This document shows, piece after piece, positions 1 through 64,000 of a stretch of DNA of 64,000 nucleotides. The notes under the pieces are model-generated. The model did not search any database, was not told the origin of the DNA, and saw nothing but the letters and a program-made list of their open reading frames with translations. The position numbers were made by a program, and so were the translations under genes. This DNA comes from Cognatundibacterium squillarum. Lineage in GTDB: Bacteria; Pseudomonadota; Gammaproteobacteria; Burkholderiales; Burkholderiaceae_D. The stretch is taken from the NCBI RefSeq assembly GCF_014652435.1, contig NZ_BMYU01000001.1, positions 248,001-312,000 of the forward strand, written 5' to 3'. The stretch's first letter is position 1; each line of letters opens with the position of its first letter.

Positions 1-674
1 GTGGCAGCGCAGCTGGCTTCATTGGTATAAGGAACGGCTTTCTGCAAGCCTTCACCGGTCTGATCCGTTTTTGAGCGTGGCAACAGTATGACAACGCCGC
101 GCTTTTCCCACTGCAAATCTTCTGCTTTTAAGGCTGCCAGTTCAGAGCGGCGAAAGCCACCGGAAAACCCTAAACACAATAAAGCCATATCGCGCTGTGC
201 TGCCAGATCACCCTGTTTGCTCATTCGCTCACAAACCGCGCTCAGCATGGCGCTGTCAGCCGGCGCAGCCTTCTTTTGCGGACTGCCGTGGGTGCGGCGT
301 ATGCCGGTCAGCAATTTGCGGATATCCGGTTTTGCCGTCGGGTCATCGAATCCCTGCAGTGTATGCCAGCTCGACAGCGCAGCAATACGCAGGCTGAGTG
401 TGCTGCTTTTCAGGCTGGCGGCATGGGTCAGCAGATAGTCGCGCAGCATTTGTTCCGTCGCAGGTAAGACAAACCCTGCCCTCAGAAACTGCCGGATGGC
501 CGTCTGATACGCGCGCCGTGTATTCGGGCTGGTGGCGGCTGCCAGAAATTGCTGGTGCAGCCTGGTCAATTCCTCGGTATTCGCCAGTGCATTCGCATCG
601 TTTTTTACGGCAATTTTGGTTTTTTCTGAGGAAACACCGGCAAATGCACTATTTTGAGTTTTGCGTAACGACAT
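1..674 (-). CDS. Tyrosine recombinase / phage-integrase family protein (partial, C-terminus outside window)
   Basis: Reading the minus strand from the ATG at 674 gives an open frame of 224 codons that runs off the left edge. The N-terminal half resembles a SAM-like core-binding domain (around NTRRAYQTAIRQF). It is followed by the start of the catalytic domain: GGFRRSELAAL carries the first catalytic arginine and RSKTDQ the conserved lysine. The His-x-x-Arg and tyrosine motifs would lie beyond the window, so activity cannot be judged. Family members cut and rejoin DNA at specific sites through a phosphotyrosine intermediate. The gene is divergent from the KfrA-like gene at 814. No phage or transposon genes adjoin it on the visible side, so it may be a stand-alone recombinase rather than an island integrase. 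The family call is firm; the role is unknown. Confidence 0.85.
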   Translation of the reverse strand, partial: MSLRKTQNSAFAGVSSEKTKIAVKNDANALANTEELTRLHQQFLAAATSPNTRRAYQTAIRQFLRAGFVLPATEQMLRDYLLTHAASLKSSTLSLRIAALSSWHTLQGFDDPTAKPDIRKLLTGIRRTHGSPQKKAAPADSAMLSAVCERMSKQGDLAAQRDMALLCLGFSGGFRRSELAALKAEDLQWEKRGVVILLPRSKTDQTGEGLQKAVPYTNEASCAA

Positions 675-700
675 GGGCAATCAGCATTATTGAGCTTTAC

Positions 701-791
701 TAACTTTCGATAATATACATTAGCGTAAGTTATTTCGTGAATTTTTTCTGAAATTTTAATCGTAATTTGCTACACTATTACGTATTACGTT
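701..791. promoter_or_regulatory. Divergent promoter region with repeated TTACG/CGTAA motifs (putative operator)
   Basis: This AT-rich gap separates the recombinase and KfrA-like genes. A likely extended -10 for the rightward gene is TGCTACACT (768-776). Around it lie the inverted pair TAACTT (701-706) / AAGTTA (727-732), ATCGTAAT (759-766), and two abutting copies of ATTACGT (777-783 and 784-790). KfrA of IncP plasmids is known to bind its own promoter region; that these motifs are the binding sites here is inference. Confidence 0.5.
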
Positions 792-813
792 ATTTATTAC
801 TTTATTTGCAGAT

Positions 814-1902
814 ATGGCCAGATCAGGAATCCTCTATTCGGACGTTGCCAAAGCCGCGAGCCAGCTAACTGAACTCGGGCATCCGGTAACGGTTGATAAT
901 GTGCGCAAAATGCTCGGAGATACCGGCAGTAAAAGTACGATTGCACCGTATCTGCGCCAGTGGCGCGAAAATCATGCACTGGAGAGCGAATCCTCCCGCC
1001 TGAAGCTGCCACCTTCCCTGCTGTCTGCTGTTCAGTCTTTATATGAAGGAATGCAGCAGGAGGCGGAAATCCGTTTCACGGAAGCAGAAAAGCAGCATGA
1101 AGAAGCCGTTGCAACGCTGCAGGCCGAATTGCACACGCTGAAAAAGCGATTAGACGAAAGTGCACAAGCCCATCAGGAAGCGTTGATGGAATTGCGCTTA
1201 AGTCAGAAAGAACATCGCAAAACGCTGGAAACACTGGAGCGCGAACGCTTACAAAGTCTGGCGCAGCAACAGCAAATCACCCTGCTGAATCAGCGCCTGA
1301 CCGACAAACTGCAGCACCTGCAAATGCAGGAAGAGCAATTGCAGCAGGCGCATCAGCAGTTTGAGCATTTTCAGGCGGCCAGCATGCGCCAGCGACAAGA
1401 AGAAACAGCAATGCATGAAGGTCGCCTGCAACTGGCAGAGCAGCAATTGCGCAAAACGCAGGCGCAATTGAGTGAAACGCAGGCGCAAGCCAAAGCCCAT
1501 GAATCGGATCTGCATAATCTGAGCCGTCTTTATGAGGCGGCACTGACATCACAGGCACAACTGAAGCAGCAACTGGAGTCTGAAAAATCGCAGTCTCTGA
1601 CGCTGAAACTGCAATTACAAAGCAGCGAAGAACAACAAAAACTCGTGCGTCTGCAGGCAGAAGATCATGAGCAGCGTCAGTTTGTGCTGGCAACCGAAAA
1701 AGCAAGGCTGGAAGAACGCCTGCATCTGCTGGAGCAGGAAATGCGCCGGATGCAGGAAAATCTGGGGACGCGTGAGCAGGAGCATCAGACTTTGCTCAGC
1801 ACCGTCGCCGATCTCAGCGCAGCACTGGTGCATCCGGAAGCGGAAACCAAAGAAAAGCCCGTCGCCGCGCCACGCAAGCGCCGCAAACCAGCCGCAGACT
1901 AA
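814..1902 (+). CDS. KfrA-like DNA-binding coiled-coil protein
   Basis: A 362-residue protein. Residues 1-55 match the KfrA N-terminal DNA-binding domain (MARSGILYSDVAKAASQL, then VTVDNVRKMLGDTGSKSTI), a helix-turn-helix seen in plasmid KfrA proteins. Residues about 75-345 are an almost uninterrupted coiled coil rich in Gln, Glu, Leu and Ala. The C-terminus is short and basic (RKRRKPAAD). Plasmid KfrA is an autoregulator and accessory partition factor that forms filament-like multimers. This copy appears chromosomal and is paired with a divergent tyrosine recombinase, so a role in nucleoid organisation or in controlling the recombinase is possible but unproven. A strong hairpin and a terminator follow the stop codon. 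Confidence 0.8.
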   Translation: MARSGILYSDVAKAASQLTELGHPVTVDNVRKMLGDTGSKSTIAPYLRQWRENHALESESSRLKLPPSLLSAVQSLYEGMQQEAEIRFTEAEKQHEEAVATLQAELHTLKKRLDESAQAHQEALMELRLSQKEHRKTLETLERERLQSLAQQQQITLLNQRLTDKLQHLQMQEEQLQQAHQQFEHFQAASMRQRQEETAMHEGRLQLAEQQLRKTQAQLSETQAQAKAHESDLHNLSRLYEAALTSQAQLKQQLESEKSQSLTLKLQLQSSEEQQKLVRLQAEDHEQRQFVLATEKARLEERLHLLEQEMRRMQENLGTREQEHQTLLSTVADLSAALVHPEAETKEKPVAAPRKRRKPAAD

Positions 1903-1910
1903 TCATCTTG

Positions 1911-1952
1911 GTCGCCAGATTCAGCGCACATCACGTCGCTGACTCTGGCGAC
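1911..1952 (+). other. Strong hairpin just downstream of the KfrA-like gene
   Basis: The arms GTCGCCAGA (1911-1919) and TCTGGCGAC (1944-1952) are perfectly complementary. After one mismatched position they continue as TCAGCG (1921-1926) and CGCTGA (1937-1942), leaving a 10-base loop. No T-run follows, so it is not a standard intrinsic terminator. It could protect the mRNA 3' end or be a protein-binding palindrome. Confidence 0.6.
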
Positions 1953-1982
1953 GATCAGGATACATCTGCATGCTTCTGTTCG

Positions 1983-2011
1983 GAAAAGGCCGGCATCCCG
2001 CCCGCCTTTTC
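1983..2011 (+). terminator. Intrinsic terminator of the KfrA-like gene
   Basis: GAAAAGGC (1983-1990) pairs with GCCTTTTC (2004-2011) around a GC-rich loop. The T-run lies within the 3' arm and just after it. Confidence 0.6.
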
Positions 2012-2073
2012 TTGCGTCATCACAAGAAACATCCGGATACCCGCCCTGCCCTCATGGATTCAAACTAGAATGA

Positions 2074-2111
2074 TTGCAGCACAGGAGTTATTGAGATATA
2101 TTCTCATTATC
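2074..2111 (+). promoter_or_regulatory. feo promoter with overlapping Fur-box-like site
   Basis: A -35 TTGCAG (2074-2079) and a -10 TATATT (2097-2102) are separated by 17 bases. Overlapping the -10, bases 2093-2111 read on the minus strand as GATAATGAGAATATATCTC. This matches the 19-base Fur consensus at about 13 positions, with the first eight bases identical. Fur with iron would be expected to block this promoter; that is inferred from the site and the downstream feo genes. Confidence 0.72.
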
Positions 2112-2141
2112 ATTTCGAATTAACCCTTTCCCGCCGCTGCC

Positions 2142-2426
2142 ATGAGAAATTCCACCCGCACTGATGGCGTCCAGTCCACACTGGATCAATTGAAAGTTGG
2201 AGAATCTGCCATCGTTTCCGGCATTTGCGACCATGCACAGCATGGTCCTGAGACACAAATGCGCGAAATTTCGCGCCGCCTGAAAGAACTGGGCTTTGTT
2301 GCCGGCGAATCGATTCGTGTGCTGCATCGCGGCTACTTCGGCGGCGAGCCGGTTGCAGTCAGGGTTGGTCACTCTACTTTTGCTCTGCGCAATTTTGAAG
2401 CAGCCCTGATCGGCGTCACTAAATAA
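2142..2426 (+). CDS. feoA: FeoA, ferrous iron transport accessory protein
   Basis: A 94-residue protein with the FeoA SH3-like fold signature: LDQLKVGESAIVSGI near residue 20, then the central helix MREISRRLKELGFVAGESI, and a final strand pair VAVRVGHSTFALRNFEA. FeoA proteins are small cytoplasmic partners that support FeoB-dependent Fe(II) uptake. It is the first gene of the feo operon, 20 bases upstream of feoB and directly behind a Fur-box-like promoter. The N-terminus is slightly longer than in the minimal family and no clear Shine-Dalgarno sequence precedes the ATG. Identification is secure. Confidence 0.92.
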   Translation: MRNSTRTDGVQSTLDQLKVGESAIVSGICDHAQHGPETQMREISRRLKELGFVAGESIRVLHRGYFGGEPVAVRVGHSTFALRNFEAALIGVTK

Positions 2427-2446
2427 AGCTCACGTGGTATTCATGC

Positions 2447-4330
2447 ATGGCAACACTTCCGAAGGCAACACCTCGGATTGCGCTGGTTGGCAATCCTAAC
2501 TGCGGCAAAACTGCTCTCTTCAATCGCCTGACCGGCGCCCGACAAAAAGTCGCCAATTACGCCGGTGTCACCATAGAACGCAAAGAAGGACGCTTCGTTG
2601 CCCCTGATGGCAAAGAGTGGCGCATTCTCGATTTGCCCGGCACTTACAGTCTGCGCGCTGTTACACCGGATGAAAAAATCACAGAACAAGTGCTGACCGG
2701 TCATCAGAAAGATGAGTCTGTTCCTGATCTGATCCTGTGCGTAGTCGATGCATCGAATCTGCAGCGTGGCTTACGGCTGGCGCTGGAGCTGAAAGCGCTC
2801 GGCCATCCGATGATGCTGGCGCTGAATATGATGGATATTGCAGCGAAAAAAGGTCTGGAAGTCGATGTGGCTAAGTTATCGGCAATGCTCGGGATGCCGG
2901 TTGTCGAAACGATCGCGGTATCACCACAAGGCATACGCGCACTCTGCGGCGAACTGGAAAGCTTCGCAAAAACCCTGCCTGATCAGCCGCCATCTGCACT
3001 GGAGCTGCAAACAACTGCACCGGAAGTAATTCATGCAGAAGTCAATCGCATTCTGAAAGACGTGATGCACGCTGCCAGTGAACGGCTTGATCACTTCCGC
3101 AGTCTCAGCTATCAGGCTGACCGCTGGGTGCTGAATCCGGTTACCGGACCGCTGATTTTCGCAATACTGATGTTTCTGGTATTTCAGGCGGTTTTTGCAT
3201 GGGCGCAGATTCCGATGGAATTTATCAAAGGCAGCATGGAAGATCTGGGATCGCTGGTGGAAACCCATATGGCGCCTGGCGTCCTTCAGGGTTTGCTGGT
3301 CAAAGGTGTGATAGGCGGCGCTGGCAGCGTGCTGGTGTTCCTGCCGCAGATTCTGATTCTGTTCTTCTTCATTCTGGTGATGGAAGATTCCGGCTACCTG
3401 CCGCGCGCCGCCTTCCTGCTGGATCGCTTGATGGGGAAAGTCGGTTTGTCCGGCCGCGCATTCATTCCGCTGTTATCAAGTTTTGCCTGCGCGGTACCCG
3501 GCATTATGGCAACCCGCACCATTCAGAATCCGCGCGACCGGCTGATCACCATCATGATTGCGCCGCTGATGACTTGCTCTGCCCGCTTGCCGGTTTACGC
3601 ACTGATCATTGCCGCATTTATTCCAGACCGCGAAGTGCTGGGTATCATGAATCTGCAAGGTCTGGTGCTGTTTGGCTTGTACATAGGCGGTATCGTTTCG
3701 GCCATGCTGGTTGCGCTGTTCTTTAAACATCGCTGGGGCAATGCAGCACCGAATCCCTTAATGCTGGAATTGCCGGATTACCGCCTGCCGAATGGCCGCA
3801 ATCTGGCGCTGGGATTGTGGGAACGTGCAAAAGTTTTCGTCACCCGTGTCGGTACGATTATTTTGTCGCTCATGGTAATTTTGTGGTTCCTCAGCAGCTT
3901 TCCGGGCGCACCGGAAGGCGCAGACAAGCCGGAGATTTATTACAGCATCGCCGGTTATCTTGGTCGCGCACTGGAAGTGGTATTTGCACCGATCGGCTTT
4001 AACTGGCAGATTTGTATCGCACTGGTGCCGGGTCTTGCCGCACGCGAAGTGGCTGTGGCTGCACTGGGTACGGTCTATGCGTTGTCTCAGAGCGGCGAGC
4101 AGTTAAATCAGGCGCTGGAACCGCTGATTGCGCAATCCTGGTCTTTGCCAACTGCACTGTCACTGCTGGCCTGGTATGTGTTTGCACCGCAGTGTATTGC
4201 GACGCTGAGTATCGTGCGTCGCGAAACAAACTCAGTACGCTATCCGCTGATGATGGCAGGCTATTTGTTCGGTCTGGCATACGCTGCATCGTTCCTCGTG
4301 TATCAGATTTCGCGTCTTCTGTTAGCCTGA
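2447..4330 (+). CDS. feoB: FeoB, ferrous iron transporter with N-terminal GTPase
   Basis: A 627-residue inner-membrane Fe(II) transporter. The N-terminal G domain shows G1 GNPNCGKT (residues 15-22), G3 DLPGT (62-66) and G4 NMMD (127-130). It is followed by a helical GDI-like spacer and then, from about residue 225, the membrane region with two Gate (nucleoside-recognition-like) repeats, including SFACAVPGIMATRTI and the later AAREVAVAALGTVY. It is shorter than the 773-residue E. coli FeoB, mainly at the C-terminus, which fits a system without a classic FeoC. Nearly abutting feoA upstream and a small Cys-rich gene downstream, it is very likely co-transcribed with both and iron-repressed. Confidence 0.95.
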   Translation: MATLPKATPRIALVGNPNCGKTALFNRLTGARQKVANYAGVTIERKEGRFVAPDGKEWRILDLPGTYSLRAVTPDEKITEQVLTGHQKDESVPDLILCVVDASNLQRGLRLALELKALGHPMMLALNMMDIAAKKGLEVDVAKLSAMLGMPVVETIAVSPQGIRALCGELESFAKTLPDQPPSALELQTTAPEVIHAEVNRILKDVMHAASERLDHFRSLSYQADRWVLNPVTGPLIFAILMFLVFQAVFAWAQIPMEFIKGSMEDLGSLVETHMAPGVLQGLLVKGVIGGAGSVLVFLPQILILFFFILVMEDSGYLPRAAFLLDRLMGKVGLSGRAFIPLLSSFACAVPGIMATRTIQNPRDRLITIMIAPLMTCSARLPVYALIIAAFIPDREVLGIMNLQGLVLFGLYIGGIVSAMLVALFFKHRWGNAAPNPLMLELPDYRLPNGRNLALGLWERAKVFVTRVGTIILSLMVILWFLSSFPGAPEGADKPEIYYSIAGYLGRALEVVFAPIGFNWQICIALVPGLAAREVAVAALGTVYALSQSGEQLNQALEPLIAQSWSLPTALSLLAWYVFAPQCIATLSIVRRETNSVRYPLMMAGYLFGLAYAASFLVYQISRLLLA

Positions 4331-4331
4331 T

Positions 4332-4586
4332 ATGCAAACTTTCCTGACTGCGCTGATTGTTCTGATTTGCGTCTGGCATCTGGCAATGCGCTGGATGCCG
4401 GCAAAAATACTGGCCTCCCTACGCAAGAAAGCCAGTCATTCGGTGTTCCGGTTCCTGCTTCCTAAGGTGCCGGTGGCTTCCTGCGGTAGTGGCTGCAACT
4501 CCTGCAGTGATTGTCCTGATGACAACCCGCAAAACGGTCAGCAGCAATTCAAATCCATTCCGGTCCGCGTACAAAAATCTGACTGA
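4332..4586 (+). CDS. Small Cys-rich membrane protein of the feo operon (FeoB-associated Cys-rich type)
   Basis: An 84-residue protein starting one base after the feoB stop. Residues 3-20 form one hydrophobic segment. A basic amphipathic stretch follows, then a Cys cluster CGSGCNSCSDCPDD with cysteines at 51, 55, 58 and 61. This matches the general plan of the small Cys-rich membrane proteins found after feoB in proteobacteria that lack FeoC. The spacing suggests binding of iron or an Fe-S cluster at the cytoplasmic face. Function is inferred from position and composition only. Confidence 0.7.
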   Translation: MQTFLTALIVLICVWHLAMRWMPAKILASLRKKASHSVFRFLLPKVPVASCGSGCNSCSDCPDDNPQNGQQQFKSIPVRVQKSD

Positions 4587-4723
4587 CGGTATTTCTGCTG
4601 TTTTTAGAGGCAACATTCGTACCCAAATACAACATTGCCCACAAGTACAATAGCGTAAAGCCGGCATGTCAGATATGCTGATTTCCCCCGATAGTGTCAC
4701 AAGCACGGCAAAGAAATCAGTGT

Positions 4724-5320
4724 ATGCTGGATATCATCTACGATAAAACCGACAAAGGCCGCGAAGAAATTGCTTCGCGTAAATTTGGCTTATCTGTCAA
4801 AACCCGATCATTGTTGCTGTTAATTGATGGTAAAACAGCTGCCAGTGACTTGCTGGCAAAACTGTCTTCCGTTGGTCTGGATATCAGCCGGCTTGATGAA
4901 CTGATCGAAGGCGATTTTATTGGCCCGCGCGCAATTGCGGAACCGGAATCGCAGGCTGCACAGGAGGCTGCCGCCGCGTCCCAACCCGCGCCAGGTCTTG
5001 CGTCAACCGCAACAGAACAAGCCAGCAGCTTCCGTGAGGGTATGAGTGATGCAGACCGTTTTCAGGCGGTCTATCGTTTTTACAATGAATCTATCAAAGC
5101 CAATCTTGGCTTCCGTGGTTTTACACTGCAACTGAAAGTGGAAAAAGCTGCCGATATGGCAGATTTTGAACAACTGCGCGTTCCGTTTCTGAAAGCAGTG
5201 ATGAAAGTCTGCGACCGTGACACCGCCCGCAAACTGCGCGACCGCCTCGACCCCCTGCTCTATCTCGGCGACATCCATCTGGACAGTTTTATCGAAGTGA
5301 AAAAGAACGGGACGGAATAA
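4724..5320 (+). CDS. Conserved hypothetical protein, two-part cytoplasmic
   Basis: I do not recognise a named family. From the ATG at 4724 the protein has 198 residues. An N-terminal part (MLDIIYDKTDKGREEIASRK, about residues 1-75) looks like a compact winged-helix-like domain. A linker rich in Ala, Gln, Pro and Ser (about 78-115) leads to a predicted helical C-terminal domain (about 118-198) with many charged residues. A GTG at 4694 would add 10 residues, but the conserved-looking sequence begins at the ATG. There is no signal peptide or membrane segment. It resembles proteins annotated as hypothetical in Oxalobacteraceae. The gene stands alone, with a terminator after it. Confidence 0.65.
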   Translation: MLDIIYDKTDKGREEIASRKFGLSVKTRSLLLLIDGKTAASDLLAKLSSVGLDISRLDELIEGDFIGPRAIAEPESQAAQEAAAASQPAPGLASTATEQASSFREGMSDADRFQAVYRFYNESIKANLGFRGFTLQLKVEKAADMADFEQLRVPFLKAVMKVCDRDTARKLRDRLDPLLYLGDIHLDSFIEVKKNGTE

Positions 5321-5356
5321 GTTCTGAACCCCGGCTTCCTTCTTTCTCAGTAAAAG

Positions 5357-5390
5357 GCATCGTTTTGCCAGTCGGCAACGGTGCTTTTTT
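5357..5390 (+). terminator. Intrinsic terminator after the hypothetical gene
   Basis: The stem GCATCG/CGGTGC continues, after a two-base bulge, as TTGCC/GGCAA with loop AGTC. It is followed immediately by six T residues. Confidence 0.75.
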
Positions 5391-5518
5391 ATTTTCTGCA
5401 ATCCGGTGTGGAGGGTTGCAAATCCTCCTTCATTTCTTACTTGCCCCACTGCAATCCTGACAGGTAAGCAATGCTAAGGCGGGGATTGCATCTGAACGGG
5501 CAATTTCGTTCGATTTAC

Positions 5519-5608
5519 GGCCTAAATGCGGACTCCTGCACAGGCATCCGGCGCTCGTCGGCAGAAAGTCCGGACCTCCAGAAACACCGGATGACGATTC
5601 CTGCACAG
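5519..5608 (+). repeat. Dispersed 90-base intergenic element, copy A
   Basis: One of four copies in the window. It has the flank GGCC, a left unit beginning ATGCGGACTCCTGCACAG at 5526, the core GTCGGCAGAAAGTCCGG (5557-5573), and a right unit beginning ATGACGATTCCTGCACAG at 5591, exactly 65 bases after the left unit. It lies between two convergent genes and is flanked by terminators. The alignment with the other copies has no gaps. I do not recognise a named repeat family. Confidence 0.85.
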
Positions 5609-5640
5609 CCAGTGATACTGCTGATCCCCAATTCAGCAAT

Positions 5641-5672
5641 AAAAAAGGCTGAGCGTATGCTCAGCCTTTTTT
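5641..5672. terminator. Bidirectional intrinsic terminator
   Basis: AAAAAAGGCTGAGC and GCTCAGCCTTTTTT are perfect complements around a 4-base loop. T-runs lie in both directions. It mainly serves the convergent ABC-F gene. Confidence 0.9.
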
Positions 5673-5698
5673 AACACCGGATACCGGACAGGCAATAA

Positions 5699-7300
5699 TT
5701 ACTGAATGCCCTGACTGGTCAGATACTCTTCGTAAGTGCCTTTGAAATCGATTACCTGACCATCTTTGATTTCCAGAATACGGTTTGCCAGCGACGAAAC
5801 AAATTCGCGGTCATGCGAAACGAAAATCAGTGTACCGGCATATTTTTCCAGCGCGATATTCAGAGATTCGATCGATTCCATATCCATATGGTTGGTCGGC
5901 TCATCCAGCAGCAGCACGTTGTGACGGCCAAGCATCAGCTTGCCGTACAGCATGCGGCCTTTTTCACCACCTGATAAAACTTTGACCGATTTACGGACAT
6001 CATCACCACCGAACAGCAGACGGCCGAGGATGGAACGGACAGCCTGATCATCATCGCCTTCTTTGGTCCATTGCCCCATCCAGTCTGTCAGATTCAGATC
6101 ACGTGCAAATTCTTCGGCCGGATCTTGCGGCATGTAGCCAACCGATGCGTTTTCCGCCCATTTCACCAGGCCATGGTCGCCGGACAATTGTGCAATGTCA
6201 GCGCCACCGATACAGCGCAGCAATGTGGTTTTACCCGCGCCGTTGGCACCGATAATCGCGATTTTTTCACCGGCTTCCACCATGATGTCGAAACTGGTAA
6301 AGATCTGGCGATCGTATTTCTTTGCCAGGCCCTGCACTTCAACCGCCAGACGGTGCAGTTTTTTCTCACCTTCAAAACGCACAAACGGGTTCTGACGGCT
6401 GGAAGGCTTGAATTCTTCAACTTTGATCTTATCGATCTGTTTCGCACGTGATGTCGCCTGACGTGCCTTAGATTTGTTTGCAGAGAAGCGGCGAACGAAG
6501 TCTTGCAGTTCAGCAATTTTTTCTTTTGCTTTGGCATTATTCGCCAGTGCCTGAGCGCGCGCCTGCGATGCTGCCAGCATGTAGTCGTCGTAGTTGCCCG
6601 GATAGACCTTCAGCGTGCCGTAATCCATATCCGCCATGTGCGTACAAACCTGATTCAGGAAGTGGCGATCATGGGAAATGATGATCATGGTGGAGTTGCG
6701 CTCATTCAGCACATCTTCCAGCCAGCGAATGGTGTTGATATCCAGGTTATTGGTCGGTTCGTCGAGCAGCAATACGTCCGGATTCGAAAACAGTGCCTGA
6801 GCCAGCAATACACGCAGTTTCCAGCCCGGTGCAATTGCACTCATCGGCCCCTGATGCAGGTCAATCGCAATGCCAACGCCCAGCAGCAGTTCACCAGCAC
6901 GGGATTCCGCAGTATAACCATCGAATTCAGCGAAGCGCGCTTCCAGATCAGCTGCGCGCATGTAGTCTTCGTCAGTCGCTTCCGGATTCGCGTAAATGGC
7001 ATCACGTTCAGACATTGCCGCCCACATTTCTGTGTGGCCCATCATCACGACGTCCAGTACGCGCATGTCTTCGTACGCAAACTGATCCTGTTTCAGCTTA
7101 CCAAGACGGATATTCGGGTCCAGAATCACAGAACCTGAGCTTGGTTCCAGATCGCCGCCAAGAATTTTCATGAAGGTCGATTTACCACAACCGTTCGCCC
7201 CGATCAGACCATAACGGTTACCTTCACCGAATTTGACGGAGATATTTTCGAACAGGGGCTTTGGCCCGAACTGCATTGTAATATTGGCGGTAGAAAGCAC
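5699..7300 (-). CDS. ybiT: ABC-F family ATPase, YbiT type
   Basis: A 533-residue soluble protein with two ABC ATPase domains and no membrane segments. The first Walker A is GANGCGKS (residues 34-41). The first signature is the degenerate [14 protein letters not shown], followed by Walker [12 protein letters not shown]. The second domain has GANGAGKTT, signature [13 protein letters not shown] and [11 protein letters not shown]. An arginine- and lysine-rich linker separates the domains. Length and opening sequence are much closer to E. coli YbiT than to EttA or Uup. ABC-F proteins bind the ribosomal E site and modulate translation, and some give antibiotic protection; the exact role of YbiT is less certain. 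The start is GTG at 7300 with AAGGAT upstream. Confidence 0.9.
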
Positions 7301-7364
7301 TGCTTTATCCTTTTATAGAAATCTGAAACAACCCGCAATTATACCATCCGCGACTGCATGGAAT

Positions 7365-8039
7365 TTACAGAATACTGCTCAACGCAACGCAAACTGCGAG
7401 CAGCAAAGCCAGCTCATCATTCTGGTAAAGATTCTGGCGGAAGGTTTCCGCATCAATAATCCCAAGTACCTTGCCATCGGTTGTCAGCACTGGTAAGCAA
7501 GCTTCGGCATTCACCTTTGGATCACAAGTATAGTACTCGCCGCCTCTGGCAACATAAGCTTGCACATCGTGAATGATACGCCCACGCCCGGACAAACCAA
7601 CCGAACTGTTGTTGCTGATCGCAGCAAATTCCGGTGTTAGCGGAAATTCTGCACGCGAAGGGGCGCCGAAATACGCAAGCTTTACCAGCGCACGATGCGC
7701 GTCAAGTTGTCGGGCCTGATAAATACCAAACCAGTCTGACTGACTATGCTGCCGGTAAAAGGCGGTAATTTGTGTTACAGCTTTGAGTAAAGGTTTAGCG
7801 ACAAGCGCATCGCCACCCAGCGTTTTTAACAAGTCGTAAGGTTCGGACGCCAGTTGACCGAACAGAGAACATGAGCCACCCTCTCCCAGCTCGGGGACAG
7901 CATATTGCCATGCGATATCTATTTCTTCAGATGTGGCTAACGCGGACTTCAATGCGTCCAGATATTGCTGTGCTTTCTCGAGAACTGCAGAACCAATATC
8001 CTGCAATCCAACCTGCCCTGCGTATGCGGAAACATCCAT
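7365..8039 (-). CDS. GAF-domain protein, distant from free-methionine-sulfoxide reductase
   Basis: A 224-residue cytoplasmic protein. The N-terminal half is helical. The C-terminal half (about residues 90-222) has a GAF-like pattern: a segment ending NNSSVGLSGRGRIIHDV, then YTCDPKVNAEACLPVLTTDGKVLGIIDAE. The ACLPVL...GKVLGIIDAE ending recalls fRMsr-type GAF proteins, but I cannot place the full set of catalytic cysteines, so a small-molecule sensor is equally possible. It is a lone gene on minus downstream of tRNA-Arg and its terminator. The function is not assigned. Confidence 0.6.
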   Translation of the reverse strand: MDVSAYAGQVGLQDIGSAVLEKAQQYLDALKSALATSEEIDIAWQYAVPELGEGGSCSLFGQLASEPYDLLKTLGGDALVAKPLLKAVTQITAFYRQHSQSDWFGIYQARQLDAHRALVKLAYFGAPSRAEFPLTPEFAAISNNSSVGLSGRGRIIHDVQAYVARGGEYYTCDPKVNAEACLPVLTTDGKVLGIIDAETFRQNLYQNDELALLLAVCVALSSIL

Positions 8040-8064
8040 TCCTGAATCACTCCTTGAAATGAAA

Positions 8065-8087
8065 AAAGCCCGGAATATCCGGGCTTT
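8065..8087 (-). terminator. Intrinsic terminator after tRNA-Arg
   Basis: AAAGCCCGG and CCGGGCTTT form a tight hairpin. On the minus strand it is followed by a T-run just downstream of the tRNA 3' end. Confidence 0.85.
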
Positions 8088-8093
8088 GAAATC

Positions 8094-8170
8094 TGGCCTG
8101 CCCAGTAGGAATCGAACCTACGACCCCGGGCTTAGAAGGCCCGTGCTCTATCCAACTGAGCTATGGACAG
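8094..8170 (-). tRNA. tRNA-Arg (anticodon TCT)
   Basis: The minus strand folds as a 77-base tRNA. The acceptor stem is CTGTCCA/TGGGCAG with one G-U pair. The anticodon loop CTTCTAA contains TCT. The T-arm is GTAGG TTCGATT CCTAC, and the 3' CCA is encoded. It lies downstream of glmM and may share its transcript. tRNA-Arg(TCT) genes are frequent integration sites, but no island or repeated 3' fragment is visible here. Confidence 0.95.
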
Positions 8171-8253
8171 CAAATTTTTCTGTCAGAAAAATTTCTGAAG
8201 GCAGAATAGTACATGATGGCACCCCTACTTTCAATAAGGACACCAAAAATTCC

Positions 8254-9594
8254 TTATCCGCGCAAATGTGCCGCTAAACGGTGTGCACATGCATGTGCAA
8301 GATCAGCGTTGTCCGCCTCAACCATCACGCGGATCAACGGTTCCGTGCCAGAAGCGCGAATCAGAACGCGGCCACGATCACCGAGCTCTTCTTCCACTGC
8401 TGCTTTGTCTGCGACCATTGCTGCATTCGCTCTCCAGTCGGTTCCTGCCGCAACACGTACATTGACCAGCGACTGCGGATACAGATTCAGATCCTTCACC
8501 GCCTCGTCCAGAGATACTTTTTTACGTTGCAGCGCAGACAGAACCTGCAGAGCGGACACAATACCGTCACCAGTAGAGTGTTTATCCAGACACAGCAAAT
8601 GACCCGAGCCTTCACCACCAAGCAACCAGCCGTGCTCAGCCAGTTGTTCCAGTACGTAGCGATCCCCAACCTTCGCGCGCACAAAGCCAATACCTTTTTG
8701 CTTCAACGCGACTTCGACCGCCATATTCGTCATCAGCGTACCGACAACACCTGCAACCGGCCCGGTAGATAAACGATCCGTTGCCATCAGATACAACAAC
8801 TGATCACCATTGTAGATTTGACCATGTTTATCAACCATGATCAGGCGATCTGCATCACCATCGAGGGCGATACCAAGATCGGCATGATTTGCGCGGACAG
8901 CTACGGCAAGCGTTTCAGGGTGAGTTGCGCCAACTTTATCGTTAATGTTTAAACCATTCGGTGTATTGCCAATTGCAATAACTTCTGCACCGAGCTCATG
9001 GAATACATTCGGGGCGATATCATAGGCGGCGCCATGCGCGCAATCGACGACAATTTTCAAGCCACGTAAATCGAGTTCCGATGGAAAAGTACTCTTGCAG
9101 AACTCAATATAACGACCATTGGCATCGCGTAAACGGTGTGCTTTCCCGAGTGCGTCGGACGAAACGCATTGCATACCTTTTTCCAATTCCGCTTCGATTG
9201 CCAATTCAATTTCATCTGGCAACTTGTTACCTGAGGCAGAGAAAAATTTGATACCGTTATCGTCGAACGGATTGTGCGAAGCGGAAATAACAACACCAGC
9301 TTGCAAACGGAGGGCGCGCGTGAGATATGCAACAGCTGGTGTCGGCATTGGCCCCGCCAGCATGACATCGACGCCCGCAGCAGAGAATCCTGCTTCAAGG
9401 CTGGCTTCAAGCATATAGCCGGAAATACGGGTATCTTTACCGATTAAAATTGTTGGTTTGACACCGGGGGCAGCATTACCCTGCGCAAGGACTTTACCCG
9501 CAGCATAACCCAGACGCATTACAAAGTCTGGTGTAATCGGACTTACACCAACTTTGCCACGAATACCGTCTGTCCCAAAGAATTTTCTTGTCAT
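8254..9594 (-). CDS. glmM: Phosphoglucosamine mutase
   Basis: A 446-residue alpha-D-phosphohexomutase that converts glucosamine-6-phosphate to glucosamine-1-phosphate for UDP-GlcNAc, peptidoglycan and LPS synthesis. The N-terminal FGTDGIRG is present. The phosphoserine loop is ISASHNP, with the catalytic serine at 106. The metal loop is DGDADR and the phosphate-binding loop near the C-terminus is [14 protein letters not shown]. Length is typical. It is the last protein gene of the ftsH-folP-glmM series, 16 bases after folP, an order common in proteobacteria. Confidence 0.97.
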
Positions 9595-9610
9595 TTTAAT
9601 TTTCTCAATC

Positions 9611-10450
9611 TCAGATTAAATTCCGCATTACTTTCAAAGCATCGACTGTTTCTGGTACATCGTGTACGCGAACGATTGCAGCCCCAAGTTGTACGCCGGC
9701 CAGAGCACCGGCAAGACTGCCAGCGAGCCTCTGGTCTGTTGATTTTCCTGTTAAGCCGCCAATCATAGACTTACGTGAAATACCAATCAATAGAGGCAAG
9801 CCAAATTCATCTGAAAAATATGGTATTTTTTTAAACAAATCTACATTGTGCTGCAAAGATTTACCGAATCCGAACCCGGGATCCAGAGAAATTCTGGCAC
9901 GCTCAATGCCACTCGATTCAAATTCCTGCAATCTTTCCCGAAAGTAGGCATGAACCTCTGATACCACATCCTCATATGCTGGTGCAGTCTGCATGGTTTC
10001 AGGCGTTTTTTGCATATGCATGATGCATAGTCCAACATTGCTGTCAGCCACAGCAGATACCGACTCCCGGCTTTGAAAGCCTTTGATATCGTTAACCATG
10101 TCCGCTCCCGCAGCAATTACCTCCCGCATCACTTCTGGCTTATAGGTATCGACCGATATTGCAACACCACTATCCCTTAACGCATAAACTGCAGGCATCA
10201 CACGATCCAACTCTTCCTGCAAAGATAAAGGCTTTGAGCCGGGACGCGTAGACTCACCACCGATATCAATAATATCTACTCCTGCTTCAATCATTAATTG
10301 CGCATGATCCAGTGCGAGATCCAGATTGCGAAACTTACCGCCATCTGAAAACGAATCCGGTGTGACATTTAAGATCCCCATCACCAGCGGACAATAAGGT
10401 TCCGGGGAGATCGCGAATTCAAAGCGACCACATTGAAAAACTGGGTTCAT
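9611..10450 (-). CDS. folP: Dihydropteroate synthase
   Basis: A 279-residue TIM-barrel enzyme joining p-aminobenzoate to the pterin diphosphate in folate synthesis; it is the sulfonamide target. Diagnostic motifs are [16 protein letters not shown] near residue 25 and [11 protein letters not shown] near residue 62, with GISRKSMIG toward the C-terminus. It sits between ftsH and glmM. Its start region is unusual: a terminator-like hairpin with a T-run ends about eight bases before the ATG, leaving no Shine-Dalgarno sequence. Expression may therefore depend on readthrough or on an altered initiation mode. Confidence 0.96.
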
Positions 10451-10458
10451 AATAAAAA

Positions 10459-10479
10459 AAGGTGAGTCAGACTCACCTT
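10459..10479 (-). terminator. Terminator-like hairpin between ftsH and folP
   Basis: AAGGTGAGTC and GACTCACCTT pair around a single loop base. On the minus strand a run of T follows at once and ends close to the folP start codon. It is a good intrinsic terminator by shape, placed inside what is usually one operon. Confidence 0.75.
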
Positions 10480-10499
10480 GAAAGAGATTACAAATCGGA

Positions 10500-12377
10500 T
10501 CAGGCGTGAGCCGCAGCGCCTGGGGTTAATCCACCGTCACTGCTGCCGGATGGTTTTACCGTTGCCGAGCTAACCTTAGGAGGACGCGGTTCCATTCCCG
10601 CCATAATGTCATTGATCTGATCAGCGTCGATGGTTTCCCAGTCGAGCAATGCTTTTGTCATAGCCTCAACTTTGTCGCGGTTCTCTTCGAGCAATCGACG
10701 CGCAAGTGCGTACTGTTCATCAAGAATGCGCTTAATTTCCGAATCGACTTTTTGTTGGGTTGCTTCGGAAATTGTTTTTGATGATCCGCCAAAGTAGCCA
10801 TCCTGACTGTCTTCATAAACCATTACGCCCATCTCAGACATACCGAATTTAGTCACCATTGCTCTTGCAAGTTTGGTCGCACGGGCAAAGTCATTGGAAG
10901 CACCGGTGGACATCTGGTTGACAAAAACCTCCTCAGCAATACGTCCGCCAAACAAAATAGCAATTTCTTCCAGCATTTTGTCTTTGTAGCCGCTGATCTG
11001 ATCATGCTCTGGCAATTGCCACGTCAGTCCTAAAGCGTACCCGCGCGGCATAATCGTTACTTTATGTACCGGGTCTGCCTTAGGCAATAATTTTGCGACA
11101 ACTGCGTGACCGGATTCGTGGTAAGCCGTATTTCTGCGCTCTTCTTCACGCATTACCATGGATTTGCGCTCCGGACCCATGAAAATCTTATCCTTCGCAT
11201 CTTCAAAGTCCTGCATCTCGACGAAGCGTTTGTTACGGCGTGCAGCAAACAGGGCGGCTTCATTGACAAGATTTGCCAGTTCAGCACCCGAAAAACCCGG
11301 TGTTCCACGAGCCAGAATGTCTGCTTTTACATCCGAACTTACCGGAACCTTGCGCATGTGTACGTTCAGAATCTGCTCGCGGCCACGAATATCCGGCAAC
11401 CCTACATTCACCTGACGATCAAAACGACCAGGGCGCAACAAGGCTTTATCAAGTACATCCGCACGGTTGGTTGCTGCAATCACAATTACGCCGGAATTTG
11501 GTTCAAAACCATCCATCTCGACAAGCATCTGATTCAGTGTTTGCTCGCGCTCGTCATTTCCACCACCCATCCCAGCTCCGCGATGGCGACCAACAGCGTC
11601 AATTTCGTCAATGAAAATGATGCACGGAGAGTGTTTTTTCGCAGTTTCGAACATGTCGCGCACACGAGATGCACCAACACCAACGAACATTTCAACGAAA
11701 TCCGAACCGGAAATAGTAAAGAAAGGAACTTTCGCTTCGCCGGCGATGGCACGCGCCAACAGGGTTTTACCCGTTCCTGGCGGCCCAACCATCAGAATGC
11801 CACGGGGAATGCGCCCGCCGAGCTTTTGAAATTTACTTGGATCGCGCAGAAAGTCGACAACTTCAGTCACTTCTTCTTTTGCCTCGTCACAACCGGCAAC
11901 ATCAGCAAAAGTAACATTATTGTTTGTATCATCCAGCATTCTTGCTTTTGATTTACCAAATGAGAATGCCCCGCCTTTGCCGCCGCCTTGCATTTGGCGC
12001 ATAAAAAACACCCAGACACCTATCAACAAAAGCATCGGGAACCATGAGATAAATATCTGCGACAGGAAGGATTGCTCTTCAGGTGCTTTAACGTCAAATT
12101 TAACGTTGTTGCTGACCAGATCACTTACTAAACCGCGATCAAGAATCGTGATTTGGGACTTAATCTTTGTGCCTTCTGTGGTGACGGCAGTGACAGTCCG
12201 TGCCGCCTCGTCAATAGTTGCTTCTTTAATGCGGTTATTTTTTACCCGTTCCAAAAACTCCGAGTATGGAACAGATGCGCCGATATTGGCACTCTTGCTC
12301 TCGAATTGTTTAAATAAAGTAAACAGCACCAGAGCCACGACGACCCAGATTGCTGCTTTTGAGAACATATTATTCAC
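10500..12377 (-). CDS. ftsH: ATP-dependent zinc metalloprotease FtsH
   Basis: A 625-residue inner-membrane AAA+ protease that degrades misfolded membrane proteins and short-lived regulators. Transmembrane segments lie at about 7-23 and 108-126, flanking the periplasmic domain. Walker A is GPPGTGKT (198-205) and Walker B is IIFIDEID. The zinc motif is HESGH (420-424). The tail is Gly/Ser/Ala-rich. The start is GTG at 12377 with AAGGAG five bases upstream; the next ATG (codon 4) is too far from it. It follows rlmE by 112 bases, the usual neighbour in betaproteobacteria. Confidence 0.97.
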
Positions 12378-12489
12378 GAAAACTCCTTAAAAACAGGACG
12401 AGGCTTTTCAATCAGGCGATTCTACCTTTATTACAAAAAGCCTGCTAAGTGGCATATGCAGGCCACCTTGCGAATTATCAACCCCAAAT

Positions 12490-13134
12490 TCATTGAGAAT
12501 TTTTCAAACCTTTTCCCAGCAAGAATATCTCGGACGATTTATCCCTGCTCGCCTTTGGTTTCTTATTGGAAACAAGTTTAAATTCACTTTTGAACATTGT
12601 CACAATATTATTGTAAGCAGGACCATGAAAACACTTTACCAGCAATGCACCATTGGGCTTGAGATGTGCTTTTGCAAAATCTACGGCGAGCTCCATGATG
12701 TATTCTATTCTTGCCGCATCGACCGTTGGGTGCCCAGACAGATTTGGCGCCATATCTGACAAAACCAAATCCAGCTTTCTACCTTTCAGGCGTTCCTCCA
12801 GTTGATCCAAAACTGCCTCTTCGGTGAAGTCCCCCTGAATAAAGTCGACATCAGCAACCGGGGCCATAGGAAGTAAGTCCAATGCAAAGATTTCCCCGTG
12901 GATTCCTCCCCCCTCTTTTCCGGAAAGCTTATTGCGCACATATTGCGACCAGCTACCCGGCGCCGCACCAAGATCGACGATCAGTTGTCCGGGACGGATG
13001 AGTTTTTCTGATTCATCGATCTCTTTTAACTTGTAAACTGCACGGGCCCGATAGCCCTCTTTTTGCGCCAGTTTCACGTAAGGATCATTAATATGATCGT
13101 GAATCCAATTTTGATTGAATTTATTCTTTGCCAT
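12490..13134 (-). CDS. rlmE: 23S rRNA (uridine-2'-O-)-methyltransferase RlmE (FtsJ/RrmJ)
   Basis: A 214-residue SAM-dependent methyltransferase that modifies U2552 (E. coli numbering) of 23S rRNA in the 50S subunit. The SAM-binding loop [12 protein letters not shown] lies near residues 53-64. The catalytic pieces are [10 protein letters not shown] and LLVKCFHG. Length is typical. The start lies 32 bases from the yhbY start on the other strand, so the two share a very short divergent promoter region. ftsH follows downstream. Confidence 0.96.
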
Positions 13135-13166
13135 TCGCGTAAAATACAGCCTTGAAAGGAAATTTT

Positions 13167-13637
13167 ATGTTGAAACTTACACCTGCTGAGCGCAGTGATT
13201 TGCGCTCACAAGCACATGGACTGAAACCCGTTGTTCTGATCGGCGAAGCCGGTCTCAGCGAGACAGTTGTTAAAGAAATTGATGCTGCACTGAATGCACA
13301 CGGCCTGATCAAAGTTCGTGTCTTTGGCGACGATCGTGAAGCACGCATTGAAATATTCGACACAATTTGTGCTGACTTGAAAGCTGCACCGATTCAACAC
13401 ATCGGAAAACTGCTGGTGCTATACCGCCAGCAAAAAGAGAACTCAAAGACAAGCAATTCAGCCCCTAAAGGGAAAGGATTGCGTGAAGTAACGATTGTCA
13501 AACCGAGCGCCAGTGGCACAAAAAAACCAACGGTTAAAAAAGTTCTGGTTAAAGGCAATGAGCGGGTAACCCAGGGCGGCAACATTAAGCGCGCTAAGCA
13601 ACGCCAGTCCAGCGCAAAGAAAACAGTACTTCGCTGA
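13167..13637 (+). CDS. yhbY: YhbY-family (CRM domain) RNA-binding protein, C-terminally extended
   Basis: A 156-residue protein. Residues 1-97 are a CRM/CRS1-YhbY domain (LTPAERSDLRSQAHGLKPVV, then the GxxG-like GEAGLS loop and KVRVFGDDREAR). E. coli YhbY stops at about 97 residues; here a basic tail of about 60 residues follows, rich in Lys, Ser and Thr (for example KGNERVTQGGNIKRAKQRQS). YhbY associates with pre-50S ribosomal particles, which fits its divergent partner rlmE. The ATG at 13167 is preceded by AAAGGA; a TTG five codons upstream lacks a ribosome-binding site. Confidence 0.88.
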   Translation: MLKLTPAERSDLRSQAHGLKPVVLIGEAGLSETVVKEIDAALNAHGLIKVRVFGDDREARIEIFDTICADLKAAPIQHIGKLLVLYRQQKENSKTSNSAPKGKGLREVTIVKPSASGTKKPTVKKVLVKGNERVTQGGNIKRAKQRQSSAKKTVLR

Positions 13638-13643
13638 TACTAA

Positions 13644-13674
13644 AAACAAACCGGCGCCGTGCGCCGGTTTGTTT
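13644..13674. terminator. Bidirectional terminator between yhbY and greA
   Basis: AAACAAACCGGCGC pairs perfectly with GCGCCGGTTTGTTT around the loop CGT. It serves the convergent yhbY and greA genes. Confidence 0.9.
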
Positions 13675-13680
13675 TGTCGC

Positions 13681-14157
13681 TTACAGATACTTTACATCGA
13701 GAATTTCATATTCACGAACGCCTGCCGGCGCCTGAACGCCAACAACATCACCAGCATATTTACCAATTAATGCCCGTGCGATCGGGGACGTAATCGACAC
13801 TTTACTTACTTTAATGTCTGCTTCGTCTTCACCAACAATCTGGTAACTGACTTTTTGCCCGTTTTCCAGATCTTCCAGCGCGACTGTCGCGCCAAAAACC
13901 ACACGCCCCTCTGCATCGAGTTCAGACGGATCGATTACCTGTGCAGAGCTTAATTTTCCCTCAAGCTCTGCGATACGACCTTCGATAAAAGCCTGACGCT
14001 CTTTAGCAGCATCATATTCCGCATTTTCCGAAAGATCACCCTGAGCCCGCGCCTCTGCGATTGCATTAATCACCGCCGGACGCTCTTTTGTTTTCAGCGT
14101 GTGCAATTCTTGCTTCAGTAATTCCGCGCCAAATTTGGTAATAGGTACTGTACTCAT
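13681..14157 (-). CDS. greA: Transcription elongation factor GreA
   Basis: A 158-residue protein. The N-terminal antiparallel coiled coil (about residues 1-75) contains ARAQGDLSENAEYDAAKERQ, which carries the acidic tip that enters the RNA polymerase secondary channel. A C-terminal FKBP-like domain follows. GreA stimulates cleavage of backtracked transcripts. It lies directly after carB, a conserved order in many betaproteobacteria, but hairpins with a T-run separate the two genes, so greA probably also has its own promoter. Confidence 0.97.
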   Translation of the reverse strand: MSTVPITKFGAELLKQELHTLKTKERPAVINAIAEARAQGDLSENAEYDAAKERQAFIEGRIAELEGKLSSAQVIDPSELDAEGRVVFGATVALEDLENGQKVSYQIVGEDEADIKVSKVSITSPIARALIGKYAGDVVGVQAPAGVREYEILDVKYL

Positions 14158-14185
14158 TTACTTACCAGAAAAATGAAAAAGAAAA

Positions 14186-14239
14186 AATACAGAGGCCACA
14201 GCCAACATCTTTACAGATGTTCAGTGCGGCCTCTGTATT
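14186..14239 (-). terminator. Large terminator-like hairpin between carB and greA
   Basis: A 12-bp perfect outer stem (AATACAGAGGCC at 14186-14197 with GGCCTCTGTATT at 14228-14239) encloses a second 6-bp stem (AACATC/GATGTT). On the minus strand it is followed by a T-rich run. It looks like the carAB terminator. Confidence 0.8.
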
Positions 14240-14246
14240 CAGGATT

Positions 14247-14264
14247 GTGACGGCTACCCGTCAC
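14247..14264 (-). other. Second hairpin just after carB
   Basis: GTGACGG and CCGTCAC (14247-14253 and 14258-14264) pair around a four-base loop, 11 bases past the carB stop and before the large hairpin. There is no T-run, so it may serve as a 3'-end stabiliser. Confidence 0.55.
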
Positions 14265-14275
14265 TTAATTGCTCG

Positions 14276-17200
14276 TCAGTTTAAAGACTTATGCAAGCCT
14301 TGTAAATCATAAACATGCAACTGGTTCAAGTGACGCATCCCCTCAACAGCTGCTTCTGCTCCGGCAATTGTAGTGAACGTCGTCGCACGTGCCGCCAATG
14401 CGGATGTACGAATTGCGCGAGAGTCCAGAATTGCATTGCGACGCTCTTCTACGGTATTAATTACCATTGCAATATCGTTATTTTTGATCATATCAACAAC
14501 GTGCGGACGTCCTTCAACCACTTTGTTGACGACAGAAACAGGAACGCCTTCAGCTGCAATCGCTGCTGCCGTGCCACGGGTTGCAACGATTGAAAAGCCC
14601 AGCTCGACCAGATCTTTCGCCACTTTCACGGCACGTGGCTTGTCACTGTTTTTGATGCTCAGGAAAACCTTACCGCCTGTTGGCAGTTTCACACCGGCAC
14701 CGAGCTGAGACTTAACAAACGCTTCGCCGAATGTCTTGCCAACACCCATCACTTCGCCCGTCGATTTCATTTCAGGACCCAGAATAGTATCTACGCCAGG
14801 GAATTTAACGAACGGGAAAACAGCTTCTTTCACGCTGTAGTAAGGCGGGACGACTTCCTCGCCGATACCCTGTGAGTCCAGAGACTGACCAACCATGCAG
14901 CGTGCCGCAATCTTAGCCAGTTGCAAGCCTGTCGCCTTGGATACGTAAGGCACTGTCCGTGAAGCACGCGGATTCACTTCCAGAACGTAGACCACATCCT
15001 GACCTTCAGACTGCTGAATCGCAAACTGTACGTTCATCAGACCAACGACGTTCAGACCTTTGGCCATCAATGCGGTTTGGCGCTTCAGTTCGTTAATCGT
15101 TTCCTGTTTCAGGGAATATGGCGGCAACGAGCAAGCTGAGTCACCTGAGTGAACACCAGCTTGTTCAATATGCTCCATGACACCACCGATAAAGGTGCGC
15201 TCTCCGTCAGACAAGCAGTCAACGTCAACTTCAATCGCATCATTCAGGAAGCGATCCAGCAATACCGGAGAATCATTGGAAACTTTCACCGCTTCACGCA
15301 TATAGCGCTCAAGATCACGTTGCTCGTGAACGATTTCCATCGCACGACCACCCAGAACATAAGACGGACGAACCACCAGTGGGTAACCGATTTCCTGTGC
15401 CAGAGCCAGTGCTTCAGACTCAGTACGTGCCGTACGATTAGGCGGTTGACGCAGGCCCAGATCCTGCAACAGTTTCTGGAAGCGTTCACGGTCTTCCGCT
15501 GCATCGATCATGTCAGGAGATGTACCTACGATAGGCACACCGTTAGCTTCCAGATCCAGAGCAAGCTTCAGCGGCGTCTGGCCACCGTATTGGACAATCA
15601 CGCCGACAGGCTTTTCTTTGTCGACAATTTCCAGTACATCTTCCAGTGTCAGCGGTTCGAAATACAAACGATCAGATGTATCGTAGTCAGTCGAAACTGT
15701 CTCAGGATTACAGTTCACCATAATGGTTTCGTAACCATCTTCGCGCATCGCGAATGCCGCATGAACACAGCAATAATCGAACTCAATACCCTGACCGATA
15801 CGGTTAGGACCTCCACCCAGCACCATGATTTTTTTCTTATCAGTAGGCTGAGATTCGCACTCCTCTTCATATGTGGAGTACATGTACGCTGTGTTAGTTG
15901 CAAACTCACCTGCACAGGTATCCACGCGCTTATATACCGGACGAACATTCAGTGCACGGCGTTTTTCACGCACGGCAGCATCAGTAGTTTTCAGCAGTTT
16001 CGCAAGTCGGCGGTCAGAGAAGCCTTTTTTCTTCAGCGTCAGCATCAGATCGCGGTCGATGTTTTCCAGTTGCTGCTCATCCAGCCAGAGCTCGATATCT
16101 ACGATATCTTTGATCTGAACGAGGAACCATGGATCGATGTGTGTCAGCTGATGCACTTCCTCAAGACTGAAACCCTGCGCGAACGCATCACCAACGTACC
16201 AGATACGATCAGGGCCCGGCTCACCCAGTTCTTTTTCCAGAATCTCGCGATCCTGGGTTTTTTCATTCATACCATCCACGCCAACTTCCAGACCACGCAG
16301 TGCTTTCTGGAATGACTCCTGGAAGGTGCGGCCGATTGCCATGACTTCGCCGACCGATTTCATTTGCGTTGTCAGGCGATTATCAGCCTGTGGGAATTTC
16401 TCAAACGCGAAACGCGGAATCTTGGTAACAACGTAGTCAATCGAAGGCTCAAATGATGCTGGTGTTGCGCCACCAGTGATTTCATTGCGCAGTTCATCCA
16501 GTGTGAAGCCTACGGCCAGTTTTGCCGCAATTTTTGCAATCGGGAAACCAGTTGCTTTCGATGCCAGCGCGGAAGAGCGGGAAACGCGCGGATTCATCTC
16601 AATTACGATCATACGGCCATCTGCCGGATTAACCGAGAACTGCACGTTGGAGCCGCCAGTGTCCACACCGATTTCACGCAGAACTGCCAGCGAGGCGTTA
16701 CGCATGATCTGATACTCTTTATCAGTCAGCGTTTGAGCAGGTGCTACAGTGATCGAGTCACCGGTGTGTACACCCATCGGATCCAGATTTTCGATCGAGC
16801 AAACGATAATGCAGTTATCTGCTTTATCGCGCACGACTTCCATTTCATACTCTTTCCAGCCAATCAGCGACTCTTCAATCAGCAACTCATTGGTAGGGGA
16901 AGCTTCCAGGCCACGCTTACAGATTGTCTCGAACTCTTCAGGATTGTAAGCAATACCACCACCTGTACCACCCATCGTGAATGAAGGGCGGATAATGACA
17001 GGGAAGCCTACATCTTTCTGCACTGCCCATGCTTCATCCATGGAATGCGCGATACCGGAACGGGCTGAACCCAGACCGATGCGCGTCATCGCTTCTTTGA
17101 ATTTCTGACGGTCTTCTGCTTTGTCAATCGCTTCAGGTGTCGCGCCGATCAGCTCCACTTTGTACTTGTGCAGTACGCCGTTACGCCACAGATCCAGCGC

Positions 17201-17494
17201 GCAATTCAGTGCGGTCTGACCGCCCATCGTTGGCAGAATCGCGTCCGGACGTTCTTTGTCGATGATGCGCTCAACGACTTGCCATGTGATTGGCTCGATG
17301 TAAGTCACATCGGCCATTTCAGGGTCGGTCATAATGGTCGCAGGATTGCTGTTGACCAGAATGACGCGATAGCCCTCTTCGCGCAATGCCTTACATGCCT
17401 GAGCACCGGAATAATCGAACTCACAAGCCTGACCGATGATGATCGGACCAGCGCCAATAATCAGAATACTTTTTATATCGTTACGTTTTGGCAT
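14276..17494 (-). CDS. carB: Carbamoyl-phosphate synthase large subunit
   Basis: A 1072-residue enzyme that makes carbamoyl phosphate for pyrimidine and arginine synthesis from bicarbonate, ATP and the ammonia delivered by CarA. It has the expected tandem ATP-grasp halves: [20 protein letters not shown] at the start, and the matching [21 protein letters not shown] near residue 560. The C-terminal MGS-like allosteric domain begins near residue 945 ([20 protein letters not shown]). Length is typical. It starts four bases after the carA stop, so the two are co-transcribed. Confidence 0.98.
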
Positions 17495-17498
17495 CTTA

Positions 17499-18674
17499 TT
17501 ACTCTCCTGTATTCGCCTTGGACTTCGCTTCTGTCATCAGACCGGTAAAGCGGTCAAACAGGTAAGCAATATCATGCGGACCCGGCGATGCTTCAGGATG
17601 GCCCTGGAAGCAGAATGCTGGTTTATCCGTACGGGCAAAGCCCTGCAGGGAGCCGTCGAACAGAGACACATGCGTAACGCGGCAATTTGCCGGCAGAGAT
17701 TCAGCATCAACGGCAAAACCGTGATTCTGAGAAGTGATCAGCACCTGACGGGTATCCAGATCCTGTACAGGGTGGTTACCACCGTGGTGACCGAATTTCA
17801 TCTTCAGTGTTTTTGCACCGGATGCCAGCGCCATAATCTGATGGCCTAAGCAGATACCAAAGGTCGGGATACCTTTTTCAATCAGCTCGCGCGCTGCATT
17901 GATCGCATAATCGCAAGGCTCAGGATCGCCTGGGCCGTTCGACAGGAATACACCGTCCGGATTCAGTGCCAGCACATCTGCTGCACTGGATTGCGCAGGC
18001 AGCACCGTTACTTTGCAACCGCGCTCAGCCAGCATACGCAAAATATTGCGTTTTACGCCGAAATCAAAAGCAACCACATGGAATTTTGGCGCAGTCTGCT
18101 GACCATAACCTTCACCCAGTTTCCATTCGGATTCGGCCCAGACATAGGAAGATGTCGAGGAAACGACTTTCGCCAGATCCATGCCCGCCAGACCCGGAAA
18201 GCCTTTTGCCAGTGCGACTGCTTTTTCAGCATCGGTACCGACATAAATCGTACCCGCCTGAGCACCTTTTTCACGCAGAATACGGGTCAGCTTGCGGGTA
18301 TCAATACCTGCAATAGCAACGATGTTCTGGGATTTGAGATAGTCAGAAAGGGAGGATTCAGAGCGGAAGTTCGAATGCAGCAGAGGAAGGTCACGAATAA
18401 TTAAACCAGCTGCATGAATCTTTTCAGATTCGACGTCTTCAGAATTGACGCCGGTATTACCAATATGCGGATAAGTCAGTGTAACGATTTGGGAACTGTA
18501 ACTCGGATCAGTCAGAATTTCCTGATAACCCGTCATGGAAGTATTAAAAACAACTTCACCAACGGTATGTCCGGAAGCACCAATCGAATATCCGGTGAAC
18601 ACGGTACCATCTGCGAGAGCGAGTATTGCGGGTTCACGGCCTGAATGAAGAAGGGACTGCGGAATGGGCAGCAA
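17499..18674 (-). CDS. carA: Carbamoyl-phosphate synthase small subunit (glutamine amidotransferase)
   Basis: About 391 residues. The N-terminal CPSase domain is followed by a class I glutamine amidotransferase domain with the nucleophile loop [15 protein letters not shown] and the HPEASPGP His/Glu site. It hydrolyses glutamine and passes ammonia to CarB. No ATG is available. A TTG at 18674 sits six bases after AGGAG, whereas the TTG at 18680 would abut the AGGAG, so 18674 is preferred. A strong promoter lies about 150 bases upstream, leaving a long leader of about 145 bases that could hold regulation. Confidence 0.95.
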
Positions 18675-18829
18675 GGGCAACTCCTGTATTGTTACCGCCG
18701 CTGCGTCACCCCAATTTGACTTTGTTCAGCCTCTTCCAATCCGAAGCAGCCTGAATGTGAAATATAACTGGAGCAAATGTTAATTTGGGTAGGCGCTACG
18801 GCGAATTTTTGGATTAGATAAACCCTCAG

Positions 18830-18858
18830 ATTATAGCTCAGCAGCGCCTTTTTGGCAA
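18830..18858 (-). promoter_or_regulatory. carAB promoter (sigma-70 type)
   Basis: On the minus strand a -35 TTGCCA (18853-18858) and a perfect -10 TATAAT (18830-18835) are separated by exactly 17 bases. This is one of the best sigma-70 matches in the window. Confidence 0.85.
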
Positions 18859-18932
18859 TCCTGAATACTGAAAAAACAAGAACTTAGCGATAAGTCATGT
18901 GAATCGGGATTGCCTTTTGGTGCTGCATTTTT

Positions 18933-19349
18933 TCAGTTCGGATCGAGACCAAGTGCAACGATGCCCGCTTTGGCAATTTGCGCATCCTGACTGGATTTGA
19001 CACCGGACACACCAATCGCGCCGACACATACGCCGTCAGCAAATACCGGAACACCCCCCTCCAGCATTCCTTCCAGCCCCGGAGCACTGAGGAAGGAATA
19101 ACGACCGTTATTAATCATTTCTTCATAAATACGGGATTCACGTTTTCCCAGTGCTGCAGCGACGGCTTTTGCCGGTGCAATTTGCGCAGAAACCGGCGCT
19201 ACACCATCCATACGCTGCAGATATAACAGGTGACCGCCATCATCAACAATTGCGATTACGACAGGCCATTGATTTGCCAGCGCTTCGGCCTCTGCCGCCG
19301 CAGCCATTTTCTTTGCATCTTCCAGACTCAGCACGGGTTTCGTGTACAT
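18933..19349 (-). CDS. GlcG/HbpS-family protein
   Basis: A 138-residue single-domain protein of the GlcG/HbpS (DUF336, haem-binding-like) family. The typical pattern is LSLEDAKKMAAAAEAEA, then VVIAIVDDGGHLLYLQRMDG, then the conserved ending EGGVPVFADGVCVGAIGVSG. Members bind haem or corrinoids, or sit in glycolate and diol-use operons without a clear role. No such operon is nearby and the gene stands alone between carA and an NlpC/P60 gene. The ATG at 19349 is preceded by GGAGT; an open upstream extension of 65 codons lacks family similarity. Confidence 0.82.
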   Translation of the reverse strand: MYTKPVLSLEDAKKMAAAAEAEALANQWPVVIAIVDDGGHLLYLQRMDGVAPVSAQIAPAKAVAAALGKRESRIYEEMINNGRYSFLSAPGLEGMLEGGVPVFADGVCVGAIGVSGVKSSQDAQIAKAGIVALGLDPN

Positions 19350-19606
19350 CGTTACTCCATTCCTGTTTTCAAAATATTCACCGCAGCGGCGATTGTTATC
19401 GCTCGCGAGGAAACCGGATTGTAGAGGATTTACTCCAGCCCAAACCGCGCTGCGATTTCTTTCATCTGTTCGTGCGCCAGAAATGGCCAAATCGCTTTGC
19501 TGGGGCGCAAACAAATGAAAACGAGTTTTCATGTCAATCGCCAAACCGTTTACATTGTTTCAAACTTCGCTTAGAGTAGAACGGTTTTTGTTTTTCAGGT
19601 GCTAAG

Positions 19607-20152
19607 ATGCTAACAAACGTTTCCAGATTAAAAAGAAATGTCGCGTACGCCGTCGTTGCACTCAGCCTGCAGGCAGGTTTCGCGATCAACGCCAGCGCTG
19701 ATGAGAAAAACCCCTTCCCAGAATCTTCTACCGCGTACACCAAACTGCAGGAATTGCGCCAGCGCGCTTCCGATCTGACACTGAAAGCCATGGATTTTGT
19801 CGGCATTCATTACAAACGCGGTGGCTCCACTCCTGAAAACGGCCTCGATTGCAGTGGTTTTGTACGTTTAGTCTTCAAAGATGCGGTTGGCGCTGAATTA
19901 CCGCGCACTTCTGCTGAAATCAGTAAAGTCGGTGAAAAGATTGAAGTAAAAGATTTGCAACCAGGCGATCTGGTGTTTTACAACACATTACGTCGCGGCT
20001 TTTCCCACGTTGGCATTTATCTGGGCGACAACAAATTTATTCACTCACCTTCCGCCGGTGGTCAGGTGCGTATAGAAAGCATGGATCTCAGCTACTGGAA
20101 GCAGCGTTTTAATGGTGCGCGACGCATCAATGAACAGGAAGCTGGTAAGTAA
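19607..20152 (+). CDS. NlpC/P60-family cell-wall peptidase
   Basis: A 181-residue exported protein. Residues 1-31 are a signal peptide ending NASA. The NlpC/P60 domain follows: LDCSGFVRLVF gives catalytic Cys82, RGFSHVGIYLG gives His134, and NKFIHSPSAGG gives the polar third residue His146. Such enzymes cut peptide bonds in the peptidoglycan stem, usually between D-Glu and diaminopimelate. There is no lipobox and no SH3 or LysM domain, so it is a minimal form. The gene is monocistronic and ends in a long terminator. Confidence 0.9.
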   Translation: MLTNVSRLKRNVAYAVVALSLQAGFAINASADEKNPFPESSTAYTKLQELRQRASDLTLKAMDFVGIHYKRGGSTPENGLDCSGFVRLVFKDAVGAELPRTSAEISKVGEKIEVKDLQPGDLVFYNTLRRGFSHVGIYLGDNKFIHSPSAGGQVRIESMDLSYWKQRFNGARRINEQEAGK

Positions 20153-20164
20153 GCTTGACGGACA

Positions 20165-20213
20165 GCGGTAAACTAAAAAACGGAGGCATTGCCTCCGTTT
20201 TTTAGTTTACCGC
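20165..20213. terminator. Bidirectional terminator with perfect 23-bp stem
   Basis: Bases 20165-20187 and 20191-20213 are perfect complements around the loop ATT. The stem contains CGGAGGC/GCCTCCG flanked by A- and T-runs and continues outward to GCGGT/ACCGC. It serves the convergent NlpC/P60 and patatin-like genes and is longer than most intrinsic terminators. Confidence 0.92.
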
Positions 20214-20243
20214 ATCGGCTCAGGCACGACGCGGAATGTCTGA

Positions 20244-21212
20244 TCATCTTTCCAGCAACTGACGGATCTTATGCTTCAGTTCCGGCATCAGTGCCATTGC
20301 CGCTTTTTCACCTGCCAGAATTGCATGATTACGGCTGGTAAAGTCACTGCTCTTCATGTTTGGCAGATCAGGGCGAATCACGATGTCAGCCTGCTTCAGT
20401 TCAAACTGATTAATGCTCTGCCCCATAATGGAAACGGTTTGCATCAGAATATCAATCGTACCGGAACTGCTCTGCCCTTCCACCGCTTGCGAAATATTGA
20501 CGGCAATCACCAGATCCGCACCCATTTCGCGTGCAAAGCGTACCGGCACCGGCGAAACCAGTCCGCCATCCACATACTGACGATCATTGATCTTCACGGG
20601 CTGAAACACAGCCGGAACGGCAGAAGATGCACGCACTGCCGCACCGGTATTGCCGCGCTGAAATAAAATCGGCTGACCAGTTGCCAGATCGGTCGCCACT
20701 GCGCCGAATGGCTTCTTCAGACGCTCAATCGGCACATTGCCAACCATACGATTCACATAAGCCTGCAGCGCATCGCCTTTCAGGACACCGCTGGATTTGG
20801 CAAACAAAGGCAATGACCAGTCAGAAATGGTTGCCTCATCCATTTCCAGCGCCATTTTTTGCAAAGTAAAACCGTTATTGCCTGCCGCATACATCGCACC
20901 AACCACACTGCCCGCACTGGTGCCGACGATAATATCCGGAACGATGCCCTGCGATTCCAGCGCCTTAATCACGCCGATATGCGCAAAACCACGTGCCGCA
21001 CCGCCGCCGAGTGCCAGACCGATACGTACAGGTTTCGGTGTTTTCGGTACAGCCACCGGAGCCGGTGTCGCTACTGCCGGTGCTGGCGGTGGCGCACTCC
21101 CTGTCACACAGGCCGATAAACCGGTGCTCAGTACCGCCATTCCAAACAAGCGCTTGAGCGCTGCCCTTTTGCCTGTATCACCTGCAACCATTTTCAATTT
21201 GCCTCGCAGCAT
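20244..21212 (-). CDS. Patatin-like phospholipase lipoprotein (RssA type)
   Basis: From the ATG at 21212 the protein has 322 residues. It has a lipoprotein signal ending LSAC (Cys35), a proline/alanine linker, then a patatin domain. The domain shows the oxyanion hole GGGAARG, the nucleophile GTSAG (Ser99) and the catalytic aspartate in VDGG (Asp215). Bacterial patatins are serine lipases/acyl hydrolases; the lipobox suggests an envelope-anchored enzyme. The 21212 start has AAGGAT upstream. A later ATG at 21191 with GAGG is also possible and gives a more usual signal length. Confidence 0.85.
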   Translation of the reverse strand: MLRGKLKMVAGDTGKRAALKRLFGMAVLSTGLSACVTGSAPPPAPAVATPAPVAVPKTPKPVRIGLALGGGAARGFAHIGVIKALESQGIVPDIIVGTSAGSVVGAMYAAGNNGFTLQKMALEMDEATISDWSLPLFAKSSGVLKGDALQAYVNRMVGNVPIERLKKPFGAVATDLATGQPILFQRGNTGAAVRASSAVPAVFQPVKINDRQYVDGGLVSPVPVRFAREMGADLVIAVNISQAVEGQSSSGTIDILMQTVSIMGQSINQFELKQADIVIRPDLPNMKSSDFTSRNHAILAGEKAAMALMPELKHKIRQLLER

Positions 21213-21475
21213 GCTAATCCTTTTATTCTGCTTCAGAAAACCCCGCATTATATAAGACGAATGCTGTGCAAATGCAGCAGAACGACCGAAGGCATCGCGC
21301 ATCTGCACATGTTCCTTTGATGAATTTAATTCATGCGAAACTTACGTCATGCCAATGACATATTTGCATCCGATAATTCGCCGGCCTTGCCACTGAACGT
21401 TGTCGGCAAGAAATTCAAAATAAAAGCAAACGATTGCTACAATGCGCAATCGTTTGCACTACATGACAAGGGAAT

Positions 21476-23572
21476 ATGATGAAAGCGCCGTTTCGTTTAA
21501 CGCCTGTTCTGGCTTTACTACTTTCTGCCTGTGCAAACAACTCTTCCGACAGTCCTGCACCATCCACGGCAAATAGCATTCCGGAAGGCACCATCGTTAA
21601 GCTTGCTTTACTGGAAACCACCGATTTGCATCAGAACATACTGAGCTATGACTACTACGGCCTGAAAGCCGACACCAGTCTTGGTCTGGAGCGCACCGCC
21701 GCCCTGATTGCTTCTGCGCGCGCGGAAAACCCGAACAATGTCTTACTCGACGATGGCGATACGATTCAGGGCACGCTGCTCGGTGATTTTCAGGCTGTCG
21801 CCTCCCCTGTGACCTGCGGCAATACGCTGGCGATCCATAAAGTGATGAATGCCCTGCGTTACGACGGCGCGGGCGTCGGCAATCATGAATTCAACTATGG
21901 TCTGAATTTCCTGAGTCAGATTACCAATACCGATTTCAGCGTCACCGGCATTGCAGCGCCAACTAATTGCGGCGCACCGAAGTTTCCCGTGGTATTGGCG
22001 AACGTTGTGAACGCCAGCTCCAAAAAACCGATCTTCAGCCCGTATTCGATTTTGCCGAAACGTTTCACTGCAACCCGTCCTGATGGCACCAGCATGGATG
22101 TCAATGTGAATGTCGGTATTATCGGCTTTGCGCCTCCGCAGATTATGGAATGGGATCAGAAGCATCTGGATGGCAAAGTCATGGTCAACGGTCTGGTGGA
22201 ATCTGCAAACCAGTATGTGCCGGAAATGCGCACCAAAGGTGCAGATCTGGTCGTGGCCTTGTCGCACGGCGGTCTGGACACATCCGCGTATAGTCCGAAA
22301 ATGGAAAACGGCAGTTACCACCTGACGACTACCGGTATCGATGCACTGATGCTGGGTCACTCACATCTGATTTTCCCGCAAGCGAAAGAAGCCGGCGGCC
22401 CGAAAATTGATTCATCGCTGGCCGCACTGCCAGCCGATAAAGTCGATGTCGTTAAAGGTCTGGTCAATGGCGTGCCAGCCGTGATGGCGCAAAGCTGGGG
22501 ACGTCGCCTCGGTATCATTCAGATGACGCTGAAATACCAAGGCGGCAAATGGGTCGTGCAGAAAGATCAGACCAATGTTGAAGCTCGCGGCTTTAAATAC
22601 AAAGATGGCACAACGATCGTTGACGCTGACGCTTCCGTCGCGCCGCTGGTCGATACCGAACACAAAGCTGCGGTGGCTTACGCCAGCCAGCCTATCGGCA
22701 CCACCACAGACTTTGAAATGTCCGCCTATTTTGCGCTTGCCGGCGATGTGACTGCGATTCAGATCGTGAATCAGGCACAAATTGATTACGTCAAAAATCT
22801 GCTGTTAACGACAACTGATCCTGTGCTCAGCACTTACAAGTCGATTCCGGTAATTTCTTGCAGTGCGCCGTTCAAAGCCGGTCGTAACGGTCCTACTGAC
22901 TTTACCGATGTTGCGCCGGGTGCGAACGCCGCAGCACCGTTTGCCCTGCAGGTACGCAATCCGGGAGACTTGTATTTGTACGGCAATAACAATCTGCAAG
23001 CCGTCAAAATCAAAGGCAGCGATCTGAAAGCATGGCTGGAAACGGCAGCCAAGCAATTTGCGCAAATTAATCCGGCGCTGACCACAGAGCAGGATCTGGT
23101 TCCATCCTACGGCACCATCTACAACTATGATGTGTTCTACGCTGACAACAACGCGCTGCAGTATCAGATCGATGTGACCAAACCTGCCGGCAGCCGTATT
23201 GTGAATCTGAGCTATCAGGGCAAAGCGATTGCTGATACAGACGACTTTATCGTTGCAACCAACGATTATCGCGCTGGTGGCGGTGGCAGTGTGCCGGGGA
23301 TTGATGGCAGCAAAACCATCATAAAATCACCGGATGCAAATCAGGCCGTGGTTGCCACTTATCTGAAAAAAGCCGGTAAGCTGACGCTCGCGAATAACGG
23401 CAGCGGACAAAGCTGGTCTTTCGTCAAAGTCGCAACGCAGGGTCCGGTGATTCTGCGCTCCACGCCGGGCAAACTGGCGGTAGCACAAGCACTGGGACTG
23501 GCCCGGGTACGTGCAGAAGGTTCCGTTGATGCAAGCGGCTATGCCAAATACCAGATCGACCTTTCTAAATAA
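21476..23572 (+). CDS. cpdB: 2',3'-cyclic-nucleotide phosphodiesterase / 3'-nucleotidase, CpdB type, lipoprotein
   Basis: A 698-residue envelope enzyme. The lipobox LLLSAC puts the lipidated Cys at 19. The N-terminal metallophosphatase domain shows ETTDLH (47-52), DDGDTIQG (92-99), GNHEF (135-139) and the later GHSH. The C-terminal 5'-nucleotidase domain includes YGTIYNYDVFYADNNALQYQ. The opening LLETTDLHQNILSYDYYGLK is closer to CpdB than to UshA, so periplasmic turnover of 2',3'-cyclic and 3'-nucleotides is the likely job. It differs from E. coli CpdB in being a lipoprotein. It is followed by a Sel1 lipoprotein gene. Confidence 0.85.
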   Translation: MMKAPFRLTPVLALLLSACANNSSDSPAPSTANSIPEGTIVKLALLETTDLHQNILSYDYYGLKADTSLGLERTAALIASARAENPNNVLLDDGDTIQGTLLGDFQAVASPVTCGNTLAIHKVMNALRYDGAGVGNHEFNYGLNFLSQITNTDFSVTGIAAPTNCGAPKFPVVLANVVNASSKKPIFSPYSILPKRFTATRPDGTSMDVNVNVGIIGFAPPQIMEWDQKHLDGKVMVNGLVESANQYVPEMRTKGADLVVALSHGGLDTSAYSPKMENGSYHLTTTGIDALMLGHSHLIFPQAKEAGGPKIDSSLAALPADKVDVVKGLVNGVPAVMAQSWGRRLGIIQMTLKYQGGKWVVQKDQTNVEARGFKYKDGTTIVDADASVAPLVDTEHKAAVAYASQPIGTTTDFEMSAYFALAGDVTAIQIVNQAQIDYVKNLLLTTTDPVLSTYKSIPVISCSAPFKAGRNGPTDFTDVAPGANAAAPFALQVRNPGDLYLYGNNNLQAVKIKGSDLKAWLETAAKQFAQINPALTTEQDLVPSYGTIYNYDVFYADNNALQYQIDVTKPAGSRIVNLSYQGKAIADTDDFIVATNDYRAGGGGSVPGIDGSKTIIKSPDANQAVVATYLKKAGKLTLANNGSGQSWSFVKVATQGPVILRSTPGKLAVAQALGLARVRAEGSVDASGYAKYQIDLSK

Positions 23573-23587
23573 ACCAATGTAAATCAG

Positions 23588-23616
23588 GCGCCTGTTTCTG
23601 TTTCAGAAGCAGGCGC
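23588..23616 (+). other. Hairpin between the CpdB-like and Sel1 genes
   Basis: A 13-bp stem with one G-U pair (GCGCCTGTTTCTG with CAGAAGCAGGCGC) encloses the loop TTT. There is no T-run after it, so it is likely an mRNA processing or stabilising hairpin rather than a terminator. Confidence 0.55.
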
Positions 23617-23639
23617 TGTCTGACACAGAGCTTATTGAA

Positions 23640-24374
23640 ATGTTGAAACGATACCCATTCCTGCTGGTGCTGGCGACTACCTGCGCACTGTCTGCATGCT
23701 CACTTGGCAGAACACCGGTTCCTGGCAACGCCTATCTGGAATCGCTGGGCATACGCGCACGTCAGGCCAGTGATCTCGCCGCCATCAGCGAACTTCAGCG
23801 CTGGTCGCAGCAACATCTGGTGACCGCGCAGCGTGAGCTGGGCTTGTCGCTGGCGCGCACCGAAGACAAATATCCTGATGCCGTTTTCTGGTTACTGGAA
23901 GCAGCCCGTCAGGGTGACGCAGAAGCGCAGTTCCAGATTGCCGAAGCGTTCTTTCATGCGCGCCTCGGTCTGCAAAAACAAAGCACACAAGCCTACCGCT
24001 GGTATCAGGCGGCGGCTGCACAGAATGATCACAAAGCAGCACTGATGCTGGCACGCATGGCCAAGTACGGCGATGGCACAGTCGCCAGCACGGCAAGTTC
24101 GCTGCAATGGCTGCGACGTGCCGCAGACCTGGGCAATGCGCAAGCCATGTTCCTGTTATCCAATGCATATGAACACGGCGAAGGCGTGAATGCCGATCCG
24201 GCACTCGCCCGTGAATGGCTGGAAAAAGCGGCGGATGGTGAATATCCCCCAGCCGTGCATCAGCTCGCCCTGTTGCTGGAAACCGATCAGAAGCCGGAAG
24301 AGCGTGAACGCGCCCGCTTACTGCGCAAAGAAGCCACCGACGAACGCCATCTGCGCTGGAAAAACTACCAGTAA
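23640..24374 (+). CDS. Sel1-repeat lipoprotein
   Basis: A 244-residue protein with lipobox LSAC (Cys20). Several Sel1-like repeats follow from about residue 80, for example AVFWLLEAARQGDAEAQFQI, AYRWYQAAAAQNDHKAALML, SLQWLRRAADLGNAQAMFLL and AREWLEKAADGEYPPAVHQL. Sel1 repeats form alpha solenoids that mediate protein-protein contacts. The acylated Cys implies anchoring in the outer or inner membrane facing the periplasm. It lies 67 bases after the CpdB-like gene and may be co-transcribed. The partner is unknown. Confidence 0.85.
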   Translation: MLKRYPFLLVLATTCALSACSLGRTPVPGNAYLESLGIRARQASDLAAISELQRWSQQHLVTAQRELGLSLARTEDKYPDAVFWLLEAARQGDAEAQFQIAEAFFHARLGLQKQSTQAYRWYQAAAAQNDHKAALMLARMAKYGDGTVASTASSLQWLRRAADLGNAQAMFLLSNAYEHGEGVNADPALAREWLEKAADGEYPPAVHQLALLLETDQKPEERERARLLRKEATDERHLRWKNYQ

Positions 24375-24432
24375 CACCACCACCCTGCCTGTCATGCGTG
24401 GCAGAACGCAGGAGTGCATTGCATGCTTAAAC

Positions 24433-24465
24433 GTCGCTGATTGTGCACTTTCCCGCATCAGCGAC
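24433..24465 (+). terminator. Intrinsic terminator after the Sel1 gene
   Basis: GTCGCTGA (24433-24440) pairs with TCAGCGAC (24458-24465), followed by TTTTC. The remainder of 24375-24600 shows no gene. Confidence 0.65.
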
Positions 24466-24600
24466 TTTTCAGACCACCCCGGAGCGCCAGCATTCATGCC
24501 GGCATCCGGGAAAACAGGCTGTTTTTCTGTGCTGAAATGCGCAAACAGGGGCGCTGGCGGCAAAATGGCCGGCCTCTGTTGCAGTCATAAAAACAAACGC

Positions 24601-25002
24601 TTACTTACTGAATTTATCCAGATGTATTGCCAGCAGTTTGCAAGAGGATTTCGGCTCGGACGATGCCTGCAACTGGAATCGCTGACCAGTCTTTGTCACG
24701 ATCACGGCCCAACTGCCATCAAATGCATAGCTTGCGGGTAGCCCCTCAATCGCAACGCTCTGACGGGCGGATTCGCCGGCTGAAGCATGCTTCGCCGGCA
24801 GTACTTTTTTTACCGGACCAATCTCCGCCGCGATTCGCTCCAGAGACTGAGAAACCGCATCACCCGGCTTCGCGAACATCTTTGCCAAATCGCTCACCTT
24901 CCCTTGCGATAACAATCTGGCTGACTGTACTGCACATGAATCCGCCGCATTGGCAGCAATTGAAATCAACAACCCCAAAGATAAAACGATACAACGCTTC
25001 AT
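24601..25002 (-). CDS. Small exported protein of unknown function
   Basis: I do not recognise a family. The 133-residue protein has a clear cleavable signal peptide (MKRCIVLSLGLLISIAANA, cleavage after ANA). The mature part has only two cysteines (in ADSCAVQ and SSCKLLA), which could form one disulfide linking the two ends. It looks like a compact alpha/beta domain with an LAKMFAKPGDAVSQSLERI helix and strands near the C-terminus. It is monocistronic with an AT-rich region upstream. A periplasmic role is likely; nothing more can be said. Confidence 0.65.
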   Translation of the reverse strand: MKRCIVLSLGLLISIAANAADSCAVQSARLLSQGKVSDLAKMFAKPGDAVSQSLERIAAEIGPVKKVLPAKHASAGESARQSVAIEGLPASYAFDGSWAVIVTKTGQRFQLQASSEPKSSCKLLAIHLDKFSK

Positions 25003-25263
25003 TTATTTGCCCTTTAAAAAACGCCTTCGTAAGACAGAAAATTTACTGAAAATACAATAAATTATCCATATTGCATATTATTTCGATATTGCTTCGAATG
25101 CAATAACAGCTACCTGACTTCGCATTTTTTCTTCATCCTTACAAAGATGTTTCAGCGTCATTTCTTCCGGCTTTCCAGCACTGATCCTGAGAAAGAAAAA
25201 TGGGAAGCCGGATTTGTCGTCCGATTGGATGATCCACAACGAACCGGAATTTGGCTTCAAACA

Positions 25264-25353
25264 GGCCTGAATGCGGTGTTCTGCATAGCGATCCGGCGGT
25301 CGTCGGCAGAAAGTCCGAGCCTCAGAAAATGGTCGATGACGATCCTTGCACAG
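25264..25353 (+). repeat. Dispersed 90-base intergenic element, copy B
   Basis: It has the flank GGCC at 25264, a left unit beginning ATGCGGTGTTCTGCATAG at 25271, core GTCGGCAGAAAGTCCG (25302-25317), and a right unit beginning ATGACGATCCTTGCACAG at 25336, again 65 bases from the left unit. It lies between the promoter side of a minus-strand gene and the tRNA-Ser terminator. Confidence 0.85.
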
Positions 25354-25483
25354 TCGTAGAAGTAAACACAGAAGACTGACCTGAAATTACAGATCAAAGA
25401 GAAGGACATTTCTTCTCGAAGGAGTAGCAGAGATATGAGCAATTTATTGCGCTTAAGCTGAGAGGAAATCAGACAGCAAAAAC

Positions 25484-25514
25484 AAAAACGCCCTTGAAAA
25501 TCAAGGGCGTTTTT
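25484..25514 (-). terminator. Intrinsic terminator after tRNA-Ser
   Basis: AAAAACGCCCTTGA pairs with TCAAGGGCGTTTTT around an AAA loop. It is 8 bases past the tRNA 3' end on the minus strand. Confidence 0.88.
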
Positions 25515-25522
25515 GATGAAAC

Positions 25523-25613
25523 TGGCGGAAGGTGTGAGATTCGAACTCACGGAGAGCTTTCGCCCTCGTCGGTTTTCAAGACCGGTGCATTAAACCAGCT
25601 CTGCCAACCTTCC
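25523..25613 (-). tRNA. tRNA-Ser (anticodon TGA)
   Basis: The minus strand gives a 91-base class II tRNA. The acceptor stem is GGAAGGT/ACCTTCC, the anticodon loop CTTGAAA contains TGA, the variable arm is long (CGAGGGCGAAAGCTCTCC region), the T-arm is GTGAG TTCGAAT CTCAC, and CCA is encoded. Confidence 0.96.
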
Positions 25614-25623
25614 GAAGCCATAA

Positions 25624-25652
25624 AGTATAGAGCATCGTTGATAGCAACGCAA
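25624..25652 (-). promoter_or_regulatory. tRNA-Ser promoter
   Basis: On the minus strand a -35 TTGCGT (25647-25652) and a -10 TATACT (25624-25629) are separated by 17 bases, ending 10 bases before the mature tRNA 5' end. Confidence 0.75.
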
Positions 25653-25668
25653 GAGCATGAAGGCATTT

Positions 25669-27678
25669 TCAGGCGCCTGATACCGCTTGCCGGCGCAGAA
25701 TTGTCAGGTATTCGTCGCCGGACATCGGCTTCGCCAGCAAGTAACCCTGCACCTCAGCGCATTCAGCATCCCGCAAGAAGGCCAGTTGCTCCTCGGTTTC
25801 CACGCCCTCTGCCACCACATTCAGCTGCAGGCGCTTCGCCATACTGATAATGGCGCTGGCAATCGCGCAGTCACTGACATCTGCAGGAATGCCGCGCACG
25901 AATGACTGGTCGATTTTGATGCAGGCAATCGGGAAGCGCTTCAGATAGGTCAGACTCGAATATCCCGTACCGAAATCATCCAGTGTCAGCGTCAGGCCAA
26001 GTGCGACCAGGCCTTTCATAATGGTGATCACTTCTTCTTCGCTGTGCATCAGCGTGCTTTCAGTGATTTCCAGCTCCAGCCAGTCCGGCGCAATACGATA
26101 GCGCTGCAGTAAGCCGGCAATATGCTGAGGCAATTGCGCAGTAAAGCTTTTTGCAGACAAATTCACAGCAATCCGCGTCGGATGAATGCCCAGCGCACTC
26201 CATTGCGCAGCCTGCTGGCATGCTTTGTCCAGCACCCATGCATCCAGCTCCTGAATCAGATCACTTTTTTCTGCGGCGGGAATAAATGCAGCCGGAGATT
26301 GTATGCCACGCTCCGGATCGCGCCAGCGCACCAGCGCCTCAGATCCCGCCAGCTGACTGGTTTGCGCATGGTATTTCGGTTGAAATACCAGATAAAACTC
26401 ATTGCACTGCAAAGCGCGGCGCAATGCGGATTCCATTGCCAGCTGATTGCTGACTTGCGCATCCAGACTCTGGCTGTAGTACGCATAAGCACCGCTCGCG
26501 CCCTGACGATTCAGCTTAGCTTTACCCATCGCGATATCGGCACGGTGCAGCAAGACATCGGCATTTTCACCATCGGCCGGTGCGATACTGATGCCGATAC
26601 TGGCACCTACCTGCAGTGGAAATTCGCCGATCTGCAATGGCACGAATAAGGCTTCCAGAATCTTGTTTGCCACAACGCTGGCATGATATTCCTCGGCGAT
26701 GTCTGTCAGCATGACAGCAAATTCATCGCCATTCAGATGCGCGACGATATCTTCTTCACGCAGCGTGGCCTTCAGGCGCTTACCGACTTCAATCAGCAGA
26801 GAATTACCATACTGATGACCCAGCGTGTCATTAATCAGCTTAAACCGGTTCAGATCCACATACAGCACCGCACAGCGTTGCTGCTTACGCGCCCCCGTCT
26901 GCAATTGCTGATCGGCCAGCTTTAAAAATAACTGGCGGTTCGGCAGGCTGGTCAGCGCATCAAAGTAGGATAAATAATCCAGCTTCTCTTCAAATTGCTT
27001 GCGGTCACTGATGTCGGTCAGATAGCCAGCCATTGCCACCGGCTGCCCTGCTTCGTTTTTCAGGATAGACAGCGTCAGGCTTGCCCAGAAAACTTCGCCG
27101 TTTTTGCGCTTGCGTCGCACTTCCATCGTGCGTCCGCCATGGGTCAGAAAATAATCTGACTGCGGATCATCTTCTTCATTTTCATAAAGAAATATGACAT
27201 TTTGTCCGATCGCTTCTTCAGCGGTGTAACCAAATAAACGCTCAGCTCCCGCGTTCCAGCTCAGAATGAAGCCAGCCAGATCCATCGTAATGACCGACTC
27301 ATGGATCTGATCCAGAATTTGCAGCTGCTGAATGTATCGATCGCGCTCCGGATCAGAAAAACGCCGTACTGAAGCGCGCACCGCCATCAGTTCTGAGCAA
27401 ATTGCAGACAGAGATTGCAAGTGCTGCCAGTCATCCGCATCGGGCAAGCGCCCTTCTAAATGCATGCGCAGGAAGTGATCTGCGGTGATCGCCTGCGAAG
27501 GGATATCCGTGGTCTGCAAGAGATTCTGCGCAGACGAGCTCAGATGAAATTCACCAAATCCCGCATCGTTCAGCTCCTGGTTCAAATTTGCCAGAAACTG
27601 CGAGTCAGAATCATTCACCATTGCTTTGGCGAAACGCAATCCATGCTCGAAAAAACGCCACGAAGATTTGCCGGCCAA
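25669..27678 (-). CDS. PAS-GGDEF-EAL cyclic-di-GMP signalling protein
   Basis: About 669 residues, with no membrane segments. An N-terminal region of about 90 residues is followed by a PAS/PAC sensor (ILDQIHESVITMDLAGFILSWN to AGYLTDISDRKQFE). The diguanylate cyclase domain has motif NGDEF in place of GGDEF and an RxxD inhibitory site (REED) five residues before it. The EAL phosphodiesterase domain retains SEALVRW, DDFGTGYSSL and KIDQSF. Both domains could be active. I favour a TTG start at 27678 because AAGGAG lies seven bases upstream, overlapping the end of the HDOD gene; ATG at 27621 lacks a ribosome-binding site. It is translationally linked to the HDOD gene. Confidence 0.85.
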   Translation of the reverse strand: MAGKSSWRFFEHGLRFAKAMVNDSDSQFLANLNQELNDAGFGEFHLSSSAQNLLQTTDIPSQAITADHFLRMHLEGRLPDADDWQHLQSLSAICSELMAVRASVRRFSDPERDRYIQQLQILDQIHESVITMDLAGFILSWNAGAERLFGYTAEEAIGQNVIFLYENEEDDPQSDYFLTHGGRTMEVRRKRKNGEVFWASLTLSILKNEAGQPVAMAGYLTDISDRKQFEEKLDYLSYFDALTSLPNRQLFLKLADQQLQTGARKQQRCAVLYVDLNRFKLINDTLGHQYGNSLLIEVGKRLKATLREEDIVAHLNGDEFAVMLTDIAEEYHASVVANKILEALFVPLQIGEFPLQVGASIGISIAPADGENADVLLHRADIAMGKAKLNRQGASGAYAYYSQSLDAQVSNQLAMESALRRALQCNEFYLVFQPKYHAQTSQLAGSEALVRWRDPERGIQSPAAFIPAAEKSDLIQELDAWVLDKACQQAAQWSALGIHPTRIAVNLSAKSFTAQLPQHIAGLLQRYRIAPDWLELEITESTLMHSEEEVITIMKGLVALGLTLTLDDFGTGYSSLTYLKRFPIACIKIDQSFVRGIPADVSDCAIASAIISMAKRLQLNVVAEGVETEEQLAFLRDAECAEVQGYLLAKPMSGDEYLTILRRQAVSGA

Positions 27679-27679
27679 A

Positions 27680-28879
27680 TCAGAGCTCCTTACAAACCTG
27701 ATTGACCCACTGGAATGCGCTCTGCACTGACTCGTAGTATGCCGTGCTATCAAGTTCACGCTGCTGCAGCAGTTGCGCTATTTGCGGATTCCAGCGTCTG
27801 TCTGCATGCGCCGCGATTTGCAGGCATTCACCCAGCAAGCCTTCTCTGTGCATCAGTGCGTTCAGCACGTCATCTTCCAGATGCAGAGGCGTCAGCACTT
27901 TTTCCAGTTCTGTACCAAACAAGACATCAAGCAGCGAAAACATTCCGGTCATAAACGCGCTGTCTCCGGCATCTCTGCTCCCGCCGGAACGCAGTACCAG
28001 TGCCTCCATCATTGCCGCCCTGAACGCAGCGCGTGGCATCAGCGGATGCAGACTGCCGGGCTGATTCGCCTGGCTTGCGTATAACAGCAATTGCAGCCAG
28101 CGCTGCAATTGCCGCCTGCCGATCAGAGCAATTGCCTGATTTAAAGAGCTTACTTTGGTCATCTGCGCGAATGCAGCAGAACTGACCAGTTTAAATAATA
28201 AAAATGATAAATTCGGATCCTGCCTGAACAACTCTTCCAGTTCACGGGTATCCGCATCACGCGCCACCAGCCCTAACAGCTTCAGCAAGCGCGTGCGGGC
28301 AGACTGATCTGCCTGACTTTGTACGGACACCGGCACATAAGGATAGCTACCCTCAAACCATTGAAAGCCACAAGCTTTCATTTGTTCGAATACAGCGGAA
28401 TCTGCGATCCCGCTGGCAAGATGGATTCCGCGATGCAAACCACTGACACGTATTCTCGCGCCAGTCGGTAACACTTCTTGCAATGAGTAACACAGATTCT
28501 GCGCGCCATCCCATTCCGCCTGCGCATCTGAAGGCATTACCATGAAGCTCAAGCCTTCGCTGCGCAGATGACGCAGACGTGCCTGATGATCTGCTTGCAG
28601 ACACTGCTGCTCATCGAACAACAGATGCAGTTTAGATGCGGGCAAGCGTTGCCCGAGGTCAGCGGGAATTTCAGCGATATCGCCAACCGGAACAATCAGC
28701 TTTAATCCGGCAAGCTGATCAAACCAGCCTGACTCCTGCATTCCTTGAAGGGTTTGAATAATCTGAAATTGCGCTGCGTTTCCGAAATCGGGAAATAAGG
28801 CAACAATTTGCTGCCGGGCATTCGAAACGGGCCTGAAAGTCGCAATCGGAAATTGAAAAGTCATACGTGGTAAATGCAT
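27680..28879 (-). CDS. Degenerate EAL + HDOD-domain signalling protein
   Basis: A 399-residue soluble protein. Residues 1-190 resemble an EAL-type barrel that has lost its catalytic residues (the usual opening R-Q-P-I-F is here FRPVSNARQQIVAL and no EAL motif is present). Residues about 195-395 match an HDOD domain (LLKLLGLVARDADTRELEELF, then LSFLLFKLVSSAAFA). This architecture occurs in YuxH/CdgJ-type proteins that control motility and c-di-GMP output without enzymatic activity. It directly precedes the GGDEF-EAL gene and their reading frames overlap at the ribosome-binding site, suggesting a joint pathway. The start could also be the ATG five codons in. Confidence 0.8.
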   Translation of the reverse strand: MHLPRMTFQFPIATFRPVSNARQQIVALFPDFGNAAQFQIIQTLQGMQESGWFDQLAGLKLIVPVGDIAEIPADLGQRLPASKLHLLFDEQQCLQADHQARLRHLRSEGLSFMVMPSDAQAEWDGAQNLCYSLQEVLPTGARIRVSGLHRGIHLASGIADSAVFEQMKACGFQWFEGSYPYVPVSVQSQADQSARTRLLKLLGLVARDADTRELEELFRQDPNLSFLLFKLVSSAAFAQMTKVSSLNQAIALIGRRQLQRWLQLLLYASQANQPGSLHPLMPRAAFRAAMMEALVLRSGGSRDAGDSAFMTGMFSLLDVLFGTELEKVLTPLHLEDDVLNALMHREGLLGECLQIAAHADRRWNPQIAQLLQQRELDSTAYYESVQSAFQWVNQVCKEL

Positions 28880-29197
28880 TTACCCATTGTTACGGGCATT
28901 ATTTTTATGTTTCAGACTGTAAATGATGCGCCCTGCGAAAGCAATCGCTTACAGCCATCTTCACCCGATAAACCACAGGGAAACCGGAAAAATATTTCCG
29001 AAAACGTTTTGAAAGCAATCTGCACATTTAGATATGCGAAGATTGCGCAAGAAATACTGGTCGCGGCACAGAACAGCCAAGCCCGGTATGGGATTTTTTT
29101 GGATTCCAAAAAAAGAAAGGCCACGGATCTGCGGCCTTTCTTTTACTTAATATTTACTGATGCATTACTGCAAAGATTGCAAATACCAAAGTACTCG
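28880..29197. other. Intergenic region, 318 bases
   Basis: No gene is supported. It includes the upstream region of the HDOD gene and a bidirectional-looking terminator at 29115-29140 downstream of hemW. A plus-strand open frame across it runs into hemW and has no coding features. Confidence 0.55.
29115..29140. terminator. Terminator near the hemW 3' end
   Basis: GAAAGGCC pairs with GGCCTTTC around a 10-base loop. A T-run follows on plus and A-rich sequence precedes it, so it can act in either direction. Confidence 0.7.
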
Positions 29198-30445
29198 CTA
29201 CTTCAAAAACATTTCCTGCAAATTATTCAGAAAATCTCTGCCTGCTTCAGTCGGCGCAATCCTCTGATAGTCGCGGAACAGTAAGCCTTTTTGCTCTGCC
29301 AGCTGCAATTCTTTTTCTATGGTGTTCAGCGTCAGGCCGGTTCGCTCCTGAAACAAAGCAACCGGAAAACCATCACGCAAACGCAAAGCGTTCAGCATGA
29401 ATTCGAATGGCAGATCCTCCGTTGCCACTTCAGAAGATTCCTGCACCGCGTTCCCTTCAGCAACAGCCTGCATATAGGCTTTTGGCTGTTTGTGACGCAT
29501 TTGCCTTACGATGCGGTGCGGAAATGATATTTTGGAATGCGCACCGGCACCGATACCAAGGTAATCACCGAACTGCCAGTAATTCAGGTTATGCCGGGAC
29601 ATTCGTCCCGGTTTGGCATAAGCAGACACTTCATAATTGATATAACCACCACCTGAAAGCCGTTCACGCAGCATCTGATGCATATCTGCACTCAGATCAT
29701 CGTCAGGAATCACAGGTGGAAACTTTGCAAAATAAGTGTTCGGCTCTATCGTCAGATGATACAAAGATAAATGCGACGTACCGAAAGAGAGTGCTGTCTG
29801 AACATCCAGCTCACATTGCTCCAGAGTCTGCCCGGGCAATGCAAACATCAAGTCCAGATTGATGTTGTCAAAATGCGTAGCCGCAAATTCCGCCGCACGC
29901 TGGGCTTCGTCCCCCTGATGAATACGCCCGAGTTTTTGCAAAAACTCGTCGTTGAAGCTTTGCACTCCGATCGATAGGCGATTGATCCCGCTGTCTCTGT
30001 AGGCACGGAATTTCTCCACTTCAAACGTCCCCGGATTGGCTTCCATCGTAATTTCAGCGTCCAGTTCCAGCGGTAGTAGTGTACGGATATCGGATAATAG
30101 TCTGTCCATGCCCTGCGCACTCAGCAGACTGGGTGTGCCGCCCCCGATAAATACGGTCTGGATGCGACGCCCCCAGATCAGGGGCAAAGCCGCTTCCAGA
30201 TCACCGCGCAAGGCATCGAGATACGCAGCCTCATCGCTGTCTGGCTTATGTTCGTGCGAATTAAAATCGCAATAAGGACATTTTCTGACACACCACGGAA
30301 AATGCACGTACAGGGACAGCGGTGGGAGCGCAGAAAGATTCAGCGAACCGGGAGATAAATATTGCGCCAGAACCGTTTGAGGAACGGCGGACAAATCCTG
30401 ACGCACCGTTTTTGCAGCCTGCGCTGCCGTTTTAATCGGAATCAT
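29198..30445 (-). CDS. hemW: HemW-like radical SAM haem chaperone
   Basis: A 415-residue radical SAM protein. The cluster motif CVRKCPYC lies near residue 52 and is followed by DFNSH, typical of HemW/HemN-like proteins. The glycine-rich FIGGGTPSLL and the EANPGTFE motif follow. HemW binds haem and is thought to deliver it to respiratory enzymes; older annotation as oxygen-independent coproporphyrinogen oxidase is misleading. An extension of about 35 residues precedes the core. Its ATG overlaps the rdgB stop codon (TAATG), and rdgB-hemW linkage is common in proteobacteria. Confidence 0.94.
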   Translation of the reverse strand: MIPIKTAAQAAKTVRQDLSAVPQTVLAQYLSPGSLNLSALPPLSLYVHFPWCVRKCPYCDFNSHEHKPDSDEAAYLDALRGDLEAALPLIWGRRIQTVFIGGGTPSLLSAQGMDRLLSDIRTLLPLELDAEITMEANPGTFEVEKFRAYRDSGINRLSIGVQSFNDEFLQKLGRIHQGDEAQRAAEFAATHFDNINLDLMFALPGQTLEQCELDVQTALSFGTSHLSLYHLTIEPNTYFAKFPPVIPDDDLSADMHQMLRERLSGGGYINYEVSAYAKPGRMSRHNLNYWQFGDYLGIGAGAHSKISFPHRIVRQMRHKQPKAYMQAVAEGNAVQESSEVATEDLPFEFMLNALRLRDGFPVALFQERTGLTLNTIEKELQLAEQKGLLFRDYQRIAPTEAGRDFLNNLQEMFLK

Positions 30446-31029
30446 TACTTCAGTTTTTCAAGCAAAGTCTGCAGTGCTTTACCACGGTGAGAAATACGGT
30501 TTTTATGCGCAGGATCCAGCTCTGCCACAGTGCAGCCGGATTCCGGCAGCCAGAAGTGCGGATCATATCCGAATCCGTTCTCACCACGCGGCTCAGCAAC
30601 AATCTGTCCTCGCAAAATGCCATCAGCGATCACGGGCTGCGGATCATTGGCATGTCTTACAAAAACCAGAACGCAATAGTAATAAGCTGACCAGTCCTCA
30701 TGCTGCTGCAGATCTGCCATCAGCTTCGCATTATTCCGTGCATCTGATTTTGGTTCACCTGCAAATCGCGCAGACAAAACACCCGGCGCTCCGCCAAGAG
30801 CGTTAACACAAATACCTGAGTCATCCGCCAGTGCAGGCAAACCAGTAATGGCTGCGGCGTGACGCGCTTTACGCAGTGCATTTTCCACAAACGTATTAAA
30901 TGGTTCGTCCGTATCACTGACATTCAGCTGCTGTTGCGACAGTACTTCAAAACCCAGCGGGGCCAGAATTTCACCAAACTCTTTCAGCTTTCCGGCGTTA
31001 CCGGAGGCCAGAACTAATTGCTGGCTCAT
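30445..31029 (-). CDS. rdgB: RdgB/HAM1 non-canonical purine NTP pyrophosphatase
   Basis: A 194-residue enzyme that hydrolyses dITP/ITP and XTP to monophosphates, preventing incorporation of deaminated purines. Family motifs are [12 protein letters not shown] at the start, [24 protein letters not shown] in the middle, [12 protein letters not shown] and the closing [10 protein letters not shown]. Length is typical. The start overlaps the end of rph (ATGA), and its stop overlaps hemW, so all three are one transcript. Confidence 0.97.
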
Positions 31030-31760
31030 GCACTCAGCCCCAGCGCCTGTTTTTGTAATGCAATCAGATCAGCAATACCGTCTTCGGCCAGATCCAGTAA
31101 CCGATTCATTGTTGCACGGCTGAAAGCAACACCTTCCGCTGTACCCTGCACTTCGATAAACTCGCCACTCTCTGTCATCACAACATTCATGTCGGTATCA
31201 CACTGCGAGTCCTCGTCATAATCCAGATCCAGAACGGGCAAACCCTCGTAGACGCCAACAGAGATCGCTGCAACAAACTGACGCACCGGTGTCCGGGTAA
31301 TCAAGCCCTTATCAAGCAAACCCTGAATCGCGTCATATGCAGCAACCATTGCGCCAGTAATTGATGCTGTGCGTGTGCCGCCATCGGCCTGAATTACATC
31401 GCAGTCCAGATGAATTGTGCGCTCACCAAGCAGACTCAGATCAAATGCTGCTCGCAGCGAGCGTCCTATCAGGCGCTGAATTTCCTGGGTACGACCGCTT
31501 TGTTTACCTTTAGCAGCTTCGCGATCCATACGCGAATGCGTGGAACGCGGCAGCATGCCGTATTCAGCCGTCAACCAGCCCTGCCCTTTCCCTTTAAGAA
31601 AAGACGGTACTTTTTCGTCCACACTTGCCGTACAGATAACACGGGTACCGCCAAACTCAATCAGTACAGAGCCTTCGGCATGTTTGGTAAAGTGACGGCT
31701 GATTGTTACCGGACGTAAGGCATCAGCGGAACGACCGCCAGGACGCGAAGTAGTTGTCAT
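31026..31760 (-). CDS. rph: Ribonuclease PH
   Basis: A 244-residue phosphorolytic 3'-5' exoribonuclease that trims tRNA precursors. Recognisable parts are [15 protein letters not shown] at the start, the [20 protein letters not shown] loop, [17 protein letters not shown], and [18 protein letters not shown] with the conserved acidic residues. Length is typical, with the frame intact to the C-terminus. It lies two bases downstream of the PP2C gene and overlaps rdgB. Confidence 0.97.
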
Positions 31761-31761
31761 A

Positions 31762-32703
31762 TCAAAATTTACCTGTCAGTTTCGATGACTTATGAATAGC
31801 ATTACGAATTTCCGCAATCGCTTTCTCAATTTCAGCATCGTTGAAAACATCTTGCTCTCCTTGCTCGCCTAAAACGTCGGGATCAAGAGGGGCCTGAATT
31901 GTGGTGGTGATCGACCCGATTGGCAAGGTGTTTGTTGTGATCACAGAGGACTCGTCGAGCCTGTCATCACCCTCCCACATCATTGCAAGAGCAGTCGTAT
32001 TGTCACCATTTTTTCCGGCAATACTGACTGCCGTGCGAATCAGCTCAGGAATTGCACGGACAATCGTGTGCTCTTGCAAGCGTTGTGCCACTAGATGATC
32101 AGGCAAAGTCGACCACAATCCGTCGGAACAGAGCAAAATCAGATCGCCCGGCTGCAAAGCCGCACGGCGGGATAACTCAACAATCGGTGAATTTGGCGCT
32201 CCCAGACAGTTGAACAATTTATTCCGGTCGGGATGAGTATGCCTTTCTGACGGATCAACTTTGCCTTGCGCGATGAGGGTCTCAAGTCTGGAGTGATCCT
32301 TTGTACGCAGCAGGATTTGTCCCTGACGAATCCAGTAAAGTCGCGAATCACCGCAATGGGCCCAGTAGGCGTGACCATGCTGAATAATGCAGGCAACGAT
32401 TGTTGTACGCGGTGTTTCAGGTAGATTATTCATCGTTCTGTAACGATGGATCTCCTGATGCGCGGCAAGGAAACTATCCTCTAAGAAGCGCTCCGGCCTC
32501 GCAATCGTTGGCTGCGCCTGTTGCTGAAACAGGCTACCCACGGTTTGCATCGCAATTGCTGCTGCCATTTCGCCCATAATATGGCCACCCATACCATCAG
32601 CCAGCAACAGCAAAATTGCATCGCGGGTAAAACTGTAGCCCATACGGTCCTGATTGACTTTACGTCCGCCGATATGGCTTTCTTGATAAACTGAAAATCG
32701 CAT
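31762..32703 (-). CDS. PP2C-family Ser/Thr protein phosphatase
   Basis: A 313-residue soluble PPM/PP2C phosphatase. Metal-binding motifs are LLADGMGGH (near 34-42), [17 protein letters not shown] and the DNTTA ending. A tail of about 70 residues rich in Asp and Glu follows the domain and has no known fold. It lies downstream of the Ser/Thr kinase gene (36-base gap), so the two probably act as opposing enzymes on the same substrates. It is unusual in being in line with rph, rdgB and hemW. Confidence 0.92.
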
Positions 32704-32739
32704 GAATGAGTTCGATCGTTAACGCATCACTATTAAATA

Positions 32740-33753
32740 TTAATTAAGCGTACTTTCCTGAATAGTGGTGTTATCCCCATCTTTGTCAGATCGTTTTTTT
32801 CGCTCAAATAATGTCGATATCTTATGCTTCATTTTTTCCAGCATAGTCGGCTCAGCCTGAGGCTCGACCTTCGCTGCTAGCGCTTTTTGCAGTGCGAATA
32901 CGCTTTGCGGACGCTCCAGCGGATCTAATTTCAGACACCAGCGCACTACCTCAATCAACTCTTCGGAATAAACCCCTTCCAACTTCCGGTAATGGGATTC
33001 CATTTTGTCATTGGTTTTGCGCTGATCAGCGGGTTGCGGTGGGGCACCAATCATACAGGCAAACATCGATGCGCCAATGCTGTAGATATCTGTCCATGGC
33101 CCCAGATTTCCATTTTTCTGGTAGAGCTCAGGAGCAGCAAAACCCGGAGTGTACATTGGGTACAGTTTAGGAATATCTGTCTTCAGCGTCTGGCGTGCAG
33201 CACCAAAGTCCAGCAAAATCGGCGTCCCGTCAAGGCGGAGATAAATGTTCGCGGGTTTTAAATCCAGATGCAGCAATTTATTAGTATGTACTTCGCGCAA
33301 ACCATTCATCACCTGATTAAACATGCGGCGGATAAAACGCTCAGATACCAGCGGTTTCTCACCCTTATCGCGCCGGCGCAGGATGTGTTCCTGCAATGAG
33401 CGACCCGACTCATACGCCATTACCATGTAAACGGTTTCATTGGCACGGAAAAAATTGATAACACTGACAACGTTCGGATGAGAAATACGCGCCAGTGCGC
33501 GCCCTTCTTCAAAAAAGCATTTCAGTCCGATTCGGTAAACCGGCAAGTTCTCAGCGGAAATCGCAGGTACCAGTTCACCTTGCTGACGTAAGGCCAGTGA
33601 GCTTGGCAAATATTCTTTAATTGCTACCGCATTGCCATCTTCATCTGACGCGAGGTATACAATACTAAAGCCACCGGACGCGATTTTCTTTACAATGCGA
33701 TATCCGGCAATTTCAAGCCCGTCCGGCAAAGGGGCATTATTTTGTGCAGCCAT
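32740..33753 (-). CDS. Serine/threonine protein kinase
   Basis: A 337-residue Hanks-type kinase. The glycine loop is IASGGFSIVYLA, the lysine motif is AIKEYLPSSLA, the catalytic loop is HLDLKPANIYL and the metal motif is LDFGAAR. A shortened activation segment leads to PGFAAPELYQ. The last 60 residues are charged with no transmembrane helix, so unlike PknB-type receptors it is cytosolic. In bacteria, AIKEYLPSSLA-type kinases often pair with PP2C enzymes, as here. Targets are unknown. It is the first gene of the minus-strand series and divergent from yicC. Confidence 0.93.
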   Translation of the reverse strand: MAAQNNAPLPDGLEIAGYRIVKKIASGGFSIVYLASDEDGNAVAIKEYLPSSLALRQQGELVPAISAENLPVYRIGLKCFFEEGRALARISHPNVVSVINFFRANETVYMVMAYESGRSLQEHILRRRDKGEKPLVSERFIRRMFNQVMNGLREVHTNKLLHLDLKPANIYLRLDGTPILLDFGAARQTLKTDIPKLYPMYTPGFAAPELYQKNGNLGPWTDIYSIGASMFACMIGAPPQPADQRKTNDKMESHYRKLEGVYSEELIEVVRWCLKLDPLERPQSVFALQKALAAKVEPQAEPTMLEKMKHKISTLFERKKRSDKDGDNTTIQESTLN

Positions 33754-33875
33754 TGCTTATCCAATCCTGTTGACAGCAGCGATTGTGTGGACTCTGCAGG
33801 GTTTTGTAAACATCTGCCTTACCAACAACCAATATTGCGCATAAATCTGTGCAATGTTACCAAAAAGGAACAAAT

Positions 33876-34790
33876 TTGAGCATCCAAAGTATGACCGGGT
33901 TTGCGACCAGCTCCCTTGAAACCGAAGCAGGTACCATTACCGTCGAACTCAAAAGCGTTAACTCCCGCTTCCTTGACCTTCAATTTCGCATCAACGATGA
34001 TTTTCGGGCGGTAGAAAGCATATTCCGCGAACTGATTTCACGTCAGATTTCACGCGGCAAAGTTGAATGCCGCTTCAGCTTCGGTAAGAAAATCGCGTCC
34101 GGTCAACAAAAAAATCTGAATCAGGAAGCTTTAAAACAGCTGCAAACACTGGAGCAGCAGGTAGCCGCACTCTTCCCTAATGCGCAACCACTGACCACGC
34201 ACGACATTCTTCGCTGGCCTGGCGTGATGGAGGAACAGGAAATTTCAGGCGAAGCACTGCAGCCAGCAATCCTGCAAACCATTCAGCAAGCGCTGGAGCA
34301 ATTCAGAATATCACGCGAACGCGAAGGTGAAGCACTGACAGCGGTACTCCTGAGCAAAATCACCGCCATGGAAGAAATCGTCGAACGCATTACGCCATTA
34401 ATGCCACAAGTACTGCAGCAATTCCAGCAAAAAGCGACAACTCGCCTCGAAGAAGCGCTCGGTTTTGCCGGTTCGGAAAGCACGCAGACAACGACAACGA
34501 TCACCCGCGACGAAGCCCTGGATCGCATTCGCCAGGAAGTGACGCTTTACGGCGTGAAGATTGATGTTGCCGAAGAACTAGCACGACTTGGCGCTCATTT
34601 GAAAGAAACCCGGCACATTCTGAAAAAAGGCGGCCCGGTCGGCAAACGTCTCGATTTCATGATGCAGGAACTGAATCGCGAAGCAAATACGCTGGGATCC
34701 AAAGCAGCAATCAAAGATCTGGCGGACGCATCAATGGAGTTAAAACTACTGATAGAACAAATGCGCGAACAAGTTCAGAACCTTGAATAA
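33876..34790 (+). CDS. yicC: YicC/YloC family endoribonuclease
   Basis: About 304 residues. The hallmark opening is SIQSMTGFATSS, followed by VELKSVNSRFLDLQFRI. The C-terminal DUF1732-like region has GKRLDFMMQELNREANTLGSKA. YicC proteins are divalent-metal-dependent endoribonucleases linked to RNA turnover and stationary-phase survival. The start is TTG at 33876, preceded by AAAAGGA; an upstream ATG at 33849 would add nine unrelated residues. It is followed by gmk, rpoZ and spoT, a widely conserved order. Confidence 0.92.
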   Translation: MSIQSMTGFATSSLETEAGTITVELKSVNSRFLDLQFRINDDFRAVESIFRELISRQISRGKVECRFSFGKKIASGQQKNLNQEALKQLQTLEQQVAALFPNAQPLTTHDILRWPGVMEEQEISGEALQPAILQTIQQALEQFRISREREGEALTAVLLSKITAMEEIVERITPLMPQVLQQFQQKATTRLEEALGFAGSESTQTTTTITRDEALDRIRQEVTLYGVKIDVAEELARLGAHLKETRHILKKGGPVGKRLDFMMQELNREANTLGSKAAIKDLADASMELKLLIEQMREQVQNLE

Positions 34791-34822
34791 GCCGGCTGGT
34801 TTGCTTATACTCTCGGTCAACA

Positions 34823-34843
34823 AGGGCGGGTTTATCCCGCCCT
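34823..34843 (+). other. Hairpin between yicC and gmk
   Basis: AGGGCGGG pairs with CCCGCCCT around TTTAT. Only a weak T-rich stretch follows, so it is a possible attenuator or partial terminator ahead of gmk. Confidence 0.5.
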
Positions 34844-34877
34844 CATTTATTTGTTCGTCTAATCCGGAATAGAAAAT

Positions 34878-35522
34878 ATGATCCCTAGCGCTGAACTGGC
34901 TGGCAGCCTGTTTATCGTGGCAGCCCCGTCGGGTGCCGGAAAATCGACGCTGGTGAACGCTTTACTGGCGCAAGAGCCAAATATTCGCCTGTCGATTTCA
35001 TTTACCACGCGCCAGCCGCGCCCAGGCGAAGAAAATGGCCGCGAGTACCACTTCACTACCGTAGAAGATTTCATTGAGCGCCGTGCAAACGGAGAATTTC
35101 TCGAATCAGCTGAGGTGCACGGAAATTATTACGGCACTTCCCGTATTTTGATTGAGAATGCGATGCGTCAGGGAACGGACGTATTACTTGAGATTGACTG
35201 GCAAGGTGCGCAGCAGGTGCGTAAACAATTTCCCGGCGCGATTGGCATTTTCATTCTTCCACCATCTATTCAGGCACTGGAAGAGCGCCTCAACAAGCGC
35301 GGCACCGATGAACCGCACGTAATCACGCGACGACTGCTGGCTGCTGGCGGAGAAATCGCGCACTCGCCGGAGTTTGAGTATGTTATTATTAACGAAGACT
35401 TTGGAACTGCGCTGTCTGAGTTGTCTGCAATTGTCAAATCAGCACGATGCCGATTCCGGCAACAAACAGCACGCAACACGGACTTATTTGCGCAACTTGG
35501 CATTCATGCCAGCCCGAACTGA
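34878..35522 (+). CDS. gmk: Guanylate kinase
   Basis: A 214-residue enzyme that phosphorylates GMP to GDP. The P-loop APSGAGKST lies near residues 15-23. The GMP-binding region is [21 protein letters not shown], followed by GNYYGTS and the lid segment with RLNKRGTDE. Length is typical. The gene starts 87 bases after yicC and is followed closely by rpoZ, giving a nucleotide/stringent-response cluster together with spoT. Confidence 0.97.
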
Positions 35523-35540
35523 ACTTACCCAGGATTAAAC

Positions 35541-35744
35541 ATGGCACGTATTACTGTTGAAGATTCTCTGAAAACTATCCCTAACCGTTTTGAACTGACT
35601 CTGTGTGCGACTTACCGTGCACGTCAGCTGCTGCAAGGTCATTCGCCAAAAGTAGAGGCGAAAAACAAACCAGCAGTTATGGCATTGCGTGAAATCGCTG
35701 CAGGCAAAGTCGGAACAGAAATGCTGAAAAAAGTACCGGTCTGA
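35541..35744 (+). CDS. rpoZ: RNA polymerase omega subunit
   Basis: A 67-residue protein that helps assemble RNA polymerase and takes part in ppGpp sensing. The sequence [20 protein letters not shown] and the following [12 protein letters not shown] are classic. It ends soon after the MLKKVPV segment. It lies 18 bases after gmk and 41 bases before spoT, the standard order, linking the ppGpp synthetase to its polymerase target. Confidence 0.97.
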
Positions 35745-35785
35745 TAACACCGTACTTTCCTCACTGAGCGGCCGGGAGTTCCAGA

Positions 35786-38062
35786 ATGCATATATCGGAA
35801 GATATGTCATCTCTGTCAACTAACCCGGCTGTTCGTTTTTCTGACACCCATCAGGATAAATCAGGCATCTTGGATCTGCGCGACTCTTCAGCACCCTCCG
35901 GAAATCTTCAGGTTGGCGTTGCTTCAATTACTACACTGACTGAAAAACTTTCCACCTATTTGTCGGCCCAGGACTTAAAACTGGTCCGCGACGCATATCG
36001 TTTTTCTGACGAAATGCATTTGGGTCAGGTCAGGAAATCCGGCGAACCTTACATATCCCACCCGATTGCTGTTGCGGAAATCTGCGCGGAATGGAAGCTG
36101 GATGTTCAGGCTATCATGGCAGCGCTGTTGCATGATGTGATGGAAGATCAGGGTGTCAAAAAAGAAGAGCTGATTGAACGTTTCGGTGCGCCGGTCGCCG
36201 CGATGGTTGACGGTCTTTCGAAACTCGAAAAAATCGAGTTTCAAAGTCAGATTGAAGCGCAGGCAGAAAACTTCCGGAAGATGTTGCTCGCCATGGCGAG
36301 GGACGTACGTGTGATTCTGGTGAAACTGGCTGACCGCCTGCACAACATGCGTACGCTGGGCGTAATGCTTCCGGCAAAAAAAAGACGCATCTCCCGTGAA
36401 ACCATGGATGTTTATGTGCCGATCGCGCATCGTCTTGGTTTGAATAATCTGTACCGTGAGTTACAGGATCTGGCATTCTCACACCTGTTTCCGATGCGTT
36501 ACCGGACCTTATCGAAAGCAGTGCGTGCTGCCAGGGGTAACCGGCGCGAGGTCGTTAACAAAATACTCAGCTCAGTGAAAGAGTCACTGAGCGCTGCCGG
36601 CATTGAGGCGGAAGTATACGGGCGCGAAAAAACGCTGTACGGCATTTACCGCAAGATGCTCGATAAACACTTGTCGTTCTCACAAGTGCTGGATGTATAT
36701 GGTTTCCGCGTAGTTGTTGAGAATTTCCGCGAGAGCTATTACGCACTCGGTACCCTGCATGCATTGTTCAAACCAATGCCGGGCAAATTCAAGGATTACA
36801 TTGCCATTCCAAAAACCAATGGCTACCAGTCTTTGCACACAACGCTGATCGGCCCTTACGGCACACCGGTTGAATTTCAGATTCGTACCCGTGAGATGCA
36901 CCGCGTTGCGGAATCTGGTGTTGCAGCGCACTGGCTGTACAAAAATGAAGGATCAAATCTGACGGATTTGCAGCAGCGGACCCATGCATGGCTGCAGTCC
37001 CTGCTCGATATTCAAAAGCAAACCGGCGATTCTGCCGAGTTTCTTGAGCATGTCAAAGTCGACTTATTCCCCGGCTCGGTTTACGTCTTTACACCGAAAT
37101 CTAAAATTGTGGCATTGCCGCGTGGCGCTACCGCGCTGGATTTCGCATACAACATTCATACAGATATCGGTGATCAGGCAATTGCGACGCGCATTAACAA
37201 CGAGCCTGTTCCACTACGTTCCGAATTAAAAAACGGAGATATCGTCGAAATTATTACATCCCCGAATTCCCGACCGACTGCGAACTGGTTGTCTTACGTC
37301 CGCACAGGGAAAGCTCGTTCTGCGATACGCCATTTCCTGCGCACAGCCAATCTGAATGAGTCGACTGAGCTCGGAAAACAATTGCTGGCACAGGCACTTG
37401 TTGCGCTTCAGTTAAATCCGGAATTGCCTGATTTTCTCGTGGACAAACTCCTCAACGAGTCCACGGCAAAATCTATGGATGAGTTGTATACCGATATCGG
37501 TATCGGTAAACGCATGGCTGCACTGGTCGCGCGCCACATACTGGATCTGGTACAGGATGATTCGCCGACGATTCCATTCCAGCAATACGGCGACCGCCAG
37601 GTACACCGCCCTGCTCCGGTTATCATCTATGGCAGCGAAGGCGTTTCTGTACAACTTGCGGCTTGCTGTATGCCAATTCCAGGCGACGGGATTATAGGGC
37701 AGTTAAAGCGCGATCAGGGTCTTGTCGTCCATACTGACGATTGCAAACACGCAAAACGTTTGCTGACCAAAGAACCGGATCGCTGGATTGATGTGACCTG
37801 GGGCGACGATCTGAACCGCCGGTTCGACACGCGAATTTCGGTTGTCATCACCAATGAACGCGGTGCGCTGGCGAGGATTGCAGCAGAAATCGGCGAAGCA
37901 GATATCAATATTTCTCATGTCAATATGGAAGATGGCGATTCGAATGACATGACTCACATCCATTTCACCATACAAGTCGAAAGCCGTAACCATCTGGCGA
38001 AACTGATGCGCAGCATTCGTCATCTGAACGGCGTATCGCGGGTTACACGCGAGCGGGGCTGA
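35786..38062 (+). CDS. spoT: Bifunctional (p)ppGpp synthetase/hydrolase
   Basis: A 758-residue RelA/SpoT homologue. The HD hydrolase domain has HPIAVAEICAEW and HDVMEDQG, both intact. The synthetase domain has GREKTLYGIYRKM and RVVVENFRESYYAL followed by the NGYQSLHTT segment. A TGS domain (DLFPGSVYVFTPKSKIVALP), a helical/zinc-finger region with AACCMPIPGD, and a C-terminal ACT domain (RFDTRISVVITNERGALARI) follow. It should set ppGpp levels in starvation. The ATG at 35786 has GGGAG seven bases upstream. Confidence 0.97.
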   Translation: MHISEDMSSLSTNPAVRFSDTHQDKSGILDLRDSSAPSGNLQVGVASITTLTEKLSTYLSAQDLKLVRDAYRFSDEMHLGQVRKSGEPYISHPIAVAEICAEWKLDVQAIMAALLHDVMEDQGVKKEELIERFGAPVAAMVDGLSKLEKIEFQSQIEAQAENFRKMLLAMARDVRVILVKLADRLHNMRTLGVMLPAKKRRISRETMDVYVPIAHRLGLNNLYRELQDLAFSHLFPMRYRTLSKAVRAARGNRREVVNKILSSVKESLSAAGIEAEVYGREKTLYGIYRKMLDKHLSFSQVLDVYGFRVVVENFRESYYALGTLHALFKPMPGKFKDYIAIPKTNGYQSLHTTLIGPYGTPVEFQIRTREMHRVAESGVAAHWLYKNEGSNLTDLQQRTHAWLQSLLDIQKQTGDSAEFLEHVKVDLFPGSVYVFTPKSKIVALPRGATALDFAYNIHTDIGDQAIATRINNEPVPLRSELKNGDIVEIITSPNSRPTANWLSYVRTGKARSAIRHFLRTANLNESTELGKQLLAQALVALQLNPELPDFLVDKLLNESTAKSMDELYTDIGIGKRMAALVARHILDLVQDDSPTIPFQQYGDRQVHRPAPVIIYGSEGVSVQLAACCMPIPGDGIIGQLKRDQGLVVHTDDCKHAKRLLTKEPDRWIDVTWGDDLNRRFDTRISVVITNERGALARIAAEIGEADINISHVNMEDGDSNDMTHIHFTIQVESRNHLAKLMRSIRHLNGVSRVTRERG

Positions 38063-38093
38063 GCAGTTTCCGACAATTCCCGCTGATCAACGT

Positions 38094-39194
38094 ATGAACC
38101 AGAAAATGATTCCTGTAGTTCCGTCCAGACCGGCTGCGAAGCCGGTTCCGCCGGCACAAATGAGCAGTGGTGACGTACTTGATCAGTACGGAAGACGCTT
38201 CACAGACTTGCGCATATCGGTCACAGATCGCTGCAATTTCCGTTGCGGCTACTGCATGCCGAAAGAAGTTTTCACACCGGATTATCCGTATCTGCCACGC
38301 AGCAGCATCCTGAGTTTTGAAGAAATCACCCGCGTCGCCGGAGCGGCGGCTGTGATGGGCGTGACAAAATTCCGGCTGACCGGCGGCGAACCCTTGCTGC
38401 GTAAGGACATTAGTTCGCTGATACGCATGCTGTCCGGCCTGAAGACGACAAATGGCTCGAAACCGGACATAACCCTGACAACAAACGGCGTTTTGCTGAC
38501 CCGCAAAGCGATGGAGCTGCGCGATGCGGGGCTCGACCGCGTCACCGTTTCACTGGACGCAATGTCTGATACCAACTTTCAACGTATGAGTGATTCAGAT
38601 TTTTCTGTCCGGGATGTGCTGGCTGGGATTCACCATGCGCTGGAATGCGGCTTCCGAAAAGTCAAAGTCAATATGGTCGTGCGCAAGGGCTGGAATGAGA
38701 ATGAGGTCATTGCGATGGTGGACTATTTCCGCCAGTTGCCAGTCGCACTGCGCTTTATTGAATATATGGACGTCGGAGCAAGTAACAGTTGGAGTTTACA
38801 GGAAGTCGTTTCCAGCAACAGTTTGCTGGAGAACATCCGACAGGCCGGCAATACCCTGGTTGCGCTACCTGCTGAAACCGGCTCGGATACCGCAAGCCGC
38901 TGGCAGCATCATGATGCACCGGGGGAAATCGGTTTTATTTCCAGCATCAGCCAGCCTTTCTGTCATAGTTGCAGCCGTTTAAGGCTGTCTACAGACGGCA
39001 AAATCTATACCTGCTTATTTGCCAGTGAAGGCTTTGATTTACGGCCATTATTGCTCGCAAACGCCGATCAGCAGACACTGCAAAATGCACTGACCGGCAT
39101 CTGGCAGCAGCGTGATGATCGCTACTCAGTGACGCGCACACAGGCAACTGCTCAGCGCCGCGAACGCATCGAAATGTCGTACATCGGTGGCTGA
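38094..39194 (+). CDS. moaA: GTP 3',8-cyclase MoaA
   Basis: A 366-residue radical SAM enzyme, the first step of molybdenum cofactor synthesis. The N-terminal [4Fe-4S] motif CNFRCGYC lies near residues 46-53, and the GTP-binding C-terminal cluster motif is CHSCSRLRLSTDGKIYTC. It ends with the essential Gly-Gly dipeptide (SYIGG). An N-terminal proline-rich extension of about 35 residues is longer than in E. coli. It starts 31 bases after spoT and two bases before mobA. Confidence 0.97.
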   Translation: MNQKMIPVVPSRPAAKPVPPAQMSSGDVLDQYGRRFTDLRISVTDRCNFRCGYCMPKEVFTPDYPYLPRSSILSFEEITRVAGAAAVMGVTKFRLTGGEPLLRKDISSLIRMLSGLKTTNGSKPDITLTTNGVLLTRKAMELRDAGLDRVTVSLDAMSDTNFQRMSDSDFSVRDVLAGIHHALECGFRKVKVNMVVRKGWNENEVIAMVDYFRQLPVALRFIEYMDVGASNSWSLQEVVSSNSLLENIRQAGNTLVALPAETGSDTASRWQHHDAPGEIGFISSISQPFCHSCSRLRLSTDGKIYTCLFASEGFDLRPLLLANADQQTLQNALTGIWQQRDDRYSVTRTQATAQRRERIEMSYIGG

Positions 39195-39196
39195 CA

Positions 39197-39829
39197 ATGC
39201 CGCTACAGACGCTTTCCACCCTGACTTGCAACGATATTACCGGCTTAATTCTGGCCGGCGGCCGGAGCAGTCGCATGGGCGGACAGGATAAGGGCCTGAT
39301 ACAGCTACACGGCTTACCACAGGCGCAATGGCTTGCGCAGCAACTGCGCCTGCAAACTGCCGGGGTTCTGATCAGCGCAAACCGCCATATCAACATCTAT
39401 CAGCGCTTTGGATTTCCGGTAATTCAGGACGATGACGATAGTTTCGCAGGACCGCTGGCTGGCATACTGGCAGCACTCAGACACTGCCCTACCTCCCTGC
39501 TACTGGTCACCCCATGCGATACGCCAGCAGTACACCCAGAGCTCGCACTGCTGCTGCTACGCCGTCTTCAGCAGGATGAACGCCCACTGGCATATATACA
39601 AACAATCAGTACTACCGGCGAATCGCGCGATCATCCGGGATTTGCGCTGATACATCGCGACCTTTCAGGCCAGCTGGAGGCATATCTGGCAAGTGGTCAG
39701 CGTCGCGTTTTGCAGTGGTTTCGGGAACAGAAAGCCAGCGTCTGTGTGGTACCGGATCACATCAGTTTTCACAACCTGAATACGCCGGAAGCCGTCAGTG
39801 CTTACCAGAGCGTAGCTGGCTCCCGCTAG
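39197..39829 (+). CDS. mobA: Molybdenum cofactor guanylyltransferase MobA
   Basis: A 210-residue enzyme that attaches GMP to molybdopterin. The nucleotidyltransferase signature LILAGGRSSRMGGQDKGLIQL lies near residue 16, split across two segments. The metal-binding VTPCDTPAVHPE motif and the later DHPGFALIHRDL segment follow. It is directly coupled to moaA; other mo-cofactor genes are not in the window. Copy C of the dispersed element follows 26 bases after the stop. Confidence 0.95.
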   Translation: MPLQTLSTLTCNDITGLILAGGRSSRMGGQDKGLIQLHGLPQAQWLAQQLRLQTAGVLISANRHINIYQRFGFPVIQDDDDSFAGPLAGILAALRHCPTSLLLVTPCDTPAVHPELALLLLRRLQQDERPLAYIQTISTTGESRDHPGFALIHRDLSGQLEAYLASGQRRVLQWFREQKASVCVVPDHISFHNLNTPEAVSAYQSVAGSR

Positions 39830-39855
39830 CCCGATCCACTTCTAAAGTCACTCAG

Positions 39856-39945
39856 TTGTGCAAATATCGTCATCCATCAATTTCTGAGAGCCGGACTTTC
39901 TGCCGACGACCGCCAGATTGCTGTGCTGAACTCCGCATTCTGGCC
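39856..39945 (-). repeat. Dispersed 90-base intergenic element, copy C (inverted)
   Basis: On the minus strand it starts with GGCC at 39945. The left unit ATGCGGAGTTCAGCACAG begins at 39938, the core lies at 39892-39907, and the right unit ATGACGATATTTGCACAA begins at 39873, again 65 bases apart. It lies between mobA and the cyclophilin gene, both on plus, so here the element opposes the neighbouring genes. The rest of 39830-40127 shows no gene. Confidence 0.85.
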
Positions 39946-40127
39946 TTTTTTACACGATTTCCGGCATCTCGAAGCCTCCTCACAGAATTGCATTTCAAAG
40001 TCCGCTCCCCCTGCCCCCGGAGTATTGCAGCACGCGCTTTCTTTCAGTTGCGCAATTTGATACAGAAAAGCGCACGCAAACCAGCGGCGGCACAGTAAAA
40101 TATTTATTTATTTGACTGGAGATCAGA

Positions 40128-40994
40128 TTGAAAGCATCAGTTTGGATTCTGAGCGGACTCGCAGCGGCAGCTTTGCTCAGCGCCTGCGGTGGCAACAAAA
40201 GCGATACACCGACCGTCACCGCAACGGTCAGCAGCGTCAGTATTGACCCTCTGAGCTATCGCAAACTGACCACCATCACCATCAATGGTCAGAATCTGGA
40301 TAAAGGTATCAATATACTGAGCATGCTTCCGAACCAGAGTACAGCTTGCCTGAATTTGACAGAAGTTGCAGGCGGCACTGCCACTAAACGCACTTTCACT
40401 TGCAAAGTCGTTGGCTTAGGCAATGTGGTGACAACAATTACGGATACATTAACAAAAGTACTGTATCAGGCAACGCAAACATCTTCTCTTGCCTTACCTC
40501 CGCAGGTGACTATGGTGACCGATAAGGGAACAGTCGTCATCGAATTAAATCCTTATAAAGCACCAGTCACCGTAGATAACTTCCTGAATTATGTAGAGAG
40601 CGGATTTTATCCAAGCAAAATTTTCCACCGCGTAGAGGCAGGACTGGTGATTCAGGGCGGTGGCTATACCAAGGATCTGGTTGCAGCAGCAACAAATAAT
40701 CCGATCAAACTGGAAACTGCGGTTGGACTCAGCAATACTCGCGGCACAATCGGACTGGCACGGACATCAGACCCGAATTCCGGTACTTCTCAGTTCTACT
40801 TCAATCTCAAAGATAACAGCGCCGCATTTGACTATCAAAGCGCAGCATCTCCCGGCTATGCAGTGTTTGGTCAGATTGTTTCCGGACTGGATGTGATGGA
40901 TGCGATCGCCGGCGTACCGGTTTCCACGCAAAATGGCATGTCCAATGTACCGGTGACGCCGGTGCTGATTCAGTCTGTCAAACAGACCCAGTAA
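40128..40994 (+). CDS. Cyclophilin-type peptidyl-prolyl isomerase lipoprotein with N-terminal extra domain
   Basis: A 288-residue protein. The lipobox LLSAC puts the lipidated Cys at 20. Residues about 28-120 form an additional beta-rich domain (SVSIDPLSYRKLTTITINGQ) that looks Ig/TIG-like. The C-terminal cyclophilin domain (about 125-285) shows VTMVTDKGTVVIELNPYKAP, KIFHRV, SQFYFNL and the VFGQIVSG ending. It would isomerise proline bonds in the periplasm. The start is TTG at 40128, with GGAG upstream. Linkage to an Ig-like domain on a lipoprotein is unusual for this family. Confidence 0.85.
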   Translation: MKASVWILSGLAAAALLSACGGNKSDTPTVTATVSSVSIDPLSYRKLTTITINGQNLDKGINILSMLPNQSTACLNLTEVAGGTATKRTFTCKVVGLGNVVTTITDTLTKVLYQATQTSSLALPPQVTMVTDKGTVVIELNPYKAPVTVDNFLNYVESGFYPSKIFHRVEAGLVIQGGGYTKDLVAAATNNPIKLETAVGLSNTRGTIGLARTSDPNSGTSQFYFNLKDNSAAFDYQSAASPGYAVFGQIVSGLDVMDAIAGVPVSTQNGMSNVPVTPVLIQSVKQTQ

Positions 40995-41011
40995 GCCCTT
41001 AATCAGGAAAA

Positions 41012-41030
41012 GCGCCGGAGTATCCGGCGC
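41012..41030 (+). other. Hairpin after the cyclophilin gene
   Basis: GCGCCGGA pairs with TCCGGCGC around a three-base loop, 17 bases past the stop. There is no T-run; the following hairpin is the probable terminator. Confidence 0.5.
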
Positions 41031-41045
41031 GTATGCCATACAAAA

Positions 41046-41078
41046 CCGCGCTGTCGTTTGCCGACAACGCGGCTTTTT
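41046..41078 (+). terminator. Intrinsic terminator of the cyclophilin gene
   Basis: CCGCG and TGTCG pair with CGACA and CGCGG (41046-41072, one mismatch between the two halves). Five T residues follow at 41074-41078, reaching the end of the convergent glycosidase gene. Confidence 0.7.
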
Positions 41079-43425
41079 ATTTAACGATAATTTCGTACCA
41101 GGGACTCTCTGCCCTGATTCTCAGCGTCAGCACCCCGTTATTCAGAATAACATTATCTGACTGCAGATTAGCGGATCTCTGCCCACGCTCATCAAGCTGA
41201 TACACAGTGACTTTTTGCCCGGACACTGGCAAACCAATGCTGATGTCCAGTTTCTCCATCCATACCGGCCCCTGCGTACTTCGTGAACCTGAGGGGTGCG
41301 TGCTTCCACTCTGGTCCGGTTCCAGCGTCTGCCACATTGCATCACCTTTATACGGCACCAAATGTTTAGGACGGAAACCGGTTCCGGTTTTCTGCGAACC
41401 GGTGCTTGCACCCGCCACAGTCAGCAACAAGCGACGAGACTTGTCCAGCGGCATGCCATCACGTGTGGTCAGGCTGACCACCGCGAAACCGCGGCTACCC
41501 GGCGCGTGCTGAACGGACCATCCGTTGGTTGCGTTTGCATCACCAAACCCCGCATATACCGCTGCGAAGCGATCGGCCCAGATCAATTGCCCAGGCTGCG
41601 CATTCCACACCGGAACTGCGGCCTGAGTACTGGTCGCAATGGCTTTCTGACGCAGCACAGCTTGCGACGAAGCTGCAGTCTGCACACTGATTCTGTATTG
41701 CAAAGTGTCGGTTGCGACTAATCCAAAACGTCGGCGGACAAAGTCGTCCATGACCGCCGGATCAATACTTTCTCCACTCAGTGCCAGACTGATCATTTCC
41801 GGCTCAGAGACGGGCAGAACCTGCTGCTCTGGTAAAGCATTCATCTGAAATTGCCTGAATACAGAGGCCAGTGTGCCAAAACTGACCAACTGACTACTGT
41901 GATTATTCAGATTAAATGCGCTCATCCATGTATCGTCATCCGGCATTTGCCCATACTGAAAAAAGAATAAACCATCCCAGTCCTGCAAACTCGCGAGCGT
42001 CACCATTGCGGGAACAATCTCCGCCGATTGCCGGTTCGGGTAGGCCTGATTAAATTCGCTGACCACAAATGGCTTTTGACGGTCACGGTAAAAACTGCGC
42101 TTCAGCAGCGCTCCCGTCGTATCCCGCAGACTGGATGCATTCCTTATCCGCCAATCCTGATCTGACCAGCCTCCACCGGGAAAATCATAGTGATCCGTAT
42201 AAAAATGCTCATCTGCATAATCCATATTCCGCTGACTCAGCTGATTCGCAAGACCACCAAAATAACGCTGCGTACCAGTCACAGCAACCTGCTCGCCCGC
42301 TTCCTGCCTGATCACCTGCCGCAAATTTTCGAAGTATTGCTGATCAGTTTCGATCAAAAAGCGGACAAAATCCGCAGCGCGCAGACCCAGTCCCTCTGCA
42401 GCGGGCTGATAACGGATTTCCAGAAATCCGGGCAAGGGCAAGCCTAGTTTATGAAACAGTTTGCGCCCCAGCCTGCGAATGCGCTCTATCCATCCAGTGC
42501 CTGTCTCGGGCGCAATCGCCTCGTCTTTTTTGAGGTAAACCGCTCCCTGCGCCGGTAATTCGCAAGTCTTCCAGCGCTGGCATGCGACTTCTGTGCTGCC
42601 GTATTCCCGTGCGATCCACTTGCGCCAGAGGGCAGTCCATGTGCGCTCATATTCGCCATTCAGTTTATCCAGCTCACCACGCTGCCAGGCGCCCACCAGA
42701 GAAGATTCGTTATTAATCTCCACCATGGCCAGCGCCGGATCATTTTTCAGCTCCAGCTGCCGTAACAACTGCCGGGCAAGTTCCGCCTGCAATGCAATCA
42801 TCCTCGGATCAATCAGATGCAAGGGATGACTGTTAACGGGCATTTGTGCGCCATCGAGCAGTGGATTCACCTGATCGACAGCAGGCCTGAACCGGTAGTT
42901 AACATGCAGATTCAGATTGGCATAGATGCCCTCTTCTCTGAGAACACTGATGAAGTGACGCAAACGCCTGATCGCTTCCGGATGAAAACTGGGGAATGCG
43001 CTGTTTGTCAGCAAGCCAGTGGGTGGTGAACTTTCATCTGACAGTGCAGCGTCCATCTGATGCAAGCGGACGGCGTTCAGCCCCAGTCTTTTAAAGCGCA
43101 GCGCCAGTATGCGTGCCTGCTCTTCATCCGGAAAACAGGCAGGTCCGGACAAATTTATTCCGAATATACGAATGCGCTGATCATCCGCGGTTCCGGGACG
43201 CCGGTCGCGGCCTACCTTAAAAAAATGCCCGTCATGTGCAACGATTTTGTCTTCTTCGCCAATACGCCTGTTCAGACCGGAAAAATCCACCACTGGTGCA
43301 AGCCGGTCAGGATCGGGACGAAATCCATACCAGTTCAGGGTTTCAGCCTGTGCAGAATTGCCCAAAGCCATCATCACTGCCAAGACGCTGGCGAGGCGAT
43401 AGAAATAATTGTGCGTTTTTTTCAT
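41077..43425 (-). CDS. Exported clan GH-A glycoside hydrolase of the eps locus
   Basis: A 782-residue secreted protein. The signal peptide runs to AQA at residue 27. A TIM-barrel domain (about 35-470) shows the two GH-A catalytic glutamates in their usual settings: acid/base MVEINNES (Glu240) and nucleophile VVSEFN (Glu457). The C-terminal 300 residues are beta-rich and may bind glycans. It is divergent from the Wzy-like polymerase gene, so it probably trims or releases the exopolysaccharide. The exact GH family cannot be fixed by eye. Confidence 0.75.
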   Translation of the reverse strand: MKKTHNYFYRLASVLAVMMALGNSAQAETLNWYGFRPDPDRLAPVVDFSGLNRRIGEEDKIVAHDGHFFKVGRDRRPGTADDQRIRIFGINLSGPACFPDEEQARILALRFKRLGLNAVRLHQMDAALSDESSPPTGLLTNSAFPSFHPEAIRRLRHFISVLREEGIYANLNLHVNYRFRPAVDQVNPLLDGAQMPVNSHPLHLIDPRMIALQAELARQLLRQLELKNDPALAMVEINNESSLVGAWQRGELDKLNGEYERTWTALWRKWIAREYGSTEVACQRWKTCELPAQGAVYLKKDEAIAPETGTGWIERIRRLGRKLFHKLGLPLPGFLEIRYQPAAEGLGLRAADFVRFLIETDQQYFENLRQVIRQEAGEQVAVTGTQRYFGGLANQLSQRNMDYADEHFYTDHYDFPGGGWSDQDWRIRNASSLRDTTGALLKRSFYRDRQKPFVVSEFNQAYPNRQSAEIVPAMVTLASLQDWDGLFFFQYGQMPDDDTWMSAFNLNNHSSQLVSFGTLASVFRQFQMNALPEQQVLPVSEPEMISLALSGESIDPAVMDDFVRRRFGLVATDTLQYRISVQTAASSQAVLRQKAIATSTQAAVPVWNAQPGQLIWADRFAAVYAGFGDANATNGWSVQHAPGSRGFAVVSLTTRDGMPLDKSRRLLLTVAGASTGSQKTGTGFRPKHLVPYKGDAMWQTLEPDQSGSTHPSGSRSTQGPVWMEKLDISIGLPVSGQKVTVYQLDERGQRSANLQSDNVILNNGVLTLRIRAESPWYEIIVK

Positions 43426-43494
43426 TGTTGCCGAAATTGAATAGCGTGCTAACCGTTAAAATAGCGCATCCTGAAGCAAAGCACACTGATTCTC

Positions 43495-44856
43495 ATGCAA
43501 CTGCCGTTGAAATCTCCGACATCTGTCTTAAGCCCTTTGGCAGAAGCATGGCTGCTGCGCCTGATCGTCATTTTATTTGTGGTCTTTGCCTTGCTTCCCT
43601 ATGGCATCTCATGGGACTACACCGGCACGTCCTCGTTAACAATGGAAGGTTCGCTTGCTGTAAAACTGGAATGGGGTAGCCTGTTTGCAGTGTCAGGGTT
43701 TCTGCTTTATCAGTATCCGGCGCTGGCTATACGAAACCTGAAAGCGCTGAATCCTTTTCTGATTCTGATCTTATTGTGGTGTCTCGGTTCTTTTATCTGG
43801 TCACCAATGCCCGGCGTTACTTTCAAACGGGCAATCCAGTTGTATGGGTTTGTTGCGATCGGACTGGCATTACAGATCTCTGATCACCCCGTCCGGTTAA
43901 TCGTCTCGAGCATGCTCTATACACTGATGGTGATGCTGGCTGCTTCGTTTGTGATGGGTATAGTTAATCCCACAATCGGTGTTGATTATGAGCTTGGCGG
44001 CGCATGGCGTGGCATATTGTCGCAAAAGAATGAGCTCGGACAAGTCGCAGCAATGTCCATTTTGCTGTGGCAGGTACTCGCCTGCATTTCAAAGGTGAAC
44101 ATGCGGATCATGGCCGTTTCACTGATCTTTGCGTTTCTGATGCTGGTATTAAGTAAAAGCTCGACCAGTATGATCGTCACAATCACAACCAGCAGCATTT
44201 TTCACTTGCTGCGAAAACCCCGTATTGATTCGGAATACGCCGTAACGCGGGTATTGCTGAGTTTACTTTGCCTGATCCTGGTCGCACTATTTATATTTTT
44301 TATGCAAGAGTCGCGTCTTCCGACATCTGCTGAAGTAACCGCCCCCATTGCAGGCTTGTTCGGAAAAGCGTCGGACCTCACGGGGCGAACAGATATCTGG
44401 GAACTCGTCTGGCTGGAAATTCGCCGGCACTGGGTGATGGGGCTGGGCTACGGCGCTTTCTGGCTCGGGCCAGACAGTCTTTCACAATATGTCATCGACG
44501 CTTTGCACTGGATTCCACTGCAATCGCACAATGGCTATCTGGATATTCTGAATGAGCAAGGTTTAGTCGGATTGACGCTGACCGTTCTGGTCATTCTGTA
44601 TCATGCTTACAGCTTGTTGCTGATGCGCAGAACAGATCAGACGCAGGCAGCGTTCTGGACAGCGATGTTACTGATCATTGTTGTCACTAATTTCACGGAA
44701 AGCAGTTTGTTTCGTGGCTTTGGATTTCTGAATGTCTTTTTCTTCATTGCGATGTGCACAGTGACTTCACACAATCGCGCGCAACGCGATAAGGCAATTC
44801 AGGATTTCAGGAATTTACGTCCCGCGCGTAAACCAGGATTCTCTACACAACGATAA
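43495..44856 (+). CDS. O-antigen ligase / Wzy-like exopolysaccharide polymerase
   Basis: A 453-residue integral membrane protein with about 11 hydrophobic segments. The large periplasmic loop near residues 285-365 contains DLTGRTDIWELVW and HNGYLDILNEQGLVGL, a signature shared by O-antigen ligases (WaaL) and ExoQ/EpsX-like polymerases. In this locus polymerisation of the repeat unit is the more likely role. It is the only plus-strand gene in this part of the cluster. Its last 58 bases overlap the acyltransferase gene on the other strand. Confidence 0.82.
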   Translation: MQLPLKSPTSVLSPLAEAWLLRLIVILFVVFALLPYGISWDYTGTSSLTMEGSLAVKLEWGSLFAVSGFLLYQYPALAIRNLKALNPFLILILLWCLGSFIWSPMPGVTFKRAIQLYGFVAIGLALQISDHPVRLIVSSMLYTLMVMLAASFVMGIVNPTIGVDYELGGAWRGILSQKNELGQVAAMSILLWQVLACISKVNMRIMAVSLIFAFLMLVLSKSSTSMIVTITTSSIFHLLRKPRIDSEYAVTRVLLSLLCLILVALFIFFMQESRLPTSAEVTAPIAGLFGKASDLTGRTDIWELVWLEIRRHWVMGLGYGAFWLGPDSLSQYVIDALHWIPLQSHNGYLDILNEQGLVGLTLTVLVILYHAYSLLLMRRTDQTQAAFWTAMLLIIVVTNFTESSLFRGFGFLNVFFFIAMCTVTSHNRAQRDKAIQDFRNLRPARKPGFSTQR

Positions 44857-45848
44857 GACAAATCCGCCATTACAAAAGATAGCAGCGTCATCGCAAGAAT
44901 TCGCCAGATCAACGCCGCGTTCCCCATCCAGAACACAACAATGCCAAATGCCAGCCAGTGATACAGGTAAAGCGAATAGCTGATTTTCCCTACATACAGA
45001 AAAAAACGATTCGATAACAATTGGCTGATAGCTGAATTACTCAGAACTGCGTAGGGAAACAACAAAAACAACGCGAGCCCTTGCAAACTGTAGCGTAAAG
45101 ATTCGCGAAATTCTTCCGAACGTATCAGCAAAGTTGCCAGAATAATTGCTGTTCCGGCAACAAAGCAATGCATATTATTTAAACGCTCCCACAGCGCTTG
45201 TTTTCGCGCCAACAAAACAGCAAGTAGTGTGCCGTACAAAATAGAATCAACACGGGTATCAGTTGCTTTGTAAATGCGGTAATGCGGTAATTGTTCCAGC
45301 CCGACGCCAAAGGCCAGCCAGCATCGCCAGCACAGCACAATGACCAGCACGCCAACAATCAGCGAAACAAAACGCTTCCAGCTGACGATCAGTCCGACGA
45401 ACAAGCTCGGGAAAATCAGATAAAAGTGTTCCTCAACAGCGAGCGACCAGGTAATTGCAAGCGGTGGCGGAAATGTGTCTCCGGAAAATCCGATGAAAAT
45501 TCCGTAGTAATTCGCGGTGTACAGAAACACTGCCAGAATTTCCTTCCAGCCAACTCCCTGTCCGGCAAGCTGTAACGTCAGGACAGATAAAAAAATGAAC
45601 ACTGTCAGTGCGGGCATCAGCCTGAAAAAACGCCTGATATAAAAATGCGAAATTCGCATGCTTCCAGTCGTATCCCACTCACTGATCATCAGGCGGGTAA
45701 TAATAAAACCACTGATAAAAAAGAAGATGGTGACACCCAGCCCGCCAGGAACAATATGTCCCAACCATGCATGGGAAATCAGTACCAGTAAGATTGATAC
45801 CGCCCGCAAACCATCAAGAGCGGCGATACGTGAAGATCCGTGCGACAT
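44799..45848 (-). CDS. Acyltransferase family 3 membrane protein
   Basis: A 349-residue membrane protein with about ten hydrophobic segments. The acyltransferase-3 opening motif is RIAALDGLRAVSILLVLISHAW, with the conserved His in ISHAW, followed by FFFISGFIITRLM and FYIRRFFRLMPAL. Such enzymes O-acetylate or O-acylate surface polysaccharides. Its ATG overlaps the stop of the preceding glycosyltransferase gene (TAATG), so it belongs to the eps transcript. The 3' end overlaps the Wzy-like gene by 58 bases. Confidence 0.9.
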   Translation of the reverse strand: MSHGSSRIAALDGLRAVSILLVLISHAWLGHIVPGGLGVTIFFFISGFIITRLMISEWDTTGSMRISHFYIRRFFRLMPALTVFIFLSVLTLQLAGQGVGWKEILAVFLYTANYYGIFIGFSGDTFPPPLAITWSLAVEEHFYLIFPSLFVGLIVSWKRFVSLIVGVLVIVLCWRCWLAFGVGLEQLPHYRIYKATDTRVDSILYGTLLAVLLARKQALWERLNNMHCFVAGTAIILATLLIRSEEFRESLRYSLQGLALFLLFPYAVLSNSAISQLLSNRFFLYVGKISYSLYLYHWLAFGIVVFWMGNAALIWRILAMTLLSFVMADLSYRCVENPGLRAGRKFLKS

Positions 45849-46786
45849 TATTTCTTTTCACTTTCCGCGCCGTAAGCCTGCGCAGGCGCGTGTGTGAACA
45901 CCGATAACTTCCCGAACTGAGAAGCAGCAATTCGCGCCCAGTGGAATGCCTTCAGTGGCTTAATGGGACAGAGAAAAATTGTCAGTCCAATGGCAATCGC
46001 CGCTTGTAAAATCGCTCTGAAACCCAGCTCAAGGCCTACCAGAAACCGTTTTTCCGCAGGCGCCATTTTCATCTCAGTTTTCAAGAACAAACCACCTGTC
46101 CGAAAAGATCGTTTCAGTAGCCAAGCTGCGTTTGCACGATCTGCAGGCACAACTTCGGATACAGGCGCATCATCACACCAAACCATGCTGGCTGCGGCAA
46201 GCTCAAGCTGACGGAATAGGAGAGAGTCTTCACCGCCAGTGCGACCGAACTCAGGATCGAATACAAAACCCTGTGTTGATCCCAGCTTAAATAGCAATTC
46301 TTTCCGAATCAGCACGTTGCCGCTGCGGGCATTTTTATGATTAATCATGGTTCCGGACGCCATACGCGGACGCTCAAAATAACCGCCTTTAATCAGCCAG
46401 TCTGGCGTATCCGGCAAATATCGCGGTACAACCGGCGCAAAAACCACATCAGCAGAATATTGTTGCTGAACTTTTAAAAGTTGAGATAACCAGTCTTCCT
46501 TTGGCAGCTCGTCATCATCCACCATTGCAAGCCACTCGCCCCGGGCCACGGAAATCGCTTCATTACGCGCAAGAGAAATATTGGATGCGCTGATATGCCG
46601 GCATACCAAGCGCTCTCCCCAATACTGTTTTTGTGCCTCAAGAACCTGCGTCGCGGATGCGGCAGGGTCATTATCAATGACAACCACCTCAAAGGAATCA
46701 GCGCATTGCTGAAAACGCAAAACGTGAAGCAATTCGTCTAATAATGCTGGCCGTCGGAACGTGCAGATGCAGATACTGATCAGCAT
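45848..46786 (-). CDS. Family 2 glycosyltransferase
   Basis: A 312-residue GT-A glycosyltransferase. The start region is MLISICICTFRRPALLDELL, followed by VVIDNDPAASAT and the acidic metal motif AMVDDDELPKEDW. The donor/acceptor region includes RTGGEDSLLFRQLELA. A hydrophobic segment near the C-terminus (AIAIGLTIFLCPIKPL) may anchor it to the inner membrane. It starts four bases after the BY-kinase gene; an upstream start at 46810 would overlap that gene and lacks a ribosome-binding site, while 46786 has AGGGG. Sugar specificity is unknown. Confidence 0.87.
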   Translation of the reverse strand: MLISICICTFRRPALLDELLHVLRFQQCADSFEVVVIDNDPAASATQVLEAQKQYWGERLVCRHISASNISLARNEAISVARGEWLAMVDDDELPKEDWLSQLLKVQQQYSADVVFAPVVPRYLPDTPDWLIKGGYFERPRMASGTMINHKNARSGNVLIRKELLFKLGSTQGFVFDPEFGRTGGEDSLLFRQLELAAASMVWCDDAPVSEVVPADRANAAWLLKRSFRTGGLFLKTEMKMAPAEKRFLVGLELGFRAILQAAIAIGLTIFLCPIKPLKAFHWARIAASQFGKLSVFTHAPAQAYGAESEKK

Positions 46787-46790
46787 ACTG

Positions 46791-47732
46791 TCAGCCCCTG
46801 CGGCGACCAAATCTGAAAAAGCTTCGTAAGCGGCTCAACAGAGTGCTTTTCTGATCAGCATGCGGCGCATGGTTAAATACCGTTCCGAGCACTTCGACGC
46901 CCGCAATCTGCATCGACTCTCTCAGAGTGCGCAAGTCATCTATTTCTGTCTGATCTTTTCTTGCGATGAGTAAAGCGTGTCCGGTCTGATGTGCAATCAT
47001 TTGTGCATCAGACGCCAGCGAGGCCGGAAAAGTATCCAGAATAAACGCATCAAAACGCTCTGTATGACTCTCCAGTAACCGCCGGATTTCTGGTAAGCGA
47101 ATCAGTTCAAGCGGGTTGGGCGGAAGTGGTCCTGCAGGAAGAAAATGCAGATTCGGCATCAGTGGCAAAGCAACTTCGTCCAGCGTACGACGCTGCGCCA
47201 GAACGGACGATAGTCCATCGGGGTTTTCGAAACCAAATAAGTGATGCAAATCACCTTGCCGTAAATCCGCATCAATCAGCAAAGTTCTGCGGCCTGCCTG
47301 TGCGACTGCAACGGCGAGACTCGCAGCCATGTATGACTTTCCATCCCCGGTACCTGCACTGACGACGGCAATGCGTATCTGATCCTGATTCGCGAATTTC
47401 AGCAACAGTTCGCTGCGTAATCGCCTGATTTCCTCAGACTCTCTTGAAAATGGCTGGCGCAGAAATGTCAGTTTTTCGCCCGCAATTCCGGAATACTGTA
47501 ACTGATATGAGTGACCGAACTGTTCACCAAGCGCAGCGTCAATCTGACTCTGTGTTAAGAACCCGAGATATAACGCTGCGTCACCGAACCGCATCTTCCG
47601 CTCGCGCTGAGTCTGTCCAATCTGCTCGATTTGTTGCGCGTCAAGCAAGCCTTGCTCAAGGAACAAATCACCAAGCCGGGCAACTTTTTGTTTGGCTGCG
47701 CTCAATTCAAAACTCCTGTGATCTGCCTTCAT
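46791..47732 (-). CDS. epsG: EpsG-like tyrosine-kinase-type ATPase of the eps locus
   Basis: A 313-residue cytoplasmic protein. The C-terminal part (from about 95) is a BY-kinase/ParA-like ATPase with SAGTGDGKS (125-133) and LLIDADLRQG (151-160). The N-terminal part (about 15-75) is a small helical domain resembling the N-terminal domain of GspE/MshE-type ATPases. The C-terminus ends FGRRRG with no tyrosine cluster, unlike Wzc or CapB. It pairs with the chain-length protein encoded immediately upstream, and the two genes overlap by four bases. It likely controls polymer length. Confidence 0.83.
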   Translation of the reverse strand: MKADHRSFELSAAKQKVARLGDLFLEQGLLDAQQIEQIGQTQRERKMRFGDAALYLGFLTQSQIDAALGEQFGHSYQLQYSGIAGEKLTFLRQPFSRESEEIRRLRSELLLKFANQDQIRIAVVSAGTGDGKSYMAASLAVAVAQAGRRTLLIDADLRQGDLHHLFGFENPDGLSSVLAQRRTLDEVALPLMPNLHFLPAGPLPPNPLELIRLPEIRRLLESHTERFDAFILDTFPASLASDAQMIAHQTGHALLIARKDQTEIDDLRTLRESMQIAGVEVLGTVFNHAPHADQKSTLLSRLRSFFRFGRRRG

Positions 47733-49138
47733 GACTGCGTGAAATAACGTACTTTCTCGTTGAAGCCAACCTGTGCCATCACAGGAACGTCAAACTCTTT
47801 TTCAAGATCTTCAACACAACGTACTTTGCGGCGGCGCAGCTCTAACAAAAACGACAAACTCAGACTGAACATCAGACCCGCGATAGCACCGAATATCAAA
47901 TTGTTTTTTAACAATGGTTTCGATGCCTTCTCTGGCAATTCAGCCCAGCGCATCACAGACGCATTTGCAATAGCGACATTACTGGTCATCAGCAACTCAT
48001 CAAATTTCTGGATCGCGGCGTTGTAAACTTTTTGTACTGAATCAAGCTGACGCTGATAGGAATTTATAACGTTGCGGTGTTTTTTATTTTCAAAGGTCTT
48101 TTTTTGATATGCAGCGAGTTCGTTCTCGATTTCTTTTTCCTGCTGGCGCAAGCGACTTTCCGAAGAATTCAGGGATGCAATTGCCGTGGCCGATTCCCGT
48201 TGCAGTTTATCAACCAGATTCTGACGTTCATCCTGTAATGCGATAAATTTCGGGTGCCTTGGGCCCAGTGTCGTCTTTGCATTTGCAATTTGTGCATCCA
48301 GTGCGGTTAATGCCGCCTTAACGCCTGAAATATGTCCGACACCCGCAACTTCCGGCAAATCAGAGCCGGGGTTTCCTTGTCTGATCAGCTGGTCAAAAGT
48401 TTGTCTTTTAGATTGTGCCTCTACCCGCGCCATTTGCAATTCAATCAGACGGGCACTGAGCGCAGCCATTTGCTTGGACTCGAGATCTGCACGCTCGTCA
48501 ACATCCACAATCTGAAATTCTTCCTGATAGGCAGTCAGCTTTTTCTGAATATCGTCTATTTGTTTAGAGAGTGTTTCTAACTGCGCGTTGTACTGATCTT
48601 TCCTTGCACGTGCCGGAGCATTCATCATTTCCAGCGACAAATCAATGTAAGCACGGATTGCAGAATTCACGACATCGCGTGCAGTTTGCGGATTGCCGGA
48701 CGAATACAAAATCTCAATAACGCGACTGTTTTTTCTTGGTGCGACTTCGATATTTTTTGCGACTGACTCCGCCAGATCACGTATCGCGCGCTGGCTGCCA
48801 TATTTCTCAGACAGCTTTCGCGCTTCCATTGTATCCATCAGACCGAGATCACGGATCACCCGTTCAGCCACTTGCACACTCTTGATCACGTCAAACTGCG
48901 TTTGCAGATAGCTTTCATCCTGCATAGGATGAAATTGCTTTCCAGCAATCGGATCGTTGACCCGATAGTCGATAAAAATATCAGCACTGGCCTGATAAGT
49001 TTTTGGCAGCAACACAGTCACACCGCCGGCGACCAGTACAGATGCAGTTGTAACCGCAGCAATCAGCTTCCGGCGTGCTTTCAGCATCGCGCCTATCTGT
49101 ACAAAAGACAGCACGAAATCAGCTGGAGATCTTTGCAT
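47729..49138 (-). CDS. epsF: EpsF-like chain-length determinant protein (Wzz)
   Basis: A 469-residue inner-membrane protein. A transmembrane segment near residue 25-43 is followed by a periplasmic Wzz region (TYQASADIFIDYRVNDPI), a long coiled coil (about 170-390), and a second transmembrane segment near 425. It regulates polysaccharide chain length and forms the periplasmic collar of the export complex. Unlike full Wzc there is no fused kinase domain; the kinase is the separate downstream gene, overlapping by four bases. It is preceded by the export-protein gene. Confidence 0.88.
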   Translation of the reverse strand: MQRSPADFVLSFVQIGAMLKARRKLIAAVTTASVLVAGGVTVLLPKTYQASADIFIDYRVNDPIAGKQFHPMQDESYLQTQFDVIKSVQVAERVIRDLGLMDTMEARKLSEKYGSQRAIRDLAESVAKNIEVAPRKNSRVIEILYSSGNPQTARDVVNSAIRAYIDLSLEMMNAPARARKDQYNAQLETLSKQIDDIQKKLTAYQEEFQIVDVDERADLESKQMAALSARLIELQMARVEAQSKRQTFDQLIRQGNPGSDLPEVAGVGHISGVKAALTALDAQIANAKTTLGPRHPKFIALQDERQNLVDKLQRESATAIASLNSSESRLRQQEKEIENELAAYQKKTFENKKHRNVINSYQRQLDSVQKVYNAAIQKFDELLMTSNVAIANASVMRWAELPEKASKPLLKNNLIFGAIAGLMFSLSLSFLLELRRRKVRCVEDLEKEFDVPVMAQVGFNEKVRYFTQS

Positions 49139-49146
49139 GCCTGTCC

Positions 49147-50133
49147 TCAGAAAATACGCTCATTGACGAACACAACATCTCCGGGCAAAACGACATCGCG
49201 GATACTTGCGGAAATTTCCTGTATCTCACCTTTGTCATTTTTTCTTAATATACGGATACGGGAAGATGAGCCACGTTCACTGACACCACCACCAATCGCA
49301 AGAACACGCATCACATTCAGATCATCTTCGACCGGGTACATACCGGGTTTGCGAACTTCGCCGTATACATAAAAACTCTTTTGCTGTCCAACGATAATGA
49401 CATCGTTCGGACGAATTCGCTGCATCAGGCGCTCCGCATTTTTATTGTCATCAAAATTCAGAGTCAGCGTCTCGGTGTTGCCATCACTTTCAGCATCCTG
49501 ATGTTTGCGCAGAATACGAATCTGTTTATCCGCACGCTGGGTCAGTCCTCCTGCAATACTGATGGCATCCAGAATTGAAATTTGTCCCTGGATCGGGAAC
49601 TTTCCTGGCCGGCTGACTTCGCCCATGACAGAAAATGCCCTGCTGACCTGCTGCCCGATTCTTGCAGATACTTTGGGATTCAATAAATACTGCCCTTGCT
49701 CAAGTTTGCGTGCAAACATCTGCGCAATTTCGATTGCCGATTTACCCTTCACCTCCAGCGTTCCGATCAGCGGCAGTGTAATCAGCCCCGAACTGCCGAC
49801 GACAACATCTGCACTCAGATCAGGCTGACCGAATACCGTTATCAGAATCTGATCGCCCTCTCCTGCCAGGTCCGTACTGACTTCCGAAGGCTCTTCATTG
49901 CTGAGATTTTGCAATGCCGTTCTCATCGGGCTCTCAACGGCAACCGGTATGGTGGCGACAACAGGAAAATCTGCCTGCACTGGCGCAGTAAGCCAGTAGT
50001 CGAGTTTTAAGCGCAGAGGCTCAGACTCCTGTGCATATGTGTTACCTGACAGGCCAAACACCGCTCCGGCAGCCATACCCAGCCCCAGAAAGCGTCGCCA
50101 TGAAGATGCAGACTTTTGTAACACAGAATTCAT
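49147..50133 (-). CDS. epsE: EpsE-like polysaccharide export protein (Wza family)
   Basis: A 328-residue exported protein. The signal peptide ends near NTYA (residue 33). The polysaccharide-export domain (about 78-160) shows GEGDQILITVFGQPDLSADV and GTLEVKGKSAIEIA, followed by two SLBB-type beta-grasp repeats (VMGEVSRPGKFPIQG and VYGEVRKPGMYPVE). Members form the outer-membrane channel. No lipobox is visible. The ATG at 50133 starts the signal peptide but has no Shine-Dalgarno sequence; frames open further upstream are not signal-like. It is the first gene of the leftward eps series. Confidence 0.88.
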   Translation of the reverse strand: MNSVLQKSASSWRRFLGLGMAAGAVFGLSGNTYAQESEPLRLKLDYWLTAPVQADFPVVATIPVAVESPMRTALQNLSNEEPSEVSTDLAGEGDQILITVFGQPDLSADVVVGSSGLITLPLIGTLEVKGKSAIEIAQMFARKLEQGQYLLNPKVSARIGQQVSRAFSVMGEVSRPGKFPIQGQISILDAISIAGGLTQRADKQIRILRKHQDAESDGNTETLTLNFDDNKNAERLMQRIRPNDVIIVGQQKSFYVYGEVRKPGMYPVEDDLNVMRVLAIGGGVSERGSSSRIRILRKNDKGEIQEISASIRDVVLPGDVVFVNERIF

Positions 50134-50275
50134 TGAAGAAGGCAAAGGCAAGTAGAACAAATATTTTATCGTGCCGCACAAGCGCAGAGCCAGCATTTTG
50201 TCATAAAAACAAAGCAAATCTGCAAATTTCAAAGACGATATCCGCATTGGGCTAACAATAATTAACTGTTTGCAA

Positions 50276-50304
50276 TTGTTACATATCCTAAGCTGGGATA
50301 ACAT
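50276..50304 (+). promoter_or_regulatory. Promoter for the rightward eps genes
   Basis: TTGTTA (50276-50281) and TAACAT (50299-50304) are separated by 17 bases. They lie 56 bases before the glycosyltransferase start in the divergent region next to epsE. Confidence 0.55.
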
Positions 50305-50359
50305 TGTAAAAAAGAAAAATCCTAAGCCCTGCCACTATTTATCTCTGTTCAACCCGCTC

Positions 50360-51250
50360 ATGCAAAATTCCTCTGTAACAGTCGTCCCGCTTGCAATTGT
50401 GGCTCCGGTACGCGATGAAGCGAAACTCATTCGTCTGACTCTGGATTCGCTGATACGCCAAACTGTTCAGCCAGTGGAGTGCTTATTCGTCGATGACGGC
50501 TCAACCGATGACACCTTTGACATCATTCAGTCGTATTCCGCACAGTTTCCGTTTATCCGCGTCATCAAACGCGGTGATCGCGGTTTCAGGAAAGTTGGCG
50601 GCGGCGTGGTCGCTGCATTTAAATTCGGCGTTAGCCAGATTCAACATCAAGAATATCAGTTTGTAGCAAAACTCGACGGTGATATGTCATTCGGGCCGGA
50701 ATATCTGGAAAAGATGTTCGCACAGTTTGCTGCACATCCGAAACTGGCCTGCGTTTCGGGAAAAGTATTTCGCCCGGAAGGCGATTTACTGATTGAAGAG
50801 CAGATTATCGATGAGCATGTAGCTGGTCAGTTCAAGTTATACCGTCGTGAGGCTTTCGAAGAAATCGGCGGATTCGTTGAGGAAGTCATGTGGGACGGGA
50901 TTGACGTTCACATGTCGCGTATGAAAGGCTGGGAAACTAAAAGCTTTTATGACAAAGATGCGATCTTGTATCACCACCGCCTGATGGGGTCTTCCGACAA
51001 AAACGTTTACAAAGGCAGATTGCGCTGGGGGCGTGGCATCTGGTTTATGGGCTACCACCCGCTTTACGCTGTGGCTTCCGGATGTTTTCGTATGCGGGAA
51101 AAGCCTTTTGTGATCGGTGGCTTACTTATTATTGCCGGATATCTGGGCGCCGCATTACGGTCTGCTCCACGCTATAACTACCCTGGTTTCCGCACTTACC
51201 TGCAAAGCTGGCAGTTAGGTCAGTTAAAAAAAATGCTGTTGCGGCACTGA
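50360..51250 (+). CDS. Family 2 glycosyltransferase (eps locus)
   Basis: A 296-residue GT-A enzyme. The N-terminal strand and loop are LAIVAPVRDEAKLIRLTLDS, then CLFVDDGSTDDTFDI and the metal motif AKLDGDMSFGPEYL. The region MWDGIDVHMSRMKGWETKSF, typical of exopolysaccharide glycosyltransferases, follows, and a hydrophobic stretch near 250-265 may touch the membrane. The ATG at 50360 is preferred; an open frame from 50270 adds a basic stretch without similarity. It is 30 bases upstream of the sugar-phosphate transferase gene. Confidence 0.86.
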   Translation: MQNSSVTVVPLAIVAPVRDEAKLIRLTLDSLIRQTVQPVECLFVDDGSTDDTFDIIQSYSAQFPFIRVIKRGDRGFRKVGGGVVAAFKFGVSQIQHQEYQFVAKLDGDMSFGPEYLEKMFAQFAAHPKLACVSGKVFRPEGDLLIEEQIIDEHVAGQFKLYRREAFEEIGGFVEEVMWDGIDVHMSRMKGWETKSFYDKDAILYHHRLMGSSDKNVYKGRLRWGRGIWFMGYHPLYAVASGCFRMREKPFVIGGLLIIAGYLGAALRSAPRYNYPGFRTYLQSWQLGQLKKMLLRH

Positions 51251-51280
51251 TTCCGCATTTCAACTGATACTGAATTAACA

Positions 51281-52696
51281 ATGATAGGTTCCAGCCAATC
51301 TCACCAATCTTTAGCCGGACAGATTTTCTCTGTCCTGGTTGGCATTTCCCTCAGTGCTGTTGTTTGTGGAAATTTATTTTTCATCATTCATTTTGTAGAC
51401 AACACTGAAACGCGCATCTTTGCAGCAAGCTTCCTGATTTCTGCGCTTACAAGCCTGATTGTTTTTTCCAGTCACAGCCTGTTAAATGCACTGCAAAGTC
51501 GTCGTGCGTTTACCTTATTTCCGCGTCTGACCTGGCGTTGGCTAACTGTTTTCATGGTTGTCTTACTGACAGCTTATGCAGATAAAGCAACAGAACAACT
51601 GTCACGAAAGGTGATGCTGATCTGGCTTGGCAGCACGCCGTTTATCTTATTCTCGTGCGCACTGGCGATTCGGTACGCGGCAAAGGTTTATTATTCCAAT
51701 GCTGAAAACCGCCGTAAAGCGGTGATGATATGGTCAAATTCTGCGACGGCTGATCTGACAACAGCGCTGCGAAACTCGCCCCTTGCAGCGATTGATTTGA
51801 TCGGTTTTTTTGATAATCGCACCGAAACCCGTCCTCACGCCGATTTAAAATGGATGGGTACACTGGAAGATGCCATTGAGTGGCTAATCGACCCTGAAAC
51901 TGGCAAGATGCGTGTAGATGTCGTTTTTGTCGGTTTAAATAACAACGAACCTCCTGAACTCGGTGAAGTGATCGAAGTGTTGTTCGACAGTACAGTCACC
52001 ACATACTTCGTTCCGGAAGCACTGATCTTCGGAATGCCGGGCATTCAGTTGCGCGAACTGGCTGGAAAACCGGTGCTCGCCTCAGTAGAACCGCCGTTCT
52101 TTGGTATTGCAGCATTACCCAAACGCTTACTGGATTTTTTCGGTGCGCTGACAGGTATTCTGTTGCTTTCACCGGTGATGGTCGCCGTTGCGATTGGCGT
52201 CAAACTCAGCTCGCCTGGCCCGGTACTGTTCAGACAAGTACGTTATGGTATTGCCGGAAAACCGATCAATGTTTACAAATTCCGCTCTATGCGTGCCGCG
52301 AACCGGGATGCTCCTGTTATTCAGGCAACGGTAAACGATCCCCGCGTCACCGCATTCGGTAGTTTCATCCGGCGCACTTCTCTTGATGAATTACCGCAAC
52401 TGTTCAATGTATTGTCCGGCGATATGAGTCTGGTCGGCCCGCGCCCGCATGCTGTTTCCCACAATGAACTGTATCGCAAATTAGTTAGTGGCTATATGTT
52501 CCGCCACAAAGTAAAACCGGGCATTACAGGCTGGGCACAGGTGAATGGCTTACGAGGTGAGACGGAGACGCTGGAAAAAATGCAAAAGCGTGTGGATTAC
52601 GATTTGTATTATGTTCAGCACTGGTCTTTCTGGCTGGACATTGTGATTATCTGGCGCACAATTAAAGTGCTGTTCGGCGATAAAAACGCTTACTAA
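51281..52696 (+). CDS. epsB: Undecaprenyl-phosphate sugar phosphotransferase (EpsB/WcaJ type)
   Basis: A 471-residue polyisoprenyl-phosphate hexose-1-phosphate transferase that starts repeat-unit synthesis on the lipid carrier. Four N-terminal transmembrane segments (about 15-135) are followed by a Rossmann-like cytoplasmic region with KAVMIWSNSATADLTTALRN. A further membrane segment (LLDFFGALTGILLLSPVMVA) leads to the catalytic domain with FRQVRYGIAGKP, YKFRSM and FIRRTSLDELPQLFNVLSGD. Length is typical. A terminator follows, so the rightward transcript ends here. Confidence 0.93.
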   Translation: MIGSSQSHQSLAGQIFSVLVGISLSAVVCGNLFFIIHFVDNTETRIFAASFLISALTSLIVFSSHSLLNALQSRRAFTLFPRLTWRWLTVFMVVLLTAYADKATEQLSRKVMLIWLGSTPFILFSCALAIRYAAKVYYSNAENRRKAVMIWSNSATADLTTALRNSPLAAIDLIGFFDNRTETRPHADLKWMGTLEDAIEWLIDPETGKMRVDVVFVGLNNNEPPELGEVIEVLFDSTVTTYFVPEALIFGMPGIQLRELAGKPVLASVEPPFFGIAALPKRLLDFFGALTGILLLSPVMVAVAIGVKLSSPGPVLFRQVRYGIAGKPINVYKFRSMRAANRDAPVIQATVNDPRVTAFGSFIRRTSLDELPQLFNVLSGDMSLVGPRPHAVSHNELYRKLVSGYMFRHKVKPGITGWAQVNGLRGETETLEKMQKRVDYDLYYVQHWSFWLDIVIIWRTIKVLFGDKNAY

Positions 52697-52719
52697 AAAT
52701 CATAATAAGCATCAAAAAA

Positions 52720-52746
52720 GCGTCGGGAACCAATGATACCCGACGC
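52720..52746 (+). terminator. Terminator at the end of the eps locus
   Basis: GCGTCGGG (52720-52727) pairs with CCCGACGC (52739-52746), followed by GTTTTT. Confidence 0.85.
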
Positions 52747-52807
52747 GTTTTTGGCTTGGTTTTACGACGGATTCTTCCTTCAACTTGCCATTTGCCCCCG
52801 TGCAAAT

Positions 52808-53860
52808 TTATCTTAGCCTGTTCTTGAGGTTTCTTAATTGCTGCCCGAACACCGAAGACTTCATTTGCTCACGTGCCAGCCAGAATTTTCGTAAGAAGAA
52901 CCCCTTCCAGGCAGGTACCGTAATCACTCCCTCACTCAGCGCTATACTGCCGGTCGCAAATCTTTGCTTGTAAGCCTGCTCACCACGTCCGAGATCAACC
53001 ATCGTTAAGCCGTGTTCAGCTGCCGCTTCGGCGCAGCGTGCCAGCAAAATCAATCCGGGTGAATATTCTGCGTAGCGGGTCTCATACCATGGAAACCAGT
53101 AATGCAGCGTTTTACCGGAACGTATGCCAAAGTGTGCAGCAATCAGCACGTCGCCCGCGTAAAGCCCAGACAATACACCGGCAAACAAAGGGGCCTGTGC
53201 AGAATGCAGCATTTCAACGGATTCACGTATCCATGTCGTCCGGAAAATGTCAGCTTGTTCACCAAGAGTGCGTACAAACTGGTCTGATTTGCCTGCCAGC
53301 AATGCATTCAGATCACGTTGTTCTGCACTGTGCCAGACGAAATTTACCGGACCAACTTTGTTTCCGAGCTTTCTGACATTGGTATCAATTTTCTTAAACA
53401 GGCTGGCTTCCCTGCCCGTCTGCAGCTTTTGCTGGTAAGCCCCGTAGCCTCCGCTCAGATCCATCGTCAGACTGCGCGATCCTTTCCATACGTAATCTTG
53501 AAATTCTGTAAACGTCGCCGGTACGTGGTTGAAATCCAGCCGATGTATGCCTGTCTGCCGGAAAGCACCGGCGCAATCAGGCAGTTCTGTTTGCTCTCTG
53601 ATCCAGCCCTGATAATCCGTCAGCCCCTCCCCAATCACCGTGGTACGTTGTGGCGTATGATGCAAGGGCAGGATTCCGCATAGACGGTTATTTTGCTCAG
53701 CGAGCAAAAGATATACGTCGTCGCGAGTCCGCGCTATTGCCTGCGTGTATGCCGGATGAAAATACGGACTGTGATACAAAGGTTCGGTTGCCAACATAGC
53801 CAGCCACCGGCTGACCACAGACTCATCAAGCTCTTTACTGTGGATGCGGGTATATTTCAT
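52808..53860 (-). CDS. FemAB / GNAT-like acetyltransferase (CelD/BcsL type)
   Basis: A 350-residue soluble protein with the two-GNAT FemAB-like layout. A first region (CGILPLHHTPQRTTVIGEGLTDYQGW) is followed by a second domain with KIDTNVRKLGNKVGPVNFVW, the long LFAGVLSGLYAGDVLIAAHFGIRSG strand pair, and YSPGLILLARCAEAAAEHGLTMVDLGRG. This matches the CelD/BcsL-type acetyltransferase group that often sits by cellulose or eps genes. It may modify the exopolysaccharide, but the convergent position next to epsB only suggests this. Its start overlaps the YihY gene by 26 bases; ATG 53860 has AGGA upstream. Confidence 0.78.
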   Translation of the reverse strand: MKYTRIHSKELDESVVSRWLAMLATEPLYHSPYFHPAYTQAIARTRDDVYLLLAEQNNRLCGILPLHHTPQRTTVIGEGLTDYQGWIREQTELPDCAGAFRQTGIHRLDFNHVPATFTEFQDYVWKGSRSLTMDLSGGYGAYQQKLQTGREASLFKKIDTNVRKLGNKVGPVNFVWHSAEQRDLNALLAGKSDQFVRTLGEQADIFRTTWIRESVEMLHSAQAPLFAGVLSGLYAGDVLIAAHFGIRSGKTLHYWFPWYETRYAEYSPGLILLARCAEAAAEHGLTMVDLGRGEQAYKQRFATGSIALSEGVITVPAWKGFFLRKFWLAREQMKSSVFGQQLRNLKNRLR

Positions 53861-55115
53861 TGGCGTCCTGCGGTTTAACAAAATAATCGTGCAAGCTGAT
53901 CAGCAAACCCGTCTCAATACGTTTTTCTATGAACGCGGAAAAATGGCTGCCATGCATGGGTTCATACACAAACAAGCGATAGACATCCGCCATAGTCAGC
54001 TCTTTCGGATTCAGCGTCAGCATCCAGAATTCCTGCGGTCCTTCGGATAACTTCAGCCATGCTGCGGCACTTGCTGCAGAAACTTCGGGGACGACACGTG
54101 CTACCCATTTTTTTTCTGCCATCCGTTCCAGCAGATTTTCAATTTCATCCAGACCAAACCGCGTTGCTGAACGCAATTGCGTCAGACTCAGCATGGCCTG
54201 ATGATCCTGCTCACGGGCTTTCACCAGCAGCCCAAGCAGTTGCATCGCATCGTCAAAAGCGCTGCCCGGCGCGGGCACGTGCCACCAGCGTTCAAAGCGT
54301 ACAACGGGTAAAGACGCAGCAATTACAGCGCCGATCAGCGTAATCATCCAGGACAAATAAATCCAGACCAGAAAGATCGGAATAGCAGCTAACGCACCGT
54401 AGACCATGGTGTACGTCGGGAAATGCGTAACAAACAAAGCGAATCCACGCTTGGCAATTTCAAATGCGCACGATGCGACAAAACCGCCCCATGCTGCATC
54501 ACGCCAGTCCACGCTGCGGTTCGGGACTGTCGTATACAGCAAGGTATAAGCACCCATCGTGAACAAAATCGAAATCGCGGTATACGCAACACCGCCGATA
54601 AAAGGAAGTGTCCCAACCACACCACTGGTTGCAGTAAACAAATAAGAAGTGACTGATATCGAAGCACCGATCAGCAACGGCCCCAGCGTCACAATGGCCC
54701 AGTACACCAGCAAACTTTGAAAAAACGGGCGCGGCCGTTTTACCTGCCATATCTGATTGAATGCTTTATCAATCATGGCCATGGTAGCGATGGCAGTAAA
54801 CATCAGCATCACACCGCTGACTGCAGACAGGCGCGTTGCCTTCGTTGCGAACTGGGTTAAATAACCGAGAATCGTATTCGCAAACGCTTTCGGCATCAGA
54901 TTCTGGACGAAATATGCTTCGAGCGACGTGCGGAAAGTATTGAATAACGGAAAGGCGGTAAAGATAGCCAGTGCCACCGTAATAATCGGCACGATGGCCA
55001 GCACAGAAGTCATGGTAAGACTGCCTGCCACCTGCGTCAGTCTGCCTTCACGCAAACGGCGCAATCCGAATTTCAGCAGGTTTTGAGTTTGTCGCCAGCT
55101 AATCAAGCGCATCAT
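53835..55115 (-). CDS. YihY/BrkB-family inner-membrane protein
   Basis: A 426-residue membrane protein. Six hydrophobic segments span about 35-285. The family pattern runs from RLTQVAGSLTMTSVLAIVPI through FNQIWQVKRPRPFFQSLLVYWAI to GALAAIPIFLVWIYLSWMITLIGA. A cytoplasmic C-terminal region of about 140 residues looks winged-helix-like. Earlier names such as ribonuclease BN are wrong for this group, whose role is not settled. It overlaps the downstream GNAT gene and is divergent from the WrbA-like gene. Confidence 0.9.
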   Translation of the reverse strand: MMRLISWRQTQNLLKFGLRRLREGRLTQVAGSLTMTSVLAIVPIITVALAIFTAFPLFNTFRTSLEAYFVQNLMPKAFANTILGYLTQFATKATRLSAVSGVMLMFTAIATMAMIDKAFNQIWQVKRPRPFFQSLLVYWAIVTLGPLLIGASISVTSYLFTATSGVVGTLPFIGGVAYTAISILFTMGAYTLLYTTVPNRSVDWRDAAWGGFVASCAFEIAKRGFALFVTHFPTYTMVYGALAAIPIFLVWIYLSWMITLIGAVIAASLPVVRFERWWHVPAPGSAFDDAMQLLGLLVKAREQDHQAMLSLTQLRSATRFGLDEIENLLERMAEKKWVARVVPEVSAASAAAWLKLSEGPQEFWMLTLNPKELTMADVYRLFVYEPMHGSHFSAFIEKRIETGLLISLHDYFVKPQDANEIYPHPQ

Positions 55116-55151
55116 ATTCTTTTTCAGTCATACACTGCGCTATTTTAATAA

Positions 55152-56185
<1,034 letters not shown>

Positions 56186-56188
56186 ACA

Positions 56189-57619
56189 ATGACGCAAGGC
56201 TCACTGCTTTACACAGATTTTCTGGCCGCATGCCGCGCGGTATGCGGAGAACAATTCGTCATCACCGATACTGCAGAGAAACAGATTTTTGAATCCGAAT
56301 GGCGCGGACGTCAGAAAGGCGATGCACTTGCCGTTGTCTTGCCCGCTTCAACGCGTGAAGTCGCCGACATTGTCCGACTATGCCGCGATGCAAATGTCGC
56401 CATTGTTCCGCAAGGCGGCAATACAGGTTTAGTGCTTGGTAGCATCCCCACTGCGCCGCAAACTGCAATTATCCTCTCAACCCGCCGCCTGAACCGGGTT
56501 CGTCAGCTTGATTCTGATGGAAATACCCTGATTGCCGAAGCGGGCTGCACGCTCGCAGCCATTCAGCAAGCGGCTGCAGAGGTCAATCGACTATTTCCGC
56601 TGTCACTGGCATCAGAGGGAAGCTGCACCATCGGTGGCAATTTATCGACGAATGCTGGCGGCACCGCCGTACTGCGTTATGGAAATACACGCGATCTCTG
56701 TCTGGGGCTGGAAGTGGTCACGGCTAACGGGGAAATCCTGACCCAGTTACATGGCTTACGCAAAGACAATACCGGCTATGACCTGAAACAGTGGTTCATC
56801 GGTGCAGAAGGAACACTGGGCATCATTACCGCCGCCGTTCTGAAACTGTATCCGCAACCGCGCAGCCGCTGCACAGCATTGCTGGCGGTGCAGTCGGCGG
56901 AAGATGCCTTACACATTTTGCGGCTTGCGGGAGATCAGTTCGGCCCAGCGCTGACGACATTTGAACTCATTTCCCGCGTTTGCACGGATCTGGTTCTGCA
57001 GCATATTCCCGGTACCCGCGCAGTATTTGCACAGCCTTATCCGTACCAGATTTTGCTGGAAATTTCTGATTTTCACCCTTCTGCACATACTGCGGCGGTC
57101 TGGGAAGACTTTCAGCAAAACCTGATTCAGGCAAATTTGCTGGCAGACGGTGTACTTGCCACATCGGTAGCGCAGGCAGATGCCTTCTGGAAGTTGCGTG
57201 AATCCATTTCAGAAGCGCAGGCAAAAGCCGGACGGAATCTCAAGCATGATATCGCCGTACCGGTCAGCCGCATCCCTGAATTTATTAAACAAACAGAACA
57301 CCTGCTGTCCAGCCGATGCCCGGGTGCGCAAGTCGTGTGCTTCGGTCATATGGGGGACGGTAATCTGCATTTTAATGTCAGTACCCAAGCCGTAGACCGC
57401 CAACTGACGCCGGATGCGCTGAATGATGAAGGAGTCAGTCGTCTGATTCATGATCAGGTTCATGTGTTTGGTGGTTCATTTTCTGCAGAACACGGAATCG
57501 GTGCGATGAAGCGCGACGACATGCTGCGTTATAAGTCAGAAACCGCACTTTCCCTGATGCGTGCCGTCAAGCAGGCGCTGGACCCTGCTGGTATGATGAA
57601 TCCGGGCAAAATTTTGTAA
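56189..57619 (+). CDS. FAD-linked D-2-hydroxyacid dehydrogenase (GlcD / D2HGDH type)
   Basis: A 476-residue flavoenzyme of the PCMH-type FAD family. The FAD-binding part includes VAIVPQGGNTGLVLGSIPTA and GSCTIGGNLSTNAGGTAVLRYG (FAD pyrophosphate region), followed by GLRKDNTGYDLKQWFIGAEGTLG. The C-terminal substrate domain has CFGHMGDGNLHFNV and EHGIGAMKRDDM. This set matches D-2-hydroxyglutarate, D-lactate and glycolate dehydrogenases; the exact substrate cannot be told by eye. It starts three bases after the DUF2069 gene and is probably in the same transcript. Confidence 0.9.
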   Translation: MTQGSLLYTDFLAACRAVCGEQFVITDTAEKQIFESEWRGRQKGDALAVVLPASTREVADIVRLCRDANVAIVPQGGNTGLVLGSIPTAPQTAIILSTRRLNRVRQLDSDGNTLIAEAGCTLAAIQQAAAEVNRLFPLSLASEGSCTIGGNLSTNAGGTAVLRYGNTRDLCLGLEVVTANGEILTQLHGLRKDNTGYDLKQWFIGAEGTLGIITAAVLKLYPQPRSRCTALLAVQSAEDALHILRLAGDQFGPALTTFELISRVCTDLVLQHIPGTRAVFAQPYPYQILLEISDFHPSAHTAAVWEDFQQNLIQANLLADGVLATSVAQADAFWKLRESISEAQAKAGRNLKHDIAVPVSRIPEFIKQTEHLLSSRCPGAQVVCFGHMGDGNLHFNVSTQAVDRQLTPDALNDEGVSRLIHDQVHVFGGSFSAEHGIGAMKRDDMLRYKSETALSLMRAVKQALDPAGMMNPGKIL

Positions 57620-57634
57620 TATATTTAAATTTCC

Positions 57635-58102
57635 ATGAAAGTAAGATCCCTGTTATTGCATAGCGTGGCACTCAGCCTCATGTTTGTGCTGCCGCCACTG
57701 TCAGCGCAGGCAGATATCATGCGCTGCGAAAAAAACGGACAAGTCATTTACCAGCATGATGCCTGCCCGAAAGGTACCAACTCACTCGGTCAGCTGAAGC
57801 CCTTACCTGCGCCCTCCGAAAAACAGAAAAAGGAAGCGCGCAGACAAGCCGATCAGGACAAAAAACAAACCGAGCAAATGCGGAATCAGCGTCTGAAACG
57901 TGAAGAAAAAACAGATCGCGAGATCCGGCGTGCTGTCGCCAGCTCAGAAAAAGCCCGAGTGTTATGTGACAAAGCAAAATTGCGGGTGAAATGGGCGGAA
58001 GAAGATTTGCGCGGCGCGGGACCAAAACAGGAAAACAAGGCGCGTCAGAAATTACGTCGGGAAAAAGAAAAAGCCGAACTGAGCTGTAAAAACCCGCGCT
58101 GA
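57635..58102 (+). CDS. DUF4124-type exported protein
   Basis: A 155-residue exported protein. The signal peptide ends SAQA near residue 27. A short DUF4124-like domain follows (DIMRCEKNGQVIYQHDACPKG), with a conserved cysteine pair. The remaining 90 residues are a highly charged Lys/Arg/Glu-rich helix, probably coiled. DUF4124 proteins are common in beta- and gammaproteobacteria with no known role. It lies 16 bases after the FAD-dehydrogenase gene. Confidence 0.8.
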   Translation: MKVRSLLLHSVALSLMFVLPPLSAQADIMRCEKNGQVIYQHDACPKGTNSLGQLKPLPAPSEKQKKEARRQADQDKKQTEQMRNQRLKREEKTDREIRRAVASSEKARVLCDKAKLRVKWAEEDLRGAGPKQENKARQKLRREKEKAELSCKNPR

Positions 58103-58213
58103 CAAGCTCACTTCTTCGGCATTCATCCCCGCCGTTAAGTCATTTTTTGTATCTCTGAAATATATTGCCAGCTGGCGCATAATGATTCTGTCTTTTTCAA
58201 GAATGGAAATTTT

Positions 58214-59314
58214 ATGCAAAGCCAGCTGTTCACGCCGTTTCAACTGGGCAAACTCACCTTACCTAACCGCATCATCATCGCGCCGATGTGCCAGTACTCA
58301 GCGCAAGATGGTTTTCCGTCTGACTGGCATTTAATGCATCTCGGCGCAATGTCGCATTCCGGCGCGGGTTTGCTGATTCTGGAAGCAACGGCCGTTGAAG
58401 CGCGCGGCCGTATTTCACCACTCGATCTGGGTATCTGGTCTGACGCGCATGCTGAATCACTGAAAGATCTGGTAACCCGCTTGCGCCAGTATTCTGCGAT
58501 GCCACTGGCAATTCAGCTTGCACATGCAGGACGCAAGGCTTCCAGCGCTGCCCCCTGGAATGGCGGACAACTACTGAATACCGATCAGGGTGGCTGGCAA
58601 ACTGTTGCGCCATCGGCGATTCCACACTATGCCCATGATGCTGCTCCACATGCACTGACGCTGGGTGATATCCAGGAAGTTCGTCAGGCATTTACGGACG
58701 CTGCGCGTCGTGCTGTCGCAGCGGGATTCGACAGCATAGAACTGCATGCGGCGCACGGGTACCTGCTGCATCAGTTCATGTCTCCCCTGTCCAATCAGCG
58801 TACGGATCAGTATGGCGGCAGCCTGGAAAACCGTCTGCGCCTGACGCTGGAAATTTTTGACGACATGAAACGCGTCATTCCGGCTGACTACCCTCTGGGC
58901 ATTCGCATTTCAGCAAGCGACTGGGCTGATGGCGGCTGGGATCTGGAAGGCAGCCTGATTCTGACGAAAGAACTGGAAAAACGCGGCTGCGCGTTTATTC
59001 ATGTATCCAGTGGTGGCCTTTCCGCGCAACAGAAAATCCCGTTAGAACCGGGTTATCAGGTACCGTTTGCTAAAGCGATCAAAGCCGTCACCAGCATGCC
59101 GGTGATTGCCGTCGGTCTGATTACAGAGGCTAAACAAGCCGAACAAATCTTGCAGGAGCAGGAAGCAGACCTGATCGGCGTTGCCCGCGTCATGCTTTAT
59201 AACCCGCACTGGCCATGGCACGCAGCGGCGGAGCTTGGCGCTGGCATTCATGCACCACGTCAGTACTGGCGCTCGCAGCCACGCGAAGTAAAAGATTTGT
59301 TTATCGGGATGTAA
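58214..59314 (+). CDS. namA: Old-yellow-enzyme family NADH:flavin oxidoreductase (NamA/YqjM class)
   Basis: A 366-residue FMN-dependent TIM-barrel ene-reductase. APMCQYSAQDG is the class III/thermophilic-like OYE signature, followed by HAGRKASSAAPW and HAAHGYLLHQFMSPLSNQRTD with GGSLENR. The second half has VIAVGLITEAKQAEQIL and ADLIGVARVML. Such enzymes reduce C=C bonds conjugated to carbonyls and help against reactive electrophiles. Length is typical. A leader of 112 bases separates it from the DUF4124 gene, and a hairpin and element copy D follow. Confidence 0.93.
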   Translation: MQSQLFTPFQLGKLTLPNRIIIAPMCQYSAQDGFPSDWHLMHLGAMSHSGAGLLILEATAVEARGRISPLDLGIWSDAHAESLKDLVTRLRQYSAMPLAIQLAHAGRKASSAAPWNGGQLLNTDQGGWQTVAPSAIPHYAHDAAPHALTLGDIQEVRQAFTDAARRAVAAGFDSIELHAAHGYLLHQFMSPLSNQRTDQYGGSLENRLRLTLEIFDDMKRVIPADYPLGIRISASDWADGGWDLEGSLILTKELEKRGCAFIHVSSGGLSAQQKIPLEPGYQVPFAKAIKAVTSMPVIAVGLITEAKQAEQILQEQEADLIGVARVMLYNPHWPWHAAAELGAGIHAPRQYWRSQPREVKDLFIGM

Positions 59315-59326
59315 GCTTAAAAACAC

Positions 59327-59357
59327 TGAGCCTGACCCGACTATGAAGTCAGGCTCA
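59327..59357 (+). terminator. Hairpin after the OYE gene
   Basis: TGAGCCTGAC (59327-59336) pairs perfectly with GTCAGGCTCA (59348-59357), starting 12 bases after the stop. There is no T-run, so termination efficiency is uncertain. Confidence 0.6.
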
Positions 59358-59411
59358 GAACCGCCCTCAGTGTTGGAAACAGTCTGAAACTGTCTGAAAT
59401 CACCCAAAAAT

Positions 59412-59501
59412 GCCTGAAATGCGCAGTTCTGCATAGCGATCTGGCGGTCGTCGGCAGAAAGTCCGGCTCTCCGAAAATCGCAAATGCGGATTTTTGCACA
59501 A
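59412..59501 (+). repeat. Dispersed 90-base intergenic element, copy D
   Basis: The left unit ATGCGCAGTTCTGCATAG begins at 59419, the core GTCGGCAGAAAGTCCGG lies at 59450-59466, and the right unit ATGCGGATTTTTGCACAA begins at 59484, 65 bases after the left unit. Here the right unit is nearly identical to a left unit, which makes the internal direct repeat clear. It lies between convergent genes. Confidence 0.85.
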
Positions 59502-59572
59502 TGCTTGTCCGTCATCCGCGATAACCGGTACACCTTCCCTGCCCGTCTGCTTTCGCCATGCTGCAATAAAGA

Positions 59573-59602
59573 AAAACGGCCATCATTGCAGATGGCCGTT
59601 TT
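59573..59602. terminator. Bidirectional terminator near the SPFH gene 3' end
   Basis: AAAACGGCCATC pairs with GATGGCCGTTTT around ATTGCA. Confidence 0.88.
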
Positions 59603-59655
59603 CTGTTTGTCGATACTACGGGTAACTAACGAGCTTTCCTGTGTCGCTGACAGCC

Positions 59656-60582
59656 TTACTGCGCTTTGCCGTTCTGCTTCAGCACCTGCATCGCGCTGGC
59701 TAACAAACTACTCATATCCCCGAAGTTTCCGGGAACAATCAGGCTATTGTTAGTTTTTGCCAGTTTGCCGAAGGCTTCCACATATTGCTCGGCGACTTTC
59801 AGATTCATCGCATCGCTGCCACCCGGCTGTTGAATTGCCGAAGCGGTAACACGCAAAGCTTCTGCACTGGCTTGTGCAATTGCCAGAATCGCGGCGGCCT
59901 CACCTTCAGCACGGTTAATCGCTGCTTGTTTTTCACCTTCAGACTTTGCAATCGCCGCCTCACGTTCGCCGCTGGCCAGATTGATTTGCTCCTGCTTACG
60001 ACCTTCAGAAGCGGCAATCAAAGCCCGCTTTTCACGTTCAGCAGTGATCTGTGCCTGCATTGCATGCAAAATCTCTTTCGGCGGTGTTAAATCCTTGATT
60101 TCATAGCGCAACACCTTCACACCCCAGTTCGCCGCTGACTCATCAATCGCATTCACCACGGTGGTGTTGATGTGATCACGTTCTTCAAACGTTTTATCCA
60201 GCTCCATCCGGCCAACGACAGAACGCAGGGTTGTCTGCGCCAGTTGCGTGATCGCAGCGATATAGTTGGATGAACCGTAAGAAGCGCGCATCGGATCTGT
60301 GACCTGAAAATACAGAATACCGTCAACCTGAAGCTGCGTATTGTCTTTGGTGATACAGACCTGTGGCGGCACATCCAGCGGGATTTCTTTCAGCACGTGC
60401 TTATATGCAATACGGTCAATAAACGGCATCACGATATTCAGACCCGGCCCCAGCGTGGAATGGTATTTCCCCAGCCGCTCCACCACCCAGGCATGCTGCT
60501 GCGGAACGACGTTGACGGTTTTCATCGCGAACACAATCACGACAAATAAAATGATCAGCGCAACAACACCAAAACCTTCCAT
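59656..60582 (-). CDS. SPFH/Band 7 protein, QmcA/stomatin type
   Basis: A 308-residue membrane-anchored scaffold. A single N-terminal transmembrane segment (about 5-22) is followed by the Band 7 domain (VPQQHAWVVERLGKYHSTL to IKDLTPPKEILHAMQ), an EK-rich coiled coil (AQITAEREKRALIAASEGRK), and a C-terminal region. SPFH proteins form oligomeric cages or microdomains and, with NfeD partners, contribute to membrane quality control. It lies 33 bases downstream of the NfeD gene in the same transcript. Confidence 0.92.
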   Translation of the reverse strand: MEGFGVVALIILFVVIVFAMKTVNVVPQQHAWVVERLGKYHSTLGPGLNIVMPFIDRIAYKHVLKEIPLDVPPQVCITKDNTQLQVDGILYFQVTDPMRASYGSSNYIAAITQLAQTTLRSVVGRMELDKTFEERDHINTTVVNAIDESAANWGVKVLRYEIKDLTPPKEILHAMQAQITAEREKRALIAASEGRKQEQINLASGEREAAIAKSEGEKQAAINRAEGEAAAILAIAQASAEALRVTASAIQQPGGSDAMNLKVAEQYVEAFGKLAKTNNSLIVPGNFGDMSSLLASAMQVLKQNGKAQ

Positions 60583-60615
60583 GAAAACCTCCGTATAACG
60601 ATTTATAGGCCCTGA

Positions 60616-61038
60616 TTACGAACGGACGACCAGGGTATTACCACGCACTTCTTCAATCAGAAAATTGCCTGCTACCGGATGCCCTGCCAGAAGTTCCACA
60701 TCCCACTGACATCCGCGATGGCAGGCTCGGGTGACAAAGCGTCCATTGCCGATATCCCGCCATTCATCGACACGGATTACCTGACCAATATCCAGAGAAT
60801 TTTCCGTATCTGACGATTTTGCTGTGCTTTGCGGCCGGATCTTGTTTAGCATGGTCACTGCAGAAGCCGCCACAAATGCGGCAACAATGATTTGTGGCGC
60901 CAGTCCGGCACCCGCATACGCTGCAATTCCGCCGGCAACAAAACCAATCGCCACCATCAGCAAGTAAAAGGTTCCGGTCAGTATTTCTGCAATCAGCAGA
61001 ATGCCGGTCAGTACGCCCCACCACATCCAGTCAGCCAT
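60616..61038 (-). CDS. NfeD-family membrane protein
   Basis: A 140-residue protein. Two or three hydrophobic segments at about 5-60 precede a small OB-fold domain (IGQVIRVDEWRDIGNGRFVT to FLIEEVRGNTLVVRS). This is the short NfeD form without the serine protease domain. It partners the SPFH protein encoded just downstream; in known cases the pair sits in one membrane complex. The final VEEVRGNTL-like ending is typical. Confidence 0.88.
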   Translation of the reverse strand: MADWMWWGVLTGILLIAEILTGTFYLLMVAIGFVAGGIAAYAGAGLAPQIIVAAFVAASAVTMLNKIRPQSTAKSSDTENSLDIGQVIRVDEWRDIGNGRFVTRACHRGCQWDVELLAGHPVAGNFLIEEVRGNTLVVRS

Positions 61039-61138
61039 GATTTTCTCCTTGTCGAAGTCTTGCCATTCTTGGTTATTGTGTACATTTCTGCACCGGTAAT
61101 TTTGATCCTATTTCACCTGCTTTGCTTACGCGCATAAA

Positions 61139-61164
61139 AAAAGAGGCTCTTACGAGCCTCTTTT
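61139..61164. terminator. Bidirectional terminator between nfeD and ppsA
   Basis: AAAAGAGGCTC and GAGCCTCTTTT pair around TTAC, with an A-run before and T-rich sequence after. It mainly ends the ppsA transcript, which comes from the right on minus. Confidence 0.88.
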
Positions 61165-61184
61165 CTGTTCAGATTTACAACAAA

Positions 61185-63593
61185 TCACTTCGCTGCCAGT
61201 TTTTTCCATGTTTCAACAACGGAATCCGGATTCAGAGAAATCGATTCGATGCCTTCCTGCATCAGCCACTCGGCAAAATCAGGATGATCCGAAGGACCCT
61301 GACCGCAAATACCGACGTATTTACCGGCTGCGCGGCAAGCAGCGATCGCTTTCGACAGCAGCGCACGTACCGCCGGATCACGTTCATCAAAATCAGCTGC
61401 CAGCAATTCCATACCGGAATCACGGTCCAGACCCAGTGTCAGCTGTGTCAGGTCGTTAGAACCGATAGAGAAACCGTCGAAGTACTCAAGGAATTGTTCC
61501 GCCAGAATCGCGTTTGATGGCACTTCGCACATCATGATGACGCGCAAGCCATTTTCGCCACGTTTCAGGCCATTTTTTGCCAGCAGATCAATGACGCGTG
61601 CAGCCTGTGGCAAAGTACGCACGAATGGCACCATCAGTTCCACGTTGGTCAGACCCATTTCATCACGGACGCGGCGCATTGCCAGACATTCCATTTCAAA
61701 TGCGGCACCGAAATCTTGTGCAATGTAGCGCGCTGCGCCACGGAAGCCCAGCATCGGATTTTCTTCATCCGGTTCGTAGCGGGAACCACCAATCAGTTTT
61801 TTGTACTCATTGGATTTAAAGTCAGACAAACGCACGATGACTTTTTTCGGCCAGAACGCAGCAGCAATCGTTGCAACGCCCTCTGCCAGTTTGTCGACAT
61901 AAAACGCTTTCGGCGAAGCATGACCACGCGCCACAGATTCCACCGCTTTTTTGAGCGAAGGATCAATATTCGGGTATTCCAGAATGGCTTTCGGATGGAC
62001 GCCGATATTGTTATTAATGATGAATTCCAGGCGCGCCAGGCCAACACCTTCGTTTGGTACGGACTGGAAATCGAAAGCCAGTTGCGGGTTACCGACGTTC
62101 AGCATGATTTTTACCGGCAGCTCAGGCAGCTCACCGCGGACTTCCTCAGTGATTTCTGTTTCCAGCAAACCGTCGTAAATCTTACCTTCATCGCCTTCGG
62201 CACAGGATACGGTGACCAGCGTGCCGTCTTTCAGCATTTCTGTCGCATCGCCACAGCCAACCACTGCCGGCACACCCAGTTCGCGCGCAATAATCGCTGC
62301 ATGGCAGGTACGGCCGCCACGGTTAGTGACGATCGCGGATGCACGTTTCATGACCGGTTCCCAGTTCGGGTCTGTCATGTCAGCAACCAGAACATCACCT
62401 GGCTGTACACGTTCCATCTCAGACGGATCATTGATCACGCGCACCGGACCGGCACCGATTTTCTGACCGATCGCACGGCCTGAAGCCAGCACAGTACCAC
62501 TGCCTTTCAGACGGAATTTTTGCTGCGCGTCATGGGCTTTTTCCTGAGACTTCACAGTTTCAGGACGTGCCTGCAGGATGTACAGTTTGCCGTCACGGCC
62601 ATCTTTACCCCATTCGATATCCATCGGACGGCCATAGTGTTTCTCGATGATCACGGCATATTTTGCCAGTTCAACGATTTCACGGTCTTCCAGCGAATAG
62701 CGGTTACGCAGTTCGATTGGTACATCCACGGTTTTCACCGAGCGGCCAGCTTTGGCTTCGCCGGTGAATTCCATTTTGATCAGTTTGGAACCGATGTTTT
62801 TACGGATTACCGGCAGTTTGCCCAGTTCCAGCATCGGTTTGTGAACGTAGAATTCGTCAGGGTTAACCGCACCCTGCACCACGGTTTCACCCAGACCATA
62901 GCTCGAAGTGATGAATACCACATCTTTGAAACCGGATTCCGTATCGATGGTGAACATCACACCGGCAGCGCCAGTATCAGAGCGCACCATACGCTGAATA
63001 CCGGCGGACAGTGCAACTTCGGAGTGCGTGAAGCCTTTGTGAACGCGGTAAGAAATCGCACGGTCGTTATACAGCGACGCGAATACGTGTTTGATTGCTT
63101 CCAGCACGTTATCGATACCGACCACATTCAGGAAAGTTTCCTGCTGGCCTGCAAAGGATGCGTCAGGCAAATCTTCCGCTGTCGCAGAAGAACGCACCGC
63201 AAACGACACTTCACTTTCGGAGTCAGCTACCAGACGGTGATAAAAAGATTCGATTTCCGCCAGCAAACGTGGCTGGAACGGTGTTTCAACGATCCACTCA
63301 CGGATTTCCGCACCGGCTTTCGCCAATTCTTTCACGTCATCGATATCCAGCGATGCCAGACGTTGTTCGATTTTTTTTGCCAGAGAGCTTTCGCCGTCTT
63401 TGCTGTATTCGAGAAAATCACGGAAAGCTTGCGCTGTGGTGGCGAAACCACCCGGCACACGGACGCCGGCAGTTGCCAGCTGGCTGATCATTTCACCCAG
63501 CGAAGCATTTTTACCGCCAACCGACTCCACATCGGTCATCCTTAATTCTTCAAACGAAGCAACGTACACGGCTTCTTTTACTGCGTCAGACAT
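61185..63593 (-). CDS. ppsA: Phosphoenolpyruvate synthase
   Basis: An 802-residue enzyme converting pyruvate and ATP to PEP, AMP and phosphate in gluconeogenesis. The N-terminal pyruvate/PEP-binding ATP-grasp domain ([12 protein letters not shown], then [24 protein letters not shown]) is followed by the phosphohistidine domain with GGRTCHAAI near residue 425 (catalytic His) and the C-terminal PEP-utilising TIM barrel ending [17 protein letters not shown]. The Thr in GGRTCH is the residue that PpsR phosphorylates in E. coli. ppsR is divergent upstream. Confidence 0.97.
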
Positions 63594-63803
63594 AACAACC
63601 CCATTTTGATGATAAGAAATCTGTCTTAGCGCGATTTACATCATGCACCCGGAATATTTTTATTCTTGTTCGCACGGGGAACGATAAAATGCACTACTGT
63701 TGCTCCATTTTACATGCTGTACTGCAAAATTGATCTAGCCTAGAAAATATATTCGAGTAATTGTTTTCACCGAACACTTTCATTCTTTTTGACCTGATTC
63801 TGT

Positions 63804-64000
63804 ATGAACTCATCCGCTAACAGCACAATGCCCATCGCCAACCGTACCGTCTTTTTTGTTTCAGACGGTACCGGTATCACTGCGGAAACTTTCGGACATT
63901 CGGTCCTGACCCAGTTTGACATGAAATTCAAACAGGTGCGCCTGCCTTTTATCGATACGCTGGATAAGGCGCATGAGGCGGTACGTAAGATCAATGATGC
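63804..64000 (+). CDS. ppsR: PEP synthase regulatory protein PpsR (partial, C-terminus outside window)
   Basis: Open frame from the ATG at 63804 to the right edge, 65 codons. [20 protein letters not shown] is the signature of the DUF299 bifunctional kinase/phosphorylase family, whose members inactivate PEP synthase by ADP-dependent phosphorylation and reactivate it with phosphate. The gene is divergent from ppsA, as in many proteobacteria. The P-loop and remaining domain lie outside. An alternative start at the ATG at 63828 would remove eight poorly conserved residues. Confidence 0.92.

Follow-up and report, generated by a model that had tools for sequence, protein, structure and literature searches.

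A family of non-palindromic intergenic DNA elements, which comes in two lengths and is concentrated between convergent genes, is present in an estimated several hundred copies in the genome of Cognatundibacterium squillarum, and in our judgement these elements are probably functional DNA-wrapping sites. Each has a near-invariant core between two near-palindromic boxes and is flanked by helically phased A/T tracts. DNA gyrase is a candidate for the wrapping protein, which we put forward tentatively. Of the three natures that a preliminary description of four copies had offered (a small mobile element, a structured RNA or a protein-binding site), the last is the best supported, as a long wrapped site and not as a simple operator.

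Copies in the window and in the genome

The window (the whole 64-kb stretch of DNA that was analyzed) is C1:248001-312000 of an assembly of 4,185,104 bases in 20 contigs. The four 90-bp copies of the preliminary description are exactly where it placed them, align with zero gaps and have the core GTCGGCAGAAAGTCCG in common; no further occurrence of the exact core was found in the window. Copy 1 (5519-5608, plus strand, 77.8 bits) has box1 at 5527-5540, the core at 5554-5573 and box2 at 5592-5605. The same three parts are at 25272-25285, 25299-25318 and 25337-25350 in copy 2 (25264-25353, plus, 79.8 bits), which lies ~170 bp past the 3' end of a tRNA gene on the minus strand (25526-25613), at 39937-39924, 39910-39891 and 39872-39859 in copy 3 (39856-39945, minus, 86.1 bits), and at 59420-59433, 59447-59466 and 59485-59498 in copy 4 (59412-59501, plus, 84.9 bits). 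A fifth member, of the long form described below, had been overlooked: it occupies 24439-24548 on the minus strand, its boxes are 86 instead of 65 bp apart, and it scores 68.6 bits (E 2.5e-20) with a model that was built from 18 sequences of which it is one. There are A/T tracts in its added turns, and each of its boxes is off-pattern at two positions. A weak match at 53133-53216 (17.2 bits, E 0.00022) lies within a predicted gene and was taken for chance.

The suggestion that four copies in 64 kb imply a genome-wide family proved correct. The 16-mer core with ≤2 mismatches occurs 292 times (158 + 134) in this genome and its reversed pattern 17 times (9 + 8), and the 20-mer 267 times (147 + 120) against 0 for the reversed sequence. 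A first weight matrix applied to C1:1-452000 found 41 copies scoring ≥59, which align gap-free over 125 columns; a further copy, which carries an indel, scored 15 bits. The retrained matrix, applied to C1:1-852000 and C2:1-400000 (1.252 Mb of the 4.19 Mb genome), found 112 ungapped copies, the lowest at 44.7 bits, with none between 8 and 44.7 and a maximum of -56 in the reversed-sequence control. This density of one copy per ~11 kb extrapolates from the 112 to ~370 genome-wide. The 16-base core with ≤1 mismatch is found 96 times inside copies and twice outside them, so fragments seem rare.

Conserved boxes and core of the short form

The consensus of the short form is nCCCnAAATGCGGAnTTCnGCACAGCAATCCGGCGGTCGTCGGCAGAAAGTCCGGnnnTCCGGAAAnnnnnnATGACGATnTCTGCACAA. 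Its box1 (positions 9-22) is TGCGGwnTTCwGCA and its box2 (positions 74-87) is TGMSGATWTCTGCA; both are near-palindromes. They are 65 bp apart, and the AAA at 47-49 coincides with the point midway between them (48.0). Conservation is uneven, with 43 of the 90 columns ≥90% conserved and the least conserved ones near random (columns 68, 69 and 71 have expected pair identities near 0.3). Over the 47 variable columns the mean pair identity is 0.525, compared with 0.529 for independent draws, so that most copies look old; the pair identities scatter more widely (standard deviation 0.10) than those of independent draws (0.07), and a few pairs are much closer.

No catalogued repeat family had been recognized in the preliminary description, and that assessment stands: Rfam at gathering thresholds returned only two tRNAs in the window, and a search of plasmid and phage records with one copy as the query gave no match. 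Could the conserved part be a transcribed structured RNA, a terminator or a small-RNA family? An intergenic position downstream of genes and a conserved core would suit such an RNA, but the RNAalifold consensus of 41 copies consists of two stems of 3 and 4 pairs in which 0 of the 7 predicted pairs are compensatory, the four window copies fold no better than shuffled sequences (z-scores of -1.64 to 0.26), and orientation relative to the neighboring genes is mixed. We consider an RNA very improbable.

A long form that differs by one helical turn on each side

The boxes are also found apart from the short form. Outside the 112 short copies, all 8 exact box1 sites and 20 of the 21 with one mismatch are intergenic (the reversed control gave 0), and the palindromic box with one mismatch occurs there 82 times against 10 for its reverse (strand counts), 38 of the 82 being intergenic. 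When box1-box2 pairs with ≤3 mismatches per box were sought at spacings of 30-160 bp, the known elements yielded 111 with a spacing of 65 bp and two with 42 bp (single ones left out); outside them the spacing was 85-87 bp in 18 pairs, and 63, 65, 93 and 101 bp were each seen once. These 18 long forms have the consensus core GTCGGCGnAAACAGTGG, with ~10 bp more than the short form to the left of the core and ~11 to its right, mostly A or T tracts. The distance from box to dyad is 32.5 bp in the short form and ~43 bp in the long form, a step of one helical turn, and the outer arms of the 18 long forms have a phase relative to the boxes similar to that of the short form. By gap type, 10 are convergent, 7 tandem and 1 divergent. 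At least 40 long forms are present in the genome, counted as matches spanning ≥100 bases among the 89 listed.

A two-fold symmetric wrapped complex would allow a one-turn change on both sides of its dyad, which fits the two lengths. Such a protein complex would wrap ~150-190 bp on the element, with the center (the AAA within GTCGGCAGAAA) on the dyad and a near-palindromic box three or four helical turns from the dyad on each side; phased A/T tracts beyond the boxes would make it easier to bend the DNA round the protein. If this is right, the two lengths amount to a ready natural experiment on helical phase and symmetry.

A dedicated nucleoid-associated or regulatory protein other than gyrase, binding as dimers to boxes and core and wrapping or looping the DNA to organize the chromosome at gene ends, would account for several of these features. 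The near-invariant boxes and core imply sequence-specific reading, the box-to-dyad step of one helical turn would suit it, and it would explain why separate box1 sites are nearly all intergenic, why 18 pairs share the long-form spacing and why the palindromic box outnumbers its reverse outside short forms. We nonetheless regard it as rather unlikely.

Helically phased arms

The preliminary description called the flanking bases unrelated. They are indeed mostly non-homologous, but a phased alternation of A/T and G/C is common to them. Averaged over the 112 copies, G/C content has minima near -32, -22, -13 and -3 in the left flank and near 91, 102, 113 and 124 in the right flank; in the left arm of copy 4, for example (59352-59411, plus strand), A/T tracts are centered near -3, -13 and -22 with G/C between them. 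The phasing was tested, with p values from random shifts, on 87 copies, a set from which 25 others had been excluded because their flanks were similar. The left flank (-60 to -1) has a period of 10.2 (power 0.538, null maximum 0.065, p<0.001) and the right flank (92 to 150) a period of 11.2 (power 0.102, null maximum 0.037, p<0.001). Outer stretches are also significant (-60 to -20, period 10.1; 112 to 170, period 11.2), as is -100 to -40 (period 9.0, p 0.001); from 150 to 230 on the right phasing is not significant (p 0.17). The flanks mirror each other about 50.25, close to the box midpoint of 48, and a second solution near 45 exists because the signal is periodic.

Position -3 is A or T in 99% of the 112 copies; 64 of the 112 read AAA from -4 to -2 and 29 read TTT, an interchange which suggests that bendability rather than sequence is kept. 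Since unconstrained columns within the element are about random, the arms should by now have become nearly random as well unless something maintained them, and we infer that the sites are under selection.

Are the elements instead a non-autonomous, MITE-like family that was copied in trans into phased, bendable DNA downstream of genes, so that the arms record a target preference? The hundreds of dispersed copies in one species would be expected of such a family, as would the alternation of AAA and TTT in the arms, pair identities that scatter beyond those of independent draws, and close pairs with unrelated flanks (C1 244028 and 247546 are 92% identical, C2 3910 and C1 21633 are 96% identical). 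Other marks of such a family were not seen: the consensus, judged by eye, has no terminal inverted repeats beyond the near-palindromic boxes, and among 1,862 combinations of length and offset no clear target-site duplication appeared, the largest excess being ~5 of 112 copies with identical flanking k-mers. Fragments seem rare (above), and most copies look old, yet position -3 of the arms is still almost always A or T and the arms look maintained. We think a mobile origin of this kind rather unlikely as the explanation, and prefer a maintained wrapping site.

Position relative to genes

Genes were predicted with our own dicodon gene finder (928 genes), a crude tool that misses some genes, AT-rich ones above all. 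By this measure gaps of ≥60 bp hold 104 of the 112 copies; the other 8 overlap a predicted gene by >15 bp, of which 4 are copies scoring <90 bits and 3 others overlap genes that score <20. None of the four short-form copies in the window is among the 8, in agreement with the intergenic placement first reported. Relative to the bases available, convergent gaps are over-occupied (55 copies, 29.4 expected, p 1e-7), and tandem gaps (43, 54.2 expected) and divergent gaps (6, 20.4 expected, p 6e-5) are under-occupied. For gaps of ≥150 bp, 52 of 81 convergent, 40 of 170 tandem and 6 of 90 divergent ones are occupied, and 0 of 39 convergent gaps of 60-149 bp, a comparison in which the larger classes are favored because the element itself lengthens its gap. 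Orientation in convergent gaps is mixed (31 plus, 24 minus), and a bias relative to replication direction is not significant (42 vs 58, p 0.13). A link to highly expressed neighbors, judged by codon bias, is weak: p is 0.0016 when all genes are compared and 0.009 and 0.019 for two subsets, but rises to 0.14 in the strictest set (convergent genes, GC ≥0.5). If the elements are wrapping sites, about two-thirds of the convergent junctions of ≥150 bp in the part of the genome examined (52 of 81) are marked with a ready-made one. Their placement could, on the other hand, merely reflect tolerance of insertion.

The scarcity of elements in divergent gaps speaks against the dedicated protein raised above being a classical promoter regulator. 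Its gene might be expected next to the elements as an autoregulated one, and no candidate was evident among the 10 proteins scanned, which flank 5 of the 6 divergent gaps with a copy; 6 of these fall in families with no obvious part in DNA binding, and 4 have no family match.

Distribution in other genomes

The 20-mer is present in 2 of 60 genomes (this one, 35 congeners and 24 of the same order), namely this genome and, with a single match, a genome of another family, and among 392 genomes of the family a 48-mer with ≤3 mismatches is found in this one only. A profile search of 43 Undibacterium genomes (this one and 42 others, under stricter filters) found full-length copies in only three others, G001 (U. 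curvum), G011 and G062, and marginal partial matches in two further congeners. A laxer search of ten congeners (E up to 1) gave 3, 2 and 3 full copies in G001, G011 and G062, respectively, and every other match was ≤20.8 bits. Weaker long-form-like matches are present in the same three genomes (2 each, of 41 congeners searched), several of them partial or with a 5-base deletion. The two-box pattern matches at least one genome record, that of U. curvum CY22W, among the matches listed, and 0 viral contigs. The over-represented k-mers of G001 C11:1-400000 include no element family of this kind; the commonest 12-mers there assemble to a REP-like palindrome, GGGCGCATCGCGATGCGCC.

Each of the three congeners has two copies 1.7-2 kb apart. 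The pair in G001 lies between a GH44 glycosidase gene and another gene, which we take to encode a class III aminotransferase, and G011 has the same neighbors. In G001 two elements (L083 9577-11664) enclose a pretoxin-HINT gene; in G011 the open reading frames between the paired copies have no Pfam match. In most congener copies the core has diverged more than the outer boxes, although box2 is altered in the left-hand copies and box1 in the G062 C31 copy. The orthologous sites of one copy, 59412, were inspected: congener matches there are 63-80% identical, and, as read from the alignment ends, the gene pair is closer together in G029 and G012 and not in G022 and G004. No published description of the repeat was found in titles and abstract openings, from a literature that included few subscription journals, on intergenic repeats of Undibacterium or Oxalobacteraceae and on gyrase-linked or bent-DNA repeats.

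This restriction to a few species suits a lineage-specific protein, and it counts against gyrase, which is universal, that full copies were found in only 3 of 42 congeners. If our reading is right, a non-palindromic, REP-like family fills one species while nearly all congeners searched yielded no full copy.

DNA gyrase as the candidate wrapping protein

The complex that wraps the element would most likely be DNA gyrase, perhaps with a second protein, bound to the boxes, that sets its position, and sites between convergent genes would hold it where transcription drives positive supercoils together. As a whole, the proposal that the element is a gyrase docking site at which DNA is wrapped, perhaps with a box-binding partner, and convergent supercoils are relieved falls somewhat short of an even chance in our estimate. 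The published gyrase motif spans 130 bp, with a center from -16 to 19 (~36 bp) and arms in which G/C is phased at 10.75 bp, and gyrase sites are over-represented behind strongly transcribed operons and in E. coli BIME-2 repeats (PMC6379681; see also PMC12393610); positive supercoiling is enriched between convergent genes (PMC8360656). The elements resemble this motif and preference in outline, and likewise have a center with helically phased arms on both sides (periods 10.2 and 11.2, p<0.001).

When phage Mu DNA was scored with the profile, its strong gyrase site did not stand out clearly. Near the cut site, the outer flanks alone rank 312 of 39,650 (top 0.8%), as the best of several offsets and two strands; the full profile ranks 1201 of 39,730, the arms with the center masked 2676 of 39,730, and the single arms 1305 of 39,850 (left) and 2239 of 39,882 (right).

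Several observations count against gyrase. The phasing reaches past the published ±66, the two arm periods differ, the outlying left stretch from -100 to -40 has yet another period (9.0), and the flank mirror center is 50.25 or ~45 and not exactly 48. A synthetic consensus site slowed gyrase in vitro (PMC6379681), which is a poor fit with fast relief of supercoils. The loose preference of gyrase alone also leaves the invariant core and the boxes unexplained. To our knowledge a near-invariant core of 20 bp and palindromic boxes are not requirements of gyrase. A broader statement, that the element belongs to a new class of chromosome-topology elements and is a lineage-restricted, sequence-specific wrapping station of two lengths at most of the larger convergent junctions examined, served either by gyrase with a box partner or by a wrapping protein of an entirely new kind, we hold to be doubtful when taken with all its parts. 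If the elements are wrapping sites, a long-standing question would become testable, namely whether dedicated chromosomal sites for gyrase (or a similar enzyme) relieve transcription-driven supercoiling.

Paired copies and neighboring repeats

A mobile cassette flanked by two copies was considered and rejected; some pairs flank accessory genes, but others flank ordinary ones, such as YcaO and a methyltransferase. At one copy per ~11 kb, enclosure of genes by pairs may be a matter of density alone. Pairs in this genome also enclose a T6SS-immunity-like gene and an HD-CE/HATPase gene; in the latter case two very similar copies with unrelated flanks (G000 C1:244028-247635) enclose an AT-rich open reading frame of 1008 aa with HD-CE and HATPase domains, possibly a defense gene. 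Between another pair (G000 C1:218355-219546, locus 218355-219635) is a short remnant, a stretch like the end of the U. curvum HINT protein (47% over 38 residues).

The genome also has a GTAG-type REP, GTARGGCGYATTGCAATRCGCC, which is rare; it and its near variants occur at C1 110957-110978 (+), 144793-144814 (+) and 144988-145009 (-), with further copies on the minus strand of C1 from 201478, 202327 and 202867. Three clear copies adjoin elements (in 1.25 Mb), and at C1 144873 an element lies between two inverted REPs in a BIME-like arrangement. Among the k-mers of G000 C1:1-400000, TAATC-type units repeated in a short tandem array also stand out (TAATCTAATCTA, 9 counts).

Identity of the element itself as a REP/RAYT system was rejected, and the earlier judgement that it matches no REP is upheld. 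The 20-40 bp hairpin palindrome is absent, the near-palindromic 14-bp boxes being two sub-sites and not the repeat itself, and the consensus has no GTAG head. The one Y1_Tnp (RAYT-like) gene in the genome (C11:113908-114231) has no element in its surrounding 3-kb locus (~1.5 kb on either side).

Comparison with known systems

Correia elements, ERIC, RIME and other small interspersed repeats are likewise intergenic families of ~100 bp that are found in some taxa only; Correia, ERIC and RIME are palindromic or have terminal inverted repeats, and we know of no repeat of this type with two lengths that differ by one helical turn per side and with phased flanks. The REP and BIME families also have many intergenic copies, and the GTAG- and CGTC-tagged REPs have a similar placement bias, mostly in convergent or same-direction gaps, possibly for other reasons (PMC3733652); gyrase cleavage is over-represented in E. 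coli BIME-2 (PMC6379681). Unlike them, the element has no hairpin palindrome and no GTAG head, and it is a gap-free 90 bp with phased arms and two lengths. Strong gyrase sites (those of phage Mu, pSC101 and pBR322) and the E. coli Topo-Seq motif resemble it in having a central segment and phased, bendable arms over ~130 bp or more, but these are single sites or a degenerate motif, whereas several hundred copies of the element are related to one another and share an invariant core and palindromic boxes.
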